This document shows, piece after piece, positions 1 through 64,000 of a stretch of DNA of 64,000 nucleotides. The number at the start of each line of letters is the position of its first letter. Positions within the stretch are counted from its first letter, which is position 1. Position numbers and translations under genes: made by a program. Origin of the DNA: Bradyrhizobium sp. AZCC 1610 (GTDB taxonomy: Bacteria > Pseudomonadota > Alphaproteobacteria > Rhizobiales > Xanthobacteraceae). The DNA lies in the NCBI RefSeq assembly GCF_036924515.1, contig NZ_JAZHRR010000001.1, forward strand, positions 3,381,001 through 3,445,000, in the 5' to 3' direction. Below the pieces are notes generated by a model. That model saw only the letters and a program-made list of their open reading frames with translations. It made no database searches and was not told where the DNA came from.

Positions 1-87
1 CATCCCGAGCAGGTCGAGGCCCCAGAAGGCAATGAGGATCAGGGCGCAGGTGCTCACAGCCAGCAACAGTACAATTGCTTCCAGCAT
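1..87 (-). CDS. Small membrane protein, cut by the window edge
   Basis: A reading frame of 29 codons opens at an ATG on the minus strand and runs off the left edge of the window. The visible part is almost wholly hydrophobic (MLEAIVLLLAVSTC then ALILIAFWGLDLLGM), as expected for an N-terminal membrane helix or uncleaved signal. A GGAG stretch lies about ten bases before the ATG and supports the start. I do not recognise a family, and the C-terminus cannot be seen. Confidence 0.4.
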   Translation of the reverse strand, partial: MLEAIVLLLAVSTCALILIAFWGLDLLGM

Positions 88-253
88 GATCGAATCACTC
101 CGCTGGTGTCACAAAAAGCATGCGCTTCGGTCGCGAAATTGTCATCATTCAGTTGCCGCCAACGTCTGGACGAAACCATTTTCCGAGGACGACGAAAACG
201 TCCTGAAACAAACGGCTGTCTAACTGGTTGTTAAGAAAACAGGGACGGCCAAC

Positions 254-337
254 ATGCAATTCTTCTTCGATCTCATTTGGAACCAGTCACGCAGCAGATT
301 CCTCGCCACAATCCATGAGCGGGAGGCCGGGCAATGA
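254..337 (+). CDS. 27-residue ORF coupled to the next small gene
   Basis: A 27-codon frame starts MQFFFDLIWNQSRS and ends in a TGA that shares bases with the ATG of the next ORF (ATGA overlap). An AGGGA sequence precedes the start by a usual distance. The product would be a short amphipathic or basic peptide. The four-base overlap suggests translational coupling, so this may be a leader for the membrane peptide behind it or a small protein in its own right. No function is known to me. Confidence 0.4.
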   Translation: MQFFFDLIWNQSRSRFLATIHEREAGQ

Positions 338-420
338 TCGAGCTCTCAGCAGCTATCCTCGCCCTGGTCAGCGTGGGCATCTTCGCCGCCCATGCGCTGG
401 ATGCCTACCGCACCGGCTAG
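334..420 (+). CDS. 28-residue single-span membrane protein
   Basis: This frame begins MIELSAAILALVSVG and continues IFAAHALDAYRTG before the TAG. It has one hydrophobic helix and a short polar C-terminal tail. Very similar short proteins (acidic start, single helix, HA-x-DAYR end) are, to my knowledge, common in Bradyrhizobium genomes, so I take it as real. A GGGAGG Shine-Dalgarno lies seven bases before the ATG, inside the end of the upstream ORF. The function is unknown; membrane location is inferred. Confidence 0.55.
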   Translation: MIELSAAILALVSVGIFAAHALDAYRTG

Positions 421-504
421 GCTCGCAGCGGAGGCCGCATCAGAACCTCGCCTCGAGGGCCGCAGGCGTTGCGTCAGTGGCATTGTCAGATGCCAGGCTT
501 GGCC

Positions 505-738
505 TCAGTGGCATTCGTCAGACGCAGGCGGCCTGTTGTCGCTCTCTGTCCAATCGAAATCCATGGACTCCGGATCGGTGGCCCGCGAGCGCGCTTTTAG
601 CGGTAGCCCTAGTTGGTGAGCCTTGAAGGCCACCCCACCCACGGTTCGATCCATCTTTTCGGCAATCGCTTGAACTGAATAGTTTTGAGCGAGAGTCTTG
701 AGGTCTCTGATATCCCCGGCACTCCAGCGCTTGGCCAT
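505..738 (-). CDS. Small helical protein, possibly helix-turn-helix
   Basis: The 77-residue product starts MAKRWSAGDIRDLKTLAQ. It continues with an Ala/Gly helix-turn-helix-like stretch (VQAIAEKMDRTVGGVAFKAHQLG) and an acidic tail. The pattern of a helix, a short turn and a second helix with a conserved small-residue core resembles SANT/GcrA-like DNA-binding segments. This is a fold impression, not a family hit. The ATG at 738 was preferred to the earlier one at 813 because the product then begins with the compact domain. Not assigned a function. Confidence 0.6.
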   Translation of the reverse strand: MAKRWSAGDIRDLKTLAQNYSVQAIAEKMDRTVGGVAFKAHQLGLPLKARSRATDPESMDFDWTESDNRPPASDECH

Positions 739-824
739 GTTTATCGCTCCCCTACTCCGGGGCTTAAATCGGGGAAAAGTGGAAAGTTCCCTTCGAGCGC
801 CCCACCCGAACAATTTAACCGTAA

Positions 825-1031
825 TTATGCCGATTGACCCCGGTTCCCTTGCCTGAAATTATGGGTCGGATTAAATGACTCTATTAGCTCAATTAAACGC
901 GCCGAGACGTTTGCGGGCAAGAAAATAATCCGCCAGGCACGATCATCGTAAGCCCCCATCAGGAGACCATCGCCTTTCCGGAGGGTTCTTTTGGTGACGG
1001 CTTCCAAATATTGGAGCGATGCCTCATGCAT
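825..1031 (-). CDS. Conserved small hypothetical protein
   Basis: A 68-residue product begins MHEASLQYLEAVTKRTLRKGDG and contains an alternating hydrophobic core (AWRIIFLPANVSARLIELIE). The frame extends upstream without a stop, but the upstream part is low in sense and overlaps the PEP-CTERM remnant on the other strand, so the internal ATG at 1031 was chosen. No domain is recognised. Base composition agrees with neighbouring small genes of this group. Confidence 0.45.
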   Translation of the reverse strand: MHEASLQYLEAVTKRTLRKGDGLLMGAYDDRAWRIIFLPANVSARLIELIESFNPTHNFRQGNRGQSA

Positions 1032-1149
1032 ACGCGATCCAAAAGATATCTCCGGCGTCACCGCGCACGGTTGAGGGCGCAACGACGAGCGTCGTTGAAG
1101 CCATTTCTGTGTGAAGACCGCCTGGCCCAACAGATTGCCGTCGGGATGA

Positions 1150-1302
1150 AGAAGCGTTGGCCCGAGATCTCCGGCTATTCGCGCGCCCACGACCCGGCCC
1201 GAGCCCTCGACCTGGGCCATGATGATCCTGGGGTTCGCCGGCGACGGCTTTCTGGCCTATCGCCGCCGCAACCAGACGGCGGTAGCGCTTCGCCGAGCCT
1301 GA
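1150..1302 (+). pseudogene. Orphan PEP-CTERM sorting tail (gene remnant)
   Basis: Positions 1201-1302 encode [17 protein letters not shown] then FLAYRRR and a short basic end. This is a textbook PEP-CTERM signal: PEP motif, transmembrane helix, arginine cluster. The frame is closed by a stop at 1147, so there is no room for the secreted protein such a tail normally ends. The usual Gly in GFAGxGF is preceded by an Asp, a charged residue in the helix, consistent with decay. An intact signal of the same type ends the gene at 3177-4479. I interpret this as the 3' relic of a lost PEP-CTERM gene. Confidence 0.7.
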
Positions 1303-1326
1303 TCCTCAACTAGCCTGATCCTCAAC
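1296..1326. repeat. 16-bp tandem duplication over a stop codon
   Basis: AGCCTGATCCTCAAC occurs twice, one base apart, at 1296-1310 and 1312-1326. The first copy contains the TGA that closes the PEP-CTERM remnant. It looks like a recent slippage duplication. Confidence 0.75.
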
Positions 1327-1342
1327 CAGCATCAGAATTACA

Positions 1343-1369
1343 GGCCGCCTCCGGGCGGCCTTTGTTTTT
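1343..1369 (+). terminator. Rho-independent terminator after the PEP-CTERM remnant
   Basis: GGCCGCC (1343-1349) pairs with GGCGGCC (1354-1360) and is followed by TTTGTTTTT. The orientation fits the relic gene just upstream, so the terminator outlived its gene. Confidence 0.75.
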
Positions 1370-1594
1370 CACGCCTCGGGGCGGCCGACCTCAGCTACGC
1401 TGAATGGGCGGTGAATTGTCCGTTCAGCCGCCATTGCGCGATGGTCTATGACTGTGTCGGCATACCGCCTGCCACAAGAACGTCGCGCTTGAAGGGCGTC
1501 CTAATTTCGCAAGCCGGCCTTCCCGAGCGCACACGCAGCATCGATATGGAAACGTACAGTCCGCCGTGGCCATTTCCGGAGCGGAGATCGGCCG

Positions 1595-1740
1595 CAGGGG
1601 AGATTGGGTGTTCGCCGGAGGGACCGAATGGCGAAGTCCTGATACAGTTGCCGTGCGGCGTCGATGCCATCGCGGGTGCTGGCGAGACGAATGTCCATCA
1701 CGGCGAGCGTCGGTTGCGCCTCGCAGCATGGACCGCAATT
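1595..1740 (-). pseudogene. Response-regulator receiver-domain relic
   Basis: On the minus strand a short stretch reads AQPTLAVMDIRLAS then TRDGIDAARQLYQDFAIR. This matches the third strand and following helix of a receiver domain, with the phospho-acceptor Asp in MDIRL and the DGIDAA motif usual in rhizobial regulators. Nothing recognisable as the first or last third of the domain is present in the same frame, and the downstream part is not receiver-like. The rest of 1370-1746 shows no gene. This is most likely a decayed fragment. Confidence 0.5.
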
Positions 1741-1746
1741 TGATCG

Positions 1747-2142
1747 CTAACATCCGCGGCAGATCCCCGTGAACCTACTCATCTCCGGGCGTCCCGGCCG
1801 CCGGACCGGTGGCTTTCGCGGCTTATGACGCGGGCCAATAATCCGTTGCGACGGGCCGACATAGGGCGTCGCAAGGCGTGCGCGAGGCGCCGGCGTATCG
1901 ACCGCGCCGTACGAGGTCGGCGGCGGCGGACGGTTGGGACTGAGCGGCGGGATTGCCGCGGCATTACCGATGCCGCTGGGATCGGAAAGCGCGCGCGGAT
2001 TGGCTGGGCCGAACGGCACGCCTGATATCGATGAATTGCCGGCGCCGGCCGAGCCGGCTGGCGGTGTCAATTGCGCGAATGCGCTTGCGGGGGCGATCAG
2101 GCCGAGCACCACAAAGAGAGCAAGCGCCGGATTTCGGGACAT
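1747..2142 (-). CDS. Secreted proline-rich hypothetical protein
   Basis: The 131-residue product has a clear Sec signal peptide (MSRNPALALFVVLGL, then a cleavage region like ASAFAQ near residue 24). After it comes a low-complexity Pro/Gly/Ser region and a basic, proline-rich C-terminus. The start at 2142 is preferred over 2172 because it gives a proper signal peptide and has CCTGGAGAG about eight bases upstream. No catalytic motif is visible. It is probably a periplasmic or envelope protein of unknown role. Confidence 0.65.
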   Translation of the reverse strand: MSRNPALALFVVLGLIAPASAFAQLTPPAGSAGAGNSSISGVPFGPANPRALSDPSGIGNAAAIPPLSPNRPPPPTSYGAVDTPAPRARLATPYVGPSQRIIGPRHKPRKPPVRRPGRPEMSRFTGICRGC

Positions 2143-2307
2143 CGAGGTCTCTCCAGGAGGCACAGCATCCAACGATCAGGCTGCGTGCGCGTTCCCTCGC
2201 TTCCAGGCGGACTGTCTATTTGAAGCTGTTCGTCTTGTGATGGAGTAGGCGTCGGCCAGAGAATCAGGCTTATTCATGGCGCGATCACGTTTTGAGATTC
2301 CGGCGGC

Positions 2308-2553
2308 ATGAACCAGCCTGAGATCCTCGATCCCGATATCCGCGCCCTGCAGCAGTGGCTGCGCGCTGCCTGGCAGCAGCTCGGCGATCCCTCCCTCACC
2401 GCCTTTACCCGGCGCGAGTTGCGCAACCAGATGAAGCAGTGCAGCGCCGACCTGCGGGCGCGACTGCAGATGGTGGCCGAGCAACAGTCCGAGCCGGTTC
2501 AGCCACCGATCCCGGCCTACTCCCGGCCAGAGCTGCGCATCCTGTCATGGTGA
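2308..2553 (+). CDS. Conserved small hypothetical protein
   Basis: The 81-residue product starts MNQPEILDPDIRALQQW and is mostly helical. It has regular Leu/Trp spacing and no membrane segment or signal peptide. Its 3' end overlaps the end of the convergent frameshifted membrane gene by nine bases. I do not know a function. The frame has normal third-position GC bias, unlike the shadow frames around it. Confidence 0.55.
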   Translation: MNQPEILDPDIRALQQWLRAAWQQLGDPSLTAFTRRELRNQMKQCSADLRARLQMVAEQQSEPVQPPIPAYSRPELRILSW

Positions 2554-2950
2554 CGGAACAAGGTCAGGCGCCTGCCGCTCCGCCGCCAGCCACGAACACA
2601 CCGCTGACGGCACCGCGCCGATGAGGCCGAATAGCAGGACGTCGGGCCCGTAGGCGAAAACCCATCCTGAACGCTACTGCCAGCGGCAGGTAGCTGATCG
2701 CGTAGCCGAACAACGCCGTGACCGCGATGCGGTACGAAACGTTGCGCTTTGCCAGCGCATAGTCGAACCACGCGGCCAATAGCGCGGGGACCAAGCCGAC
2801 CAGATATATCGTCGGCAGCATCATGATTTGGGCGATATCGAACGTGTTCGGGCTGCCCGCAAGCCAATTGGCAATCTGCAGCATCACCCAGAACGCGACG
2901 ACGAAGCCGAGCGGCGGCGCTATAGCGGCGAAGATAAGAAGGCGTTTCAT
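2545..2950 (-). pseudogene. Four-helix membrane protein, broken by a single-base frameshift
   Basis: From the ATG at 2950 the frame encodes MKRLLIFAAIAPPLG and then three more hydrophobic segments, up to a GMGF-like sequence near 2660. There the sense moves to another frame, which continues AYGPDVLLFGLIGAVPSAV and ends LAAERQAPDLVPSP at the TGA 2545-2547. The switch lies in the run AAAACCC (2657-2663, plus strand). The original frame instead yields an Arg-rich nonsense tail. Joined, the product would be about 134 residues with four membrane helices. It could be a true inactivation or a sequencing indel. Confidence 0.6.
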
Positions 2951-3123
2951 GGCAAAATTCCCTGGCTGCCAATCTTTGCCGGAAGGGTAACGCCGCGTCG
3001 TTTGTCCCGATGTGAGGCCTCTCACGCTGGCGGGCGCCGCTGCTCCCCTCTACGGTCCCAAGCGCGGCGCTAAGGGCAATTCCGCCTAAGTACCGGGCTC
3101 GGATAAAGGCCTATGAGGGCACG

Positions 3124-3153
3124 GCAAACAAGAAGACCGCCCGAAGGCGGTCT
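3124..3153 (-). terminator. Terminator for the PEP-CTERM gene
   Basis: AGACCGCC (3134-3141) pairs with GGCGGTCT (3146-3153) around a CGAA loop. Read on the minus strand it is followed by CTTCTTGTTTG, a T-rich tract. It lies 24 bases after the stop of the gene at 3177. Confidence 0.7.
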
Positions 3154-3176
3154 CTGTGTTCTTCGAACCTTATTGA

Positions 3177-4479
3177 TCAGGCTGCGAGTGCTGCCGTCTT
3201 GCGACGTCGATAGGTCATGTAGCCGACGCCCGCAAAGCCGAGGATCATCATCGCCCACGTGGACGGCTCGGGGACGGCGGTTATGGCCGTCATCGTGCCT
3301 GTGAAGACACCGTCGCCTGTGAAGGTTACTTGGGTCACAAACGCTGTCGAGCTATTGGGGTCGACACCCAAGCTTTCGTCGATACCTAGGACCTTGAACT
3401 TGCTCACGCCGTTCGGACCAAAATCGAACAGGGTGTTTGCTAGGAGATCTGCGGCGAAGACGTAGTTCGTTCCATTCCAAATATACAGGCCGTAAGCGTG
3501 CCCCAAGCCCAACTCTGGCAAAATCACGCTCGCGAAGTTCGGCCCGCCATCGCCTACCGAAAAGATATAACCCAGCGCTGCAGCCGGATCCAGATTGTAG
3601 GTCTGGCCGTGGGTGACATCGATATGGAAGCTGTAGACCGTATCACCGACTGCATTGACAGACGAGACGGGCACATAGACCGGACCACTGAATTGCGAAA
3701 CCGCGGTGGGATGGAAATCAAAAAAGCTGTGCGAGCTGGCTCCGGTGGTCGCATTGCTTGGCGTCCGGTAGTCATCCCGGATAACCACGCCGTAATGACC
3801 GTTAGGAGAAAGGTTCGCCGAAGCGGGAACGGTAAAGCTCGTCTGATCCGACGGAAGATCTATCCTGAAGATTTGCTGTCTGTTGTTATTGAGATCCACG
3901 ATAAAGATCCGGGTCGCCTGCTGGTAGCCGCCCGGCGGATTATAGGCCGGCGCGTTCCAGGAAATCGTGGGCGTCGTTGTTGCGTTTGAGGCTCCGCTGA
4001 TGCGCAATTCCCGTAATGAAGGGAGGCACCCCGATGCTGGAGTCAATCGCGGCTGTATTAACTACGAGCGTGTTGGTGTAGTTCGGGTTGGTAACGGTGA
4101 GTTGCCACGGTCCGAGAAGGTTCGGGTTGTACGCAATCCTTCTATCGAAAAGATTGGGGTCCGGAATGGCATTGAGATAGGGGACATTAACTTGGACGCC
4201 GTTCTGCGTTGCAGTTACGGTCGTGTTGGCTCCGAAGGCTGGATCAGCATTTGATCCGCTTGGATGAAATCGTCCGCCGAATTCCAAGAATTGAGATGCG
4301 ACGGGCTGGCCAAATGCAACGTTGGAAGAGTTGTATCCGATAAAATTGAACGTGCCGGGGAATCCAGACGTTCCGGTATTCTGCACGATTGTGTCGGCTT
4401 GAGTGATCGTTGGTGCGACAATCAAAGCCGCAATTGCGAAGGTAGCCAACTTCCCGCGCGGCGATTCAAATACTTGCAT
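3177..4479 (-). pseudogene. PEP-CTERM secreted protein, frameshifted in the middle
   Basis: The first half starts at an ATG (4479) with GGAGG six bases upstream. It has a signal peptide (MQVFESPRGKLATFAIAALI, cleavage near ITQA) and a beta-rich region. Near 4005 the frame shifts by one base: ...VPPFITGI continues as [17 protein letters not shown] in the other frame. The second half ends [16 protein letters not shown], then GYMTYRRR, the full PEP-CTERM signal for exosortase-type sorting. Joined it would be about 434 residues, with a fibronectin-like or lectin-like beta-domain before the tail. No exosortase is visible in the window. The two halves are otherwise well preserved, so the break is recent or an indel error. 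Confidence 0.75.
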
Positions 4480-5292
4480 CACTGCCTCCAACAATGAATT
4501 TGATTAAATATTGCCGACATTGAAACTTAATTCAGTTTGAGCTTGCAGTGCATGCCTGTCAATTGCGGATTCAAGAACACGCACGAAATAGCTTCAGCGC
4601 GCTTCACCCGTTTGGGGTACGCGCATCAGCTGACGCCGACCATTCCTGAGCGCCTTCGTACCGGGAAAGCCTGGAAGGTCGCTTATACTTATTCACCGTG
4701 CGGCCAAGCCGATATTTATTACGTTCCAATTAGCTGCTCTTTAGATAAGCCTATTTGAAAAGCGCCCAATCATTCCGCCTCATCACTTGCGAGGGCTTCT
4801 CGATTTGCCCTTCCGGTCGGCCGGGGCTCTTCATAGGCAAGGGCCGGATCGGGAGAAAAATGCAAATCTTAGCGAACTAGGTCAAAAGCTAGTCCAGCAG
4901 CCTTCCGCCTTCGTCCAGCAGGCCGGCCATGGTCCAATAGCGCAATCGGGGTTGAGTTTGCGGAGCCAGGGCATGGCCTATGAGAGCGCCACAGAACCAT
5001 GGCGGCAAATATCAATGCCTTGGGGGCAATTGGCGATGACGAGCGCTCTCATTTGTCTGGCGACACGGGGCGCGCTCGTCGCTGCGGCCGCGTCAGCGCA
5101 AGCTCCGCGCTCCTACATCCTTCAATCCTCGGCCAGCTTGTGATGTTTTCGATGCCCTCGACGAACCGCAGTGGCTGGACCGGCTGCGCCGGTCCGCCCT
5201 GTTGATAACCCCAACGTCCTGGGCCCAGCGTCGAAACAGGCCGCCATGGTGTGCTATCGGCATACCGGCCTGATTAACGACGGACAGAACAC
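4480..5292. other. Gene-poor stretch, no supported gene
   Basis: About 800 bases with several open frames on both strands, none with a signal peptide, domain or convincing start. Base composition is lower in GC at 4500-4760, just upstream of the PEP-CTERM gene, where its promoter should lie. I see nothing else. Confidence 0.5.
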
Positions 5293-5892
5293 ATGCGGAT
5301 CACCCTGGTCGGTTCCCGCCATTTCGGCGCGACGACATTCAACACGCTGCGCCAACACGGGGTCGATATCGTCCGCGTTGTCGTCCACGATGGCGAGGAC
5401 CGGCTTGCCGCCACCGCGCGGGCCGCCGGGATCGAGGTCGTCGTGCAGGCCGATCCGAAGCGCGTGGTCGCATCGGAAGTCGCGGCCAATACCGACCTGA
5501 TCGTGACCGCGCACAGCCATGCCCGCGTCACCAGGGAAGCGCTGGCTGCCGCCAAACTCGGCGGCATCGGCTACCACCCTTCGCTCCTGCCCCGGCACCG
5601 CGGCATCGCCGCCGTGGAATGGACCATCAAGGAAGGCGATCCGATCGCCGGCGGCACCATCTACCACCTCGCCGACCGCATGGATGCCGGCGCCATCGCG
5701 GCGCAGGAGTGGGTGTTCGTCAGGAAGGGAGAGACCGCCCGCGAGCTCTGGGAGCGGGCGCTGGCCCCGCTGGGCCAGAAACTGCTCGCGGACGTCATCT
5801 TTCACGCCAAGACCCACCACAGCCTCCCTGCCACTCCGCAGGACGAGGAATTCGCCACCAAAGCGCCCAACCTGTTCGACGCGAAACACTGA
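5293..5892 (+). CDS. Formyltransferase-family protein
   Basis: The 199-residue product has the N-terminal Rossmann strand MRITLVGSRHFG and the 10-formyltetrahydrofolate-binding signature GIGYHPSLLPRHRG (around residues 91-104). That is followed by an AGGTIYHLADRMDAG segment, as in methionyl-tRNA formyltransferase and related enzymes. The catalytic-type His of HPSLLP and the Asp of DRMDAG are present. It is only the catalytic domain (Fmt has about 310 residues), so it likely formylates a small molecule or sugar amine rather than Met-tRNA. The substrate is unknown. The gene stands alone. Confidence 0.8.
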   Translation: MRITLVGSRHFGATTFNTLRQHGVDIVRVVVHDGEDRLAATARAAGIEVVVQADPKRVVASEVAANTDLIVTAHSHARVTREALAAAKLGGIGYHPSLLPRHRGIAAVEWTIKEGDPIAGGTIYHLADRMDAGAIAAQEWVFVRKGETARELWERALAPLGQKLLADVIFHAKTHHSLPATPQDEEFATKAPNLFDAKH

Positions 5893-6083
5893 GCCCTACC
5901 GAGATACCTCTGGCACTGCTATTGCTGCAGGAAACGTGACGAAGTCGCGACTTTCCCGGAACCAGATTCACCTTGATGTGTTTGAGATTTCGGGAACTTT
6001 CCACAGTGTTGCGTCGCACCCAAGTTTGGACACATTGTGACCGGATAAGGCGCGTCATCACACACATCTCAAGGATTTGATCC

Positions 6084-6437
6084 ATGCGCGCCAATCGCAT
6101 CAGCAACATTTTGTTTGCTTCGTTTCTTGCCTCCGCCGCGACCTTGGCCGCAGCTCCGGCCTCCGCCCAGTCGCCCTATGACGGCCTTTGGCAGGTTACC
6201 GTTGTCACAAAAACGGGCAGTTGCGATGCGCAGACTACCTCGACCGTGAACGTCGCTGGCGGCAAGATTTCCGGCGGTCCGGTTTCCGGCAGTGTCGGCA
6301 GCGGGGGACTTGTACGAGTCTCGATCAATGGTGCATATGCGAACGGTCAACTCAGTGGCAACTCCGGATCGGGGAAATGGAATGGGGCTTCAGCTGGTGT
6401 CGCGTGCAGCGGTCGATGGGAAGCGTCCCGTCAGTAA
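6084..6437 (+). CDS. Secreted small hypothetical protein
   Basis: The 117-residue product has a signal peptide (MRANRISNILFASFLAS, cleavage after ASAQ near residue 29). Its short beta-rich domain starts SPYDGLWQVTVVTKTGSC and is rich in Gly/Ser with two or three cysteines. Small proteins of this shape are frequent in Bradyrhizobium and are presumably periplasmic. The next gene encodes another secreted beta-rich protein and overlaps its 3' end, so the two are likely cotranscribed. No function is known. Confidence 0.7.
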   Translation: MRANRISNILFASFLASAATLAAAPASAQSPYDGLWQVTVVTKTGSCDAQTTSTVNVAGGKISGGPVSGSVGSGGLVRVSINGAYANGQLSGNSGSGKWNGASAGVACSGRWEASRQ

Positions 6438-6936
6438 GGCAAGCCAGACTTCAGAATTTTTCGCCAAAGCGCGGCGGCTGACATTCGCAGCCGTCGCGTT
6501 TTTTTTGACGGCCTTCGCCGCCTCCACCAGCTACGCCCAGTCCAGTGCGTTCGCCGGCATGGCCGGCACCTGGTCCGGACCCGGCACCGTGACGCTGGAT
6601 GACGGTTCTAGCGAGCGGATCCGCTGCCGGGCGACCTATAAGGTTATCGGCGCCAGCATGGACATGAGCCTCACCTGCGCCAGCGACGCCTACAGGTTCA
6701 ACTTGCTGGCTGCGGTGATCGCAGCAGGCGGCGAAGTCAGCGGCACCTGGAGCGAGACCAGCCGGAATATCGGCGGCAATATCCAGGGTCGTGGCGCCAG
6801 CGGCAGTTTCCAGGTCATCGCCCAAGCGGCGGGCTTCGGCGCCAGCATCGCGCTGAAGACCACCGGCAATAAGCAGCATATCGCCATGAAGGCCGACAGC
6901 CAGTTCCGCGCTGCCAATATTACGCTGTCGAAGTAG
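6382..6936 (+). CDS. Secreted beta-rich hypothetical protein, start uncertain
   Basis: The core starts RRLTFAAVAFFLTAFAA with cleavage at SYAQ, followed by a domain beginning AFAGMAGTWSGPGTVTLDDG and ending in a short Lys tail. It is about 150 residues when mature. There is no ATG directly before the signal sequence. The nearest in-frame ATG (6382) adds an unusually long n-region and overlaps the previous gene by 56 bases. An ATG just before RRL may have been lost, or a base lost in the T8 run at 6499-6506. The AGTWSG motif recalls lipocalin-like DUF families, but I do not assign one. Confidence 0.6.
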   Translation: MGLQLVSRAAVDGKRPVSKASQTSEFFAKARRLTFAAVAFFLTAFAASTSYAQSSAFAGMAGTWSGPGTVTLDDGSSERIRCRATYKVIGASMDMSLTCASDAYRFNLLAAVIAAGGEVSGTWSETSRNIGGNIQGRGASGSFQVIAQAAGFGASIALKTTGNKQHIAMKADSQFRAANITLSK

Positions 6937-6961
6937 GCCAATCCGCCCCGCCACCCTATCA

Positions 6962-6981
6962 TCGCCCGCGAAGGCGGGCGA
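6962..6981. repeat. Short perfect hairpin element
   Basis: TCGCCCGC-GAAG-GCGGGCGA is a perfect 8-bp stem. It lies between convergent genes and has no T-run, so it is more likely a mini-palindromic repeat of the type common in Bradyrhizobium intergenic DNA than a true terminator. Confidence 0.5.
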
Positions 6982-7010
6982 CGACAGCACGGGAGTTGGC
7001 GATTGTCCTT

Positions 7011-7211
7011 TCAACTCGTCTTCGGTTTTTCGAGCTTCGCCGCGGTCTCCTTGATCGTCTTGGCGATCAACAAGGCCTGCTCCTTGTTTAACGCAAAATC
7101 CTGCACGCCCCGGTGCGTGGTCAGCGACAGCACCATAATGTCGGGCTGGTGCTCGGGCCAGCCGGTTGCGAAGGCGGTCACGAAGTCTGCAGAGGTCGAT
7201 CGAGTGGTCAT
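7011..7211 (-). CDS. Conserved small hypothetical protein
   Basis: The 66-residue product has a compact alternating pattern (PDIMVLSLTTHRGVQDFALNK) followed by a charged helix ending AKLEKPKTS. No signal peptide or membrane helix is present. It resembles short stand-alone proteins of this group with one beta-sheet and one helix. The function is unknown. It sits in the same direction as the RidA-family gene upstream, about 100 bases away. Confidence 0.6.
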   Translation of the reverse strand: MTTRSTSADFVTAFATGWPEHQPDIMVLSLTTHRGVQDFALNKEQALLIAKTIKETAAKLEKPKTS

Positions 7212-7308
7212 TGGCTCACGATATCCTTTTGTCTTTGCTGGCGCGCTTATTGAAGCAGACGGCGCTTGGCACTTGTCTTGGCAGTTGTCTTGGCGCTTGT
7301 GACGTCAG

Positions 7309-7707
7309 TTACGCCTTGGGCACGAAGGCGGTAACTTCGATCTCGACTTTCGCCCGCTGGTCGACCAGCCCGTCGATGTAGAGCAGCGTCGATGGCGGGA
7401 AATTGCGCCCGAGTGTTTCCTTCCAGGCTGCACCGATGCCGGGAGCTGCGGCTTCGTATTCGCTGCGGCTGGTCAGGTACCAGGTCAGGCGCACGATGTG
7501 CTCCGGTCCCGCGCCGGCTTCTCCAAGCAGCTTGACGACGCGCTTCAGCGCGGTGCCGACCTGGGCGGCCATGTCAGGGGCATAATCGCCCTTCTCGTCG
7601 CCGCCGGTCTGGCCGGCCAGCACGATCCATTTGCCTGAAGCGTCGACCTCGACACCGTGCGAGAAGCCGCGGGGTTTCGACCATTCGGCCGGTTGCAAGA
7701 TACGCAT
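7309..7707 (-). CDS. RidA/YjgF family protein
   Basis: The 132-residue product has the RidA fold signature. It starts with a ...SHGVEVDASGKWIVLAGQTG strand, has VGTALKRVVKLLGEAGAG as the central helix, and RLTWYLTSRSEY and PPSTLLYIDGLVDQ near the end. The conserved late Arg/Pro region of active RidA (deaminating enamine/imine intermediates) appears as FPPSTLLYIDGL; the Arg common in RidA before the final strand is not obvious. The ATG at 7707 is preceded by AAGGAGG eight bases away. It may be a RidA-subfamily member without deaminase activity. Confidence 0.85.
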   Translation of the reverse strand: MRILQPAEWSKPRGFSHGVEVDASGKWIVLAGQTGGDEKGDYAPDMAAQVGTALKRVVKLLGEAGAGPEHIVRLTWYLTSRSEYEAAAPGIGAAWKETLGRNFPPSTLLYIDGLVDQRAKVEIEVTAFVPKA

Positions 7708-7864
7708 GCGTAAGTCCTCCTTGAGACCGCCGCTCCTTAGCACTGAACCGGCAGCCGCTCCCACAGCGAAATTGCGACGCGCATCGCTGCCCCGCCGCAT
7801 ATGCGCATTGCAAATTGTGGCGCGCTCGCCGATACCGGCCTGCCCCAACCCCTCAGCTTGCCGA

Positions 7865-8743
7865 ATGGACCGCACACAATCCAAAACCCTGGCCGCGCTG
7901 TGGATGGCCGGCTGGCTCTCCCTGATGCTGATCATAGCGATCGCCGGGCGCGAGGCGGCGCGCGAGATCAACGTGTTCCAGCTCATGGAGACGCGCTCGG
8001 TCCTCGGCTTCCTGATGCTGTACCCGCTGATCCGCGCCAGCGGCGGATTTGGCATGATGAAGACGACGCGGCTGCCGCAGCACGTGGCGCGCAACCTCAT
8101 TCACTACGGCGCGCAGCTCGGCTGGTTCTTTGCGCTGACGCTGATCCCGATCGGCCAGGTGGTGGCCATCGAATTCACCATGCCGATCTGGACCGCGATC
8201 CTGGCCGCGACCTTTCTCGGCGAGCGCATGACTATCTGGAAGATCGCGGCGATCATGCTCGGAATAGTCGGCGTCGTCGTGATCGTTCGCCCCGCCACCA
8301 GCGAGGTCAATCCGGGGCAGCTGATTGCGCTGGCGGCCGCAGTCGGGTTCGGCGTGTCGGTCGCGATGGTCAAGTCGCTTACCCGGACCGAGCAGACGCT
8401 ATCGATCATGTTCTGGATGCTGGTGGTGCAATCGGCGGCTGGTTTCTTTCCCGCGCTCTACGTCTGGACGTGGCCGCCAAGCTATCTCTGGGGCTGGGTC
8501 GTGGTGATCGCGTTTTGCGGCACGTTCTCCCACTACTGCATGGCGCGCGCGATGCTGCATGCGGATGCCACCGTGGTGATCCCGATGGATTTTCTGCGGG
8601 TTCCCCTGACCGCCGCCGCCGGCTGGCTGATCTATTCGGAGCGGCTCGATCTGTTCACCGTGCTCGGCGCCGCGCTGATCCTCACCGGTAATCTGTTGAA
8701 CCTGAAACCGAATCCTTCGACTAAAGCGTCCGCCCAAAACTGA
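7865..8743 (+). CDS. EamA/DMT-family transporter
   Basis: The 292-residue product has about ten hydrophobic segments arranged as two repeats of five, the drug/metabolite transporter layout. A WAG...REAAREINVFQLMETRS opening is typical of rhizobial EamA proteins with RarD-like or riboflavin/amino-acid exporter roles. The second EamA domain begins near PGQLIALAAAVGFGVSVA. The ATG at 7865 was chosen because the frame upstream overlaps the divergent RidA gene and lacks membrane character. The substrate is unknown. Confidence 0.8.
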   Translation: MDRTQSKTLAALWMAGWLSLMLIIAIAGREAAREINVFQLMETRSVLGFLMLYPLIRASGGFGMMKTTRLPQHVARNLIHYGAQLGWFFALTLIPIGQVVAIEFTMPIWTAILAATFLGERMTIWKIAAIMLGIVGVVVIVRPATSEVNPGQLIALAAAVGFGVSVAMVKSLTRTEQTLSIMFWMLVVQSAAGFFPALYVWTWPPSYLWGWVVVIAFCGTFSHYCMARAMLHADATVVIPMDFLRVPLTAAAGWLIYSERLDLFTVLGAALILTGNLLNLKPNPSTKASAQN

Positions 8744-8759
8744 ACTTTATTTGCCGGGC

Positions 8760-8775
8760 TGTGATCTAGATCACG
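8760..8775. promoter_or_regulatory. CRP/FNR-type palindrome
   Basis: TGTGATCTAGATCACG reads TGTGA-N6-TCACG, a near-perfect match to the CRP-family operator, in the intergenic gap 145 bases upstream of the caspase-fold gene. It could equally be bound by another CRP/FNR relative. The position fits an activator or distal repressor site for the downstream gene. Confidence 0.5.
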
Positions 8776-8919
8776 CCACGGTGCGTGTCGCGACGGTAAC
8801 GGATGGCTCCGGATTTGGTTGTCGCGCTGCTTTTTTGTGGCGCGAAGCGGGCGGTTTTCTGTAATGTCCAGCCAGCGTTAAAGCCAAAGCCTTTTATCGA
8901 TTCTGCAGGGGGATTTCCT

Positions 8920-10344
8920 ATGCGCTACCCAACCCTCATTTTGTCCGCCATCTGCATGCTCTTTACGGCGGGCGCCGCCAGCGCCGAGAAGCGTGTTGCC
9001 TTCGTCGTCGGTAACGGCGCCTACAAGAATGTAGCACCGCTGCCGAACCCGTCGGTCGATGCGAAGGCGATCGCCGCGACCCTGCGCAATGTCGGATTCG
9101 AAGTGGTCGAGGGCTCCAATCTCACGCGCGACAAGATGACCGAGCGGCTGCTCGACTTCGGCAAGAAGGCGCAAGGCGCCGACGTCGCGCTGTTCTTCTA
9201 CGCCGGTCACGGCATTGCCATCTCGGGCACCAACTATCTGTTGCCGATCGACGCCGACATCAAATCCGAAATGGACGTCAAGCTCGGCGCCGCGATCAAT
9301 ATCGACCTCACGCTCGAGCAGACCATGGGCGACGCCAAGGTCAAGCTGGTGTTCCTCGATGCCTGCCGCGACAACCCGTTTGCGGCCAAGATCAAGTCGA
9401 ACTCCGCGACCCGCAGCGTCAACGTGCAAACAGGTCTCGCCGAAATGAAATCCGGCGAAGGCACGCTGATCGCGTTCGCGACCGGCCCGGGCCAGACCGC
9501 GCTCGACGGCCAGGAAGGCGGCAACAGCCCGTTCACGCGCGCCCTGCTCGCCAACCTCACCCAGCCCGGCGTCGAGATCCAGCAGGCGATGACCAAGGTC
9601 CGCGCCCAGGTCAATGAGGAAACCAGCAAGGGACAACTGCCCTGGGGTCACACCAACCTGATCGGTTCGGTCTACCTGAACGGCGCACCCGCGCCCGGAG
9701 CCGTCGCGGCTGCAGCGCCAGCAGCGGGCGCTTCAAAAGCGTCGGACGTCGAACTGGAGTTCTGGCGCTCGATCAAGGATTCCAACAAGCCGGAAGAGCT
9801 CAATGCCTATCTGAGCAACTACCCGAACGGTCAGTTCCGCTCGCTGGCATTGTCGCGCATTGCGTCGCTTGAGAGCGGCGCGAAGGATGCAACCCGCAAC
9901 CTGAGCACGGGCATTGACCCCGCGACCTTCAAGGAGGAAGCGAACCAGACCACCGAGGACCAGATCGGCCTCGACAAGGGCCAGCGCCGCGACGTGCAGC
10001 GCCGCCTCACCGGGCTCGGTTTCGACACCAAGGTCAGCGGCCAGTTCGATCAGGCAACCCGCGGCGTGATCACGCGCTGGCAGGCCGCCCGCGGCTATCC
10101 CAAGAGCGGCTACCTCAACAGGCTGCAGCACAAGGCGCTGCTGACGGAGATCGTGGCAGCCGCGCCTACCGCGAGTTCCGACGAGGAGCGTCCCGCTCCC
10201 AAGCGCCGCGCCCCCAGCACCGTTCAGGCGCAGCCTCAAGGGCAGTCGCAGCCACCGCCGCAGCGCCAGCACAGCAACCCCGGCCCCGATCCGGCCGGCG
10301 CCGGGCGCTTCATCGGCGGCGTCGTGGGCGGCATGCTGCGCTAA
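8920..10344 (+). CDS. Secreted caspase-fold (metacaspase-like) protein with peptidoglycan-binding-like domain
   Basis: The 474-residue product has a signal peptide (MRYPTLILSAICMLF, cleavage near ASAEK) and then a peptidase C14 domain. The catalytic dyad is present: His97 in FFYAGHG and Cys149 in LDACRDNP. A second helical segment (EFWRSIKDSNKPEELNAYL) is typical of rhizobial caspase-like proteins. Residues of about 360-410 (DKGQRRDVQRRLTGLGFDTK) match a PG_binding_1 fold. The C-terminus is Pro/Gln-rich and ends GGVVGGMLR. The ATG at 8920 has AGGGGGAT upstream. It is probably an exported, wall-associated protease; its substrate is unknown. Confidence 0.85.
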   Translation: MRYPTLILSAICMLFTAGAASAEKRVAFVVGNGAYKNVAPLPNPSVDAKAIAATLRNVGFEVVEGSNLTRDKMTERLLDFGKKAQGADVALFFYAGHGIAISGTNYLLPIDADIKSEMDVKLGAAINIDLTLEQTMGDAKVKLVFLDACRDNPFAAKIKSNSATRSVNVQTGLAEMKSGEGTLIAFATGPGQTALDGQEGGNSPFTRALLANLTQPGVEIQQAMTKVRAQVNEETSKGQLPWGHTNLIGSVYLNGAPAPGAVAAAAPAAGASKASDVELEFWRSIKDSNKPEELNAYLSNYPNGQFRSLALSRIASLESGAKDATRNLSTGIDPATFKEEANQTTEDQIGLDKGQRRDVQRRLTGLGFDTKVSGQFDQATRGVITRWQAARGYPKSGYLNRLQHKALLTEIVAAAPTASSDEERPAPKRRAPSTVQAQPQGQSQPPPQRQHSNPGPDPAGAGRFIGGVVGGMLR

Positions 10345-10370
10345 ACCCCAACGCGACCCATCTACAAAAC

Positions 10371-10397
10371 GGCCCGGGGTTCATCCCGGGCCTTTTT
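10371..10397 (+). terminator. Terminator of the caspase-fold gene
   Basis: GGCCCGGG (10371-10378) and CCCGGGCC (10385-10392) form an 8-bp stem followed by TTTTT. Confidence 0.85.
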
Positions 10398-10439
10398 CAT
10401 TCTCCGCTTCGCAAAATCAAAATGCGTGCTCGCGGCGAT

Positions 10440-10679
10440 CTATTTGCCCGCGGCCTTTCGCAATGCCTCGTTGATGCGGTCCTGCCAGCCGGGGCCGCCT
10501 TCCTGGAAATATTCCAGCACATCCTGATCGATGCGCAGCGAGACCAGTTCCCTCACGCCGGGAAGCCGGGGCGTCTTCGGCGGCGCTTCCGCCACCTTGG
10601 TGGTAGTGCGCTTGAACGCGGCCTCGGCCTCGGTGCGCGCGTCGTTCAGGGTTCTCGGCCGCCGCGGCTGGTCCGCCAT
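10440..10679 (-). CDS. BrnA-like antitoxin-family protein without a toxin partner
   Basis: The 79-residue product ends VSLRIDQDVLEYFQEGG then PGWQDRINEALRKA. This is the C-terminal ribbon-helix-helix-like signature of BrnA antitoxins (xLRxDxxVLxxFxxxGxGxQxxIN). The N-terminal half is basic and likely disordered. No BrnT toxin (about 90 residues) is next to it. It starts two bases after the cysK stop on the same strand, so it is probably in the cysK transcript. It may be a DNA-binding regulator rather than an antitoxin. Confidence 0.7.
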   Translation of the reverse strand: MADQPRRPRTLNDARTEAEAAFKRTTTKVAEAPPKTPRLPGVRELVSLRIDQDVLEYFQEGGPGWQDRINEALRKAAGK

Positions 10680-10681
10680 CG

Positions 10682-11659
10682 CTAGATTCCTTCAAACAGT
10701 GCGGTTGACAAATAGCGCTCGGAGAATGACGGCACGATCGCGAGGATGGTCTTGCCGGCGCTCTCGGGGCGCTTGCCGATTGCAAGCGCCGCCGCGATCG
10801 CGGCGCCCGAGGAGATGCCGCCGGGAATGCCTTCCATGCGCGCCAGCGCCCGCGACATCTCGATCGCCGTCGGGCCGTTGACCTTGACGATCTCGTCAAT
10901 GACCGAACGGTCCAGAATGTCCGGAACGAAGCCGGCGCCGATGCCCTGAATCTTGTGCGGCGTATGCTGCCCGCCCGACAGCACCGGGCTTTCCTCCGGC
11001 TCGACGGCGACCACCCGCAAGGTAGGCTTGCGTGGCTTCAGCACCTGTCCGACGCCGGTAATGGTGCCGCCGGTGCCGACGCCAGCTACGAAGAAATCGA
11101 TGTTGCCGCCGGTGTCGTTCCAGATTTCCTCGGCCGTGGTACGGCGGTGAATTTCGGGATTGGCGAGGTTCTTGAACTGCTGCGGCATCACGGCGTTGGG
11201 CGTGGTCCGCACCAGTTCCTCCGCGGTCGCGATCGAGCCCTTCATGCCTTGGGCTGCCGGCGTCAGGATGATCTCGGCACCGAGGAAGGCCAGCATCTTG
11301 CGCCGCTCGATCGACATCGACTCCGGCATCACCAGTTTCAGCCGGTAGCCGCGCGAGGCCGCGACAAAGGCCAGCGCGATGCCGGTATTGCCGGAGGTCG
11401 GCTCGATCAGCACCGTGTCGGCATTGATCACGCCGGCCTTCTCCATCGCGATCACCATCGCCGCGCCAATGCGGTCTTTGACGCTTGCGGCGGGATTGAA
11501 ATATTCGAGCTTGGCGAGGATGGTTGCGCTAACACCGTGCGCCTCCGGCAATTTGCGCAAGCGGACGATCGGCGTGTCGCCGATTGCATCGACGATGGAA
11601 TCAAAAACCCGGCCCCGCCCAGGACGTTGCACTGCACTCGTTACTGACGACGCATCCAT
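10682..11659 (-). CDS. cysK: Cysteine synthase (O-acetylserine sulfhydrylase)
   Basis: The 325-residue product is a fold-type II PLP enzyme that makes cysteine from O-acetylserine and sulfide. The PLP lysine is Lys61 in NPAASVKDR. The substrate loop EPTSGNTGI and the phosphate-binding [12 protein letters not shown] are intact. The Ser that contacts the PLP ring is in PGGISSGAA. Start 11659 was chosen over 11683 because AGGAG lies eight bases upstream. The N-terminal extension of about 15 residues before [13 protein letters not shown] is longer than in E. coli CysK. Confidence 0.92.
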
Positions 11660-11905
11660 CTCAACACTCCTGTAACAAATCATGTGCGGGGAATTGACGG
11701 CTCTCCCTACTTAGGAGGCGGTCGCATTGATGCGCAAGCCGGAAGTGCCGGAGCCGAAGAGTTCGCTGCATTGCAAAACAAGAACATCGCAAATATCGCG
11801 AAATGAACTCATTTGTGTTGCGACATCGTCAAGGGTTTTGGTTATACTTTCGTCGCGAACTGAGCCAGAGGTCCCCAGAAGTTCAGATCGCGAAGGAGGG
11901 TCACG

Positions 11906-12121
11906 ATGCCAGCTATTGCTGAAATCCTGTCGACCGTAGCGTATAAGCCCGATCCACGCGGCTGTGATTTGCCGACGTGCCCTGTGTGCGCTGATACCAT
12001 GGTGGCTGCGGAAGCTTCCGCCTACCTCAACGACAACGTGATCAGCTATCTCTGGACCTGTGACACCTGCGGTTACGGTTTCGTGACCAAGCACTCGATC
12101 AAGAGGTTTGCCTGTAATTGA
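11906..12121 (+). CDS. Small zinc-ribbon protein
   Basis: The 71-residue product contains two CxxC pairs (CPVCADTM and WTCDTCGYGF) about 30 residues apart, a rubredoxin-like zinc knuckle arrangement. GAAGGAGGG precedes the ATG. Short ribbons of this kind occur in multiple copies in Bradyrhizobium, and another is at 37815-38060. No catalytic domain is attached, so the protein is probably structural or regulatory. Confidence 0.7.
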   Translation: MPAIAEILSTVAYKPDPRGCDLPTCPVCADTMVAAEASAYLNDNVISYLWTCDTCGYGFVTKHSIKRFACN

Positions 12122-12148
12122 TTCAAACTATCGTTAGAGCAATGTCAC

Positions 12149-12178
12149 CGCGCGCCCAACTGGCGCGCGTTTGTTTTT
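12149..12178 (+). terminator. Terminator of the zinc-ribbon gene
   Basis: CGCGCGCC (12149-12156) pairs with GGCGCGCG (12162-12169), followed by TTTGTTTTT. Confidence 0.8.
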
Positions 12179-12191
12179 GGTCCTGAAATTT

Positions 12192-12806
12192 CTATCCGTT
12201 CCGCTGCGCCCGCCGAATTTCGGTCGGGCGACGCTTGTACACCTCCGCAAAGACCGCATTGAAGCGGCGCAGGCTGCGGAACCCCGCCAGCAGCGCAATC
12301 TCGATCATCGGCAATTTGGTATCATCTAAAAGTCGCTTCGCCCGCTGCACGCGTGCCGTCTTGGCAATCTGAGCGGGGCTGGCGCCGAGATGCTTGTCGA
12401 ATAATCGGGATAGATGCCGCGGCCCCACCCCAAGGCTGGCGGCGAGCACTTCAACCGGCGCGCGATCGAGTGCGCCCTCACTGATCAGCCGGACCGCACG
12501 TTCGACGGTGGCCAATGAGCCCTTCCATGCCGGAGAGAACGGCGCCGTCTCCGGCCGGCAACGCAGGCACGGCCGAAATCCAGCGCGCTCCGCTGCCGCT
12601 GCCGATGGATAAAAGGACACGTTTTCCGGCTTCGCGGGGCGAACCGGGCAGACCGGACGACAGTAGATGCGCGTTGTCCTGACACCTGAGAAGAACTGAC
12701 CGTCAAATCGTCGATCACGGCTGACGCGCGCCCTCTCGCAGGCTGCTACGTCCAGGTTGCCAACCCTGGTCCTTGCCGACGACCGAGTCCGAATGCGGCG
12801 AGCCAT
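12192..12806 (-). CDS. Ada-type methyl-phosphotriester/AraC regulator lacking the glycosylase domain
   Basis: The 204-residue product has the Ada zinc domain: Cys49, Cys53, Cys80 and Cys83 (IYCRPVCP and CLRCRPE), with the same 4/27/3 spacing as E. coli Ada Cys38-42-69-72. An AraC helix-turn-helix follows (VEVLAASLGVGPRHLSRLF and PMIEIALLAGFRSLRRFN). In this group these domains usually continue into an AlkA 3-methyladenine glycosylase, but here the frame ends shortly after the AraC part (RRAQRNG). It could therefore act only as an AdaA-like sensor of methylated DNA. It is divergent from the MFS gene. Confidence 0.85.
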   Translation of the reverse strand: MARRIRTRSSARTRVGNLDVAACERARVSRDRRFDGQFFSGVRTTRIYCRPVCPVRPAKPENVSFYPSAAAAERAGFRPCLRCRPETAPFSPAWKGSLATVERAVRLISEGALDRAPVEVLAASLGVGPRHLSRLFDKHLGASPAQIAKTARVQRAKRLLDDTKLPMIEIALLAGFRSLRRFNAVFAEVYKRRPTEIRRAQRNG

Positions 12807-12861
12807 CGCACACTCCCGATGTTACGTCGCAGCCATAATATGTTTCGGGAGCACGGAAACA

Positions 12862-14661
12862 ATGGTCGCCGCCGCGGGCCAGTTCTTTGGATGGTCGGTT
12901 GCCTGGTCAGCGTTCGCAATCGCCGTGTTTGCCTGGGGCACCGGCTTCTATGGCCCCTCGGTGTTTCTTCAATCGCTGCACGAAACGCGGGGCTGGCCCA
13001 TCTCGCAAATTTCAGTGGCCATTACCGCCCACTTCCTGCTCAGCGCGATCGTCATCGCCTGCGTGCCGGAGATTCATCGCCGACTTGGAATCGCCAAAAC
13101 GACGTTCCTTGGCGCGGTCCTCACGGCGGCTGGCCTCATCTTGTGGTCCGGCGCGCGCGAGCCGTGGCAGTTGTTCGCCGCGGCAATCCCAAGCGGAGCT
13201 GGTTGGGCCATGACGAGCGGCGCTGCGCTGAATGCCATCGTGGCAAGATGGTTCGATCGTGACCGGCCGATCGCGATAGCGCTTGCATTCAATGGTGCCA
13301 GCGTCGGCGGCGTGCTGTTCGTGCCGATGTGGGTCTGGTTGATACGATCGATCGGATTTCCGTCCGCAGCGCTTCTCGTCGGCGGCTGCATGGTCGCCAC
13401 GGTCGCTTATCTCTGCGTCAGGTTCCTGGCCAAATCTCCCGAAGACATGGGGCTAGCGCCAGACGGCGAGGCGTCGCATCAGGCGAGCGCGAGGCCGCAG
13501 CCGAGACGGACCCGCATCGAGATCGTTCAAAGCTGGTGTTTCATCACGATTTCGGCAGCTTTCTCGCTCGGACTCTTTGCGCAGATCGGCCTGCTTGCCC
13601 ACCTGGTGGCTCGTCTTACGCCGGAGCTTGGAATTGAGCATGCCGGGTTTCTTGTCAGCCTGGCAACGGTATGTGCCGTCATTGGCCGGACCGCAACCGG
13701 CAAGTGGATTGGTGAGCATGATCGCCGGTTCGCCGCTGCCGCCAACTTTGCCGTGCAGATCGGCGGTGTCCTGTTGTTGATTTTCTGTAGCGGATCGGTG
13801 GCTCTCACGCTTGGATGCGTTCTCTTCGGTCTCGGAATCGGCAATCTGACCTCGCTCCCGCCATTGATCGTACAGAAAGAATTCGAACGCGCGGATGTCG
13901 CCACCGCGGTGGCGCTGATTATCGCGATCAACCAAGGGGTATTTGCATTCGCACCTGCAATCATTGGCGCGATGCGTGACATGACTGCCAATTATCAGTT
14001 GCCGTTCGCGCTCATTGCCCTGATCCAACTTCTGGCAGCAGTAATTATCCTGCTTGGCCGGCCGGAGGTCCACACGCGCTCAAGCGACTTCACCCTAGCG
14101 CGGCTTCAGCCACAAGGGCGCCCGGCCGGGCCCTCGCCTGCAGGCGGGACACCGCCTCGGCCAGCGGAACGTCGGCCTGTGAGCCGTCGCGCTCGCGCAG
14201 GCACACCCGGCCGTCCCTCATCTCGCGCCCGCCGACGATCGCCATCACCGGCACCGCCATTTCATGCGCGGCCAAGATGCGCCGCGAAAGGGTATCGGCG
14301 CCGTCATAGGCAACGGCCCGGATCCCGGCATCCTCGAACGCCGCCAGAACTTCCGCGCCATATCCGGCCTGGTCTTTCGAGATCGGCGCGACCGCGACTT
14401 GGTCCGGTGACAGCCAGAACGGCAGCACGCCGCCATGGTGCTCGAGCAGGATCGCGATCATGCGGCCGAGCGATCCGAAGATGGCGTGGTGGATCATCAA
14501 GGGCCTCGCGCGGCTGCCGTCGGGGGCGACGTAGGACGCCTCGAGCCGCTGCGGCAGCACGCCGTCAAGCTGCACTGTGCCGCACTGCCAGGATCGTCCC
14601 AGCCGGTCACGCAGCGCGAATTCCAGCTTCGGTCCATAGAACGCACCTTCGCCGAGATTGA
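12862..14661 (+). CDS. MFS transporter whose reading frame runs on into the antisense of the ThrRS gene
   Basis: Residues 1-400 form a twelve-helix major facilitator of the oxalate/formate-antiporter or MCT-like type: GFYGPSVFLQSLHETRGWP start, then a second half from FITISAAFSLGLFAQIG. The transporter-like part ends at LLGRPEVHTRSSD, at about 14085. From 14090 on, the frame is antisense to the convergent ThrRS gene and encodes an Arg/Pro-rich low-complexity tail to 14661, so the natural stop appears to have been lost. The neighbouring frame has a TAG at 14096. Start 12862 was taken from MVAAAGQFFGW with GGAGCACGG upstream. Substrate unknown. Confidence 0.75.
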   Translation: MVAAAGQFFGWSVAWSAFAIAVFAWGTGFYGPSVFLQSLHETRGWPISQISVAITAHFLLSAIVIACVPEIHRRLGIAKTTFLGAVLTAAGLILWSGAREPWQLFAAAIPSGAGWAMTSGAALNAIVARWFDRDRPIAIALAFNGASVGGVLFVPMWVWLIRSIGFPSAALLVGGCMVATVAYLCVRFLAKSPEDMGLAPDGEASHQASARPQPRRTRIEIVQSWCFITISAAFSLGLFAQIGLLAHLVARLTPELGIEHAGFLVSLATVCAVIGRTATGKWIGEHDRRFAAAANFAVQIGGVLLLIFCSGSVALTLGCVLFGLGIGNLTSLPPLIVQKEFERADVATAVALIIAINQGVFAFAPAIIGAMRDMTANYQLPFALIALIQLLAAVIILLGRPEVHTRSSDFTLARLQPQGRPAGPSPAGGTPPRPAERRPVSRRARAGTPGRPSSRARRRSPSPAPPFHARPRCAAKGYRRRHRQRPGSRHPRTPPELPRHIRPGLSRSARPRLGPVTARTAARRHGARAGSRSCGRAIRRWRGGSSRASRGCRRGRRRTPRAAAAARRQAALCRTARIVPAGHAARIPASVHRTHLRRD

Positions 14662-15307
14662 TTTGAGGCGCGAGGCCGCATTGCCGCGCGGCATCGCCGA
14701 GCTTCGCCTCCGACCAGTCCCAGGTCGCGTCGTCGCCGGCACGCACCACCGGCCGCGTCGCCAGCGCCACTTCGTAGTCGGGAAAACCGAGGTCGCAATA
14801 AACCTCGTCAAGCAGGGCGATGAAGCGCGCGACTTCGCCCTCCACGTCCTGCTCGCGGCAGAACACGTGCGCGTCGTCCTGCTCGAAGGCGCGCGTCCGC
14901 ATGATGCCGTGGAGCGAACCGGAAGGCTCATTGCGGTGGCACGCGCCGAACTCCGCATAGCGGATCGGAAGCTCCCGCCACGAGCGCAGCCCCTTGTTGA
15001 AGATCTGCACGTGGCACGGGCACGACATCGGTTTCAGCGCCATCGCCAGCTCGCCGTCGTCGATCCGGAACATGTGCTCGCCGAACTTGTCCCAGTGGCC
15101 GCTGCGGCCCCAGAACTCCTGCGGCAGCAGCTGCGGCGTCCGGACCTCGGCATAGCCGGCGCAGCGCATCTTGCGCCGGAGATAGTCCTCCAGCACCCGG
15201 TAGACCGCGTAGCCGCGCGGATGCCAGAACACCATGCCCGGCGCATCTTCCTGAAGGTGCCAGAGTTTGAGCTTCACGCCGAGATTTCTGTGGTCGAGAT
15301 CGTCCAT
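14090..15307 (-). CDS. Short threonyl-tRNA synthetase (catalytic and anticodon domains only)
   Basis: The 405-residue product is a class II ThrRS core. Motif 2 is FGACHRNEPSGSL with FEQDDAHVF, and motif 3 is IHHAIFGSLGRMI. The zinc-site sequence is MSCPCH (MNCPGH in standard ThrRS). An anticodon-binding domain follows (PDQVAVAPISKDQ onward). The TGS and editing domains of the usual 640-residue enzyme are absent. It would be a second, non-editing ThrRS if a full-length thrS exists elsewhere. AGGAAA lies eight bases before the ATG. A Thr-codon leader with terminator precedes it, as expected for control by Thr-tRNA charging. In motif 3 the usual HRAI is HHAI and SLER is SLGR. Confidence 0.85.
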   Translation of the reverse strand: MDDLDHRNLGVKLKLWHLQEDAPGMVFWHPRGYAVYRVLEDYLRRKMRCAGYAEVRTPQLLPQEFWGRSGHWDKFGEHMFRIDDGELAMALKPMSCPCHVQIFNKGLRSWRELPIRYAEFGACHRNEPSGSLHGIMRTRAFEQDDAHVFCREQDVEGEVARFIALLDEVYCDLGFPDYEVALATRPVVRAGDDATWDWSEAKLGDAARQCGLAPQINLGEGAFYGPKLEFALRDRLGRSWQCGTVQLDGVLPQRLEASYVAPDGSRARPLMIHHAIFGSLGRMIAILLEHHGGVLPFWLSPDQVAVAPISKDQAGYGAEVLAAFEDAGIRAVAYDGADTLSRRILAAHEMAVPVMAIVGGREMRDGRVCLRERDGSQADVPLAEAVSRLQARARPGALVAEAALG

Positions 15308-15352
15308 GGCTGTGTTTCCTTGCGATTGGAAAAAGCGCGGACGGGGACCATC

Positions 15353-15396
15353 AAAAACCAGAAAAGGCCCCGTCCGTCGCCGGCGGGGCCTTTTCT
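15353..15396 (-). terminator. Attenuator terminator between leader peptide and short ThrRS
   Basis: Read on the minus strand, AGAAAAGGCCCC pairs with GGGGCCTTTTCT (12 bp, 15360-15396) and is followed by GGTTTTTG. It sits after the leader peptide and 46 bases before the ThrRS ATG. It would therefore cut transcription before the gene, unlike an end-of-gene terminator. The 5' arm continues CCCCGCCGG, which can also pair with CGGCGG inside the leader. Confidence 0.75.
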
Positions 15397-15415
15397 GGGT
15401 GAAGTACGCTTGTCT

Positions 15416-15493
15416 CTAGCGCGCGCAACCAGCAGGCGATCCGCCGTAAGCGGTCGCCGTGGTGGTCAATGCGGCTGATCGAAGCTTATTCAT
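15416..15493 (-). CDS. Threonine-rich leader peptide of the short ThrRS gene
   Basis: A 25-codon frame reads MNKLRSAALTTTATAYGG and then seven more residues to a TAG 20 bases before the terminator stem. Codons 10-12 and 14 are ACC ACC ACG and ACC, so Thr is four of five consecutive residues but one. The peptide's own RNA folds: GGCGACCGC (15450-15458) pairs with GCGGATCGCC (15435-15444) with one bulge. The same CGGCGG can instead pair with CCGCCG in the terminator arm. A ribosome stalled at the Thr codons would cover the first segment, free the second and block the terminator. This is the classical attenuation design. The Shine-Dalgarno (CAGGG) is modest. Confidence 0.7.
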   Translation of the reverse strand: MNKLRSAALTTTATAYGGSPAGCAR

Positions 15494-15614
15494 GCCCTGT
15501 ATATGGCGGCAAAACGCTCAGGCGTCAACGCCAGCCGCCTGGCGTCGCGGAATATGGATGATGCGCGGGGACATCAACGCTCCTGCGGCGGATGATCTGG
15601 CTTCTGGTCAGGCT

Positions 15615-16748
15615 CTAGCGCGGCGGTATATCGCCCTTCGCCCAACCGGCGCGCGTACGTTCGCGGAAGCTGGCAAAAATTCCCTGTGAAATCGCTTCGC
15701 GCATGCCCCGCATCAGGTGCTGGTAATACGCCACGTTGATTTCCGACAGCAGCATCGCGCCGAGCGTCTCGCCCGACCGCACCAGATGATGCAGATAGGC
15801 GCGGGAATAGTCGCGCGTCGCGGGCCATTCGCTTTCCTCATCGAGCGGCCGCGGATCATCGGCATGGCGGGCGTTGCGCAGGTTGATCTGGCCGAACCGG
15901 GTGAACGCCATGCCATGACGCCCATTCCGGGTCGGCATCACGCAGTCGAACATGTCGATGCCGCGGGCCACGCTTTCCAGCAGGTCCTCCGGCGTGCCGA
16001 CACCCATAAGATAGCGCGGACGATCGGCAGGCAGCGCCGGCGCGGTTTCCTCGACCATCGCAAGCATCACCGCCTGCGGCTCGCCGACCGCGAGCCCGCC
16101 GATCGCGTAGCCGTGGAAGCCGATCTCGACCAGTCCGCGCGCATTGATATGTCGCATCGCGGGAATGTCGCCGCCCTGCACGATGCCGAACAGCATGTAA
16201 CCATCGGGCGCGGTCTCGAACGCCCGCTTGCTGCGCTCGGCCCAGCGCAGCGACAGCCGCATCGCGCGCTCGATGTCGTCGCGCGTAGCCGGCAGCCGGA
16301 CGCACTCGTCCATCTGCATGGCGATGTCGGCGCCGAGCAGCCGCTGCACCTCGATCGAACGCTCCGGCGACAGCTCGACCTTGGCGCCGTCGATATGCGA
16401 ACGGAAGGTCACGGCCTTCTCGCTCACCTTGCGCAGATCCGACAGCGACATCACCTGGAAGCCGCCGGAGTCCGTCAGCATCGGGCCGTTCCAGCCGGTG
16501 AAGGTCTGCAGGCCCCCCAGTGCGGCGATCCGCTCGGCGCCCGGCCGCAGCATCAGATGATAGGTGTTGCCGAGCACGATGTCGGCGCCGGCATCGCGCA
16601 CCTCGCGCCAGTGCATGCCCTTCATCGCCCCCGCGGTGCCGACCGGCATGAAGGCCGGCGTGTGCACCATGCCGTGCGGCGTGGTGAGACGGCCGGTGCG
16701 GGCTGCGCCATTGGTGGCGAGCAATTCGAAATGATTGGGAAGACTCAT
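15615..16748 (-). CDS. tgt: Queuine tRNA-ribosyltransferase lacking the zinc ligands
   Basis: The 377-residue product exchanges guanine 34 for preQ1 in tRNAs with a GUN anticodon. Family motifs are strong: [12 protein letters not shown] with the base-recognising Asp93, IVQGGD, and [17 protein letters not shown] with the nucleophile Asp. In E. coli Tgt a CxCxxC plus a later His bind structural zinc. Here these positions read Ser306, Trp308, Thr311 (EESEWPAT) and Ile337 (LSEINVA), while flanking residues ([11 protein letters not shown]) are conserved. The start at 16748 gives the family N-terminus [11 protein letters not shown]. queA lies 6 kb away on the same strand, separated by an accessory block. 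Confidence 0.92.
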
Positions 16749-16851
16749 GGCGCTGCTTATTGCGTGCCGGGAACGGCCAATCAACCGCCCAGTGCGGGCG
16801 CTCCGACCAGTCCGTGCCCCACGCCGGACACAATTAGCCCTCGCTTGTTAA

Positions 16852-16876
16852 ATAAAACGATACCGTATAGTTTTAT
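16852..16876. promoter_or_regulatory. 25-bp palindrome, candidate TetR operator upstream of the patatin gene
   Basis: ATAAAACGATAC-C-GTATAGTTTTAT is a 25-bp inverted repeat with a single mismatched pair in its arms. It lies 77 bases before the patatin-like gene and 104 bases from the tgt start. The core matches the palindrome at 19276-19300 behind the TetR gene. The local AT-rich sequence suits a promoter. Confidence 0.7.
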
Positions 16877-16952
16877 AAATGGGGCAGGACGGACGCCGCT
16901 GGCGATGAGGCCGGCGGCGGCAAGTGCGTGTGTACACGGTAACTGACGACGA

Positions 16953-18131
16953 ATGCCCTCCCCCTCTTTCCTGACTGGATCAATCCTCTCCGACAGCCGG
17001 ATCAGGAGGACAGGCTCACGCCTGCTCAGGTCGGCCGTCTTGCTGTGCAGCCTCGCGCTAGCCGCCTGCACGTCGCTGCCGCGGACGCCCTACAGCGCTG
17101 CGGATGCCTCAGGCTCCCGCGTGCTCGATATCGACGGCCTGCGGCGCTACACCGACGAACCCGTCACAAAATTCCGTTTCGAGAAAGACGACCTCTCCTC
17201 CACCAGGACCTATCTCGCGCTCTCCGGCGGCGGCGCCGATGGCGCCTATGGCGTGGGCGTGTTGAACGGCTGGACCGCGGCCGGCACCCGCCCGGCCTTC
17301 TCGGTCGTCTCGGGCGTAAGCACCGGCGGCCTGATTGCGCCGTTTGCGTTTCTCGGGCCCCAATACGACGACACGCTGAGGGAGGTCTACACCAGCGGGA
17401 TAGCTTCGAGCCTGCTCAATGATCCCAGCATCATCCGCGTGCTGTTCGGATCCGGCCTGTTCGGCAATACGCGACTGCGCGAGCTGGTGGCCCGCTATGT
17501 CGGGCCGGAGATCCTGGCCGCCGTCGCCCGCGAGAATGCCAAGGGCCGAAAGCTGCTGGTGGTGACGACCGATCTCGACACCCAACGCACGGTCGTTTGG
17601 GACATGGGGAAAATCGCCGCAGTCGGTTCGCCCGAGGCGCTGCGCCTGTTCCGCGACGTGATGGCGGCCTCCGCCAGCATTCCCCTGGTGTTCCCGCCGA
17701 TCCTGATCGAAGCCGAGGGCCAAGGCCGGCGCTTTGAGGAGATGCATGTCGACGGCGGCGTGACCGCTCCGGTCCTGACGCTGCCGGATGCCCTGCTCTT
17801 CCAGGGACGTCTGCCCGGAAACATCCGGATGAACATCTACATCCTCGTCAACAAGAAGCTCGAACGAACTTTTGAGCTCGTGCCCAACAGCACGATCGAC
17901 GTCGCCTCACGCAGCCTGTCGTCGATCACCCAGTCCCAGACGCGCTCGGTCATCTTCTCGACCTACGATTTCGCCAAGCGCAATAGGTGGGGCTTCCATC
18001 TGTCCTACATCGCGCGCGACTATCCCGCATCGCACTCAGAGGGATTCGACACCGCCTATATGCGCGCCCTTTATCAGCATGGCTACGAGAAGGCTGCGTC
18101 GGGCCGCGCCTGGACCTCGATGCTTCCGTGA
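16953..18131 (+). CDS. Patatin-like phospholipase, predicted lipoprotein
   Basis: The 392-residue product has a lipoprotein signal with lipobox LALAAC (Cys39). The patatin domain follows: oxyanion loop LSGGGADGAYGVGVL, nucleophile Ser in SGVSTGGL and catalytic Asp in HVDGGV. The enzyme would hydrolyse lipid acyl esters at the outer or inner envelope face. A beta-rich C-terminal region ends at WTSMLP. Its promoter region holds a palindrome shared with the PepSY gene that follows TetR, so control by that TetR is likely. The 39-residue leader is long for a lipoprotein; a later start is possible. Confidence 0.85.
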   Translation: MPSPSFLTGSILSDSRIRRTGSRLLRSAVLLCSLALAACTSLPRTPYSAADASGSRVLDIDGLRRYTDEPVTKFRFEKDDLSSTRTYLALSGGGADGAYGVGVLNGWTAAGTRPAFSVVSGVSTGGLIAPFAFLGPQYDDTLREVYTSGIASSLLNDPSIIRVLFGSGLFGNTRLRELVARYVGPEILAAVARENAKGRKLLVVTTDLDTQRTVVWDMGKIAAVGSPEALRLFRDVMAASASIPLVFPPILIEAEGQGRRFEEMHVDGGVTAPVLTLPDALLFQGRLPGNIRMNIYILVNKKLERTFELVPNSTIDVASRSLSSITQSQTRSVIFSTYDFAKRNRWGFHLSYIARDYPASHSEGFDTAYMRALYQHGYEKAASGRAWTSMLP

Positions 18132-18471
18132 GCCACGCAGGACGGGACGATGACCTGCTTGGACGATATGGCCAATTCGGCGGGAGGGCATGGGCGAGCT
18201 GTCGCGTGACATTTCATCCTCCGTATCCCGGACGCGACGCGGCACCATCAGAGCGTTTACGCGCGTCTTCGACACGCTATGGTGACGCGGCGCAGAGCCG
18301 GGACCCATCGCAACATAGTGGGCCCCGGATCAGCAGCGCACCACGCCGCCAAGACGCGGCGCGCTGCGCAGCATCCGGGGAACGGAGAGCGGTTTCGGCC
18401 AGATTCGCCATGACGTCCCTCTTGCTGCGCGTTATAGAGCATTGACTGATATCACGACCGCGCAGGAATCA
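18132..18471. other. Intergenic region with repeat remnant
   Basis: 340 bases between the patatin and TetR genes. It holds the repeat listed at 18285-18385 and no convincing gene. I see no copy of the TetR-type palindrome directly before tetR, so autoregulation through that site is not evident. Confidence 0.4.
18285..18385. repeat. Bradyrhizobium-type intergenic palindromic repeat
   Basis: GCGGCGCAGAGCCGGGACCC at the left and GCGCGCTGCGCAGCATCCGG at the right are halves of an imperfect inverted element. The middle reads TGGGCCCCGGATCAGCAGCGCACC. This GGGCCCCGG/GCGGCGCACC pattern is widespread between genes in this group. Confidence 0.5.
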
Positions 18472-19218
18472 ATGGGCATGGGATTGACTGCGGCCAAGGC
18501 CAAACCGGCAAGACGAGACGTCCCGAAGTCGCGTGGCGGCCGGCCGACGAAAAGCGGCGCCATCGAGCGCGATCAGCGGCTGATCGAAGTTGCCACCCGT
18601 CTTTTTTTGGACCGGGGCTACGATGCGACCTCGCTTGATGCGGTTGCGGAAGCAGCCCGGGTCAGCAAGCCCACCGTCTATTCGCGCTACGGCGACAAGC
18701 GCGGGCTGTTTGCGGAGGTGCTGAGGCGCGAGATTGCGCGCTGGCTTGCGCCGCTTGCTGAAGCGGCGGAGGCGCAGATCACGCGTGCCTCGGACATTTC
18801 GGTCGAGCAGCGCCTGATAGAGGTCGGGCGCGAGATGCTGACGTTCACCTGCGGACCCGATGCCGTCGCGTTCAGCCGCATGATGACGTCACAGGCCATC
18901 AACTTTCCCGACATTGCCAAACTTGGCAAGGAAGAAGGCTGGTTGAAGGCCGTTTCCACGACCGCGCGCTTCTTTGATCGTTTGGTCGCACAGGGCGCTA
19001 TGGACGTCGAGGATACCGGCATCGCGGCTGAGGTCTTTCTCGACGTGGTCGTCGGTCACACCCACCGCATGGCGACGTTCGGAACGCCGCTGGAGATGAA
19101 GTTCGCCGAAAAACGCATGCGATCGGCGATCAGGCTGTTCCTTGCCGGCGCGCTTGGACCATCGAGCCGCGTTCAGTCCATCCCCAAGGGAACCATTCGG
19201 CGGCGCCCTTCCCGCTGA
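18472..19218 (+). CDS. TetR/AcrR-family transcriptional regulator
   Basis: The 248-residue product has a basic N-terminal arm (RDVPKSRGGRPTK) and a TetR helix-turn-helix at residues of about 45-85 (LFLDRGYDATSLDAVA and VSKPTVYSRYGDKRGLF). The ligand domain is all-helical, with the C-terminal TetR_C-like pattern of AefR-type members. The ATG at 18472 was chosen because AGGAATC lies just upstream; a TTG at 18442 is the alternative. Both neighbours (patatin lipoprotein and PepSY protein) carry the same 25-bp palindrome before them, which points to a local regulon. Confidence 0.85.
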   Translation: MGMGLTAAKAKPARRDVPKSRGGRPTKSGAIERDQRLIEVATRLFLDRGYDATSLDAVAEAARVSKPTVYSRYGDKRGLFAEVLRREIARWLAPLAEAAEAQITRASDISVEQRLIEVGREMLTFTCGPDAVAFSRMMTSQAINFPDIAKLGKEEGWLKAVSTTARFFDRLVAQGAMDVEDTGIAAEVFLDVVVGHTHRMATFGTPLEMKFAEKRMRSAIRLFLAGALGPSSRVQSIPKGTIRRRPSR

Positions 19219-19275
19219 CAATTCCGTGAGAACGGAAGTTTCACGTGCTTTACGCCATGCCGGCATCTTGACCCA

Positions 19276-19300
19276 ACAAAACGATACGGTATGGTTTTGT
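19276..19300. promoter_or_regulatory. 25-bp palindrome, second candidate TetR operator
   Basis: ACAAAACGATAC-G-GTATGGTTTTGT is a 25-bp inverted repeat with one mismatched arm pair, 58 bases after the tetR stop and 187 bases before the PepSY start. With the site at 16852 it shares AAAACGATAC, then one variable base, GTAT, one base, and GTTTT. A single flanking base extends the symmetry to 27. Confidence 0.7.
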
Positions 19301-19385
19301 TATGAGCGGAGTGCGGGTCCTGCTTTCACCAGTCCCAGCGGCTCGCGCCGCTTCGATCGCCGCAAACCGCCGTTTGCAGCGTTCC

Positions 19386-19421
19386 GCGGCCGACCCCGTA
19401 TGCCTCCAAGGGGTCGGCCGC
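19386..19421 (+). promoter_or_regulatory. Strong 12-bp hairpin in the PepSY gene leader
   Basis: GCGGCCGACCCC (19386-19397) pairs perfectly with GGGGTCGGCCGC (19410-19421) around a 12-base loop. It has no U-tract, so it is not a simple terminator. It lies between the second palindrome and the gene start, in the presumed 5' UTR. Confidence 0.6.
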
Positions 19422-19486
19422 GCTTTCCTAGAGACGATCCGGCCCGTCCGCCAGCAGAGACAGGCTCTAAGATGGAGACTGCAAAC

Positions 19487-20089
19487 ATGCGTACGCCCCG
19501 TTGGAGACAGTTGCTTGCAATCGTCCTGGTGGCGATCATCCTCCCTGCCCCGGTCCATGCCAACGCGTCGTCGACCGACGAGCAAGCCTCGCTCCGCAAT
19601 GAAGCCGGCGATGGCGCCGCGTCCGACCAGCAGGCGGTCAGCCGCGAGCTCGCGATTTTCCGCGGGTCGGCCGTCTCGCTGAGCCAGGCGATGGCCATCG
19701 CCGAAGCCCTGCATACCGGCGCGACGACCGCCGATGTCAGCTTCGACGGCGCGTCGGATTCACCGGTCTACCGGGTAAAGACCCTTCACAACGACCGCAT
19801 CTGGCAACACGCCATCGACGCCACGACTGGCAAGATTGTCGGCGGCGAAGCCGCTCTGCCCCTGAAGGAGCTCGATGCCGAGGACCGCAGCAACCTCGTT
19901 GCACTCAAAACGATCCGGCACCGCTTGGCGGATGCCGTTCGCGTGGCCGAGCGCGCGGCGTCGGGCAAGGCTGTCAGCGGCGGCCTGATCCGCGAACGCG
20001 GCCGGCTGAATTTCGCGATCGTCGTCATGAGTGGCAGCGACCTGAAGGAGGTCATCCTCGAGCCTCATGGCGGTGCCGGCCGGCGATGA
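19487..20089 (+). CDS. Secreted PepSY-domain protein
   Basis: The 200-residue product has a signal peptide (MRTPRWRQLLAIVLVAII, cleavage near VHAN). A PepSY domain sits at residues of about 65-120 (LSQAMAIAEALHTG, then PVYRVKTLHNDRIWQHAIDAT with TGKIVGG), and a second, weaker repeat follows. PepSY proteins are periplasmic and often inhibit or bind proteases or sense membrane stress. GGAG precedes the ATG at 19487; another ATG lies five codons upstream. The candidate TetR operator and a strong hairpin are upstream. Confidence 0.8.
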   Translation: MRTPRWRQLLAIVLVAIILPAPVHANASSTDEQASLRNEAGDGAASDQQAVSRELAIFRGSAVSLSQAMAIAEALHTGATTADVSFDGASDSPVYRVKTLHNDRIWQHAIDATTGKIVGGEAALPLKELDAEDRSNLVALKTIRHRLADAVRVAERAASGKAVSGGLIRERGRLNFAIVVMSGSDLKEVILEPHGGAGRR

Positions 20090-20166
20090 CCGGACCCGTC
20101 AGTAGCAACCCGGATGAGGCTAAAGCCCGTTGACGGCGGCGCCAAGCTGCCGCATAAGTCCGCGCC

Positions 20167-20238
20167 ATGACGACTTCGACCAAAGCGACCGCGAAAACCA
20201 AAGCACCCTCTGGGGGCTCGGGAGCCGTGCGCGCGTAG
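20167..20238 (+). CDS. Threonine/lysine-rich leader peptide of asd
   Basis: A 23-codon frame starts MTTSTKATAKTK and ends PSGGSGAVRA. Thr is at positions 2, 3, 5, 8 and 11 and Lys at 6, 10 and 12, so eight of the first twelve residues are amino acids made through Asd. The RNA shows three competing pairings. AGCACCC (20202-20208) pairs with GGGGGCT (20212-20218). GGGGCT can pair instead with AGCCCC (20265-20270). AGCCCCG also forms the terminator with CGGGGCT. Ribosome stalling on Thr or Lys codons would favour the antiterminator. A Shine-Dalgarno is not obvious. Confidence 0.7.
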   Translation: MTTSTKATAKTKAPSGGSGAVRA

Positions 20239-20263
20239 TCGAACGATCGCATTATCTGAACCG

Positions 20264-20295
20264 AAGCCCCGCCTGAAAAGGACCGGGGCTTTTTT
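20264..20295 (+). terminator. Attenuator terminator before asd
   Basis: AAGCCCCG (20264-20271) pairs with CGGGGCTT (20284-20291), followed by a run of T to 20295. It lies 42 bases before the asd GTG and 26 bases after the leader stop. It therefore ends transcripts before asd rather than after a full gene. Confidence 0.8.
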
Positions 20296-20336
20296 ATTGC
20301 CCGCAGCGTTGATGCTTAACCAAAGAGGATAGACCC

Positions 20337-21362
20337 GTGAGCCACGAACCCGTTGTTGCCATTGCCGGCGTAACCGGAGCTGTCGGCGCCGAATTCATCG
20401 CCACCATGGACAGGCGCGCCTTCCCGGTCGGCAAGCTCAAGGCGCTGGCCAGCGCCCGCTCGGCGGGCAAGACCATCGACTTCCGGGGCAAAAAGATCGT
20501 GATCGAGGAGCTCACCGAGCAGTCGTTCGAGGGTGTCGACATCGCGCTGTTCTCGGCCGGCGGCGGCATTTCGCGCAAGTTCGCACCGGCCGCCGTGAAG
20601 GCCGGCGCCATCGTGATCGACAATTCCTCCGCCTTCCGGATGGACCCGAACGTGCCGCTGGTGATCCCGGAGATCAATGCGGGCCGCATCCGGGAGCACA
20701 AGGGCATCATCGCCGTTCCGAACTGCTCGGCGATCACGGCGCTGGTGCCGCTGTGGCCAATCCACCGGCAAAACCGCATCAAGCGCATGATCGTATCGAC
20801 CTATCAGGCGGCGAGCGGCGCCGGCGCGGCTGCGATGGAAGAGCTCGTGGAATCAACCCGCGCCTATCTCGACGGCCGGCCGTTCACGCCAAAGGTGATC
20901 CCGCTCCCCTACGCCTTCAACGTCTTCAGCCACAACACGGCGATCGATCCCGAGACCGGCTACAACGACGAAGAAACCAAGGTGATCAAGGAGACCCGCA
21001 AGATCTTCGAGGACGAGCGGATCGCGATCGGCGTCACCTGCGTGCGCGTGCCGGTGCTGCGCGCGCATTCCGAGGCGATCACGTTCGAATGCGAAAGGCC
21101 GATCACCGAGGACGAGGTCCGCGCCATCCTGGTCAACGCACCGGGCGTCAAGATCGTCGACGACCGCGCGAAGAATTACTTCCCGATGCCGATCGACGCG
21201 TCAGGCCAGGACGACGTTCTCGTCGGCCGTATCCGCCGAGATCTCAGCGATGCCTCAGGCCACTCGATCTCGATGTTCGTGTCAGCCGACCAGCTCCTGA
21301 AGGGCGCGGCGTTGAACGCGATCCAGATCGCGGAATTGCTGCCGCAGCGCGCGATGGCGTGA
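20337..21362 (+). CDS. asd: Aspartate-semialdehyde dehydrogenase
   Basis: The 341-residue product reduces aspartyl phosphate to aspartate semialdehyde, the branch point to lysine (and diaminopimelate), threonine and methionine. The N-terminal NADP-binding GVTGAVGAEF and catalytic Cys in VPNCSAITALVPL are present. A substrate-binding VPVLRAHSEAITFE region follows, and an SADQLLKGAALNAIQ C-terminal segment. The GTG start has AGAGGAT upstream. The leader peptide and terminator just upstream suggest transcription attenuation by Thr and Lys supply. Confidence 0.93.
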   Translation: MSHEPVVAIAGVTGAVGAEFIATMDRRAFPVGKLKALASARSAGKTIDFRGKKIVIEELTEQSFEGVDIALFSAGGGISRKFAPAAVKAGAIVIDNSSAFRMDPNVPLVIPEINAGRIREHKGIIAVPNCSAITALVPLWPIHRQNRIKRMIVSTYQAASGAGAAAMEELVESTRAYLDGRPFTPKVIPLPYAFNVFSHNTAIDPETGYNDEETKVIKETRKIFEDERIAIGVTCVRVPVLRAHSEAITFECERPITEDEVRAILVNAPGVKIVDDRAKNYFPMPIDASGQDDVLVGRIRRDLSDASGHSISMFVSADQLLKGAALNAIQIAELLPQRAMA

Positions 21363-21372
21363 GGCTTGGAAT

Positions 21373-21466
21373 CGTAGGGTGGGCAAAGCGAAGCGTGCCC
21401 ACCATTCAGATTGACGGTGCAGAAAGATGGTGGGCACGGCGCAAGTGCGCCTTTGCCCACCCTACG
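21373..21466. repeat. Palindromic intergenic repeat, family A copy 1
   Basis: CGTAGGGTGGGCAAAGCG at the left is answered by GCCTTTGCCCACCCTACG at the right, with an inner pair GTGCCCACCAT/ATGGTGGGCAC. It forms one long cruciform-like hairpin of about 94 bases between the ends of asd and the convergent dehydrogenase. A second copy is at 55492-55586. Confidence 0.85.
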
Positions 21467-21470
21467 GCAG

Positions 21471-22771
21471 CTACGCACCCGTCACGCGCCAGATGACGTT
21501 GCCGACATCATCCGCCACCAGCAGCGAGCCGTCAGGGCCGAGCGTGACGCCGACCGGTCGCCCATAGGACACTTTCTCATCCGGTGCGAGAAACCCGGTC
21601 AGAATATCCCGCGGCGGGCCGGAGGGGCGCCCGTTCTCGAACGGCACGAACACGACCGCGTAGCCGCTCAGCGTGCTGCGATTCCAGGAGCCATGCTGGC
21701 CGATGACCATGCCGTCCGGAAAGCCCGGCAGCGTGCCTGATGGCATCCAGCACAGGCCGAGCGAGGCGGATGGCCGCCGAGCGCATAGTCCGGTTGGATC
21801 GCCTTCGCGACCATGGCCGGATCCTGCGGCACGCGGTCGTCCACCGTCTGCCCCCAGTAGCAATAGGGCCAGCCGTAGAAACCGCCGTCGCGCACAGAAG
21901 TCAGATAGTCCGGCGGCGTCTCGTCGCCGAGGCCGTCGCGTTCGTTGACGACGGTCCAGAGCACGCTTGTGTTGGGCTCCCATGCGAGGCCCACGGCGTT
22001 ACGCAGGCCGCCGGCGAAGATGCGGCTCGTGCCGCCGGCTAGATCGAGCTCATAGATCGCGGCGCGGCCTTCCTCGACCTCCATGCCGCTCTCGGCGATG
22101 TTGCTGAGCGAGCCGACACCGGCATAGAGTTTTTTGCCGTCCGCGCTCGGCAGCAGGCTCCGCGTCCAGTGCCCGCTCGGCTTGAACGCCACGAGCTTAC
22201 GCCCCTCAGCCGTGATGCGGTCCGCGCCCGCGGCGTATGGAAAGGCGACCACGCCGTCGGTGTTGCCGACATAGAAGGTGTCGTCGACCAGCGCCATGCC
22301 GAACGGCTGGCTTAGCCCTTCCATGAAAATCCCGCGTCCCTCGGCAACGCCGTCACCGTCGCGATCCCTCAACAAGGTGATGCGGTCAGCGCTGACGCCC
22401 AGCGCCGCGGCCCGCCGCATCGTCGCCTGCATCGCATAGTGGAACACGTTCCTGGGCGGTCCCGCGATCTGCGTGGATTCTGCGATGAGCACGTCGCCAT
22501 TGGGCAGCACGTTGATCCAGCGCGGGTGGTCCATATCTTTCGCAAACGCGTTGACCTTGAGCCCGGGCGCCGCGGTTGGCTTCTGCCCGTCGCTCCACCC
22601 TTGCGCCGTCGGCATCTTGAGCGTCGGGATGGCACCTTGCGGCTTCGCCGCCGGAATCGCCGGCGCGTTACCCCAGGCCGGCGCGTGCGCGGATCCCTGC
22701 AGACGGCGCCACAGCAGCGCAACGGCGCCGATCAGCGCGACGACGCGCGCGAAAATGCCCGATATGTTCAT
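21471..22771 (-). pseudogene. PQQ-dependent sugar dehydrogenase-type protein, frameshifted
   Basis: The frame from the ATG 22771 (CTGGAGAAC upstream) has an N-terminal anchor (FARVVALIGAVALLW). A soluble aldose/sorbosone dehydrogenase beta-propeller follows (MDHPRWINVLPNGDVLIAES, then GLRNAVGLAWEP and NERDGLGDETPPDY). At about 21769 the sense jumps frame: PDYALGGH continues as SASLGLCWMPSGTLPGF and FVPFENGRPSGPP to the stop at 21471. One base appears to be missing after GGH. Joined length would be about 433 residues. It would be a periplasmic, membrane-anchored quinoprotein if repaired. Confidence 0.75.
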
Positions 22772-23005
22772 GAAGTTCTCCAGATGATCGCGCGCACCCT
22801 ATCCGACCGAAGGAACCGTTGGAACCTCATCGTCGAGGTACGAAAGCGCCGGCGCACGCCGCGCACGCGCGCATGGTGGCAACGGTGCAACAGCACACGT
22901 GAGATGCCTGGAAGCCGGTAGTTATACGATCTTGGCGACAGCGGCCGAATCGAGGACACAGATATTGGCGCTTTATTGTCAGAGCGCTTCCTCCCTGAAC
23001 CTTTA

Positions 23006-23032
23006 GCCCGCCCAATTGGCGGGCCCCTTTTT
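23006..23032 (+). terminator. Terminator with no obvious gene upstream
   Basis: GCCCGCC (23006-23012) pairs with GGCGGGC (23018-23024), followed by CCCTTTTT. It points along the plus strand, yet the nearest genes on both sides are on the minus strand. The interval 22772-23005 shows no supported gene, so a small RNA could be read here. Confidence 0.55.
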
Positions 23033-23056
23033 CAAGCGAAGGCGCCCGGCTTCGCC

Positions 23057-24133
23057 TCAATCCCGCGCACGAAACAGCAGGCAGGCATCGCCGTAGGAAT
23101 AGAACCGGTACCCCGCCGCAATCGCATGCGCATAAGCATTCTTCATCGTGTCGAGACCGGAAAAAGCCGACACCAGCATGAACAGCGTCGAGCGCGGCAG
23201 GTGGAAATTGGTCATGAGGATATCGACCACACGAAAGCGATAGCCCGGCGTGATGAAGATCGAGGTCTCGCCGTCGAACGGCAGGATGGTGCCGTCTTCG
23301 GTCGCAGCACTCTCCAATAGCCGCAGCGACGTGGTGCCGACAGCGATGATGCGTCCACCCTTGGCGCGCGCGGCGTTCAAGGCATCAGCGGTATCGGCCG
23401 ATATCGAACCCCACTCGGCATGCATCCGATGCTCGGACGTCTCCTCCACCTTGACCGGCAGGAAGGTCCCTGCCCCGACATGCAAGGTCAGCCGGTGCAG
23501 TTCGACGCCGCGGCGGCGCAGCGCCGCTTCCAGGTCAGGCGTGAAATGCAGTCCCGCCGTTGGGGCGGCGACGGCGCCTTCATTCGCCGCGAACATGGTC
23601 TGGTAGTCGGCGGCATCGCGATCGTCGGGCGTGCGCTTGGAAGCGATGTACGGCGGCAGCGGCGGCGTGCCGAGATCGGCGATGGCCTGATCCAGCGCCG
23701 GTCCGTGAAACGAAAACGACAGCGTAATCTCGCCCTCTTCGCCCTTGGCCTCGACCTCGGCGTCGAGATGGCCGAGCAGGCAGACCTTGCCTTCATTGCC
23801 GAAGCGAACGACGTCGGCGGGTGCGAGTTTTTTGGCGGGCTTGACCAGCGCCTGCCAGCGTGACCCGTCCAGCCGCTTGATCAATGTCGCTTCGATCTTC
23901 GGCTCGGTCTCGCGGCCGATGCGACGTCCCCTGAGCTGGGCGGAAATCACCTTGGTGTCGTTGACGACGAGCTGGTCGCCCGGCTCCAGCCATTGCGGCA
24001 GGTCGGCGACGGTGCGGTCGGACAGCGCGCCGTCGGGCTGCACGACCAGCATGCGCGCAGAATCACGCGGGCTTGCGGGCCGCAGCGCGATGCTCGTGGC
24101 GGGAAGTTCGAAGTCGAAGAGATCGGTGCGCAT
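23057..24133 (-). CDS. queA: S-adenosylmethionine:tRNA ribosyltransferase-isomerase
   Basis: The 358-residue product transfers the ribosyl moiety of SAM to preQ1-tRNA, forming epoxyqueuosine. It follows Tgt in queuosine synthesis. Family landmarks are [20 protein letters not shown] at the start, [17 protein letters not shown], a central [25 protein letters not shown] and [19 protein letters not shown]. Length is typical. It ends 13 bases short of the next gene's repeat region. In this window queA and tgt are on the same strand but split by about 6 kb of accessory genes. Confidence 0.95.
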
Positions 24134-24164
24134 GGCGCGATGCGCTCCAGCGTGGCGCAGTCAG

Positions 24165-24204
24165 GTCATTCCGGGGCGCATCGGAGATACGAACCCGGAA
24201 TGAC
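24165..24204. repeat. Short inverted repeat between queA and ppiB
   Basis: GTCATTCCGGGG at the left is answered by CCCGGAATGAC at the right. This GTCATTCCGGG/CCCGGAATGAC hairpin is a frequent intergenic element in Bradyrhizobium. Confidence 0.65.
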
Positions 24205-24213
24205 AGCGGCAAA

Positions 24214-24678
24214 TCAAGCCTCGTCGAGCGCCATCCGCGCTTTCACGATCTTGTCCGGATTCTGCACCGGCTCGCCGCGCTTGATCTTGTCGACGTTCTC
24301 CATCCCCGAGCTGACCTTGCCCCAGACCGTGTACTGGCCGTTGAGGAATGACGCATCGTCGAAGCAGATGAAGAACTGGCTGTCGCCGGAATCCGGGCTC
24401 GCGGCGCGGGCCATCGAGGTGGTGCCGCGCACATGCGGTTCCTTGTTGAATTCGGCCTTCAGCTTCTTGCCGGAGCCACCAGTGCCGGTGCCGTGCGGGC
24501 AACCGGTCTGCGCCATGAAGCCTTCGATGACGCGGTGGAACACGATGCCGTCGTAAAATCCCTCGCGCACCAGTTCCTTGATCCGGGCGACGTGGCCCGG
24601 CGCCAGGTCGGGGCGCATTTCGATGGTGACGGGGCCCTGGGTGGTTTCAAGGATCAAAGTATTTTCTGTATCAGCCAT
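24214..24678 (-). CDS. ppiB: Cytoplasmic peptidyl-prolyl cis-trans isomerase (cyclophilin)
   Basis: The 154-residue product has cyclophilin motifs: FHRVIEGFMAQTGCP with the catalytic Arg of FHR, GTTSMARAASPDSGDSQFFI, and a C-terminal NGQYTVWGKV. It has no signal peptide, unlike the paralogue at 25099, so it acts in the cytoplasm. Its start overlaps the end of the upstream secreted protein by 25 bases, which indicates one operon: coaD, secreted PPIase, secreted hypothetical, ppiB, queA. Confidence 0.92.
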   Translation of the reverse strand: MADTENTLILETTQGPVTIEMRPDLAPGHVARIKELVREGFYDGIVFHRVIEGFMAQTGCPHGTGTGGSGKKLKAEFNKEPHVRGTTSMARAASPDSGDSQFFICFDDASFLNGQYTVWGKVSSGMENVDKIKRGEPVQNPDKIVKARMALDEA

Positions 24679-25094
24679 GCTCGTTTCTCTTCCGGTTTGG
24701 GTGGACGTTTGCGGGTTCTGAAAGTGACCGCGAAAGGCCGGCCGGCAACCGCACCGCCCAGTCCCTCGGTAAATGGCAACGGCGTACAGCGTTGCAATGT
24801 TTCCATGACGGCAGTCCGGTACGCAACCCGGTCATTATCGCTGGGGTTTCCGGATTCATAGGTAATCCTGGGTTGACCGAGAATGGCGCCTTCGCGGTTG
24901 AAACTGACGACAACGGTGATGTCCATCGGGTTGGCGCGCGAATAAGACGGCGGCTGCCAGCACGAATACAGTTTGGCGAAGACGTCCTTGAGGGTATCGA
25001 TCTGCTGTGGCTGAGCCGATGCATGCGCCACCGGCGCAAGCCACAACAGAACGGCGGCAAACCAGATGGACGGCTTGCGGCGCGCCGAAATCAT
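24654..25094 (-). CDS. Secreted protein, TonB-C-terminal-like
   Basis: The 146-residue product has a signal peptide (MISARRKPSIWFAAVLLW, cleavage near ASAQ). A domain with MDITVVVSFNREGAILGQPRI follows, the beta-hairpin pattern of TonB C-terminal/energy-transducer-like domains, then AVMETLQRCTPLPF. No transmembrane anchor is present besides the signal peptide. It lies between two cyclophilin genes with a five-base gap upstream and an overlap downstream, so it is expressed with them. A role in envelope protein folding is only a guess. Confidence 0.75.
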   Translation of the reverse strand: MISARRKPSIWFAAVLLWLAPVAHASAQPQQIDTLKDVFAKLYSCWQPPSYSRANPMDITVVVSFNREGAILGQPRITYESGNPSDNDRVAYRTAVMETLQRCTPLPFTEGLGGAVAGRPFAVTFRTRKRPPKPEEKRAWLIQKIL

Positions 25095-25098
25095 CGCC

Positions 25099-25641
25099 TC
25101 ACTTGACGTCGGATGCGACCTGCACCTTCACCATCTTGTCGGGATCGGCGACGGGTTCGCCGCGCTTGATCTTGTCGACCACATCCATCCCCGCCACCAC
25201 TTCGCCGATCACGGTGTACTTGCCGTTCAGCGACGCGCCTTCCGCGAACATGATGAAGAACTGCGAATTGGCTGAATTGGGATCGCTCGTTCGAGCCATG
25301 CCGACGATGCCGCGCTTGTACGGCACGTTGGAGAATTCGGCCGCCAGGTTCGGATGTTTCGAACCGCCGGTGCCGTTGAAATTCTTGCCGTCGCCGGTCT
25401 GCGCCATGAATCCCTCGATCACGCGATGGAACGGCACGTTGTTGTAATAGCCCTCGCGCGCCAAGAGCTTGATGCGCTCGGCATGCTGGGGCGCGAGGTC
25501 GTTCCGCAGCTTGATCACGATGCGGCCCTTGGTGGTGTCGATCACGATCGCATTCGCCTTGTCGAGATTGGCGGGCAGCGGCTGGGCGATCGCGGGAGCC
25601 ACAAGGAAAAGCGCGGCGAGAACGGCGAGAATTCGGATCAT
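25099..25641 (-). CDS. Secreted peptidyl-prolyl cis-trans isomerase
   Basis: The 180-residue product has a signal peptide (MIRILAVLAALFLVAPAIA) and a cyclophilin domain. Motifs are VPFHRVIEGFMAQTGDG, KRGIVGMARTSDPNSANSQFF and NGKYTVIGEVVAG. It catalyses proline isomerisation in the periplasm. It is about 50% like the cytoplasmic copy downstream by eye, consistent with an old tandem duplication. It follows coaD by about 60 bases on the same strand. Confidence 0.92.
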   Translation of the reverse strand: MIRILAVLAALFLVAPAIAQPLPANLDKANAIVIDTTKGRIVIKLRNDLAPQHAERIKLLAREGYYNNVPFHRVIEGFMAQTGDGKNFNGTGGSKHPNLAAEFSNVPYKRGIVGMARTSDPNSANSQFFIMFAEGASLNGKYTVIGEVVAGMDVVDKIKRGEPVADPDKMVKVQVASDVK

Positions 25642-25701
25642 GAAAGCTCCGGATCGAGAGGTCGGGACGACGGATGCGGTGAGCGTGCTATTGCGAGAAC
25701 G

Positions 25702-26199
25702 CTATTGCGAGAACTTGGCCTTCAGGCTCGCGGCAATCTGGGGCGGCACGAAGGCGGAGAAGTCGCCGCCCATCCCGGCGATCTGGCGCACCAGCGTGGC
25801 GGTGATCGGGCGGACGGCCGGCGACGCCGGAACGAATACCGTGTGCACCTCCGGCGCCATGGCCTCGTTCATGCCGGCAAGCTGCATTTCGTAGTCCATA
25901 TCGGTTCCGTCGCGCAGTCCGCGAATCATGATCGTAGCGCCGACCTGCCGCGCCGCAGCGACGGTGAGGTTGTCGTAGGTGGTGCAGTCGAAGGCGCAGC
26001 CTGCCTGTTGTGCGATCGGCTCACATACCGCCCGAACCATGTCCAGCCGCTCCTCGGTCGAGAACAGCGGCTTTTTGCCGGAATGGACACCGATGGCGAC
26101 AATCAGGCGGTCGCACAGCGTCACGGCGTGCCGGAGCACGTCCAGATGGCCGTTGGTGATGGGATCAAATGAACCGGGATAGAGCGCGATACGGGGCAT
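25702..26199 (-). CDS. coaD: Phosphopantetheine adenylyltransferase
   Basis: The 165-residue product makes dephospho-CoA from phosphopantetheine and ATP, the fourth step of CoA synthesis. The nucleotidyltransferase motif [12 protein letters not shown] is at residues 8-19. [20 protein letters not shown] and the C-terminal [14 protein letters not shown] are family landmarks. Length is typical (about 165). It heads the minus-strand operon that continues through the cyclophilins to queA. Confidence 0.95.
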
Positions 26200-26213
26200 A
26201 GACCCCTCCTACC

Positions 26214-26267
26214 CCGCCCCGGGCGGCCCGGCAAGCCGGACCCGGTTCCCTGCCGGGGCGGCTTTTT
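26214..26267 (+). terminator. Long hairpin with T-run upstream of coaD
   Basis: CCGCCCCGG (26214-26222) pairs with CCGGGGCGG (26253-26261), with a second small hairpin (GGCCCGGCAAGCCGGACC region) in the loop and TTTTT after it. It points along the plus strand, opposite to coaD, and could stop antisense transcription through the coaD operon. Confidence 0.6.
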
Positions 26268-26474
26268 ATTTCAGGTCGGCCAATGAACCAGTCTTGGGGC
26301 CCGAGCGTCGCCTTGGGCGAGCCGCCAATGTTTCGTCCGCCACTGGCCGACGAAACAAAACTCGGCCCGGACGAAACCATTTTCGGGGTTGGCGAAGACA
26401 GCCGGAAACTTGCGCTGGCTACAAGTCCATCCAACGAAACGACGGGCCGCCAAGGCCCATGACAGGGGACCGTC

Positions 26475-26732
26475 ATGATCAAGGCTTTTTCCGCAATCGC
26501 TGCTGCTGCGTTCATTGCCGCCGCGCTGACCGTATTGCCCGGCTTTGCCCCCCAGGTCGAAGCCAGCGTGCCGCAGGCGCTTGCCAAGGGTGACCGCCTG
26601 GATATCCGCACCGTCGGCAAGGATTGCTCGCAGCAGGCCTGGCCGAATTTCGAAGCTTCCTGCCTCCGCGCCGCCGGCTCCAAGTCGGTGGTGAGGGAAG
26701 CCCGCCTGGTGACCGCCGACCGCACCCCGTAA
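26475..26732 (+). CDS. Secreted small hypothetical protein
   Basis: The 85-residue product has a signal peptide (MIKAFSAIAAAAFIAAAL, cleavage near VEAS). The mature part is about 55 residues with two cysteines (KDCSQQAWPNFEASCLR), likely disulfide-bonded in the periplasm. Short proteins with DRLDIR...DCSQQAWPNFEASCLR are widespread in Bradyrhizobium, in my recollection. AGGGGA precedes the start. No function is known. Confidence 0.7.
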   Translation: MIKAFSAIAAAAFIAAALTVLPGFAPQVEASVPQALAKGDRLDIRTVGKDCSQQAWPNFEASCLRAAGSKSVVREARLVTADRTP

Positions 26733-26774
26733 CGGCAAGATTTTCGTTCCGACCACCTCCAAGGAACCGCATTG

Positions 26775-26805
26775 ATGGCGAGTAGGGATGCCCCCCGCTC
26801 GCCAT
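26775..26805 (+). terminator. Hairpin terminator of the small secreted gene
   Basis: ATGGCGAG (26775-26782) pairs with CTCGCCAT (26798-26805) and is followed by TTGCGTT. The T-tract is weak. Confidence 0.5.
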
Positions 26806-26821
26806 TTGCGTTCTGAGCGCC

Positions 26822-27163
26822 TCAGGCGCGCGATCTCGTCTTGCCGGAAGATCGCGTCGCGCGGCCGTCTGCCGTCCCCGGATTGTCGACGCGCTTGAGC
26901 ACCGATGTCACGACGTACCGGCGGGCGGGATGGATGCTTTCCGATATCTCGAACAGGCGGCCGTGCGAATCCAGATATCGGCGGAGCACTTCGAGCACAG
27001 CCGATCCTGCGTCTGCGCCCAGAGCTTTGGCAAACTCGTTCGGCACAACGGCTGCCGCAACGGTCTGATGCAATTCGCATTCGAGCAGTTCTCGCGGTCG
27101 GCGCGCTCTCTTAGAACGAGTTCGGCCTTCGCAGGCCGCGCTTGACGGATTGGTACATACCAA
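26822..27163 (-). pseudogene. GntR-family regulator reduced to its UTRA domain
   Basis: Residues from about 30 on read EFAKALGADAGSAVLEVLRRY, then LDSHGRLFEISESIHPARRY and VVTSVLKR. This is the C-terminal half of a UTRA effector domain. The winged-helix DNA-binding half (about 70 residues) and the first part of UTRA are missing: the remnant reaches the start region of the divergent lyase gene with no room for them. The palindrome typical of a GntR target remains next to it. Residues at the start of the frame make no domain sense. It is most likely an inactive remnant. Confidence 0.6.
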
Positions 27164-27164
27164 T
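27149..27164. promoter_or_regulatory. GntR-type operator in the lyase promoter
   Basis: ATTGGTA-CA-TACCAAT is a perfect 7-bp-armed palindrome between the GntR relic and the lyase gene. TTGACG at 27142-27147 could be the -35 box, which would place the palindrome in the -35/-10 spacer. Confidence 0.6.
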
Positions 27165-27201
27165 CAGATGGCCGGACATATTAACGGGAGGAAAGAAGCG
27201 C

Positions 27202-28551
27202 GTGGCCAGCACCATCTTCGACAGCGCCCTCTATCGCGACGTTTTCTCGACGCCGGCCATGCGGGCGGTGTTTTCTGACGACGCCCAGCTCCGGGCCTAT
27301 GTGCAGGCCGAAGTGGCGCTTGCCACGGCCCAGGGCGAAGCCGGCGTGATTCCGCAGGAGGCGGCACAGGCGATTGCGCGCCAGGCCCTGACGATCGCGC
27401 TAGATAGCGAGCAGTTGAAACGCGACACCGAGAATGTCGGCTATCCCATCGTCGGCCTGGTGCGCCAGCTCTCGCAGCACCTCGGCGAAGCCGGCCGCTA
27501 CGTGCATTGGGGCGCGACCACCCAGGACATTATGGATACGGCGACCGTGCTGCAACTGCGCGAAGCGGTTGCGCTGATCGAAGCCCAGCTCGTCGAGGTC
27601 ATGGCCACGCTCGCCGATCTCGCACGCCTCCATCGCGATACGCCGATGGCAGGGCGAACCCATCTTCAGCAGGCGCTGCCGATCACGTTCGGGCACAAGG
27701 CAGCGATCTGGCTCTCGGCGCTGCAGCGCTCCGCCGATCGGCTCGAACAAGCCAAGCCTCGCGCGCTTCAGGCGCAGCTCGGCGGCGCGGTGGGAACGCT
27801 GGCTTCACTCGGCACGCGCGGACTGGATGTGCGTGCCGCCTACGCGCGCGCTCTCGGTCTCGCCGAACCCGACATCACCTGGCACGTCGCCCGCGACGGG
27901 CTGGTCGAACTGGTCCAGACGCTTGCCGTGATCTGCGGCGCGCTCGGCAAGATCGGCTATGACGTCATGATCCTGATGGCGACCGAGATCGGCGAGGTAT
28001 TCGAACCCTTCGCCTCGCATCGCGGCGCATCCTCGACCATGCCGCAAAAGCGCAATCCGATCTCGTCGGAAATTCTGCTGGCGAACGCGAAAATGTCCCG
28101 CGACGCCGCTTCGCTGATGCTCGATGCCATGGTGCAGGATCTCGAGCGCGCCACCGGGCCCTGGCACTGCGAATGGCTCGCATTGCCCCAGACCTGTCTT
28201 CTCACCGCCGGGTCGCTCGCACAGGCGCAATTCATGCTTTCCGGCCTGATCGTCGATCAGGCGGCGATGAAGCGAAACCTCGATTCCACGCGCGGGCTGA
28301 TCGTGGCCGAAGCGGTCATGATGGGGCTCGCGCCCACGCTTGGCCGTCAGCTTGCGCATGACGAGGTCTATGCCGCCTGCCGCGATGCGTTCGACCGTGG
28401 CGACGCGCTTCTTGAGGCATTGCTAAGGCGCGCGGCGATCGCATCCGCCTTGCCGCGCGATCAGCTCGCCGCCTTGTGCGAGCCGTCCAACTATCTCGGC
28501 ACGGCCGGCGAGATGGTGGACCGCGTGCTCGCGCGTCACATCAAACGATAA
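27202..28551 (+). CDS. Fumarase/aspartase-superfamily lyase, PcaB-like
   Basis: The 449-residue product has the three superfamily regions: GRYVHWGATTQDIMDTA, MAGRTHLQQALPITFGHK and the signature GASSTMPQKRNPIS near residue 280. The LYRDVFSTPAMRAVFSD opening and the long C-terminal helix bundle resemble 3-carboxy-cis,cis-muconate cycloisomerase and adenylosuccinate-lyase-like paralogues. Substrate cannot be read from sequence. The GTG at 27202 follows GGGAGG by nine bases; the frame is open further upstream through the operator, so the later start is preferred. A GntR relic is divergent. Confidence 0.85.
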   Translation: MASTIFDSALYRDVFSTPAMRAVFSDDAQLRAYVQAEVALATAQGEAGVIPQEAAQAIARQALTIALDSEQLKRDTENVGYPIVGLVRQLSQHLGEAGRYVHWGATTQDIMDTATVLQLREAVALIEAQLVEVMATLADLARLHRDTPMAGRTHLQQALPITFGHKAAIWLSALQRSADRLEQAKPRALQAQLGGAVGTLASLGTRGLDVRAAYARALGLAEPDITWHVARDGLVELVQTLAVICGALGKIGYDVMILMATEIGEVFEPFASHRGASSTMPQKRNPISSEILLANAKMSRDAASLMLDAMVQDLERATGPWHCEWLALPQTCLLTAGSLAQAQFMLSGLIVDQAAMKRNLDSTRGLIVAEAVMMGLAPTLGRQLAHDEVYAACRDAFDRGDALLEALLRRAAIASALPRDQLAALCEPSNYLGTAGEMVDRVLARHIKR

Positions 28552-28578
28552 GCTTACCTGGAGTATTGCGAGGGCCGA

Positions 28579-29049
28579 TTATCTGTATTCCGTCGCATAT
28601 TCGCGGGCGATCTCGTTGATCTGCTCCCGAGTCAGCTGCTTTGGGGGGACCCCGGGCGGATTGCAGGTGTCGCGGAAGAAACCGTCCAAGCCGGCAGGCG
28701 CCATGATCCAGAGCAGGAGTAGTTCGCGATCGGGATTGGCGAACCCATGCCAAGCATTCCTGGGGATGAATATCGTTCCGCCCTTCTCGAAAGGATGTCG
28801 TACATCGTTCAATGTGAAAATTCCGCTGCCTTCCAGAACGTAGAAGGCTTCATCCATCCGCAAGTGTCGGTGGATCGGAATGCCCGTACCGACCGGCACC
28901 TGCTGAGTCCCCAAGGCAAGACTGTCCGAGCCTGTGGCGGGACCGACCTTGATGAAGATATTGCCGGCGTCGCGAAAATGAACCAGATGTTCGCCCTCGG
29001 TGGCGCCGAGCACATATCCCTCTGACGCCGCGGTCTGAGCCTGGGTCAT
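28579..29049 (-). CDS. Cupin-domain protein
   Basis: The 156-residue product is a single cupin. Motif 1 is GIPIHRHLRMDEAFYVLEGSG, with His-His-Glu metal ligands, and motif 2 is FIPRNAWHGFANPD with the His. GGAGG lies upstream of the ATG. The C-terminus (PPKQLTREQINEIAREYATEY) is a helix seen in small-molecule dioxygenase- or isomerase-like cupins. It lies convergent to the lyase gene, 27 bases apart. Substrate unknown. Confidence 0.85.
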   Translation of the reverse strand: MTQAQTAASEGYVLGATEGEHLVHFRDAGNIFIKVGPATGSDSLALGTQQVPVGTGIPIHRHLRMDEAFYVLEGSGIFTLNDVRHPFEKGGTIFIPRNAWHGFANPDRELLLLWIMAPAGLDGFFRDTCNPPGVPPKQLTREQINEIAREYATEYR

Positions 29050-29183
29050 GCTGATCCTCCGATCCGATGGACTTGGATGGTATCATTCAGCACCTCATGC
29101 ACTTCACGGTAAACTGAGACCCGCCAAAGGGCCTTTGTGCTAGTCTCGTCACCGCAGGTTCTGCGTGTGTGCGGTCCAGAAGC

Positions 29184-30779
29184 ATGCCAAAGGAACCAAA
29201 AAAGCTACGGGTCTTTACCGAGCGTGGTTGGCTGATTGCGCTGGCCGTCGTGGTGGGGATGTTGCTCGGCTTGGCCGGCCCCACCTCTGCACAGTTCTTT
29301 AATTTCGGCGGATATCAGCAGCGGCCACAACCGCAACGTGGCGGCGGCTGGTTTGGTAACGAACAACGCGGTGGCGGCTGGTTTGGTAACGAGCAGCAAC
29401 CACAGCGCGGTGGTGGCTGGTTTGGTAACGACATGTCGCCGCACCAGCCGAACCAGGAGTACGCACCGCCGCCTCGTTCGTATGGGCGGCAAGCGCCTCC
29501 GGCGCCGCGCGAGGATTTTTCAAAGGCGCCGCCGCCCGAGAAACGCAACACCGTACCGGAACGCCACATTCTTGTGCTCGGTGACGCCATGGCGGACTGG
29601 CTCGCCTATGGGCTTGAGAACGTCTATGCCGATCAGCCTGAAATGGGGGTGATCCGCAAACACAAGACAGTCTCCGGCCTGATCAAGTATCAGCCGAAGG
29701 GCGATCCAGCCAATTGGGCGGCCGCCGCCAAAGGCATTCTCGCCACCGAAAAAGCGGACGCCATTGTCGTCATGCTCGGGCTTGATGACCGCGTCGCTAT
29801 CCGCGAGCCGGCGGTCGATAAATCCGACAATAAACCGGGGGACATGAAGGACGCCAAGGCCAAACCTGATGGCAAGCCTTCGAGCGCAAAGCCCGCGGCG
29901 AAGCCCGATGGCGCAACCAAGGTGACGGATGCCGAATTGTCGCCAGACGATGCCGCCGAAAACAGTGACGCGCGGTCGGTTATAGGACCGGAGAAGAGCG
30001 CGCGCTCGCCGAACGACCTCCATGAGTTTCGCGAGAAACGCTGGGTCGAACTCTACATGCAAAAGATCGAGGAGATGATCGGCGTACTCAAGTCCAGGGG
30101 TGTGCCAGTGCTGTGGGTGGGTCTGCCGGCGGTACGCGGCACCAAGGCGACCGCCGACACGGCGTTTCTGAATACGCTCTATCGCGATGCGGCAGGCAAG
30201 GCCGGCATTACCTATGTCGATGTCTGGGACGGATTTGTCGATGAAACCGGCCGCTTTTTACAGCAAGGCCCCGATTTCGAAGGGCAGACCCGCCGGCTGC
30301 GCTCCTACGATGGCGTGTACTTCACCAGGGCCGGCGCGCTTAAGCTCGCGCATTATGCCGAGCGTGAAATCAACCGGCTGTTGGCTGCGCGTTCCGCGCC
30401 GATTGTGCTGCCCACCGAACCGGCAACGCCCGACGCCAGTGCGCGGCCGGATCAGCCGGCACCGCGTCCGCTGGCCGGGCCGATCGTTCCCTTGACGGCC
30501 TCCTCCGTCGGCACGGATCAATTGCTCGGCGGTCCGGGGTCACGGACGGTGACGATGGATGCGCAAGCAGCGCGGGTCTTGATCACAGGCGAGCCTTTGT
30601 CGGCGCCAGCCGGTCGCGCCGACGATTTTGCCTGGCCGCGACGCGAAATTGGACGCGAAGGGACCAAGGGTGAGACGCCAGTGGCATCGACATCGCTCGA
30701 TGCCAACGCACGGGCGCCAGCGGCGGCGCTAAAGCCGAAAAAGCAACGCCCCCAGCGTGGGACCAACAATCGCTTTTGA
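29184..30779 (+). CDS. DUF459/SGNH-like secreted protein with Gly-Trp-Phe repeats
   Basis: The 531-residue product has an N-terminal anchor or signal (WLIALAVVVGMLLGLAG). A low-complexity region follows with three GGGWFGN(E/D) repeats at residues of about 50-90. The hydrolase domain begins HILVLGDAMADWLAYGLE (residues of about 130-148). The GDS Ser of SGNH hydrolases is Ala here, a departure also known in DUF459. A Lys/Asp-rich linker follows (AKAKPDGKPSSAKPAAKPDG) and then the rest of the fold (LWVGLPAVRG, TYVDVWDGFVD, YFTRAGALKLAHY). It may act in envelope or cellulose/peptidoglycan processes. Confidence 0.75.
   Translation: MPKEPKKLRVFTERGWLIALAVVVGMLLGLAGPTSAQFFNFGGYQQRPQPQRGGGWFGNEQRGGGWFGNEQQPQRGGGWFGNDMSPHQPNQEYAPPPRSYGRQAPPAPREDFSKAPPPEKRNTVPERHILVLGDAMADWLAYGLENVYADQPEMGVIRKHKTVSGLIKYQPKGDPANWAAAAKGILATEKADAIVVMLGLDDRVAIREPAVDKSDNKPGDMKDAKAKPDGKPSSAKPAAKPDGATKVTDAELSPDDAAENSDARSVIGPEKSARSPNDLHEFREKRWVELYMQKIEEMIGVLKSRGVPVLWVGLPAVRGTKATADTAFLNTLYRDAAGKAGITYVDVWDGFVDETGRFLQQGPDFEGQTRRLRSYDGVYFTRAGALKLAHYAEREINRLLAARSAPIVLPTEPATPDASARPDQPAPRPLAGPIVPLTASSVGTDQLLGGPGSRTVTMDAQAARVLITGEPLSAPAGRADDFAWPRREIGREGTKGETPVASTSLDANARAPAAALKPKKQRPQRGTNNRF
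29336..29440 (+). repeat. In-gene tandem repeat encoding GGGWFGN units
   Basis: Three imperfect copies of a unit of about 30 bases (GGCGGCTGGTTTGGTAACGA and variants) encode RGGGWFGNE(Q/D) in the DUF459 gene. The nucleotide differences between copies are mostly silent. Confidence 0.8.
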
Positions 30780-31065
30780 CGGTTCCCAGGAAATGGCCGA
30801 AAGCCTGTTTCGGTGCATAGCTGTGTGCGGCTTCGGGAACCCAGATGTGGCTCAATGACAACACTGGCATGAAATCGCGTGATTGATGCCGTAATCGCTC
30901 TCGTCCGACTTGTATCTGCCACCATTGGATTGCGACCCTTGCGTGTCGAATTCGGTAGGTGGGGTACGATATGTTTTCCATCATCTGTGCCAGAACTTCG
31001 TTCGTCGACATCAAAGCAAGCCTCATTCGCATTAGCGCGCCTTTTGGTTCGGCCTCTGGGCGAGC

Positions 31066-32085
31066 ATGAAGCGCCGCGCGTTCATTTCTGTTCTCGGCGG
31101 TATCGCTTCACGATTGTGGTCCCGCGGCCGCATCATTATTTTCGCGATGGCCGCATTGGTGCTTCTGCCGATCGAGGTCAGCGACGCGGGCTGGCTGTCG
31201 GACGTCTTCAAAGGCTCGTCAAAACAAGCCAAAGCGCCAAAACAAGGCAAGCCGTCAAAGCACGTCACTTCGCGCAAGCCAGCCACTTTGGCGAAGCGAG
31301 CCGCCTCGCCAAAGCGCCGCACCGTAAGGCTTGCGGCCTTGGGGCCGGTCGGCTTGCCCTCTGCCGCTTTCAAGCCGGCCACACCCCTGTGCGATCCCTC
31401 CAGGTTCCGGATCATTCTGGATGTGGGACATACCGCCGAATCAGAAGGCGCGATCAGCGCCCGCAACGTCTCTGAGTTTGTCTTCAATCTGCGCCTTGCG
31501 AAGCGGATCGAGGAGAAGTTGAAGGCCGAGGGCTTTACTGAAACCAGGTTGCTCCTGACCGAGGGCAAGGCCAGGCGCAGCCTCGTCAAACGCGTCGACA
31601 CTGCCAACAATCTGGCCGCGGATCTCTTCCTGTCGATCCACCATGACTCCGTGCCCAACAAATTCCTCGAGGACTGGGAGTTCGAGGGAAAGAAAAGCCG
31701 CTTCAGCGACCGCTTCAGCGGATATTCCGTCTTCGTCTCCCGCAACAATCCGGACTTCAAGACGAGCTTCGCCTTCGCCGAACTGATCGGCAAGGAGATG
31801 AAGGCCCAGGGCCTTGATTATGCCAGGCAATATACCCAGGCCATCATGGGCCGGCACCAGCGTCCGCTGCTGAACAAGGAAACCGGCGTCTATCGCTACG
31901 ACGAGCTCATCGTGCTGAGAAAGACCCAGATGCCCGCCGTCCTGCTGGAAGCGGGCTCGATCATCAACCGGGACGAAGAACTCAAGATGAGTTCGCCTGA
32001 ACGCCAGGACATCATCAGCAGCGGTGTCACAGCGGCGGTGAAGGAATTCTGTGAACCTCGATGGGGCATCCTCGGTCCGCTCTGA
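31066..32085 (+). CDS. N-acetylmuramoyl-L-alanine amidase
   Basis: The 339-residue product has an N-terminal hydrophobic segment (IIIFAMAALVLLPIEVSDA), then a Lys/Ala-rich linker of about 60 residues. An Amidase_3 domain follows with zinc ligands His (ILDVGHTAESEG), Glu (NVSEFVFN) and His (LSIHHDS), and the catalytic Glu (AVLLEAGSI). It cleaves the bond between muramic acid and the stem peptide in the periplasm. The basic linker may bind DNA or wall polymers. It is not in an obvious division operon. Confidence 0.88.
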   Translation: MKRRAFISVLGGIASRLWSRGRIIIFAMAALVLLPIEVSDAGWLSDVFKGSSKQAKAPKQGKPSKHVTSRKPATLAKRAASPKRRTVRLAALGPVGLPSAAFKPATPLCDPSRFRIILDVGHTAESEGAISARNVSEFVFNLRLAKRIEEKLKAEGFTETRLLLTEGKARRSLVKRVDTANNLAADLFLSIHHDSVPNKFLEDWEFEGKKSRFSDRFSGYSVFVSRNNPDFKTSFAFAELIGKEMKAQGLDYARQYTQAIMGRHQRPLLNKETGVYRYDELIVLRKTQMPAVLLEAGSIINRDEELKMSSPERQDIISSGVTAAVKEFCEPRWGILGPL

Positions 32086-32132
32086 TGGCGGGGCGGCGGC
32101 CCCTCCTCGCATCCGGATCCGATCTGCCGACT

Positions 32133-33305
32133 TCAACTCTTTGACCGCGCCTTGACCTCGTCGAATTTGGAAAGCGCTCGTTCAAACTTATCGTTGAAGA
32201 GCCACATCGCATCAAGAATTTCGCGGAAGGTTGCAGATGTTCTGGCCCTGTCAGCTTGTCCAAACGTGAAAATGCTGTTGTTGCGCAGATATGCCATGAC
32301 CTTCGGGTCGGAAATTCTGTAGTCGACCAGGTTGCGTGACCCGAGTGCGGACCTGGTCGGGCTAGGAATAATCTGGATGAGTTCAAAGAGCTTCATCTGA
32401 TCGATCGGATCTGGAAGTGTTTTCACGATCGCCGGTACTTGCGGGAAAATATCCGCGTGTGCATTCATCAGGGCATCCCGCACGGCGGTCCAGTGGTTGA
32501 ACCGACGATCCAGATTGCCGACCCGTGCCTCTTCCTTGTCGTCGCGAGCGTTCAGTGCAGGATCAAAGGCTGCTATCGACTTTTTTATCGCCGCCCATTT
32601 CTTTCGCCCATTTTGGTCTTCGGGTACGCCTGTTTGCAAGCTGCCCTTGTATTTATTCGAGCGCGCATTCCCGATGTTCTGATTGCCATTTGTCTCGGCA
32701 AAGAACAGCCCCAGGCTGATACGGCCTGCCGCTTCGGCATTGGCCGTATCAAGGCCCTTGGCTCGCGCAATGGCAGAGCCCAAATCGACAACGTCCTTGA
32801 ATGGCGTATCTGATTTCTGCGCGTTGACGGGAGGCGCTTGCATGAGGTCGAAGAGTCTCCTGTACTCATCGAGCAGCGGCTCATTATCGGCGTTAAAGTA
32901 CGCCGGAGGGATTCCGTATTTGTTAGGCCCACCTGTTTTGGACGGAAGCGCGTCGGTGAGGTCCTTGTATGCGCTCATCATGTTGTTGCGTGCAAGGTAG
33001 AGTGCCTGTCCCGGCAAGTTCGGCAGCCGTTGGTTCGAACTGATCTGCGCGCGCCGCTGCCCCAGGATCGATTCAAAGTTGCTTCGTGAATTATTGTATG
33101 TATTGAGCGCATCCGATTGTTTTTTCGTGAGTGCGGCCGGCTCACCCATTGCAGGCGACGTGAAGCCGAGATTTCCGATGGCGACCGTGACGAGCGACGC
33201 GACCGTGCTGATGATCGCATCGGTGGCGATCGCAGCCGGCGGTGTGAAGAACACTCCGAGAGCAAGAGCTGCCGTGGGCGCAGCAGTAAGGCTTTTTATC
33301 CCCAT
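32133..33305 (-). CDS. Secreted protein of unknown family, coupled to an MFS gene
   Basis: The 390-residue product has an N-terminal signal or helix (LTAAPTAALALGVFFTP). A mixed region follows with an interesting motif SLGLFFAETNGNQNIGNAR, then SNKYKGSLQTG near the middle. The Gly/Asn-rich sequence has the flavour of a lysozyme- or transglycosylase-like active-site stretch, but I cannot assign it. Codons are more AT-rich than in neighbours. Its ATG overlaps the end of the upstream MFS gene by 10 bases, so the two are translationally coupled. Function unknown. Confidence 0.6.
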   Translation of the reverse strand: MGIKSLTAAPTAALALGVFFTPPAAIATDAIISTVASLVTVAIGNLGFTSPAMGEPAALTKKQSDALNTYNNSRSNFESILGQRRAQISSNQRLPNLPGQALYLARNNMMSAYKDLTDALPSKTGGPNKYGIPPAYFNADNEPLLDEYRRLFDLMQAPPVNAQKSDTPFKDVVDLGSAIARAKGLDTANAEAAGRISLGLFFAETNGNQNIGNARSNKYKGSLQTGVPEDQNGRKKWAAIKKSIAAFDPALNARDDKEEARVGNLDRRFNHWTAVRDALMNAHADIFPQVPAIVKTLPDPIDQMKLFELIQIIPSPTRSALGSRNLVDYRISDPKVMAYLRNNSIFTFGQADRARTSATFREILDAMWLFNDKFERALSKFDEVKARSKS

Positions 33306-34492
33306 GGCGATTTCCCAACAAGATTTCTGGCGAGGAGCGGACGCAGGGCCAGGATGCCAACAACGGGACCAGGCGCCAGCATCAAGAACAGATACGGCGT
33401 TGGAACGAGGCTGGCCGTGAGGTTGAGAAGCTGTATGCTAACGATCGAGATCCCGAATCCGATACAGTTGGCAATGGTCAAGGCCGACCCCACTTGCTCG
33501 CGTGGGGCGGAGGACGCGTTCAGCGCTGAGAATTGCGGCGAGTCACCAGCGACGACGATCCCCCAGAACAGCAGGAACCCGATGAATAGCGCTGGCGTTG
33601 CGTTGAACAACAGGGGTGATGCGAGACAACAAAGTCCCGACGCAGCGAGTTGTGCAAACGCTACGCGGGCGCTGCCCAGAGATACCGACAAATAGCCGCC
33701 GACCACGCAGCCGATCGCCCCTGCGGCGATAACGGCGAATGACAGCAGGGACAAGTTGAGGTCGACTGGCTCTGGGCGGGAGGCGTAGGCAGCAAGCGCC
33801 GGCGGCAGGAACGCCCAGAACGCATACAACTCCCACATGTGACCGAAATACCCGAAGGCTGAAGCGCGAAACCGCGCAGATCGAAAAACTGCGAGCATCG
33901 CACCTGGATGGAAACGGGATCCAGCAACCAGGAACGGTCCGTCCGGCACAAAGACGTACATGATCACGCCACCAAGGGCGGCAATGAGTGAAACGCTCAA
34001 GACGACTATTTCCCAAGGCAAAGTCTGCCCCAGCCCCTTGATGAGGTGCGGGAGGGCCGTGCCGAGCACGGCCGCGCCGACCAGAAAGCCCAAGGCCTTT
34101 CCGAGATCGCTCCGATACCATCCGGAAGCGATCTTCATGCCGATCGGGTATATGCCAGCGAGGAAAAACCCAGTCGCGAAGCGGGTCAACAGCAGGGGGA
34201 TCTCCCCACTCCACAAATAGAGGCCCGCATTGCACGACGCGCCAAGGAGGGAGCAGGCAAGGAAGGTCGCGCGCGGCGAGTATCTGTCGGAAACGGCCAG
34301 AACAGCAAACGCAAGCGTGCCTGCGATGAAGCCAAGCTGAACGGCGGCGGTGATGTGGCCCAAGGCCTGGTCCGGCAGCCCCAAGCGGTTCTGCAAGTCG
34401 GGAAGCACCGCGTTGCCGGCAAACCAGAGGGAGGTCCCGGCAAGCTGGGACAACACGATGACTGGGAGAATGCGGGCGGGCCGCCTAGTCAT
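33296..34492 (-). CDS. MFS transporter
   Basis: The 398-residue product has twelve predicted helices. It opens ARILPVIVLSQLAGTSLWFAG and has GFFLAGIYPIGMKIASGWY with SDLGKALGFLVGA as the loop 4-5 motif. The second half starts near RFRASAFGYFGHMWELYAFW. This matches the cyanate/nitrate-like or quinate-like group of bacterial MFS exporters with no certain substrate. The ATG at 34492 was preferred to a TTG at 34498. The secreted protein gene overlaps its 3' end. Confidence 0.8.
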   Translation of the reverse strand: MTRRPARILPVIVLSQLAGTSLWFAGNAVLPDLQNRLGLPDQALGHITAAVQLGFIAGTLAFAVLAVSDRYSPRATFLACSLLGASCNAGLYLWSGEIPLLLTRFATGFFLAGIYPIGMKIASGWYRSDLGKALGFLVGAAVLGTALPHLIKGLGQTLPWEIVVLSVSLIAALGGVIMYVFVPDGPFLVAGSRFHPGAMLAVFRSARFRASAFGYFGHMWELYAFWAFLPPALAAYASRPEPVDLNLSLLSFAVIAAGAIGCVVGGYLSVSLGSARVAFAQLAASGLCCLASPLLFNATPALFIGFLLFWGIVVAGDSPQFSALNASSAPREQVGSALTIANCIGFGISIVSIQLLNLTASLVPTPYLFLMLAPGPVVGILALRPLLARNLVGKSPWG

Positions 34493-34962
34493 GCACAACG
34501 TTGCCTGGCTCGTGTCGCAAGGCGTCCACTATCCCGAGATTGCCGGTGGAGCACAAGCCAGCCGAAGAGATCGTGTGGCCTGTCAGCGATGGTGGTCCGT
34601 TTGCTGGGGTGTGGCCGACAACCTCCCTTTCCGGCAGGCTGTGATCCTGGGCGGAAGTGGCAAGGAGCGTTGGGTGACGCGGCTGGTCTTCGACAGTTGC
34701 TCGAAAAGGCCGCACTCCAGGATATCAGATAGCGAGGCATGCGCATCGATTCCAAATGCCTTGCGCGATAAAGTTCGCAAACCCAGCCGCGACTTCTGTT
34801 TTGACCCAAGCAGACGCCGGACAACCCTTCCCCTTTGCAGGCTTAAGCCGATACGCGGGCTTGTGATCTCGCTGAATTGGCCCTCGTGAAGAGAGTAAAT
34901 TTCCCGAAAGCTTTTTGCGCATGAGCGACAGAGATCACCCCAAAGCTCTGCGCCCCTTCGCG
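34493..34962. other. Region without a supported gene
   Basis: 470 bases between usg and the MFS gene. Several frames are open but carry no signal peptide, domain or ribosome-binding site. I see no hairpin terminator. It may hold degraded sequence. Confidence 0.4.
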
Positions 34963-35247
34963 CTAATGTAGCCGGAAGACTCCGTCCACGGCGCGTAGTT
35001 CGGCAGGCTTGATCAGTTCGGAGTGCGCGACGGTGACCGCAAACAGCGGGCCTTCGAGCTTCGTTTCCCAGAACGCGAGGAAATCCTTTAGCGCCGGGAA
35101 ATCCGGAAACATATCGTAGTCCTGCCAGACGTAAGTTTGCAGCAGCCAGCGCCGATCCGGACGGCGATAAACGATTTCCGCTGTTGTCAGTCCGTAGCCT
35201 AAGACCTGCTTCCTGAAATCCTTTGAAATCGCATCTTTCTCGACCAT
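34963..35247 (-). CDS. Usg-family protein
   Basis: The 94-residue product matches the usg family found next to aromatic-amino-acid or phosphoribosyl genes in alphaproteobacteria. Landmarks are DFRKQVLGYGLTTAEIVYRRPD, RRWLLQTYVWQDYD and FPDFPALKDFLAFWETKLEG. The start at 35247 follows GGAGG; the frame extends 14 codons further without family sequence. Function is unknown. It stands alone here. Confidence 0.82.
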   Translation of the reverse strand: MVEKDAISKDFRKQVLGYGLTTAEIVYRRPDRRWLLQTYVWQDYDMFPDFPALKDFLAFWETKLEGPLFAVTVAHSELIKPAELRAVDGVFRLH

Positions 35248-35454
35248 GCAAACCTCCAGCCCAACTGAAGAGTGGTGCGTGATTATCAATTCGCCAAAAA
35301 AGGGAAACGTTCAATAGGTCATAGCAATCAACGCGCTAGCAGCATGTGACTTCACCTGCTAGCAGTCGCCCCTCCTCCAGAAACTCAAGTCGCAGTCAAA
35401 CATCGTGGGCCGAAGCCCTTGTGCCCCAGTGTCACAGGCTTATGTGAAGAGCGG

Positions 35455-35481
35455 CTAGCACTCGCTCATTGCGACTGCCAA
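35455..35481 (+). promoter_or_regulatory. CIRCE element upstream of groESL
   Basis: CTAGCACTC-N9-GACTGCCAA matches the CIRCE consensus TTAGCACTC-N9-GAGTGCTAA with exact spacing. The left arm differs by one base and the right arm by two. It lies 34 bases before the groES start, so HrcA repression of this groESL copy is expected but may be weakened. Confidence 0.85.
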
Positions 35482-35515
35482 TCCAGAAATAATCACAAAA
35501 GCCATGGAGGATCGC

Positions 35516-37620
<2,105 letters not shown>

Positions 37621-37650
37621 GTTCAACCGTTCAGCGCTCAAAAGAAAAAG

Positions 37651-37679
37651 AAAGGCCCGGCAGCGATGCCGGGCCTTTC
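37651..37679 (+). terminator. groESL terminator
   Basis: AAAGGCCCGGC pairs with GCCGGGCCTTT, followed by CTGC. It lies 31 bases after the groEL stop. Confidence 0.85.
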
Positions 37680-37814
37680 TGCATTAGCTACACGTCCATC
37701 TCTACGACGATAGCTGCATGGAGGTGACCGCTCTCAAGGGATCAGCTTGTGGGCAATTCTACGACCCGCCTCATTTCAAGGGAATTTACAAAATCCGCCG
37801 TCACGCCGGCGTCC

Positions 37815-38060
37815 TTACCTGGGTGGGTGCAAATCGCCTTGAAGCCAGCGTCCAAGGGACTTGGACTTCATAGGGTCTTCATACGCGGCAAGGGTCGTAT
37901 GTACGTGGTTGCAGATAGCGCATTCAAAGGTATGCAAGTCGACGCCCGGGCGTGCTAGCTCGATACTGACGAGCATCATCTGGGCCTTGCACTTCGGACA
38001 AGCGGGGCGCTCAATTGCAACGAATGGAATGACGGACGACAGGCGTTGAGACTGGGGCAT
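37815..38060 (-). CDS. Small zinc-ribbon protein
   Basis: The 81-residue product has CPKCKAQM and ECAICNHVHTT, two CxxC pairs about 28 residues apart, forming a probable zinc ribbon. The C-terminus is basic. GGGAGG lies before the ATG 38060. It resembles the protein at 11906 in layout but not in detail. Function unknown. Confidence 0.7.
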   Translation of the reverse strand: MPQSQRLSSVIPFVAIERPACPKCKAQMMLVSIELARPGVDLHTFECAICNHVHTTLAAYEDPMKSKSLGRWLQGDLHPPR

Positions 38061-38315
38061 GATGCCTCCCTCGAATAGGCGGGAGCGCAACACTCTCTGT
38101 CACCGGTAATGCCTAAGAGGCGGAGCGGTGATTGTCTGAGTATGCGCCTCCAGGGATCTCAAAAGCGAGTTAATTCGCGGATATTTGGAAGGAAGATAAG
38201 CACGCACCAGCCCATAGTCCGGGCGCCCGCCGGCTCACCCCCGGCGGGTTTTGGTTGCCTTCCACTTCGGCATGAGGTTGTCTTTAGGTCCTATCGGATA
38301 TGGGAGACGACCAAG

Positions 38316-38519
38316 GTGGCAACTGGAACAGTGAAGTGGTTCAACGCGACAAAGGGCTATGGATTCATTCAGCCCGATAACGGCAGCAAAGATGTGTTCG
38401 TGCACATCTCCGCGGTCGAGAAAGCTGGGCTCAGCACACTCAATGAGGGTGCAAAGGTGAGCTATGAGGAAGTGCCCAACAAGGGGAAGACTTCGGCGGA
38501 GAATTTGAGGGTCGGGTGA
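38316..38519 (+). CDS. Cold-shock domain protein
   Basis: The 67-residue product is a single cold-shock domain: [19 protein letters not shown] with RNP1 (KGYGFI) and VFVHISAV as RNP2. It binds single-stranded nucleic acid. GTG is the start, with GGGAG nine bases upstream. The leader between 38109 and 38315 is long and open, as is usual for csp genes. It is similar in length to E. coli CspA. Confidence 0.92.
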
Positions 38520-38687
38520 CTTCGGAAGGGCATGGCGAAGCCCGCTGGTTCACGCCGGGGGTTTTCGCTGCCGCTTGTTAGCAAGCGGCCTGTCACATTT
38601 GAATTGAACGGCTTTCTTTTTGATTTGCCGGAACGAACTACCGTATGCCCGGTTGTTGCATGTTCCCGACCATTAGGGAGACGTGAT

Positions 38688-38849
38688 GACAAACAGAATG
38701 ATCCCAACAGGTATGGTCAACAGAATCGACAGGGCGATTAGTCCGCCAAGTCCGGCCAGAACCCGAATCAGACGCCTGGCCAACAGACGCAAAATTCAAA
38801 CCAGGGCGGGCAGCAGAGCGGCGGTCAACAAAGAGATCCGCAACGCTAA
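38688..38849 (+). pseudogene. Decayed Gln/Asn-rich small protein gene
   Basis: The frame DKQNDPNRYGQQNRQGD is followed by an amber codon (38739-38741). It then continues SAKSGQNPNQTPGQQTQNSN and QGGQQSGGQQRDPQR to a TAA. The upstream ATG (38686) is out of frame by one base. Intact Gln-rich proteins of this pattern occur in Bradyrhizobium, to my recollection. Loss of the start frame plus an internal stop mark this copy as a relic. Confidence 0.55.
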
Positions 38850-38969
38850 TGGAAACGAACTGCTCGCTTCGTCTGTCGAACGGTGAGCAAGTCAACCGCT
38901 TCGCAGCTTTGTCTTTAAAACGTAGCAAGTCAGTTGATTTTGGTGGTTGTTGGCAGCGGCACTCGAAAG

Positions 38970-39194
38970 ATGTTTATGCCTGCGCAAAAGCTTCACACCC
39001 ACGAAGAAGTGTTTAAAGATCATGTCACCGGTCAGTATGATGAAACCATATTTCGTTTCAGAGTGCCGGGCGGCTGGATTTATACGCACACCGTTATCCG
39101 GTTTGGTTCGGTCGACAAAAACTTCGTAGCAGATACTTTCGTTCCTGACTTTAAGGATTGGTCTGGTGACGGAGCAGTCATCCGACATACGTGA
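38970..39194 (+). CDS. Hypothetical protein, AT-rich
   Basis: The 74-residue product starts MFMPAQKLHTHEEVFKDHV and has an alternating segment GGWIYTHTVIRFGSVDKNFV. The base composition is clearly more AT-rich than average here, and the frame may start earlier at a TTG (38934). No domain is recognised. It could be a recent acquisition. Confidence 0.4.
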   Translation: MFMPAQKLHTHEEVFKDHVTGQYDETIFRFRVPGGWIYTHTVIRFGSVDKNFVADTFVPDFKDWSGDGAVIRHT

Positions 39195-39443
39195 ACCGAA
39201 TCGAGCCAGCCTCGATGCAAAGCGCGATCGTTATTGAGAGCTCAGAAGGCATTCCGGCTTGTGCCCGTTTTAATGACTGCTTGCCGCTCGGCTAACCGCT
39301 TGAGCGATATCAGTGCCATGTTGGTGACGACTTGCCCAAGCTTGTTGTCGTCTTCCTCGATCGTTCCGGCAGATAATACGTCCTCGACCTTCCCTCTCTT
39401 GGGCGCAATGTGCGATCCGGTCCATGCCCTCAAGGAGGTAGCT

Positions 39444-39605
39444 ATGGAACATCAATTTTTTATTCGCCAGCAAAACCTTAAGCTCTATCGCAGTCTCGTG
39501 GCTGCATCGGAAGCGGCAGCAGCGAAAGCTGACGCGCGGCAGCAGAAACATTTAAAGCTACTGGCAAAGGAAGTAGCGAATGAACCGCCGCCCAGAAAGA
39601 ACTAA
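39444..39605 (+). CDS. 53-residue charged helical protein
   Basis: The product starts MEHQFFIRQQNLKLYRSL and continues with an Ala/Lys-rich coiled-coil-like helix (AAAAKADARQQKHLKLLAK). AAGGAGG lies eight bases before the ATG, one of the best ribosome sites in the window. Proteins of this small, charged type are common in Bradyrhizobium. Function unknown. Confidence 0.65.
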   Translation: MEHQFFIRQQNLKLYRSLVAASEAAAAKADARQQKHLKLLAKEVANEPPPRKN

Positions 39606-39628
39606 TGCGTTTGCTGTCGGCATAAGCG

Positions 39629-39710
39629 GCTCAAGAGGCGCGCTTGCGCCGTCTCGAAGGATAAGGCCGCCGGTGCCATGGTTCGAGACGCGCGCCGAGG
39701 CGCGCTCCTC
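39629..39710. repeat. Palindromic repeat, family E copy 2
   Basis: GCTCAAGAGGCGCGCTTGCG with GCCGTCTCGAAGGAT and, after 20 bases, ATGGTTCGAGACGCGCGCCG with AGGCGCGCTCCTC form the two arms of one inverted element. It abuts the gyrA-tail duplication. Confidence 0.65.
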
Positions 39711-39716
39711 CCGATG

Positions 39717-39766
39717 ACGGCGGCGCTAACCGCCGTTCCCGTTTTCCCCGTCGTCGCCGATATGCT
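39717..39766. repeat. Copy of the gyrA 3' end (left copy)
   Basis: 50 bases match 40598-40656 except for three substitutions and a nine-base gap. They encode, on the minus strand, the last residues of the hydrolase ([12 protein letters not shown]) where gyrA ends [15 protein letters not shown]. Confidence 0.8.
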
Positions 39767-40475
39767 TCCCGCCTGGAACAAGTTGACGCGACATGGAGAG
39801 AATTGCGGTTGCCGTCGCTGCTGGATGAAGCGTCGGATGCAAATGTGTGCCTTGCAGGTTCGTGACTGGCCAACCGCGTCGCTGCGCCTCTATGGCGGCG
39901 TGATCATAGATCGCTGAAGTCTGGATGAAACCGGCAGGGATATGGTCCCAATTGGCGAGTTCGATCGCGTCGTCGAACCAGCCGATGTGCATCTGGGGAA
40001 GTCCGCTTTCGAACCGGGCGAATGCCGCCGGGTCGCGCGCCAGAATATCCAGACCGACAAGAGACATACGCCGCATATCGCGCGCAAACCATCTCGACCA
40101 AATCGGAAGCATGCCGTCGGGTTCGACGAGGCCCTTGATGAAGTCGTGAAGGGCAGGCCTGACCGGAAAGGCTGCGCCTTGCGATGGAGGCACGTCCCCA
40201 TCCACAATGATGATTCCGCGCGCGGGCAGCTTGGTCGCAAGATCGGCAACCAGCGCACTCGCCGAACTATGGCCCACCACAATTGGTTCGTGGCCGCGGG
40301 CCACGTGCTGCAGAAGTTGAGAGGTCCATGCGCTCCAGGAAGGCGGCGAATGGTGATGGGCCAATACATCCGGCACCTGGACATGACATCCCGCCGCCCG
40401 CAGGCATTCGGCCGTTGGCTCCCAGCTTGACGCTCGGACCAGAGGTCCTGCCACAAGAGTGAAATGCAAGGACAT
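39726..40475 (-). CDS. Alpha/beta-hydrolase with a gyrA-derived C-terminus
   Basis: The 249-residue product has an alpha/beta-hydrolase fold. HFTLVAGPLVRASSWEPTAE is the first strand-helix pair. PIVVGHSSASALVADLA holds the nucleophile Ser in GHSSAS. A late DHAAIEAQRRG segment follows, and a His in LQGTHLHPTLHP. The last dozen residues are copied in frame from GyrA. Start 40475 (MSLHFTLV) was chosen. Substrate unknown; it looks like a small esterase. Confidence 0.75.
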   Translation of the reverse strand: MSLHFTLVAGPLVRASSWEPTAECLRAAGCHVQVPDVLAHHHSPPSWSAWTSQLLQHVARGHEPIVVGHSSASALVADLATKLPARGIIIVDGDVPPSQGAAFPVRPALHDFIKGLVEPDGMLPIWSRWFARDMRRMSLVGLDILARDPAAFARFESGLPQMHIGWFDDAIELANWDHIPAGFIQTSAIYDHAAIEAQRRGWPVTNLQGTHLHPTLHPAATATAILSMSRQLVPGGKHIGDDGENGNGG

Positions 40476-40502
40476 GGTTTTCAAAATCCGGCGAGGAGCG
40501 TC

Positions 40503-40591
40503 GTAGCCCGGATGGAGCGCAGCTCAATCCGGGGAAAGTCTTGGCAGCGGATAGGCTGATCCCGGGTTGCGCTGCGCTCCACCCGGGCTAC
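40503..40591. repeat. Palindromic repeat, family C copy 1
   Basis: GTAGCCCGGATGGAGCGCAG at the left and CTGCGCTCCACCCGGGCTAC-like at the right form a long hairpin of 89 bases, placed between the hydrolase and the right copy of the gyrA tail. Copy 2 is at 60049. Confidence 0.85.
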
Positions 40592-40606
40592 GCAGGAACG
40601 GCGGTG

Positions 40607-43336
<2,730 letters not shown>

Positions 43337-43527
43337 AGGGGAATCCGGTCAGTTCTCAACTGAGAATCATATAGCGCATCGGAGGCCCGATAACCACCCT
43401 GACGCGTTCCGGAAGGGTTGTTTTTCCGCTCGTTTTTTCATGGACTTACGGGATTGCGCGGGGTTCGCCGGAGCCGGCATTTCCAGGCCCGGAAACGCGG
43501 CGCTGGAGTGGTGTTTCCTGAATCGGC

Positions 43528-43926
43528 CTAAGGGCCGAAAAACACCGCATGCATGATCCGTCCCGGCAGCAGGGTGAACAGGCCGGCGACGACCAACCCT
43601 CCGGTGAAGATACCGATCATCGTCTTGCGGTGACGGCTCACATTGTGGCGGCGCGCGGCAATGACGGCCACCGGCAGAAGGACCAGAACCATGATCGATA
43701 GCAGGTGGATCGGGCTCCAGGGACCGAGCAAGCGGATCTCGTGGATCCAGAACGAGCTGGCGGCGACGACGACCATCAGGCCGACCCAGATCCAGCCGAT
43801 CGTCCGGTGCGGCAGCGTCCCCTTCGGGGCGGCGAACTGCACGATGCCGAGCGCGAACGCCGCCATGGCCGCAAAGGCATGAACCGGTATCATGGGAGCG
43901 GCATCGAGCAGCGGCGCGAGGCTCAT
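43528..43926 (-). CDS. DUF2306-type membrane protein
   Basis: The 132-residue product has four hydrophobic helices: HAFAAMAAFALGIVQF, IGWIWVGLMVVVAASSFWI, IHLLSIMVLVLLPVAV and MIGIFTGGLVVAGLFTLLPG. The order fits DUF2306-like proteins with conserved HR and GRIMH residues (RHRKTMIG, PGRIMHAVFFG). GTG/ATG alternatives exist; the ATG 43926 was taken. Location is the inner membrane; role unknown. Confidence 0.75.
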   Translation of the reverse strand: MSLAPLLDAAPMIPVHAFAAMAAFALGIVQFAAPKGTLPHRTIGWIWVGLMVVVAASSFWIHEIRLLGPWSPIHLLSIMVLVLLPVAVIAARRHNVSRHRKTMIGIFTGGLVVAGLFTLLPGRIMHAVFFGP

Positions 43927-43995
43927 GGCGGGCGCTTCCGAAACCCGAGGGCGGTTCAGCCGGCGACGCAGCCCTCAGAACCGGCGACGCAGCCC

Positions 43996-44490
43996 TTAGA
44001 ACGGGATATCGTCGTCCATGTCGCTGTTGCGCGCGCCGGCTGCAACCGGTCGCCTCGGCGCGGAGCTGACCGGCCCGCCGGAGCCGAAATCACCGCCGGA
44101 ATCGTCGGAGCCGAAGCTGCCGCCACCGCCGCCGCCGCTGCGGCCGTCGAGCATGGTCAGGGTCGAGTTGAAGCCCTGCAGCACAACTTCGGTCGAGTAT
44201 TTCTCGACCCCGCTCTGGTCGGTCCATTTGCGGGTCTGCAGCGCGCCCTCGATGTACACCTTGGCGCCCTTCTTCAGATACTGCTCGACAATCTTGCAAA
44301 GCGGTTCAGAGAAGATCACGACGCGGTGCCACTCGGTCTTTTCCTTGCGCTCGCCGGTGCCCTTGTCGCGCCAGGTCTCCGAGGTCGCGATGCTCAGATT
44401 GGCAATCGGCCGCCCGTCCTGTGTCCGCCGGATTTCAGGATCCTTGCCGAGGTTGCCGACCAGAATCACCTTGTTCACACTTCCCGCCAT
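43996..44490 (-). CDS. ssb: Single-stranded DNA-binding protein
   Basis: The 164-residue product has the OB-fold start [21 protein letters not shown] and a Gly/Ser-rich linker of about 45 residues. The acidic partner-binding tail MDDDIPF is intact. It binds replication and repair ssDNA. Start 44490 fits the family; an upstream extension has no family sequence. An alphaproteobacterial LexA box lies upstream at 44733. Confidence 0.95.
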
Positions 44491-44732
44491 CGCCGCTCTC
44501 CACTCGATATCGCCGGCAAAAATCACCGGTAAAAAATCACTGGTCAGGCCGCTTCTATTCCGGCCGCCTTCAATTCTTGACCTGTCGCCAGTTCTTGATC
44601 CTGTCGCGTTGTCCGCTCTTTCGCGTCCGCTTCCGGACATCCGAAGCGACCCTATACGCTCGCAAGCTCCGCCGACTTAGCGATCCCTCGGCAAGTCGGC
44701 GGTTATCCACATATAGCATCGCCCTCGCGAGC

Positions 44733-44747
44733 GTTCCAGCTTTGTTC
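44733..44747. promoter_or_regulatory. LexA (SOS) box upstream of ssb
   Basis: GTTCCAGCTTTGTTC is an exact GTTC-N7-GTTC, the alphaproteobacterial LexA site. It is 243 bases before the ssb start and also upstream of the Omp gene on the other strand. Confidence 0.75.
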
Positions 44748-45039
44748 CGGCAATCTCACATAGCCGTGGGTCGAACACACTACTCAGCTATAGGGCGACT
44801 TTGGTTCGCCACAATCGAGTCTCGAAAATGACAAAATGGAACCGAAAGTTCCGCCCGCTAACAGGAATAACGCAGGTAGATCATTGGCTTGGCTCCATAT
44901 TTTGGATCATGGGTGTTGCAATTCGGAGACGCAATTTCCGAGCGAGTCGCGCTATAAAATTACCTACCGGCGCGGGGCGCTCGCGTCATTTCGAAACGCT
45001 TCGGGACCCAGGGAAGCGGACAAGCTGGAGATTAAGAGG

Positions 45040-45789
45040 ATGAAGAAGTTTCTGTTAGGTACGGTTGCTCTCATCGCGTTCGCTGCGCCTGCGGCGGCCG
45101 CTGACCTCGCTGCGCGTCCTTACACCAAGGCCCCGCCGGCGCCGGTCGCCGTCGTGTACGACTGGAGCGGCTTCTACATCGGCGCCAACGGTGGCTGGGG
45201 TACGAGCCGTAAGTGCTGGGACTTCGTGGACGTGGCCGGCGCGTTCGTCGGAGCCGAGGGTTGCCATGACGCAGACGGCGGTACCGTCGGCGGTCAGATC
45301 GGTTATCGCTGGCAGGCCGGCACCTGGGTGTTCGGCATTGAAGGCCAGGGCAACTGGGCCGACTTCCAGGGCAGCAATGTCAGCCTGATCGATCCGACGC
45401 TCCGCAACGAGTCGCGCATTGATGCATTCGGCCTGATCACGGGCCAAGTCGGTTACGCGGCCAACAACGTTCTGTTCTATGTCAAAGGTGGTGCGGCCGT
45501 TACGGCGGATCGTTACCGCATCTTTGATGTTCCCACGGGCCTCGTGGTCGGCACCACCGGTGATGACACCCGCTGGGGTGCCGTGGTCGGCGCGGGCATC
45601 GAATTCGGCTTCGCTCCGAACTGGTCGGTCGGCGTCGAGTACAATCACCTGTTCATGCAAGACCGCACCCACACCTTCGTCGACACGACTGGCGCCTTCT
45701 TCGGCACCGACCGGATCAGCCAGGACGTTGATATCGTCACCGCTCGCATCAACTACAGGTTCGGCGGCCCGGTTATCGCGAGGTACTGA
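45040..45789 (+). CDS. Outer-membrane beta-barrel protein (Omp25/31 type), copy 1
   Basis: The 249-residue product has a signal peptide (MKKFLLGTVALIAFAAP, cleavage after AAAAD). The mature protein begins ARPYTKAPPAPVAVVYDWSGFYIG and ends NYRFGGPVIARY, typical of the eight-stranded barrels of this family in Bradyrhizobium. It is probably an abundant surface protein. GGAG...AGAGG precedes the ATG 45040. A near-copy follows, with the same terminator. Confidence 0.88.
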   Translation: MKKFLLGTVALIAFAAPAAAADLAARPYTKAPPAPVAVVYDWSGFYIGANGGWGTSRKCWDFVDVAGAFVGAEGCHDADGGTVGGQIGYRWQAGTWVFGIEGQGNWADFQGSNVSLIDPTLRNESRIDAFGLITGQVGYAANNVLFYVKGGAAVTADRYRIFDVPTGLVVGTTGDDTRWGAVVGAGIEFGFAPNWSVGVEYNHLFMQDRTHTFVDTTGAFFGTDRISQDVDIVTARINYRFGGPVIARY

Positions 45790-45818
45790 TCTTCGCTTTC
45801 AGCGAACCGAATACCGAA

Positions 45819-45847
45819 AAGGCCGGCCTCGCGCCGGCCTTTTTGTT
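45819..45847 (+). terminator. Terminator of Omp copy 1
   Basis: AGGCCGGC (45820-45827) pairs with GCCGGCCT (45833-45840), followed by TTTTGTTT. The 28 bases are the same as in the terminator of copy 2. Confidence 0.85.
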
Positions 45848-46016
45848 TGGTTGTACCGCGGCCTAGTCAATACCCTCCCCGGTTGCATTGCGCATACATT
45901 TGCCGCGGATGTGGTTTTTCGGCGACAGCATTCTGCGATGACTTCACGCTATATGCGCCGGCAACCTGAAATTGACTACTACGGTAGTTGCGTTGGAAAT
46001 GCCGAAAGGAAGAAAC

Positions 46017-46790
46017 GTGAAGAAAGTTTTGTTGACGACCACCGCTCTGATCGCGCTTGGGATGGCGCCCGCGATCGCCGCGGACCTTGCCGCTCGGCCC
46101 TACACCAAGGCGCCTGCCGCCGCGATTGCGATGTACGACTGGAGCGGCTTCTACATCGGCGCGAACGGAGGCTGGGGTTCGAGCCGCAATTGCTGGGACA
46201 TCACTAGTTTCGTTTTGGTGGGCCCCGTTGTTCCCGCCGCGCCTGAGGGCTGTCACGATGCAACGGGCGGAACCGTCGGCGGCCAGATCGGCTATCGCTG
46301 GCAGGCCTCTCAGTGGGTCTTCGGCCTCGAAGCACAGGGTAACTGGGCTGATTTCGAGGGATCAAATACCAGCGCTCAACTTCTCGTCACCCGAAACGAA
46401 TCCAGGATTGATGCTTTCGGTCTTTTCACCGGGCAAGTCGGGTACGCTTGGAACAACGCGCTGCTTTACGTCAAGGGCGGCGCGGCCGTCACCAGCAACA
46501 AGTATGCCGGTCTCGATATTGCCACCGGCGTGGCCTTCGATTCGGCTAACGATACCCGTTGGGGCGCCACAGTCGGCGTCGGATTGGAATACGGATTTGC
46601 ACCGAACTGGTCGGTTGGCGTCGAGTACAATCACTTGTTCATGGGAGACCGCGACATAGTGATGGTCGGCACCGGTGCGCTCTTCCCGGCCGGAGCCTCC
46701 GTCCGGACTGATCGTATTAGCCAGGACGTCGATATGGTCACCGCCCGTATCAACTACCGCTTCGGCGGTCCGGTCGTCGCGAGGTATTGA
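46017..46790 (+). CDS. Outer-membrane beta-barrel protein (Omp25/31 type), copy 2
   Basis: The 257-residue product has a signal peptide (MKKVLLTTTALIALGMAP, cleavage near IAAD) and a barrel very similar to copy 1 (DWSGFYIGANGGWGSSRNCWD; end NYRFGGPVVARY). It has an insert of about eight residues near SFVLVGPVVPAAP. The start is a GTG at 46017 with GAAAGGAAG upstream. It is a tandem duplicate, diverged by perhaps a third. Confidence 0.88.
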   Translation: MKKVLLTTTALIALGMAPAIAADLAARPYTKAPAAAIAMYDWSGFYIGANGGWGSSRNCWDITSFVLVGPVVPAAPEGCHDATGGTVGGQIGYRWQASQWVFGLEAQGNWADFEGSNTSAQLLVTRNESRIDAFGLFTGQVGYAWNNALLYVKGGAAVTSNKYAGLDIATGVAFDSANDTRWGATVGVGLEYGFAPNWSVGVEYNHLFMGDRDIVMVGTGALFPAGASVRTDRISQDVDMVTARINYRFGGPVVARY

Positions 46791-46817
46791 GCTTCGCTTT
46801 CAGCAAACCGAATACCG

Positions 46818-46848
46818 AAAGGCCGGCCTCGCGCCGGCCTTTTTGTTT
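46818..46848 (+). terminator. Terminator of Omp copy 2
   Basis: AAGGCCGGCCTCGCGCCGGCCTTTTT-type hairpin, same stem and loop as at 45819, followed by GTTTTG. Confidence 0.85.
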
Positions 46849-46974
46849 TGCCTTGTTGTTTGCTTGTGGAACGTTACCGTTCACGTGCGTGGAACTGCTG
46901 ACGGCTGCTGCCAAAAAGATGGCTGCACAAACAATCCGTTGATGGATTGTACGCGGCACTGGAAATCATTCATC

Positions 46975-46989
46975 GTTCTGCCTATGTTC
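46975..46989. promoter_or_regulatory. LexA (SOS) box upstream of uvrA
   Basis: GTTCTGCCTATGTTC is an exact GTTC-N7-GTTC, 88 bases before the uvrA start, as expected for SOS control of excision repair. Confidence 0.75.
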
Positions 46990-47077
46990 CGACTTTCGAT
47001 CATCGGCGCCTGATCCCCGGTCCTCGCGGGCACTGCGCGCCCAACGTGGCGCGCCTCACGCGCCTGGAAATGCCGAT

Positions 47078-50059
<2,982 letters not shown>

Positions 50060-50072
50060 TAGGAGCCTTGAG

Positions 50073-50872
50073 GTGGACGCGCGCGACCATCATAAGATGA
50101 GCTTAGATGATCGCTTGAGTGCGCTTTCCGAGACGCGCCCGAACTGTCTCTATTTTGCATTAACGCTGACGGCAGACAAAGCGGGCCAAGTGATTTTCTC
50201 AACTCAAACTGTATGGGTGGGTTGGTCGGACGAAGAAAGACGCGAAGAGCTACGACGTGCGCGCCTTGTGTATCCCCAGTTTGTTGAGCTTTGGAGACAC
50301 GTGAACCAACCTTACGCCGTCATTCATACAACAGATGAATTGTGTCTCTTTCTCCTTGGCGGGGGAAATGCTCTTATCGAGGAGTCCCTAGCCAGGCGGA
50401 TTTTTCCGCGAATTTTAGGAGATGCCGAACGTTGCGTTCGCGACGGAGAAACCGGCTTCGTTTCTCCAGATCTACTGCCCGAAGCTGCCTTTCGACGTGC
50501 TCCGACCCCGAAAGTAAGAATGCAAGTTTTAACGCGCGATCAGCGTCGCTGTCGCGTTTGCGGGCGCCGTCCCGATGATTGCGTGGACATCGTGCTTCAC
50601 GTTCACCATATTCGGCCATGGGAGAAGGGCGGCATAACTGACCCAGGAAATTTGATCACTCTCTGTCATAGTGTCATGCAGGCCTCGAGCCCCACGACGA
50701 TCCTAGTCTGTTTCAATATTTGAAGCCGGGCGATGCTGCCGACAGGCAGCTAGCGGAATTCCGAATGGGTGTCGCCAATTATCGTCGCGTCGGCTTCCTA
50801 TCGGGCTTAAGAGACAAACCCCAACCAAAGCAAGTATCGAGGCTGCCTCGCCCCAAAGGGCGAAGAGCGTAG
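50073..50872 (+). pseudogene. HNH endonuclease-family protein, frameshifted in the HNH motif
   Basis: The N-terminal 185 residues are a mixed domain (DERREELRRARLVYPQFVELW) not recognised. An HNH starts with RCRVCGRRPDDCVDIVLHVHHIRP and ITDPGNLITLCHS. After CHS one base is missing (near 50673). The next frame resumes HAGLEPHDDPSLFQYLKPGD and ends with VANYRRVGFLSGLRD and a basic tail at 50872. Without repair the last Cys-His of the zinc/metal site is lost. The start is a GTG with AGGAGCC upstream. It is possibly a restriction-like or homing nuclease. Confidence 0.7.
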
Positions 50873-50954
50873 CAAGCGCAGGGCGGATTAGCGGAGCGTA
50901 ATCTGCCACTGCTCTCGTCCCGCGCGCGGCGGTTCACGTCTTCGGCTGATCTCC

Positions 50955-51287
50955 CTACACCGTCCAATAATGCGGATGCGGATAGGATCGTGAGCGGTCG
51001 CCCCAGTCGAAGTCGTCTTCATCGAACTCGGACGGGCCGGCGCGCAGGTCCTCTAGCGTCAGTTCGACCACAAAGGCCCGACGCTCCGGATCAAACCTGA
51101 GCGCGTCCCATCGCACAGGATAATGGTGGTGGCTGGCGAGCAGACCGCCGGTTTTTATCACGGCATAGGCGACAGTGCCGCTGACCTTGTCCAGCATCAG
51201 TCGCTCGATCGTACCGAGCTTTGTGCCGTCTTGCCCGTAGACGTTCGCGCGCTCGACGCGATCACTGGGCACCAGGGTATGAGCCAT
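50955..51287 (-). CDS. PRC-barrel domain protein
   Basis: The 110-residue product has a PRC-barrel: VERANVYGQDGTKLGTIERL, then LDKVSGTVAYAVIKTGG. An acidic tail follows (EFDEDDFDWGDRSRSY). PRC barrels occur in photosynthetic reaction centres, RimM and many small stress proteins; here it is stand-alone. AGGGAGG precedes the ATG 51287. Role unknown. Confidence 0.85.
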   Translation of the reverse strand: MAHTLVPSDRVERANVYGQDGTKLGTIERLMLDKVSGTVAYAVIKTGGLLASHHHYPVRWDALRFDPERRAFVVELTLEDLRAGPSEFDEDDFDWGDRSRSYPHPHYWTV

Positions 51288-51377
51288 GGCGTCCTCCCTG
51301 TTTTCTCGTTCTCCCGGCATTATAGCACCAACGAGCCCGACATGCGCGCGCGTCCGACGCGCGACTCACGGACGCAT

Positions 51378-51459
51378 GTAGGATGGGTAGAGCGCAGCGA
51401 AACCCATCAATCCCGCGCGCGGAGAGATGATGGGTATCGCTGCGCTCCACCCATCCTAC
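51378..51459. repeat. Palindromic repeat, family B copy 1
   Basis: GTAGGATGGGTAGAGCGCAG (left) and CTGCGCTCCACCCATCCTAC (right) form a hairpin of 82 bases, with inner AAACCCATCA/TGATGGGTAT. Copy 2 is at 53063. Confidence 0.85.
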
Positions 51460-51464
51460 GGCCT

Positions 51465-52412
51465 CTACCGCCGCAAGAACGCCCCGAACGCCCGCGGACC
51501 GTCGCCGACCTTGATCTCTCCTGTCACCTTCAGCTCGGCCGCATCGATCACGCTGATCGAGTTGCTCTCCCAATTCGCCACGACGATGCGCCGCCCGTCC
51601 GCCGTCGCCGCGATCCCTTCCGGGTAATCGCCCACATTGATGCGCTTGAGCGGCGCCAGCGTTAAGAGATCGAACACGCTGACAGTGCCGTCATACTGGT
51701 CGGTGACGAAACCGCGCCCTTGCGCGAGTGCGACCGCATAGGGGCGCAAGCCCGTCTTCACGCGCCCGATCTCGCTGTTATCCGCGATATCGATCACAGA
51801 GACGTCGTTCGAGCCGACATTGGCGGTGTAGGCGCGCCGGCCCTCCGCATCGATGGTAATGCCAAACGGGCGCTCCCCGACCTTGATGACCGCCCGCCGC
51901 TCGCGCGTCGCGGTGTCGATGACGGACACGCTGTCGGCGTCGCGGTCAGCGGAGAGCAGAAGCCGCCCGTCCGGCGTCACCGCGAGTCCCGACGGCGAGG
52001 CGCCGACCGCGATATCGGCGATCACGCGCTGCGCTATCGGATCGATCACCCGCACCGCCGCGGCGTACCAGTCGGCCACGTAGACTGTGGCGCCATCCGG
52101 CGCCACTGCGACACCGAGCGGACCACCGCCGGTGTTGATCCTGCCTACGACCCGGCGTGCGGCGGCATCGACCACCGTCAGCGCCTTGGCATCGGGGCTC
52201 GTCACATAGGCGAAGCGTCCATCCGGCGTGATGGCGACGCCCGCAGGCTTGCCGCCAATCGCGATGGTCGCGACCGGCTGCAAGGATGTGAGATCCACGA
52301 TCGTCAGGTTTTCGCTGAGCTGATTGGTGACGAAGGCTTCCTCGGCCCACGGCTGGCCGGACCAGGCGCTGCCCATGATGGCGACGAGCGCCGCCAGAAC
52401 AATGGCCCGCAC
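51465..52412 (-). CDS. Secreted YVTN-type beta-propeller protein
   Basis: The 315-residue product has a signal (VLAALVAIMGSAWSG) and seven beta-propeller repeats of the YncE kind, each with GKPAGVAITPDGRFAYV- or PFGITIDAEGRRAYTAN-like motifs ending VSVIDxx. It lies in the periplasm. The GTG start at 52412 is two bases after the stop of the SRPBCC gene, so they are coupled. In methylotrophic relatives such genes accompany quinoprotein dehydrogenases. No catalytic site is expected. Confidence 0.82.
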   Translation of the reverse strand: MRAIVLAALVAIMGSAWSGQPWAEEAFVTNQLSENLTIVDLTSLQPVATIAIGGKPAGVAITPDGRFAYVTSPDAKALTVVDAAARRVVGRINTGGGPLGVAVAPDGATVYVADWYAAAVRVIDPIAQRVIADIAVGASPSGLAVTPDGRLLLSADRDADSVSVIDTATRERRAVIKVGERPFGITIDAEGRRAYTANVGSNDVSVIDIADNSEIGRVKTGLRPYAVALAQGRGFVTDQYDGTVSVFDLLTLAPLKRINVGDYPEGIAATADGRRIVVANWESNSISVIDAAELKVTGEIKVGDGPRAFGAFLRR

Positions 52413-52414
52413 GA

Positions 52415-52957
52415 TCAGCTTCCGCTTTCGACCTTCTTCTTCAGCGCCTCGAGGCCCGCGCGGTAAAGCCCGCTCACCGCCTTCACGGCGGCCTCGTCGC
52501 TCAGCTCCGGCGGCGGATCGTTGTTGGGAAAGCCGCGATAGAACGCGCCGGCCCACTCCAGGCTGCTGCCCTTGCCGTCGGCGCTGGGCGTCACGGTCAG
52601 GGTGGACGAATAGTTGGTGACCGGCAGCACCTTCACATCCACGGCGGTGATCCGGTACGAATAGCTCATTTTCTCGGCGTCGTATTTGTAGAGCTCCTCA
52701 TCGACGATCGCGCCGGTCGCCAGCGTCAGCCGCCGCGTGGCCTCGATCGCGTTGCCTTTGTCGCCCTCGGTCTTGTTGACCGGCGGCAGCCAGCTCATGT
52801 CCTGGAAATTGCCAATCGCGGCCCACACCTTGGCCGGCGGCGCGTTGATCTCGATCGATTCCCGTACCTTCTGGCGGGTCGGCCCATGCGCCCAGGCTGC
52901 CCCCACTACAGCCAGCGCTGCCATCGCGGCCGCAGCCTTCGCAATCGTCGCTCTCAT
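52415..52957 (-). CDS. Secreted SRPBCC-family protein (MxaD-like)
   Basis: The 180-residue product has a signal peptide (AAMAALAVVGAAWAHG). A START-like SRPBCC domain follows: VRESIEINAPPAKVWAAIGN with FQDMSWLPPVNKTEG, then the long C-terminal helix DEAAVKAVSGLYRAGLEALKK. Secreted SRPBCC proteins of the MxaD kind act near periplasmic methanol or alcohol dehydrogenases. The beta-propeller gene follows in the same operon. Confidence 0.8.
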   Translation of the reverse strand: MRATIAKAAAAMAALAVVGAAWAHGPTRQKVRESIEINAPPAKVWAAIGNFQDMSWLPPVNKTEGDKGNAIEATRRLTLATGAIVDEELYKYDAEKMSYSYRITAVDVKVLPVTNYSSTLTVTPSADGKGSSLEWAGAFYRGFPNNDPPPELSDEAAVKAVSGLYRAGLEALKKKVESGS

Positions 52958-53062
52958 GTCGTTTCCCCATTGTCTTGCTGGCCCGCGCGAACACGGGCTG
53001 TGATATTGTAGCGTATTCTCGTGGCAAAGACGGCCGGTTCGTGGCGCGGGCCCTATTGTTCA

Positions 53063-53144
53063 GTAGGATGGGTAGAGCGAAGCGAAACCCATCAATCACG
53101 TGCGCGAAAACATGATGGGTTTCGCTTCGCTCTACCCATCCTAC
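53063..53144. repeat. Palindromic repeat, family B copy 2
   Basis: GTAGGATGGGTAGAGCGAAG and CTTCGCTCTACCCATCCTAC are exact inverted ends of an 82-base element. The inner arms AAACCCATCA/TGATGGGTTT are also perfect. Confidence 0.9.
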
Positions 53145-53148
53145 GGTT

Positions 53149-53925
53149 TCACTCCTCCATCGCCGCTTCCACAAACCCGGCCGGGTCCTCGCAAAACTCC
53201 CGCATGACCTTGTAGTGATCGGTCTCTTTCACCGTCACCGGCTCCAGTCCGTATTTCGTCAGCCGCAGCAAAGTCGCGTTCGGGTAGGCCATCAGCATCG
53301 GCGAGTGGGTGGCCATGATGATCTGGCAATGGCCGATGTCTTCCATCCGCCGCATCAGCTTCAGGAACGCGATCTGGCGCGAGGGCGACAGCGCGGATTC
53401 CGGCTCGTCGAAAATAAAGATGCCCTGCTTCTGGCAACGCTCCTCGAAGAAACGCAAAAACCCTTCGCCGTGGGAGTGGGACAGGAAGTCGGGCGGCGGG
53501 CCTCCTCCCATTGGATATTTCTGGGCCATCTCGTCCAAATATCGGGCGACCGAGAAGAAGCTTTCGGCGCGGAAAAACCACCCATTGGTGATTTTGGGTA
53601 GCCAGCTCGCCCGCAACGCGCTGGACAAGCGGCCTCCCATTTTTTCCAACGCCCATGAGTGGTCGACCGTCATGTACCCCTTGCCGCCGCCGGCCTCGTC
53701 GTAACCAGCGAGCACGGCGATGCCTTCAAGTAGTGTGGATTTGCCCGTGCCGTTCTCGCCGACGATGATGGTGATCGCCTTATGAAAACTCAGTTCGAAA
53801 TCGTCGCGCAGCAACGGCAGGCAGAAAGGATAGGCCTCGCGGTTGGCGATCCGCGACGGCTCGAGCCAGATGCGCTTGAGGTATGGCGCCGGCAGGTTGA
53901 TCGGCTTGTTTCGTCGTGAGGCCAT
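53149..53925 (-). CDS. AAA-family ATPase, small ABC/SMC-like
   Basis: The 258-residue product has Walker A GENGTGKST (near residue 55), a Q-loop region and Walker B IFIFDEPESALSP. QIIMATHSPMLMAYP is the switch. The layout matches small predicted ATP-binding proteins related to MglA/RecF-like or ABC-type ATPases without membrane domains. The start at 53925 (MASRRNKPINLPAPYL) was chosen. It has no partner gene nearby. A role in DNA repair or defence is possible but not shown. Confidence 0.82.
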   Translation of the reverse strand: MASRRNKPINLPAPYLKRIWLEPSRIANREAYPFCLPLLRDDFELSFHKAITIIVGENGTGKSTLLEGIAVLAGYDEAGGGKGYMTVDHSWALEKMGGRLSSALRASWLPKITNGWFFRAESFFSVARYLDEMAQKYPMGGGPPPDFLSHSHGEGFLRFFEERCQKQGIFIFDEPESALSPSRQIAFLKLMRRMEDIGHCQIIMATHSPMLMAYPNATLLRLTKYGLEPVTVKETDHYKVMREFCEDPAGFVEAAMEE

Positions 53926-54020
53926 GTGCGCGGGTCCGATGGAACAACATTGCATTCAATGCATATATCCGGATCGTAGCGCAACCCCAGATGGCAATCC
54001 GCCCCCTGCAAGAAACACCA

Positions 54021-54344
54021 ATGCCGTCCACCACCTACACCCTCTTCCGCAGCGCCATCCTTGGCGAGCAGCAGGTCATCTGCCGCTATGACGGCCGCGT
54101 GCGCGAACTCTGTCCGCACATCATCGGCACCAACAAACGCGGCGAAGAGGTCGTGCTGGCCTGGCAATTCGGCGGCGAAAGCTCCGGTCCGCTGCCGCAA
54201 TGGCGCTGCCTGAAGCTGGCGAATGTCAGCAATGCCCATATGCGCGAGGGTCGTTGGCACGAAGGCCGCTCGCACCGCATGACGCAGACCTGTGTCAGCG
54301 ATATTGATCTCGACATCAACATTCACGTTCGCAAACGCAGGTGA
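54021..54344 (+). CDS. Conserved hypothetical protein
   Basis: The 107-residue product begins MPSTTYTLFRSAILGEQQVICRY and has a WYL-like beta-strand pattern (AWQFGGESSGPLPQWRCLKLA). The C-terminus ends SDIDLDINIHVRKRR. Two earlier in-frame ATG codons exist, but the region before overlaps the divergent ATPase promoter. Function unknown. It is divergent from the AAA ATPase gene. Confidence 0.65.
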   Translation: MPSTTYTLFRSAILGEQQVICRYDGRVRELCPHIIGTNKRGEEVVLAWQFGGESSGPLPQWRCLKLANVSNAHMREGRWHEGRSHRMTQTCVSDIDLDINIHVRKRR

Positions 54345-54348
54345 CTCC

Positions 54349-54430
54349 GTCATTGCGAGGAGCGTAGCGACGAAGCAATCCATATCTCCACTTGCCGCAC
54401 TATGGATTGCTTCGCTTCGCTCGCAATGAC
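54349..54430. repeat. Palindromic repeat, family D
   Basis: GTCATTGCGAGGAGCGTAGC and GCTTCGCTCGCAATGAC form an imperfect hairpin of 82 bases, with inner GAAGCAATCCATA/TATGGATTGCTTC. This is the common GTCATTGCGAG element. Confidence 0.85.
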
Positions 54431-54795
54431 GTGGAGAGGCCGCAACATACTGAACACTCGCACATGCGAACGTAACGATCTTGATTGCACCAACGCCCTC
54501 GCCTCGCTCGCAGATCGAGAACTCATTCCACACACGTCGCCGCGATGCTGTCGAAATAGCAACCTGCTCGCGCCAATGCGCGGTCGCGTTTGGGTCCAAC
54601 TTTTGCCGGCATGCGCAACGTATGGTTAACCTGCAAGCGGTCGTTCTCACATCCGCGCAAACGTCGCTTGCAGACGGCTCTCAAGGGGCGCATTCGCGCC
54701 CGCTTCCACAAACGATACGTCACCATGCCGGTGCAATCGGTTCGCTATCGAGCCCGCAGGGGGTTATACGAATGTTCAACTTCAGGGGACAAAAT

Positions 54796-55464
54796 ATGAA
54801 ACGACTACTTCTAGCTGGTGTGGCCCTCTCGGTCGCGAGCGCGGCCTCGGCCGCCGACCTTCGGGCGCGGCCCTATCCCAAGGCCGCCCCGGCGACGGTG
54901 GTTGCGGCGTATAACTGGTCCGGCTTCTATATCGGCGCGATGGGCGGCTATGGCTGGGGAAGCGGCGATAGCGATGCCAGCGGCGGTTTTGGTGGCGGCA
55001 CGGTCGGCTACAACTGGCAGCTCCCCGGCAGCCAGTTCGTATTCGGCGTCGAAGTCGACGCCGCCGGCGCCAGCATCAAGGAAAGCGTAACCGGGGACGT
55101 CGGTGGTGGAGTCCTGGGCACGGCGGATTCCAAGATCAACTCATTCGGAAGCGTGACCGGCCGTGCCGGCTTCGCGATCGATGCGGCGCTTCTCTACGCC
55201 AAGGGCGGCTACGCCTGGGCCAACCACAAAGTCTCCGCTTCAGTGCCAGCGCTAGGCCTAGCGTCTTCGGATAGCCAGACTCATTCCGGCTATACGATCG
55301 GCGGCGGCCTCGAATATTTGTTCACGCCGAACTGGTCGGCCAAGGCCGAGTACATGTACACCAGCCTCGGCGGCGAGACCTATACTGTGTTGGGCGTCCC
55401 GGTGGATTCCGGCAACATCGACTTCCACACCATCAAGGTCGGGGTGAACTATCACTTCCGTTGA
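54796..55464 (+). CDS. Outer-membrane beta-barrel protein (Omp25/31 type), copy 3
   Basis: The 222-residue product has a signal peptide (MKRLLLAGVALSVASAAS, cleavage near SAADL). The barrel starts ARPYPKAAPATVVAAYNWSGFYIG and ends IKVGVNYHFR with a final Phe-Arg typical of the BAM signal. It is more distant from the pair at 45040/46017. AGGGGAC precedes the ATG. Confidence 0.88.
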   Translation: MKRLLLAGVALSVASAASAADLRARPYPKAAPATVVAAYNWSGFYIGAMGGYGWGSGDSDASGGFGGGTVGYNWQLPGSQFVFGVEVDAAGASIKESVTGDVGGGVLGTADSKINSFGSVTGRAGFAIDAALLYAKGGYAWANHKVSASVPALGLASSDSQTHSGYTIGGGLEYLFTPNWSAKAEYMYTSLGGETYTVLGVPVDSGNIDFHTIKVGVNYHFR

Positions 55465-55491
55465 GACGGGAATGTAGTCGCGTAGTTGCTG

Positions 55492-55586
55492 CGTAGGGTG
55501 GGCAAAGCGTAGCGTGCCCACCATTCAGCATGACGCTCTTCGAGAGATGGTGGGCACGGCGCGAACGCGCCTTTGCCCACCCTACG
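55492..55586. repeat. Palindromic repeat, family A copy 2
   Basis: CGTAGGGTGGGCAAAGCG and CGCCTTTGCCCACCCTACG form a hairpin of 95 bases, matching 21373-21466 closely in the arms but not in the loop. Confidence 0.9.
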
Positions 55587-55593
55587 GCAGACG

Positions 55594-56451
55594 TCACATC
55601 ACCTCGAGCACCAGCTCCATCGTCATCAGCACCGGATTGTCGCCGCGCATCAGCCGGCCCTCGGCGATGCCGCCGAGATAATCGACCAGCGCGACGTCGA
55701 GCTCCGCCTGCAGCGCGCCGTCGGCGCCGGGCGTGATTGCGCCGGCCTTGATCGCAAGCTCGGTCGCAAACGGCACGACGGTTCGGCCGTCAGTGAAATG
55801 CGCGCCGATGGTGGAGCCGACGCCGCCGTGAATCCGCGCGCGCAAAATTCCATGCTGCCGGCAGAAGGTCTCCAGCGCCGCGGCAAAATCCTGATTCGGC
55901 CGCAGCCGCAGCGCAAAGGCGCGACTTCCGGCCTTCACATCGGTGCCGGCGCACGCCACCGGCCCGAACAATTTGAAATTGGTCTCGGGATCGGGCTCGG
56001 CCACAAACATCGCGCCGTCGAGGCCGAACGCTTCCACCGCGAACGATTCGGCGACGATGCTCTCCTCGGGGAGAATGTGGCCGCCGTGCAGATGGCCGTC
56101 AGTCTCGGTCCACAGCCCATGGCAATGAAAGAACGGCGCGCGATCGCGCTCGCCAAGCGTCATCGCGCCGAGCTTCAACCGCGTGATGCCGGAGGGCCGA
56201 AACGTGTCGCTGTAGAACGCCGCATTGGCGCCGGTCTTCGACAGCGCGGGCATCACATAGGCAAACGGCCCAAGCGCCCCTTCCCGCATGCTCAACACGC
56301 CGCCTGAAAACCCGGCTTCGGCAAAGCCGCGGTGCGCGGCCTCCAGCAGCGGCAGGCCGGCGGCAAGCGTGAACGAAAACGCCCGCCCCCGCGCCTCGAC
56401 CCATTGAATACGCTCGGGCGCGGGCGGCCCGGGCTGCGCGATGCTGCGCAT
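55594..56451 (-). CDS. DUF296 (PPC-domain) protein
   Basis: The 285-residue product has two PPC-like halves: LAAGLPLLEAAHRGFAEAGFSGG with HCHGLWTETDGHLHGGHILP, then AALETFCRQHGILRARIHGGVG. The His-rich GLWTETDGHLHGGHILPEE is a metal-binding pattern of the family. It starts four bases after the stop of the acyl-CoA ligase gene upstream and is likely cotranscribed. Role unknown; the association with ligases recurs in this group. Confidence 0.8.
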   Translation of the reverse strand: MRSIAQPGPPAPERIQWVEARGRAFSFTLAAGLPLLEAAHRGFAEAGFSGGVLSMREGALGPFAYVMPALSKTGANAAFYSDTFRPSGITRLKLGAMTLGERDRAPFFHCHGLWTETDGHLHGGHILPEESIVAESFAVEAFGLDGAMFVAEPDPETNFKLFGPVACAGTDVKAGSRAFALRLRPNQDFAAALETFCRQHGILRARIHGGVGSTIGAHFTDGRTVVPFATELAIKAGAITPGADGALQAELDVALVDYLGGIAEGRLMRGDNPVLMTMELVLEVM

Positions 56452-56455
56452 CGCC

Positions 56456-58093
56456 TCAGCTACCCGTTTTGGAGATGAGATCAAGCAGCCCTCGCGCCTC
56501 GAGTTCATCGCGGACCAGCCGCTTCGGAATCTTGCCGTAGCCGGATTTCGGCAGCGCCTCCCAGAAGAAGAAGCGCTTCGGCATCTTGTAGCGTGGCACC
56601 TTCGGCGCCAGGAACGCCGCCAGCTCCGCCTCGCTCACCGGGCCAGCGCCCTCGCGTGCGACGCAGACGGCAACGCCGACCTCGCCCCAGAACGGGTCGG
56701 GCACGCCGAGGACGGCGACCTCGCCGATCGCCGGGTGCGTGAGAATCTTCTCCTCGACCTCGCGCGGATAGATGTTGGAGCCGCCCGAGATATACATGTC
56801 CGAGGCGCGGCCGGTGATGTAGACAAACCCCTCCTCGTCCATGTGGCCGAGATCGCCGGTACGAAACCAGCCGTCGCGAAACGCTTTCGCGTTGGCTTCG
56901 GGATTGTCGTAATAGCCGGCGAACACAGCGGGACCGATCACGCAGATCTCGCCAGTCTCGAACGGTTTGAGTTCGCGCCCGTCATCGCCCTGGATCGAGA
57001 CCTGCATGCCCGTCCGCTCAAAGCCGCAGGTGCCGATGCGGGCCAGCGGGCCGTCCTCGGGATCGTGCAGGCTGGCCGGCATCACCGTGATGTTGCCGGT
57101 GACCTCGCCGAGCCCGAAATACTGCACCAGCACCGGGCCGAGCTTGTTCAGCGCCGCCTTCTGGTCCTCGCGATACATCGGCGCGCCGGCATAGATCACG
57201 AAGCGCAGCGAGGAATGGTCGTATTTGTCGACCGCGGGATGCTCGACCATCATCTTCAGAATGGTCGGCACGGTGAACATGTTGCTGACGCGATGCGCCT
57301 CGATCAGCCGGAACGCTTCGGCGATATCGAATTTTTCCGACGGCAGCAGGATGGTCGGCACGCCGCGCGCGGCCTGCACGAGTTGGTGCACGCCGGCGCC
57401 GTGCGACAGCGGCGCGACCACCAGCGAAGCATCCGTCTCCGTCGTGCCCGGCATCAGGTCGGCGAGATGATTTGTCACCACAAAGGCCATCTGGCCGTGG
57501 GTGAGCACTGCCGCCTTGGAGCGGCCGGTGGTGCCGGAGGTGAAGAAGAACCAGCAGGGATCGTCGTAATCGACCGCTGCGTTGTCGACCTTCGCACCCG
57601 CATGATCGGCGATCACCCCGCCCACGGATTTTTCGCCAAACGTCCCCTCGCCGATCCGCCAGATGAATTCGAGCGCGGGGTTGGCAACCGCCGTGGCGTG
57701 GTCAGGGAAATCGCCATGGCACAAAAAAGCCCTCGCGCCGGAGGCGGTGGCGAGATAGGCGACCTCGTCCGGCATCAGGCGGAAATTGGTCGGCACCCAG
57801 ACCGCGCCGAGCCTAAAGGCCGCGAACATCGACCAGAACATCTCGTCGCAATTTTTGGAATGCACCAGGACACGGTCGCCCTTGGCGATGCCCCGTGCGG
57901 CGAGGCCCGCCGCCAGCGCCGACACGGCACCATCGATCTCGCGCCAGGTCCAGGATTTGTCGCCCCAAATGAAGCCAATGCGGTCGCCATGGCAGCGGGC
58001 GTTCTGGGTCAGCATATGCGCCAGGTTCATCACCCGGCGCGACATCCGCGCTAGACCGCCGCGCGGGGTGGGAATAGTCACGGTTTCAGTCAC
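56456..58093 (-). CDS. Acyl-CoA synthetase (AMP-forming)
   Basis: The 545-residue product is an ANL-superfamily ligase. P-loop FFFTSGTTGRSKAAVLTH, the motif YFGLGEVTGN, GWFRTGDLGHMDEEG and the C-terminal Lys in SGYGKIPKRLV are all present. The substrate is an organic or fatty acid, not readable from the sequence. It starts with GTG (58093). The DUF296 gene follows closely. Confidence 0.9.
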   Translation of the reverse strand: MTETVTIPTPRGGLARMSRRVMNLAHMLTQNARCHGDRIGFIWGDKSWTWREIDGAVSALAAGLAARGIAKGDRVLVHSKNCDEMFWSMFAAFRLGAVWVPTNFRLMPDEVAYLATASGARAFLCHGDFPDHATAVANPALEFIWRIGEGTFGEKSVGGVIADHAGAKVDNAAVDYDDPCWFFFTSGTTGRSKAAVLTHGQMAFVVTNHLADLMPGTTETDASLVVAPLSHGAGVHQLVQAARGVPTILLPSEKFDIAEAFRLIEAHRVSNMFTVPTILKMMVEHPAVDKYDHSSLRFVIYAGAPMYREDQKAALNKLGPVLVQYFGLGEVTGNITVMPASLHDPEDGPLARIGTCGFERTGMQVSIQGDDGRELKPFETGEICVIGPAVFAGYYDNPEANAKAFRDGWFRTGDLGHMDEEGFVYITGRASDMYISGGSNIYPREVEEKILTHPAIGEVAVLGVPDPFWGEVGVAVCVAREGAGPVSEAELAAFLAPKVPRYKMPKRFFFWEALPKSGYGKIPKRLVRDELEARGLLDLISKTGS

Positions 58094-58192
58094 TGGGAAT
58101 CAACCATTACGCTTCGAAAAACCGACATGGAACACCTCATGGCAACGATAGCAGAAAGCCCGGTGCCTGCTCAAATCCGCCGTGGGCCGACA

Positions 58193-58321
58193 TCACCGTA
58201 CGCCCGTCCCCTTGCAACGCTGGCACTTGACGACCCTGTCGCCCTTCTTCAGCAGGCCCTTGCCCTCGCAATTCTTGCATTTCTGCTTCTTCTTGATGTT
58301 GGGGCCCTTTTCATTGGCCAT
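58193..58321 (-). CDS. 42-residue DnaJ-like zinc-finger protein
   Basis: The product contains CKNCEGKGLLKKGDR and CQRCKGTG, two CxxCxGxG motifs as in DnaJ type zinc domains, preceded by a Lys-rich MANEKGPNIKKKQK. The ATG 58321 has GGGAG upstream. It is one of several stand-alone one-finger peptides of this family. Function unknown. Confidence 0.65.
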   Translation of the reverse strand: MANEKGPNIKKKQKCKNCEGKGLLKKGDRVVKCQRCKGTGVR

Positions 58322-58410
58322 GATAATCTCCCGGCAAGCGTTGCACATATCACCATAGCCAGCTCCGCACTCCCGTCCACAAGCCCGCACAAACGATTTA
58401 AGAGATCACC

Positions 58411-58663
58411 ATGGATCCCGTCACCAAATTCGCAGGATCCCGACGTAAAGGCGTTCAGGGTGGCTGCCGAGAAGCAGGGAGCGGACAAGGCGACCGTCGC
58501 CGTCACGATCGAAAGTCATCAGCGGGATTCACGCGCCAACCCGGCCGACAAGACCATCCGCTACGTCAAGGGCGCCGTCGACGGCAGCCCGTGGTCGGTC
58601 CGCGCCCCTGCTCGTCGATTCATTCAAGTATTAGGATTTGCAAGTATTAGGATTTGCAAGTGA
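58411..58663 (+). pseudogene. Small hypothetical gene with a frameshift near its start
   Basis: The ATG frame gives MDPVTKFAG and then nonsense. One base later the next frame reads DPDVKAFRVAAEKQGADKAT with VAVTIESHQRDSRANPADK and TIRYVKGAVDGSPWS. The switch is at about 58431. The 3' end is a 16-base duplication that shifts the last residues. A protein starting MDPVTKFADPDVKAFRVAAEK would be about 80 residues. No function known. Confidence 0.5.
58625..58656 (+). repeat. 16-bp tandem duplication
   Basis: CAAGTATTAGGATTTG occurs twice in direct succession, followed by a partial third CAAG. It alters the end of the small gene at 58411. Confidence 0.9.
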
Positions 58664-58678
58664 AGCAAAGAGCTGAGA

Positions 58679-58699
58679 GCCCGCCGGTGACCGGCGGGC
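58679..58699 (-). terminator. Perfect palindrome at the end of the SPW gene
   Basis: GCCCGCCGGT-G-ACCGGCGGGC is a perfect inverted repeat of 21 bases, 12 bases past the stop of the SPW gene. On the minus strand it is followed by TCTCAGCTCTTTGCTT, a weak T-tract. Confidence 0.6.
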
Positions 58700-58710
58700 C
58701 CTCCCGGAAA

Positions 58711-59112
58711 TTACTGCGGATGGTTGGCCAGTTCCTGATCGCTCAAACGCCAATCCTGCCAAAGCTGAAGCGCACCCAGCAGGACGACGATTGCACCGAG
58801 AGCGACATGCCAGGCCCGAAGCAAGTCGTCACCGGCGTAGCCGAGGATGAAGGGCGAGGCGATCAGCCAGAGGCCGAGCGCGATCTCGCCTACCTCCTCC
58901 CAACGCTGCAATGCGACATATTCGAGCTGGGCCAGACCGAAGACCAGCATGCCGATCACGAACGTGTTGAGGATCATGGTGCTGCGTTCGGCGTCCATCA
59001 CCTCGTGACTGGAGAAAGGAAACCACGGCGATACCACGATCAGCACGCCGAGCAGCATGCCGAACCAATCTTCCCACGTGCGATGCTTGCTGAGGAAACC
59101 AAAGCCCGACAT
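58711..59112 (-). CDS. SPW-repeat membrane protein
   Basis: The 133-residue product has four helices with two SPW-type repeats: WEDWFGMLLGVLIVVSPWF and EEVGEIALGLWLIASPFIL, each with the conserved Trp-Pro or Pro after a Ser. SPW proteins are small inner-membrane proteins of unknown function. GGGGAGG precedes the ATG 59112. Confidence 0.85.
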   Translation of the reverse strand: MSGFGFLSKHRTWEDWFGMLLGVLIVVSPWFPFSSHEVMDAERSTMILNTFVIGMLVFGLAQLEYVALQRWEEVGEIALGLWLIASPFILGYAGDDLLRAWHVALGAIVVLLGALQLWQDWRLSDQELANHPQ

Positions 59113-59229
59113 TGTAAACCTCCCCTTGAAAAGAGGCATACGTCGGCGGCCGCGATCACGGCATTTCCGCTATCAAGCCCAGACCCGGCCGCTTCGGCGG
59201 CGTATGTCATCCGAAAGACGTAGGAACCC

Positions 59230-59655
59230 GACAACCCGTTGCAAGGCCCGGCTGCAAAGATCTTGCGAGCGCGAACACGCGTCCCGGCCTATTGCGCCGC
59301 ACCAAGCCGCTCCAGGCTCTCGCTCGCGGTGCGCAGGTCAGAATTGCGCCCGCCTTGTTGCCGAGCCGCATCTTGGCTTGTCCACGATTGTTCCAGGAAT
59401 AGGCGTCGGCCGGATCGTATTGCAGCGCCTTGACGTCGTCGACCACGCGCTTTCGATGCCCTCCTGATAGGGCCGGATCATGCCACTAGGCGGCGGCAAG
59501 CCTGCTGCCGCTTTCGCGTTTGGCGTCGATAACGCCGCTACAGGCAGCCATCTTCTCGTCCGGCGGCGTAGTCAGGGCGATACAGGCTTGCCAACCCGGA
59601 TCGCCTTCGGCGGCTGATATCGCCGCGGTGCCCAGTAATGCAGCGGTCAGTCATA
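59230..59655 (-). pseudogene. Secreted TPR protein, decayed
   Basis: One frame reads TAALLGTAAISAAEGDPGWQ and CIALTTPPDEKMAACSGVID. A TAG (near 59486) interrupts it. It resumes VVDDVKALQYDPADAYSWNN and RGQAKMRLGNKAGA, a clear tetratricopeptide repeat. The frame then dissolves. No start codon lies in frame at the left. This is the relic of a signal-peptide TPR protein of perhaps 250 residues. Confidence 0.55.
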
Positions 59656-59763
59656 ACACGCATATCAGCCAATCCCGAGCGAGCCGGTTTCCCCCTCGTC
59701 GGCGGATTGCATCGGCGGGTTCATGTCCCTAGATGAGAGCATCAATCATCCGGGAATCGCCGC

Positions 59764-60036
59764 ATGGCTGTCGTCCGCGACAACAAGAATCAAAACCGCT
59801 TCGAACTCGACGTCGACGGCGCTGTGGCGTTTGCGAATTATCGGGTCACGCCATCGGCGGTCATCATCACCCATACCGAAACGCCCCGCGCCCTTCGCGG
59901 CCGCGGCATCGCTTCCGAACTGGTAAGAGGTGCGCTCGAGTTGATCCGCGCCGACGGACGCAAGGTCATCGCCGGCTGCGGCTTTGTCGTGGACTATCTG
60001 CGCAGAAATCCGCAGTTTGCCGATCTGATGGGGTGA
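59764..60036 (+). CDS. Small GNAT-family N-acetyltransferase
   Basis: The 90-residue product has the short GNAT (YjdJ-type) fold: FELDVDGAVAFANYRVTPSA, then the acetyl-CoA loop TETPRALRGRGIASELVRGAL and IAGCGFVVDYLRRNPQF. The ATG 59764 is in a suitable context. Substrate unknown. Confidence 0.88.
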   Translation: MAVVRDNKNQNRFELDVDGAVAFANYRVTPSAVIITHTETPRALRGRGIASELVRGALELIRADGRKVIAGCGFVVDYLRRNPQFADLMG

Positions 60037-60048
60037 CAATAATTTGCC

Positions 60049-60133
60049 GTAGCCCGGATGGAGCGAAGCGCAATCCGGGACTTTCTCGCGGCGGGGACTT
60101 ATCCCGGATTTCGCTTCGCTCCATCCGGGCTAC
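60049..60133. repeat. Palindromic repeat, family C copy 2
   Basis: GTAGCCCGGATGGAGCGAAG and CTTCGCTCCATCCGGGCTAC are exact inverted ends of an 85-base element; inner ATCCGGGA/TCCCGGAT also pair. Confidence 0.9.
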
Positions 60134-60146
60134 GCAACCGTGCGCC

Positions 60147-60938
60147 TTACGTGATCCGTATCGACATATCCGGCAGGCCTTCAAGCTTGCACAGGATCAC
60201 GTCGCCCTTCACGACCGGGCCGACATTTTCCGGCGTGCCTGAATAAATGATGTCGCCCGCCTTGAGTTCGAAGGCTTGCGAAAGCTTGGAGATCTGCTCC
60301 GCCACGTTCCAGATCATGTTGCGCAGGTCGGAGTTCTGCTTGATCGTGCCATTCACGGCGAGCGAGATCGCGCCTTTGGCAAAATGTCCGGTCTTGGCTG
60401 CGGGATGAATCGGCCCGAGCACGGCGGAGCGATCAAAGCTTTTGCCGATCTCCCACGGCTTCTTCTCGTCCCCCATCGCGCGCTGCAGATCGCGTCGCGT
60501 CATATCGAGGCCAAGCGCGTAGCCATAGACGTGGTCGAGCGCCTTCTCCGGCGAGATATTGGTGCCGCCCGATTTCAGCGCCGCCACCAGTTCGACCTCG
60601 TAATGATAGTTCTTGGTGAGCGAGGGATAAGGATGATCGCCGACCGCGCCGATCGCGACGTTCTGGATCGCGTCGGTCGGCTTTTGAAAGAAGAACGGCG
60701 GCTCGCGATTGGGGTCCGAACCCATTTCGCGCGCATGCGCGGCATAGTTGCGCCCGATGCAATAGATCCGCCGCACCGGAAACACATCGGTCTCACCCAC
60801 AATCGGGATCGTCGTCGTGCCAACCGGAAAAATCGATTTCGGGCCGGTCTGCGCCGCGGCCGTACCGCCTTGCACGGCCGTACCAGCCAGCGCCAGCGCG
60901 CCCGTTGCCAGAATGGTTCTACGATCGACATTGCTCAT
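60147..60938 (-). CDS. Fumarylacetoacetate-hydrolase-family protein with Tat-like signal
   Basis: The 263-residue product begins SNVDRRTILATGALALAGTA, a twin-Arg-like signal before an Ala cleavage site. The FAH fold follows: IYCIGRNYAAHAREMG, FFFQKPTDAI, the Glu pair of NYHYEVELVAAL and GDIIYSGTPENVGPV. The metal ligands of acylpyruvase-like FAH proteins are present. Export is unusual for this fold. RBS AAGGAAA lies before the ATG 60938. Confidence 0.85.
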   Translation of the reverse strand: MSNVDRRTILATGALALAGTAVQGGTAAAQTGPKSIFPVGTTTIPIVGETDVFPVRRIYCIGRNYAAHAREMGSDPNREPPFFFQKPTDAIQNVAIGAVGDHPYPSLTKNYHYEVELVAALKSGGTNISPEKALDHVYGYALGLDMTRRDLQRAMGDEKKPWEIGKSFDRSAVLGPIHPAAKTGHFAKGAISLAVNGTIKQNSDLRNMIWNVAEQISKLSQAFELKAGDIIYSGTPENVGPVVKGDVILCKLEGLPDMSIRIT

Positions 60939-61044
60939 TGGCGTTTTCCTTGTTCTGCGAGTCTTCTTGTCCGCTGCGTCCCTACAGCGTTTTCTCCACG
61001 AAGTGGATACCATTTGCGCGTTGTTGCAATGCAATCGCACCAAA

Positions 61045-61073
61045 GAAGAAGGCCCGCGTCGCCCGCGGGCCTT
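61045..61073 (-). terminator. Terminator of the DUF3597 gene
   Basis: On the minus strand AAGGCCCGCG pairs with CGCGGGCCTT, followed by CTTCTTTGG. It lies 23 bases after the DUF3597 stop. Confidence 0.75.
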
Positions 61074-61096
61074 CGCATTTCGAATCGAGCGAAGCG

Positions 61097-61477
61097 TCAG
61101 TGCTTGATATCCGGCGGCAGCTTGCCGCCATTGGCGGCCAGCTTGGCCATGACCTGCTTGTGCAGCCAGATGTTCATGCTGGCGGAATCGTTGCTGTCGC
61201 CGGTATAGCCGAGCTCTTTCGCCAGGTCCTTGCGCGCGGCGAAGCTGGAATCGATGTCGAGCGCCTTCATCAAGTCGACGATCGAGGTCCGCCACGCCAA
61301 CTTCTCGCCCTTGGCCTTCACGGCCTGGTCGAGGATGGGCGCGACGTCGACGGTCGCGGCGGCCGGTGCAGCGGCTCCACCGGACGATCCGGCGTCCGCG
61401 GCCGCGCCGCCGCCAGCCGGCGCGGCATCTGCCTTGGTGCCGAAGATCGCGCTCATGATTTTTCCGAAAATGCTCAT
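61097..61477 (-). CDS. DUF3597 protein
   Basis: The 126-residue product starts MSIFGKIMSAIFG and has a long Ala/Gly/Ser linker. The DUF3597 domain follows: VDVAPILDQAVKAKGEKLAWR with TSIVDLMKALDIDSSFAARKD and WLHKQVMAKLAANGGKLP. It resembles the PRD/LysM-linked family with an unknown role. Start 61477 was chosen from the family N-terminus. Confidence 0.85.
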   Translation of the reverse strand: MSIFGKIMSAIFGTKADAAPAGGGAAADAGSSGGAAAPAAATVDVAPILDQAVKAKGEKLAWRTSIVDLMKALDIDSSFAARKDLAKELGYTGDSNDSASMNIWLHKQVMAKLAANGGKLPPDIKH

Positions 61478-61775
61478 CGTTCGCTCCCAATAACCTGAGG
61501 ATGGGGTGAGTCTTTTAGCGGCACTGTTTGACCGGCAGCACCACGCCGGGATCGTGTACAAGTCTAGCCAGCCAGATAAAGCTTGCCAATGAAACATTCA
61601 CCGAAGCGTGAGTGTGATTGTCGCTGTTTGAGGGTACGCTCCAGGGACAGTTCGCGACATGGCCAGTTCCACTACCCTGTCTTCGCGTCTGGCCCGACCG
61701 TGATCTTTTTTGGAAATGGCACGTTTGCGTCTTTCGACCGGCGCACGATGCGGCCGCCGAAGGGAGACAGCGACC

Positions 61776-62690
61776 ATGGCCACGTCTTATCAAGGCAATG
61801 TCACATCACTGACGCAAAGCGGTCGAGACGCCGCGGCGGCACCCGTCATCCGAACCATCGGCGTCGCCGAACTCGGCCGCGCGCTGCGACGCGGCTGGGA
61901 AGATTTCAAGGCCGTGCCAAGCCACGCCATCATCCTGTGCGTGATCTATCCCGTTCTCGGACTGGTGCTGGCACGCACCGTCCTCGGCTATTCCGTCATC
62001 CCGTTGTTATTTCCGCTGGCCGCCGGCTTCGCCCTGATCGGTCCGTTTGCTGCGCTTGGCCTCTATGAAATGAGCCGCCGCCGCGAGCGCGGCGAACAGG
62101 CGAGCGCATGGGATGCGCTCGAGGTGCTGCGTTCGCCGTCATTCGGCGCGATGCTCGGGCTTGGCGTTCTGCTCTTGACGCTGTTCGCGACCTGGGTGGC
62201 CACGGCGCAGGCGATCTACATCGCTGCGTTCGGCTATGAGGGCGCCACCGGCATTTCCGATTTTGCCACGCGCGTGCTGACGACGTCGCAGGGTTGGTGG
62301 CTGATCGTGGTTGGCTGCGGTGTAGGCTTCCTGTTCGCCCTCGTCGCGCTTTGCATCAGCGTGGTCTCCTTCCCACTGATGCTCGATCGCCATGCCGGCG
62401 CCGGCGATGCGATGGTGACCTCGCTGCGCGTAGTCGCACGCAATCCCGTGCCGATGGCGGCCTGGGGATTGATCGTCGCGGTGCTCCTGGTGACGGGAAC
62501 GTTGCCGTTCTTCCTCGGCCTTGCCGTCGTCATCCCCCTGCTCGGGCACGCCACCTGGCACCTCTATCGGCAGACGATTGAACCGGAACTCAATCCGCAG
62601 CCGCTTCCGCCCCGCGCCCACCGCGAGCGCAAGCCTGCCGCCGATTTTCCGGCCAATCTGTTCCCCTGGCGGCGCAAAGATAGCGCATAG
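61776..62690 (+). CDS. DUF2189-type integral membrane protein
   Basis: The 304-residue product has six or so helices: SHAIILCVIYPVLGLVLAR, SVIPLLFPLAAGFALIGPFAA, FGAMLGLGVLLLTLFATWVA, then WWLIVVGCGVGFLFALVALC and VPMAAWGLIVAVLLVTGTL. Family landmark: LGRALRRGWEDFKAVPSHA near the start. The tail is Pro/Arg-rich. AGGGAGA precedes the ATG 61776. Role unknown. Confidence 0.82.
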   Translation: MATSYQGNVTSLTQSGRDAAAAPVIRTIGVAELGRALRRGWEDFKAVPSHAIILCVIYPVLGLVLARTVLGYSVIPLLFPLAAGFALIGPFAALGLYEMSRRRERGEQASAWDALEVLRSPSFGAMLGLGVLLLTLFATWVATAQAIYIAAFGYEGATGISDFATRVLTTSQGWWLIVVGCGVGFLFALVALCISVVSFPLMLDRHAGAGDAMVTSLRVVARNPVPMAAWGLIVAVLLVTGTLPFFLGLAVVIPLLGHATWHLYRQTIEPELNPQPLPPRAHRERKPAADFPANLFPWRRKDSA

Positions 62691-62900
62691 GCCGGCACGG
62701 AACCCGATCGATCACACCCGCCGGTCGACCCGACCGGCGGTGGGGATGTTCACCGCTCACTAACGATGAATTGAGCATCTTCAACGGAAAGGCGGTCACC
62801 GCAACCACATAAGCCTTGTTTTGGCCGATCTTGCTTCGAACATTCGGCATGACGTTGACACTAACGTCGATGACGCATCGATCGTGGAGCGAACGGCACG

Positions 62901-63716
62901 ATGATCTCTCGCCTCTCTCTGCGCGCTCTGACCCTGGGCGCCCTGTTGCTGACTTCTGCGGCGCCCGCTCTCGCCGCACCTTGCGGCACGGGCCCGTTCG
63001 AAGCATGGCTGGAAGACTTCAAGAGGGAAGCTGCCGCCAAGGGAATAGCGACATCCGCCATTCAGGCTGGCTTGACCGGCGTCACGCTCGACAAGAGCGT
63101 GCTGGCCCGCGACCAATCGCAAAAGGTCTTCAGCCAGAGTTTTGAGGAATTCTCCGGCCGCATGGTTCCGCCCCGGCTCACGCGCGGCTCCAACATGCTC
63201 AAGCAATACGGCTCCGTGCTCGGGCGCATCGAACAGGCCTATGGCGTGCCCGGCGAAGTGCTGGTGGCAATCTGGGGCCTGGAAACCGATTTCGGCGTCA
63301 ACATCGGAAAATTCCCGACGCTGCGCTCGCTGGCGACGCTGGCCTATGATTGCCGCCGCACCGACCTGTTCAAGGCCGAGTTGATGGATGCGCTACGCAT
63401 CGTCGAGCGCGGCGATATCGCGCCACAGGAACTACGCGGCGCATGGGCGGGTGAAATCGGTCAGACCCAGTTCATGCCGTCGTCCTACGTCAAGTTCGCG
63501 GTCGATTTCGACGGCAACGGCCGCCGCGATCTCCTGCGCAGCCCCCCGGACGTGTTGGCCTCGACCGCCAACTTCCTTGCCGGCCACGGCTGGCAACGCG
63601 GCAAGGACTGGGAGCCCGGCGGCGCCAATTTTGCCGCGATCAAGGAATGGAACAAGAGCGAGGTCTACGCCAAGACTATCGCCTTTTTCGCGACGCAGCT
63701 TTCGCGAGCCCCCTAG
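62901..63716 (+). CDS. Lytic murein transglycosylase (MltB type)
   Basis: The 271-residue product has a signal peptide (ALTLGALLLTSAAPALAAP). An SLT/MltB domain follows: the catalytic Glu in AIWGLETDFGVNIG, then GAWAGEIGQTQFMPSSYVKFA and VDFDGNGRRDLLRSPPDVL. It cleaves glycan strands with anhydro-muramic ends. There is no peptidoglycan-binding domain at the C-terminus, unlike longer paralogues. Start ATG 62901. Confidence 0.9.
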   Translation: MISRLSLRALTLGALLLTSAAPALAAPCGTGPFEAWLEDFKREAAAKGIATSAIQAGLTGVTLDKSVLARDQSQKVFSQSFEEFSGRMVPPRLTRGSNMLKQYGSVLGRIEQAYGVPGEVLVAIWGLETDFGVNIGKFPTLRSLATLAYDCRRTDLFKAELMDALRIVERGDIAPQELRGAWAGEIGQTQFMPSSYVKFAVDFDGNGRRDLLRSPPDVLASTANFLAGHGWQRGKDWEPGGANFAAIKEWNKSEVYAKTIAFFATQLSRAP

Positions 63717-64000
63717 ACTTAGCAACCACTCAAGGGTCGGCCACAGCGATCAGACCTTTGCCCTCAGGTCTGCCCCGTCGTTAGCTTCGCGCGAGCGTAT
63801 CCACCTGGGCGATGAAATCAGAAATAGATCGCCACCCATAAAAATGAACCAAAATTCATTTAATCAATGCGTTACATGCGATTCGCGCATAAGAAGATTC
63901 CAAAAAGCTAGCCTTAAAGCACATTTTTGTGCGCTGCACGCACTCACGGACTTGCACTCGCGCTCCTCCTGATCGCTGTTTAGTCAACGGCGAGGTTAAT
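63717..64000. other. Right end, no supported gene
   Basis: 284 bases after the transglycosylase gene. The stretch 63830-63930 is AT-rich and may hold a promoter for a gene beyond the window. I see no gene here. Confidence 0.4.

Follow-up and report, generated by a model that had tools for sequence, protein, structure and literature searches.

The 129-base leader at positions 20167..20295 (plus strand) of the window, by which we mean the whole analysed stretch of 64,000 nucleotides from Bradyrhizobium sp. AZCC 1610, is very probably a ribosome-mediated transcription attenuator of asd2, a gene for an aspartate-semialdehyde dehydrogenase paralogue. This assignment follows from the conserved codons and the conserved terminator of the leader, from a computed switch and from the co-occurrence of leader and asd2. 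Comparison of related loci gives good support to the view that asd2 would be attenuated by the supply of Thr, and Lys is a likely second input. A sequence-only reading of the same DNA had proposed that asd is attenuated by Thr and Lys. The proposal is supported by the conservation of the codons in relatives; Thr would probably be sensed, and Lys, with less certainty, as well.

The gene asd2 (20337..21362, plus strand; 341 amino acids, GTG start) begins 41 bases after the T-run that closes the leader. Its product scores 433.8 bits against NCBIfam NF011456 (cut-off 223) and 405.8 bits against TIGR01296 (cut-off 324.2), and it matches solved Asd structures (PDB 2yv3, E = 2e-96). The target had originally been taken for asd itself. 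It does belong to the Asd family, but it is the second paralogue, and we therefore call it asd2 and keep the name canonical asd for the other copy in the same genome (G000:C1:7393588-7394580), whose product is 46% identical to Asd2. A terminator-like hairpin with a T-run, of six T, does precede the gene as had been claimed, at a distance of 41 and not 40 bases. The closest named relative is B. retamae (96%). In a sample of 198 genomes of the family, asd2 is carried by the 11 that belong to the genus, and one genome of another genus (G075) has an 81% identical copy; the remaining Asd proteins of the family, among the matches listed, are 43-51% identical to Asd2. One further copy, 62% identical, was found among 297 genomes sampled from the order (G275). 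An inverted repeat, GTAGGGTGGGCAAAGCG...CTTTGCCCACCCTAC, lies 3' of asd2 at 21374-21465, and a similar one is found beside asd2 at locus L082. In several species a palindrome of about 45 bases, GCATGATCCGGAAAAGTGG...CCGG...GATCATGC, is found in the stretch from the T-run to asd2 (L025, L032, L034, L041, L049, L058, L060, L067, L069, L075 and L077); in the 80 loci viewed, none is inside the attenuator.

The leader ORF, MTTSTKATAKTKAPSGGSGAVRA with a TAG stop, occupies 20167..20238 on the plus strand (ATG at 20167, TAG at 20236-20238) and has 23 sense codons. Its control codons 2-12 (20170..20202, plus strand) include five Thr, residues 2, 3, 5, 8 and 11, and three Lys, residues 6, 10 and 12, exactly as first described. 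Of 775 ATG-initiated small ORFs in the window (12-60 codons, both strands, nested starts included), it is the sole case with at least five Thr and at least three Lys in codons 2-13, and no such case occurs among the 10,296 small ORFs of ten first-order Markov resamples of the window. The stability of the leader as a whole (20168-20336) is ordinary, with a z-score of -0.98.

The pairing strands all lie on the plus strand. Strand 1, AGCACCC (20202..20208), pairs with strand 2 in the predicted fold without a ribosome. Strand 2, GGGGGCTCGGGA (20212..20223, with GGGGGCT at 20212-20218), lies within codons 16-19 and would be the 5' arm of the antiterminator. Strand 3, CCGAAGCCCCG (20261..20271, with AGCCCCG at 20265-20271), would serve both as the 3' arm of the antiterminator and as the 5' arm of the terminator, of which strand 4, CGGGGCT (20284-20290), is the 3' arm; together with the T-run (20290-20295) strand 4 makes up CGGGGCTTTTTT (20284..20295). 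All the hairpin motifs of the sequence-only reading, as well as its T-run, were located at these positions. One of its pairings, AGCACCC with GGGGGCT, forms when the fold of the window leader is predicted, yet relatives do not conserve the bases involved. The region has three of the features of a thr/his/trp-type attenuator: a run of control codons in a leader, mutually exclusive hairpins that depend on ribosome position (as computed) and an intrinsic terminator between the leader ORF and asd2. Rfam includes a threonine leader family. The Rfam search suggested for the leader, run on the window, gave no hit at the gathering threshold, and at E ≤ 1 it gave one model, a Xanthomonas sRNA (0.18) on the opposite strand; no Rfam model matches the leader.

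In the mechanism that we propose, transcription would begin at or just 5' of the leader ATG. With ample charged Thr-tRNA (and Lys-tRNA), the ribosome would reach the stop codon and cover strand 2, strands 3 and 4 would form the terminator, and asd2 would be off. With Thr or Lys in short supply, the ribosome would stall at about codons 4-12 and leave strand 2 free to pair with strand 3 ahead of the synthesis of strand 4, which would delay or prevent the terminator and allow transcription of asd2. We infer in this scheme where transcription starts, that the ribosome stalls, the direction of the response, the kinetic antitermination in some leaders and the sensing of Lys beside Thr.

In order to compare leaders we assembled 92 loci, namely the best 80 of 437 named loci (closest first), the own genome, G075 and ten genomes of the genus, of which two or more duplicate named records (L013 and L038). 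Of the sequences, 89 are unique. The leader ORF has 23 codons in 85 of these 89, 22 in two, 24 in one and 46 (within the extract) in one. We take the last to be L087, where strand 2 has lost one base and the shifted frame continues beyond the usual stop, so that this attenuator is a naturally occurring variant. Among the 85 leaders of 23 codons, which are closely related so that the counts are not independent, Lys-6, Lys-10 and Thr-11 are invariant, Thr-8 is found in 83 and Thr-5 in 82; at position 12, 58 leaders carry Thr and 26 carry Lys, and at position 13 these numbers are 43 and 16. Codons 14-23 of the same leaders contain no Lys, and Thr solely at codon 23, in four of them. Hairpins kept without the Thr/Lys codons had been named as the outcome that would speak against the sequence-only reading; in the relatives, the codons are kept. 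Several of the Thr codons show synonymous variation. The ratio of nonsynonymous to synonymous change, corrected for sites and crudely estimated along a minimum spanning tree that joins 53 unique ORFs, is 0.52 in codons 2-13 and 1.06 in codons 14-23, and suggests selection on the amino acids of the control region. A relative whose Asd2 is 62% identical (L111) retains TTKRTVKTT in its leader.

The terminator motif GGGGCTTTTT is present in all 92 extracted loci, as is the TTGAC of a -35 box, TTGACG in the window (20130..20135, plus strand). A -10 box, CATAAG (20153..20158, plus strand), follows after a 17-base spacer and is located 8 bases 5' of the leader ATG. The spacer is 17 bases long in 88 of the 89 unique leaders, and the gap to the ATG is 8 bases long in 87 of them. 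Because of this short gap, the asd2 leader transcript should start 0-2 bases 5' of the ATG, and the ORF is predicted to be leaderless. Our consensus promoter and terminator scan of the plus strand lists neither the leader promoter nor its terminator, as it requires a T as the last base of the -10 box and a loop of 3-8 bases.

The window sequence contains no Shine-Dalgarno motif 5' of the leader ATG, as would be expected if the small ORF were untranslated or non-regulatory and the terminator constitutive, with no reading of codons. However, the 8-base gap between the -10 box and the ATG fits a leaderless mRNA, such as that of S. meliloti trpL in the available part of PMC10117765. Furthermore, a constitutive terminator does not account for an amino-acid constraint that is seen in codons 2-13 and not in codons 14-23, for Thr/Lys small ORFs 5' of asd in 16 other families or for a computed switch that depends on where the ribosome is. 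We therefore consider it very improbable and retain attenuation by a translating ribosome.

The switch was computed by modelling the ribosome as a cut of the RNA at the ribosome's front edge and folding the remainder before and after strand 4. Before strand 4, strand 3 is paired above 0.9 in 87-88 of the 89 leaders with the edge at nt 24-45, where strand 2 is free, but in only 12 at nt 48, 25 at nt 54 and none from nt 60 onwards. If the edge is 12-14 bases past the A-site codon, as we assumed, then nt 24-45 corresponds to stalls at about codons 4-11, which is the site of the Thr/Lys codons. A switch, defined as strand 3 paired above 0.9 at edge nt 45 and below 0.5 once the ribosome has reached the stop codon, was found before strand 4 in 88 of the 89 leaders (the exception is L038) compared to 39 of 445 controls with shuffled middles. 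Without a ribosome (edge 0), strand 3 exceeds 0.9 in 25 of the 89 leaders, which are predicted to be antiterminated; its pairing is 0.96 in L015 and 1.00 in L026, and 0.08 in the window leader, where strand 2 is sequestered. At equilibrium with strand 4 and a stall at codon 11/12, the terminator wins in three of seven leaders (window 0.98, L002 0.97, L092 1.00) and loses in four (L015, L026, L025 and L028; 0.00-0.19). Hence, antitermination in those three would depend on kinetics, and in the window leader the switch must rely on the order of folding during transcription.

Compensatory changes in the stems had been suggested as a check. In 35 sequences, 99.0% of the cells of the terminator helix and of a small strand 2 hairpin are paired; when the partner is slid along, the figure is 29.5-55.9%. 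At columns 50/59, a swap of C-G for G-C in 12 of the 35 sequences retains the small hairpin and changes both amino acids. Such a two-sided change is seen at that pair alone, and it probably represents few events. We also averaged the energies of the strand 2/strand 3 duplex over five groups of 45, 24, 17, 2 and 1 sequences. The sums for own pairs minus those for swapped pairs are negative in nine of ten group pairs (-0.5 to -7.6 kcal/mol); the exception, at +0.25 kcal/mol, is the comparison of the window group with the japonicum type, and strand 2 of the window group pairs better with the strand 3 of every other group than with its own. In one example from each group, shuffled versions of strand 2 are clearly beaten in the window (15 of 500 as good), L015 (15) and the embrapense type (1), but not clearly in the japonicum type (138) and g45 (93). 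Co-evolution is best argued from L015 with L084, where strand 3 has gained two bases and strand 2 has changed correspondingly. The register of the antiterminator shifts by one base between groups.

At E ≤ 0.001, a covariance model built from 35 leaders, including that of the window, gives a match in 189 of the 195 Bradyrhizobium genomes, weakly in three, and in 180 of the 183 better assemblies; the loci from which it was built match by construction. In the own genome there is just one match below E = 0.01, at G000:C1:3401167-3401295, which is exactly the leader interval. Asd2 was sought in 13 of the 195 genomes. Three near-complete genomes with no leader match (G527, G607, G642) and the three with weak matches (G511, G520, G532) all are without asd2 and have canonical asd alone, at 45-46% identity. 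Among the three poorer assemblies with no leader match, G574 contains part of asd2 at the edge of a contig, G612 has pieces of lower identity and G638 has nothing. In G554 and G593, asd2 is present twice and the leader model has two strong matches, and G617 has asd2 and a broken copy. At the second asd2 copy of G554 (L278) no terminator motif and no leader peptide were detected by our script. Many genomes of the genus show two to four model matches, and of five second strong matches inspected, four are leaders 5' of another asd2 copy and the fifth is L278. Additional matches are not always second leaders, since G635 has four of them and one asd2.

This association also bears on the alternative that control in cis is secondary and that the short RNA left by termination, or the peptide, acts in trans; such roles in trans are reported for the S. 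meliloti trp leader RNA and peptide in the available portions of PMC7298713 and PMC10117765. In the genomes checked, however, the leader accompanies asd2, both being absent in six and both doubled in two, and the C-terminal half of the leader peptide is not conserved. Action in trans is thus the least probable of the alternatives, with very little weight, and attenuation in cis is preferred.

In the order-wide search, 68 of 297 genomes have a model match at E ≤ 0.1, with full-strength matches solely in the 11 genomes of the genus; that of G275 is weak (0.005). Eleven of the weaker matches, one of them in the own genome, were inspected as candidate Thr leaders, and none shows a Thr leader. Four weak matches in Bradyrhizobium (L283, L284, L285 and L290) coincide with another conserved small ORF, for example MIKCSRKLNRNHMTRFGWAVGGVVR and its variants, which in L283, L284 and L290 is followed by a terminator-like hairpin and a T-run. 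The next long frame in L283-L285 resembles what we take to be a molybdenum-hydroxylase large subunit of the CO/xanthine dehydrogenase type. It is possible that this small ORF marks a second attenuator family.

Thr/Lys small ORFs were also sought 5' of canonical asd in 134 loci, 100 of them newly collected and 34 from the family and order samples, which were drawn from the matches listed and are not a random sample; asd2 loci, another paralogue (L093) and a locus with a short flank (L099) were excluded, and L094 may be a paralogue. The rule (a small ORF no more than 400 bases away, with four or more Thr, one Lys or more and a minimum of six Thr plus Lys in 12 codons) was satisfied in 57 of the 134 loci, as opposed to none of their 134 reverse complements and 14 of 1,340 shuffles. 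The window's own family contributes one of its 36 loci, and other families 56 of 98. Such ORFs occur in 16 of these 23 other families, with none in f2, f4, f16, f29, f32, f46 and f48 (29 loci). Leaders visible by eye in L125 and L129 went uncounted, probably because of the length rule. A rule for Thr only is satisfied in 64 of the 134 loci vs 161 of 1,474 controls. In the own genome, hom and thrC have no Thr/Lys small ORF by the rule used, and the pattern ATG..Thr3..Lys has 28 forward and 39 reverse matches, with 15 and 15 for the reversed pattern.

Unlike in asd2, the last Thr is no more than two codons from the stop in 32 of 54 canonical-asd leaders. The longest T-run in the 30 leader tails viewed is 5 bases, and a platform other than a terminator is therefore likely at canonical asd. 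Masking of the Shine-Dalgarno motif is a candidate platform; when a stalled ribosome is modelled, pairing falls by more than 0.1 in 17 of the 54 leaders. Four loci of family f26 (L131, L139, L142 and L198) have very short leaders, with 81-84 bases from the stop of the small ORF to the asd match, and in L131 and L139 the ribosome-binding site of canonical asd bears GGGGAGAG(A/G)GGAG, with which CTCTCCCC can pair; a test of this pairing gave the expected direction in L131 and the opposite in L139, L142 and L198.

The Lys codons might be mere passengers, for example A-rich codons that leave the 5' portion of the leader free of structure, with Thr alone being sensed. Thr is indeed commoner than Lys in the first 14 leader codons (4-8 Thr, 1-3 Lys), and in the g45 relative L092 a Gln codon (CAG) replaces the first conserved Lys while the Thr codons are retained. 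Against this stand the invariance of Lys-6 and Lys-10 and the composition of the canonical-asd small ORFs, in which Lys makes up 29.5% of the non-Thr residues vs 1.7% in controls and Asn only 2 of 768. With one small ORF per family in 16 families, the Lys fraction is 0.346 and that of Asn, equally A-rich, is 0.004. Hence, the code looks like Thr plus Lys and not merely A-rich, and sensing of Thr alone is doubtful in comparison with sensing of both. We lean towards the view that Thr plus Lys leader peptides are a recurrent device of the order, in which the ribosome reads two end products and adjusts aspartate-semialdehyde dehydrogenase. It also seems somewhat probable that the codon signature is kept or reinvented as the platform changes, a terminator in asd2 and something else at canonical asd. 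With similar, moderate confidence we suggest that in Bradyrhizobium the Thr/Lys control sits on the second asd copy, the canonical asd of its own family being mostly without the signature.

The combined Thr and Lys control had been put forward as not known to be described for asd in this group. A precedent exists as a suggestion, for a Thr/Lys leader peptide in Sinorhizobium. In the part of PMC10117765 (2023) that was available, SEP5 of S. meliloti is a small ORF that has six Thr and three Lys codons and is located in the 5' UTR of what is termed an 'aspartate dehydrogenase' gene, which we suspect to be asd; its translation was seen by Ribo-seq and Western blot, and it is called possibly a leader peptide, conserved in Sinorhizobium only. 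Searches of the open literature turned up no other report of a Thr/Lys leader, and an earlier mention in Vitreschak et al. 2004 is possible. The main text of PMC4842269, on B. japonicum start sites, lacks 'asd', 'semialdehyde', 'attenuat' and 'threonine', PMC2965389 contains none of six sought terms, and 'asd' is absent from PMC1273637.

The asd2 leader would be an addition to a known type of attenuation, and the wider Thr/Lys pattern merits more attention than the single locus. Asd stands at the branch point to Lys (and the diaminopimelate of the cell wall), Thr, Met and Ile. If the proposal is true, a Thr plus Lys leader ties this branch point to both arms via one ribosome, without a repressor protein. 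This could be a reason for the two asd genes of Bradyrhizobium, one apparently without such control and one inducible by starvation. Recurrence in the order makes a general rule that can be tested out of what was a single suggestion from Sinorhizobium.

The asd2 leader shares with E. coli thrL and with the his, trp and ilv attenuators the codons for an end product, the exclusive hairpins and the terminator before the gene. In thrL there are also Ile codons. The asd2 leader differs from it in having Thr and Lys codons, a lone asd paralogue downstream and an apparently leaderless ORF. A thr leader with eight ACC codons appears in the accessible part of PMC1183508. S. meliloti trpL, as partly available in PMC10117765, is likewise a leaderless attenuator ORF of an alphaproteobacterium; the two are likened by description, trpL providing tryptophan control of trpE and the asd2 leader carrying Thr/Lys codons. 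SEP5, again by description, resembles the asd2 leader in its cluster of Thr/Lys codons in a small ORF of a 5' UTR, although the cluster is near the 3' end of the ORF in SEP5 and at the 5' end in the asd2 leader. The available part of PMC10117765 describes no attenuator structure for SEP5, whereas the asd2 leader has predicted attenuator hairpins.
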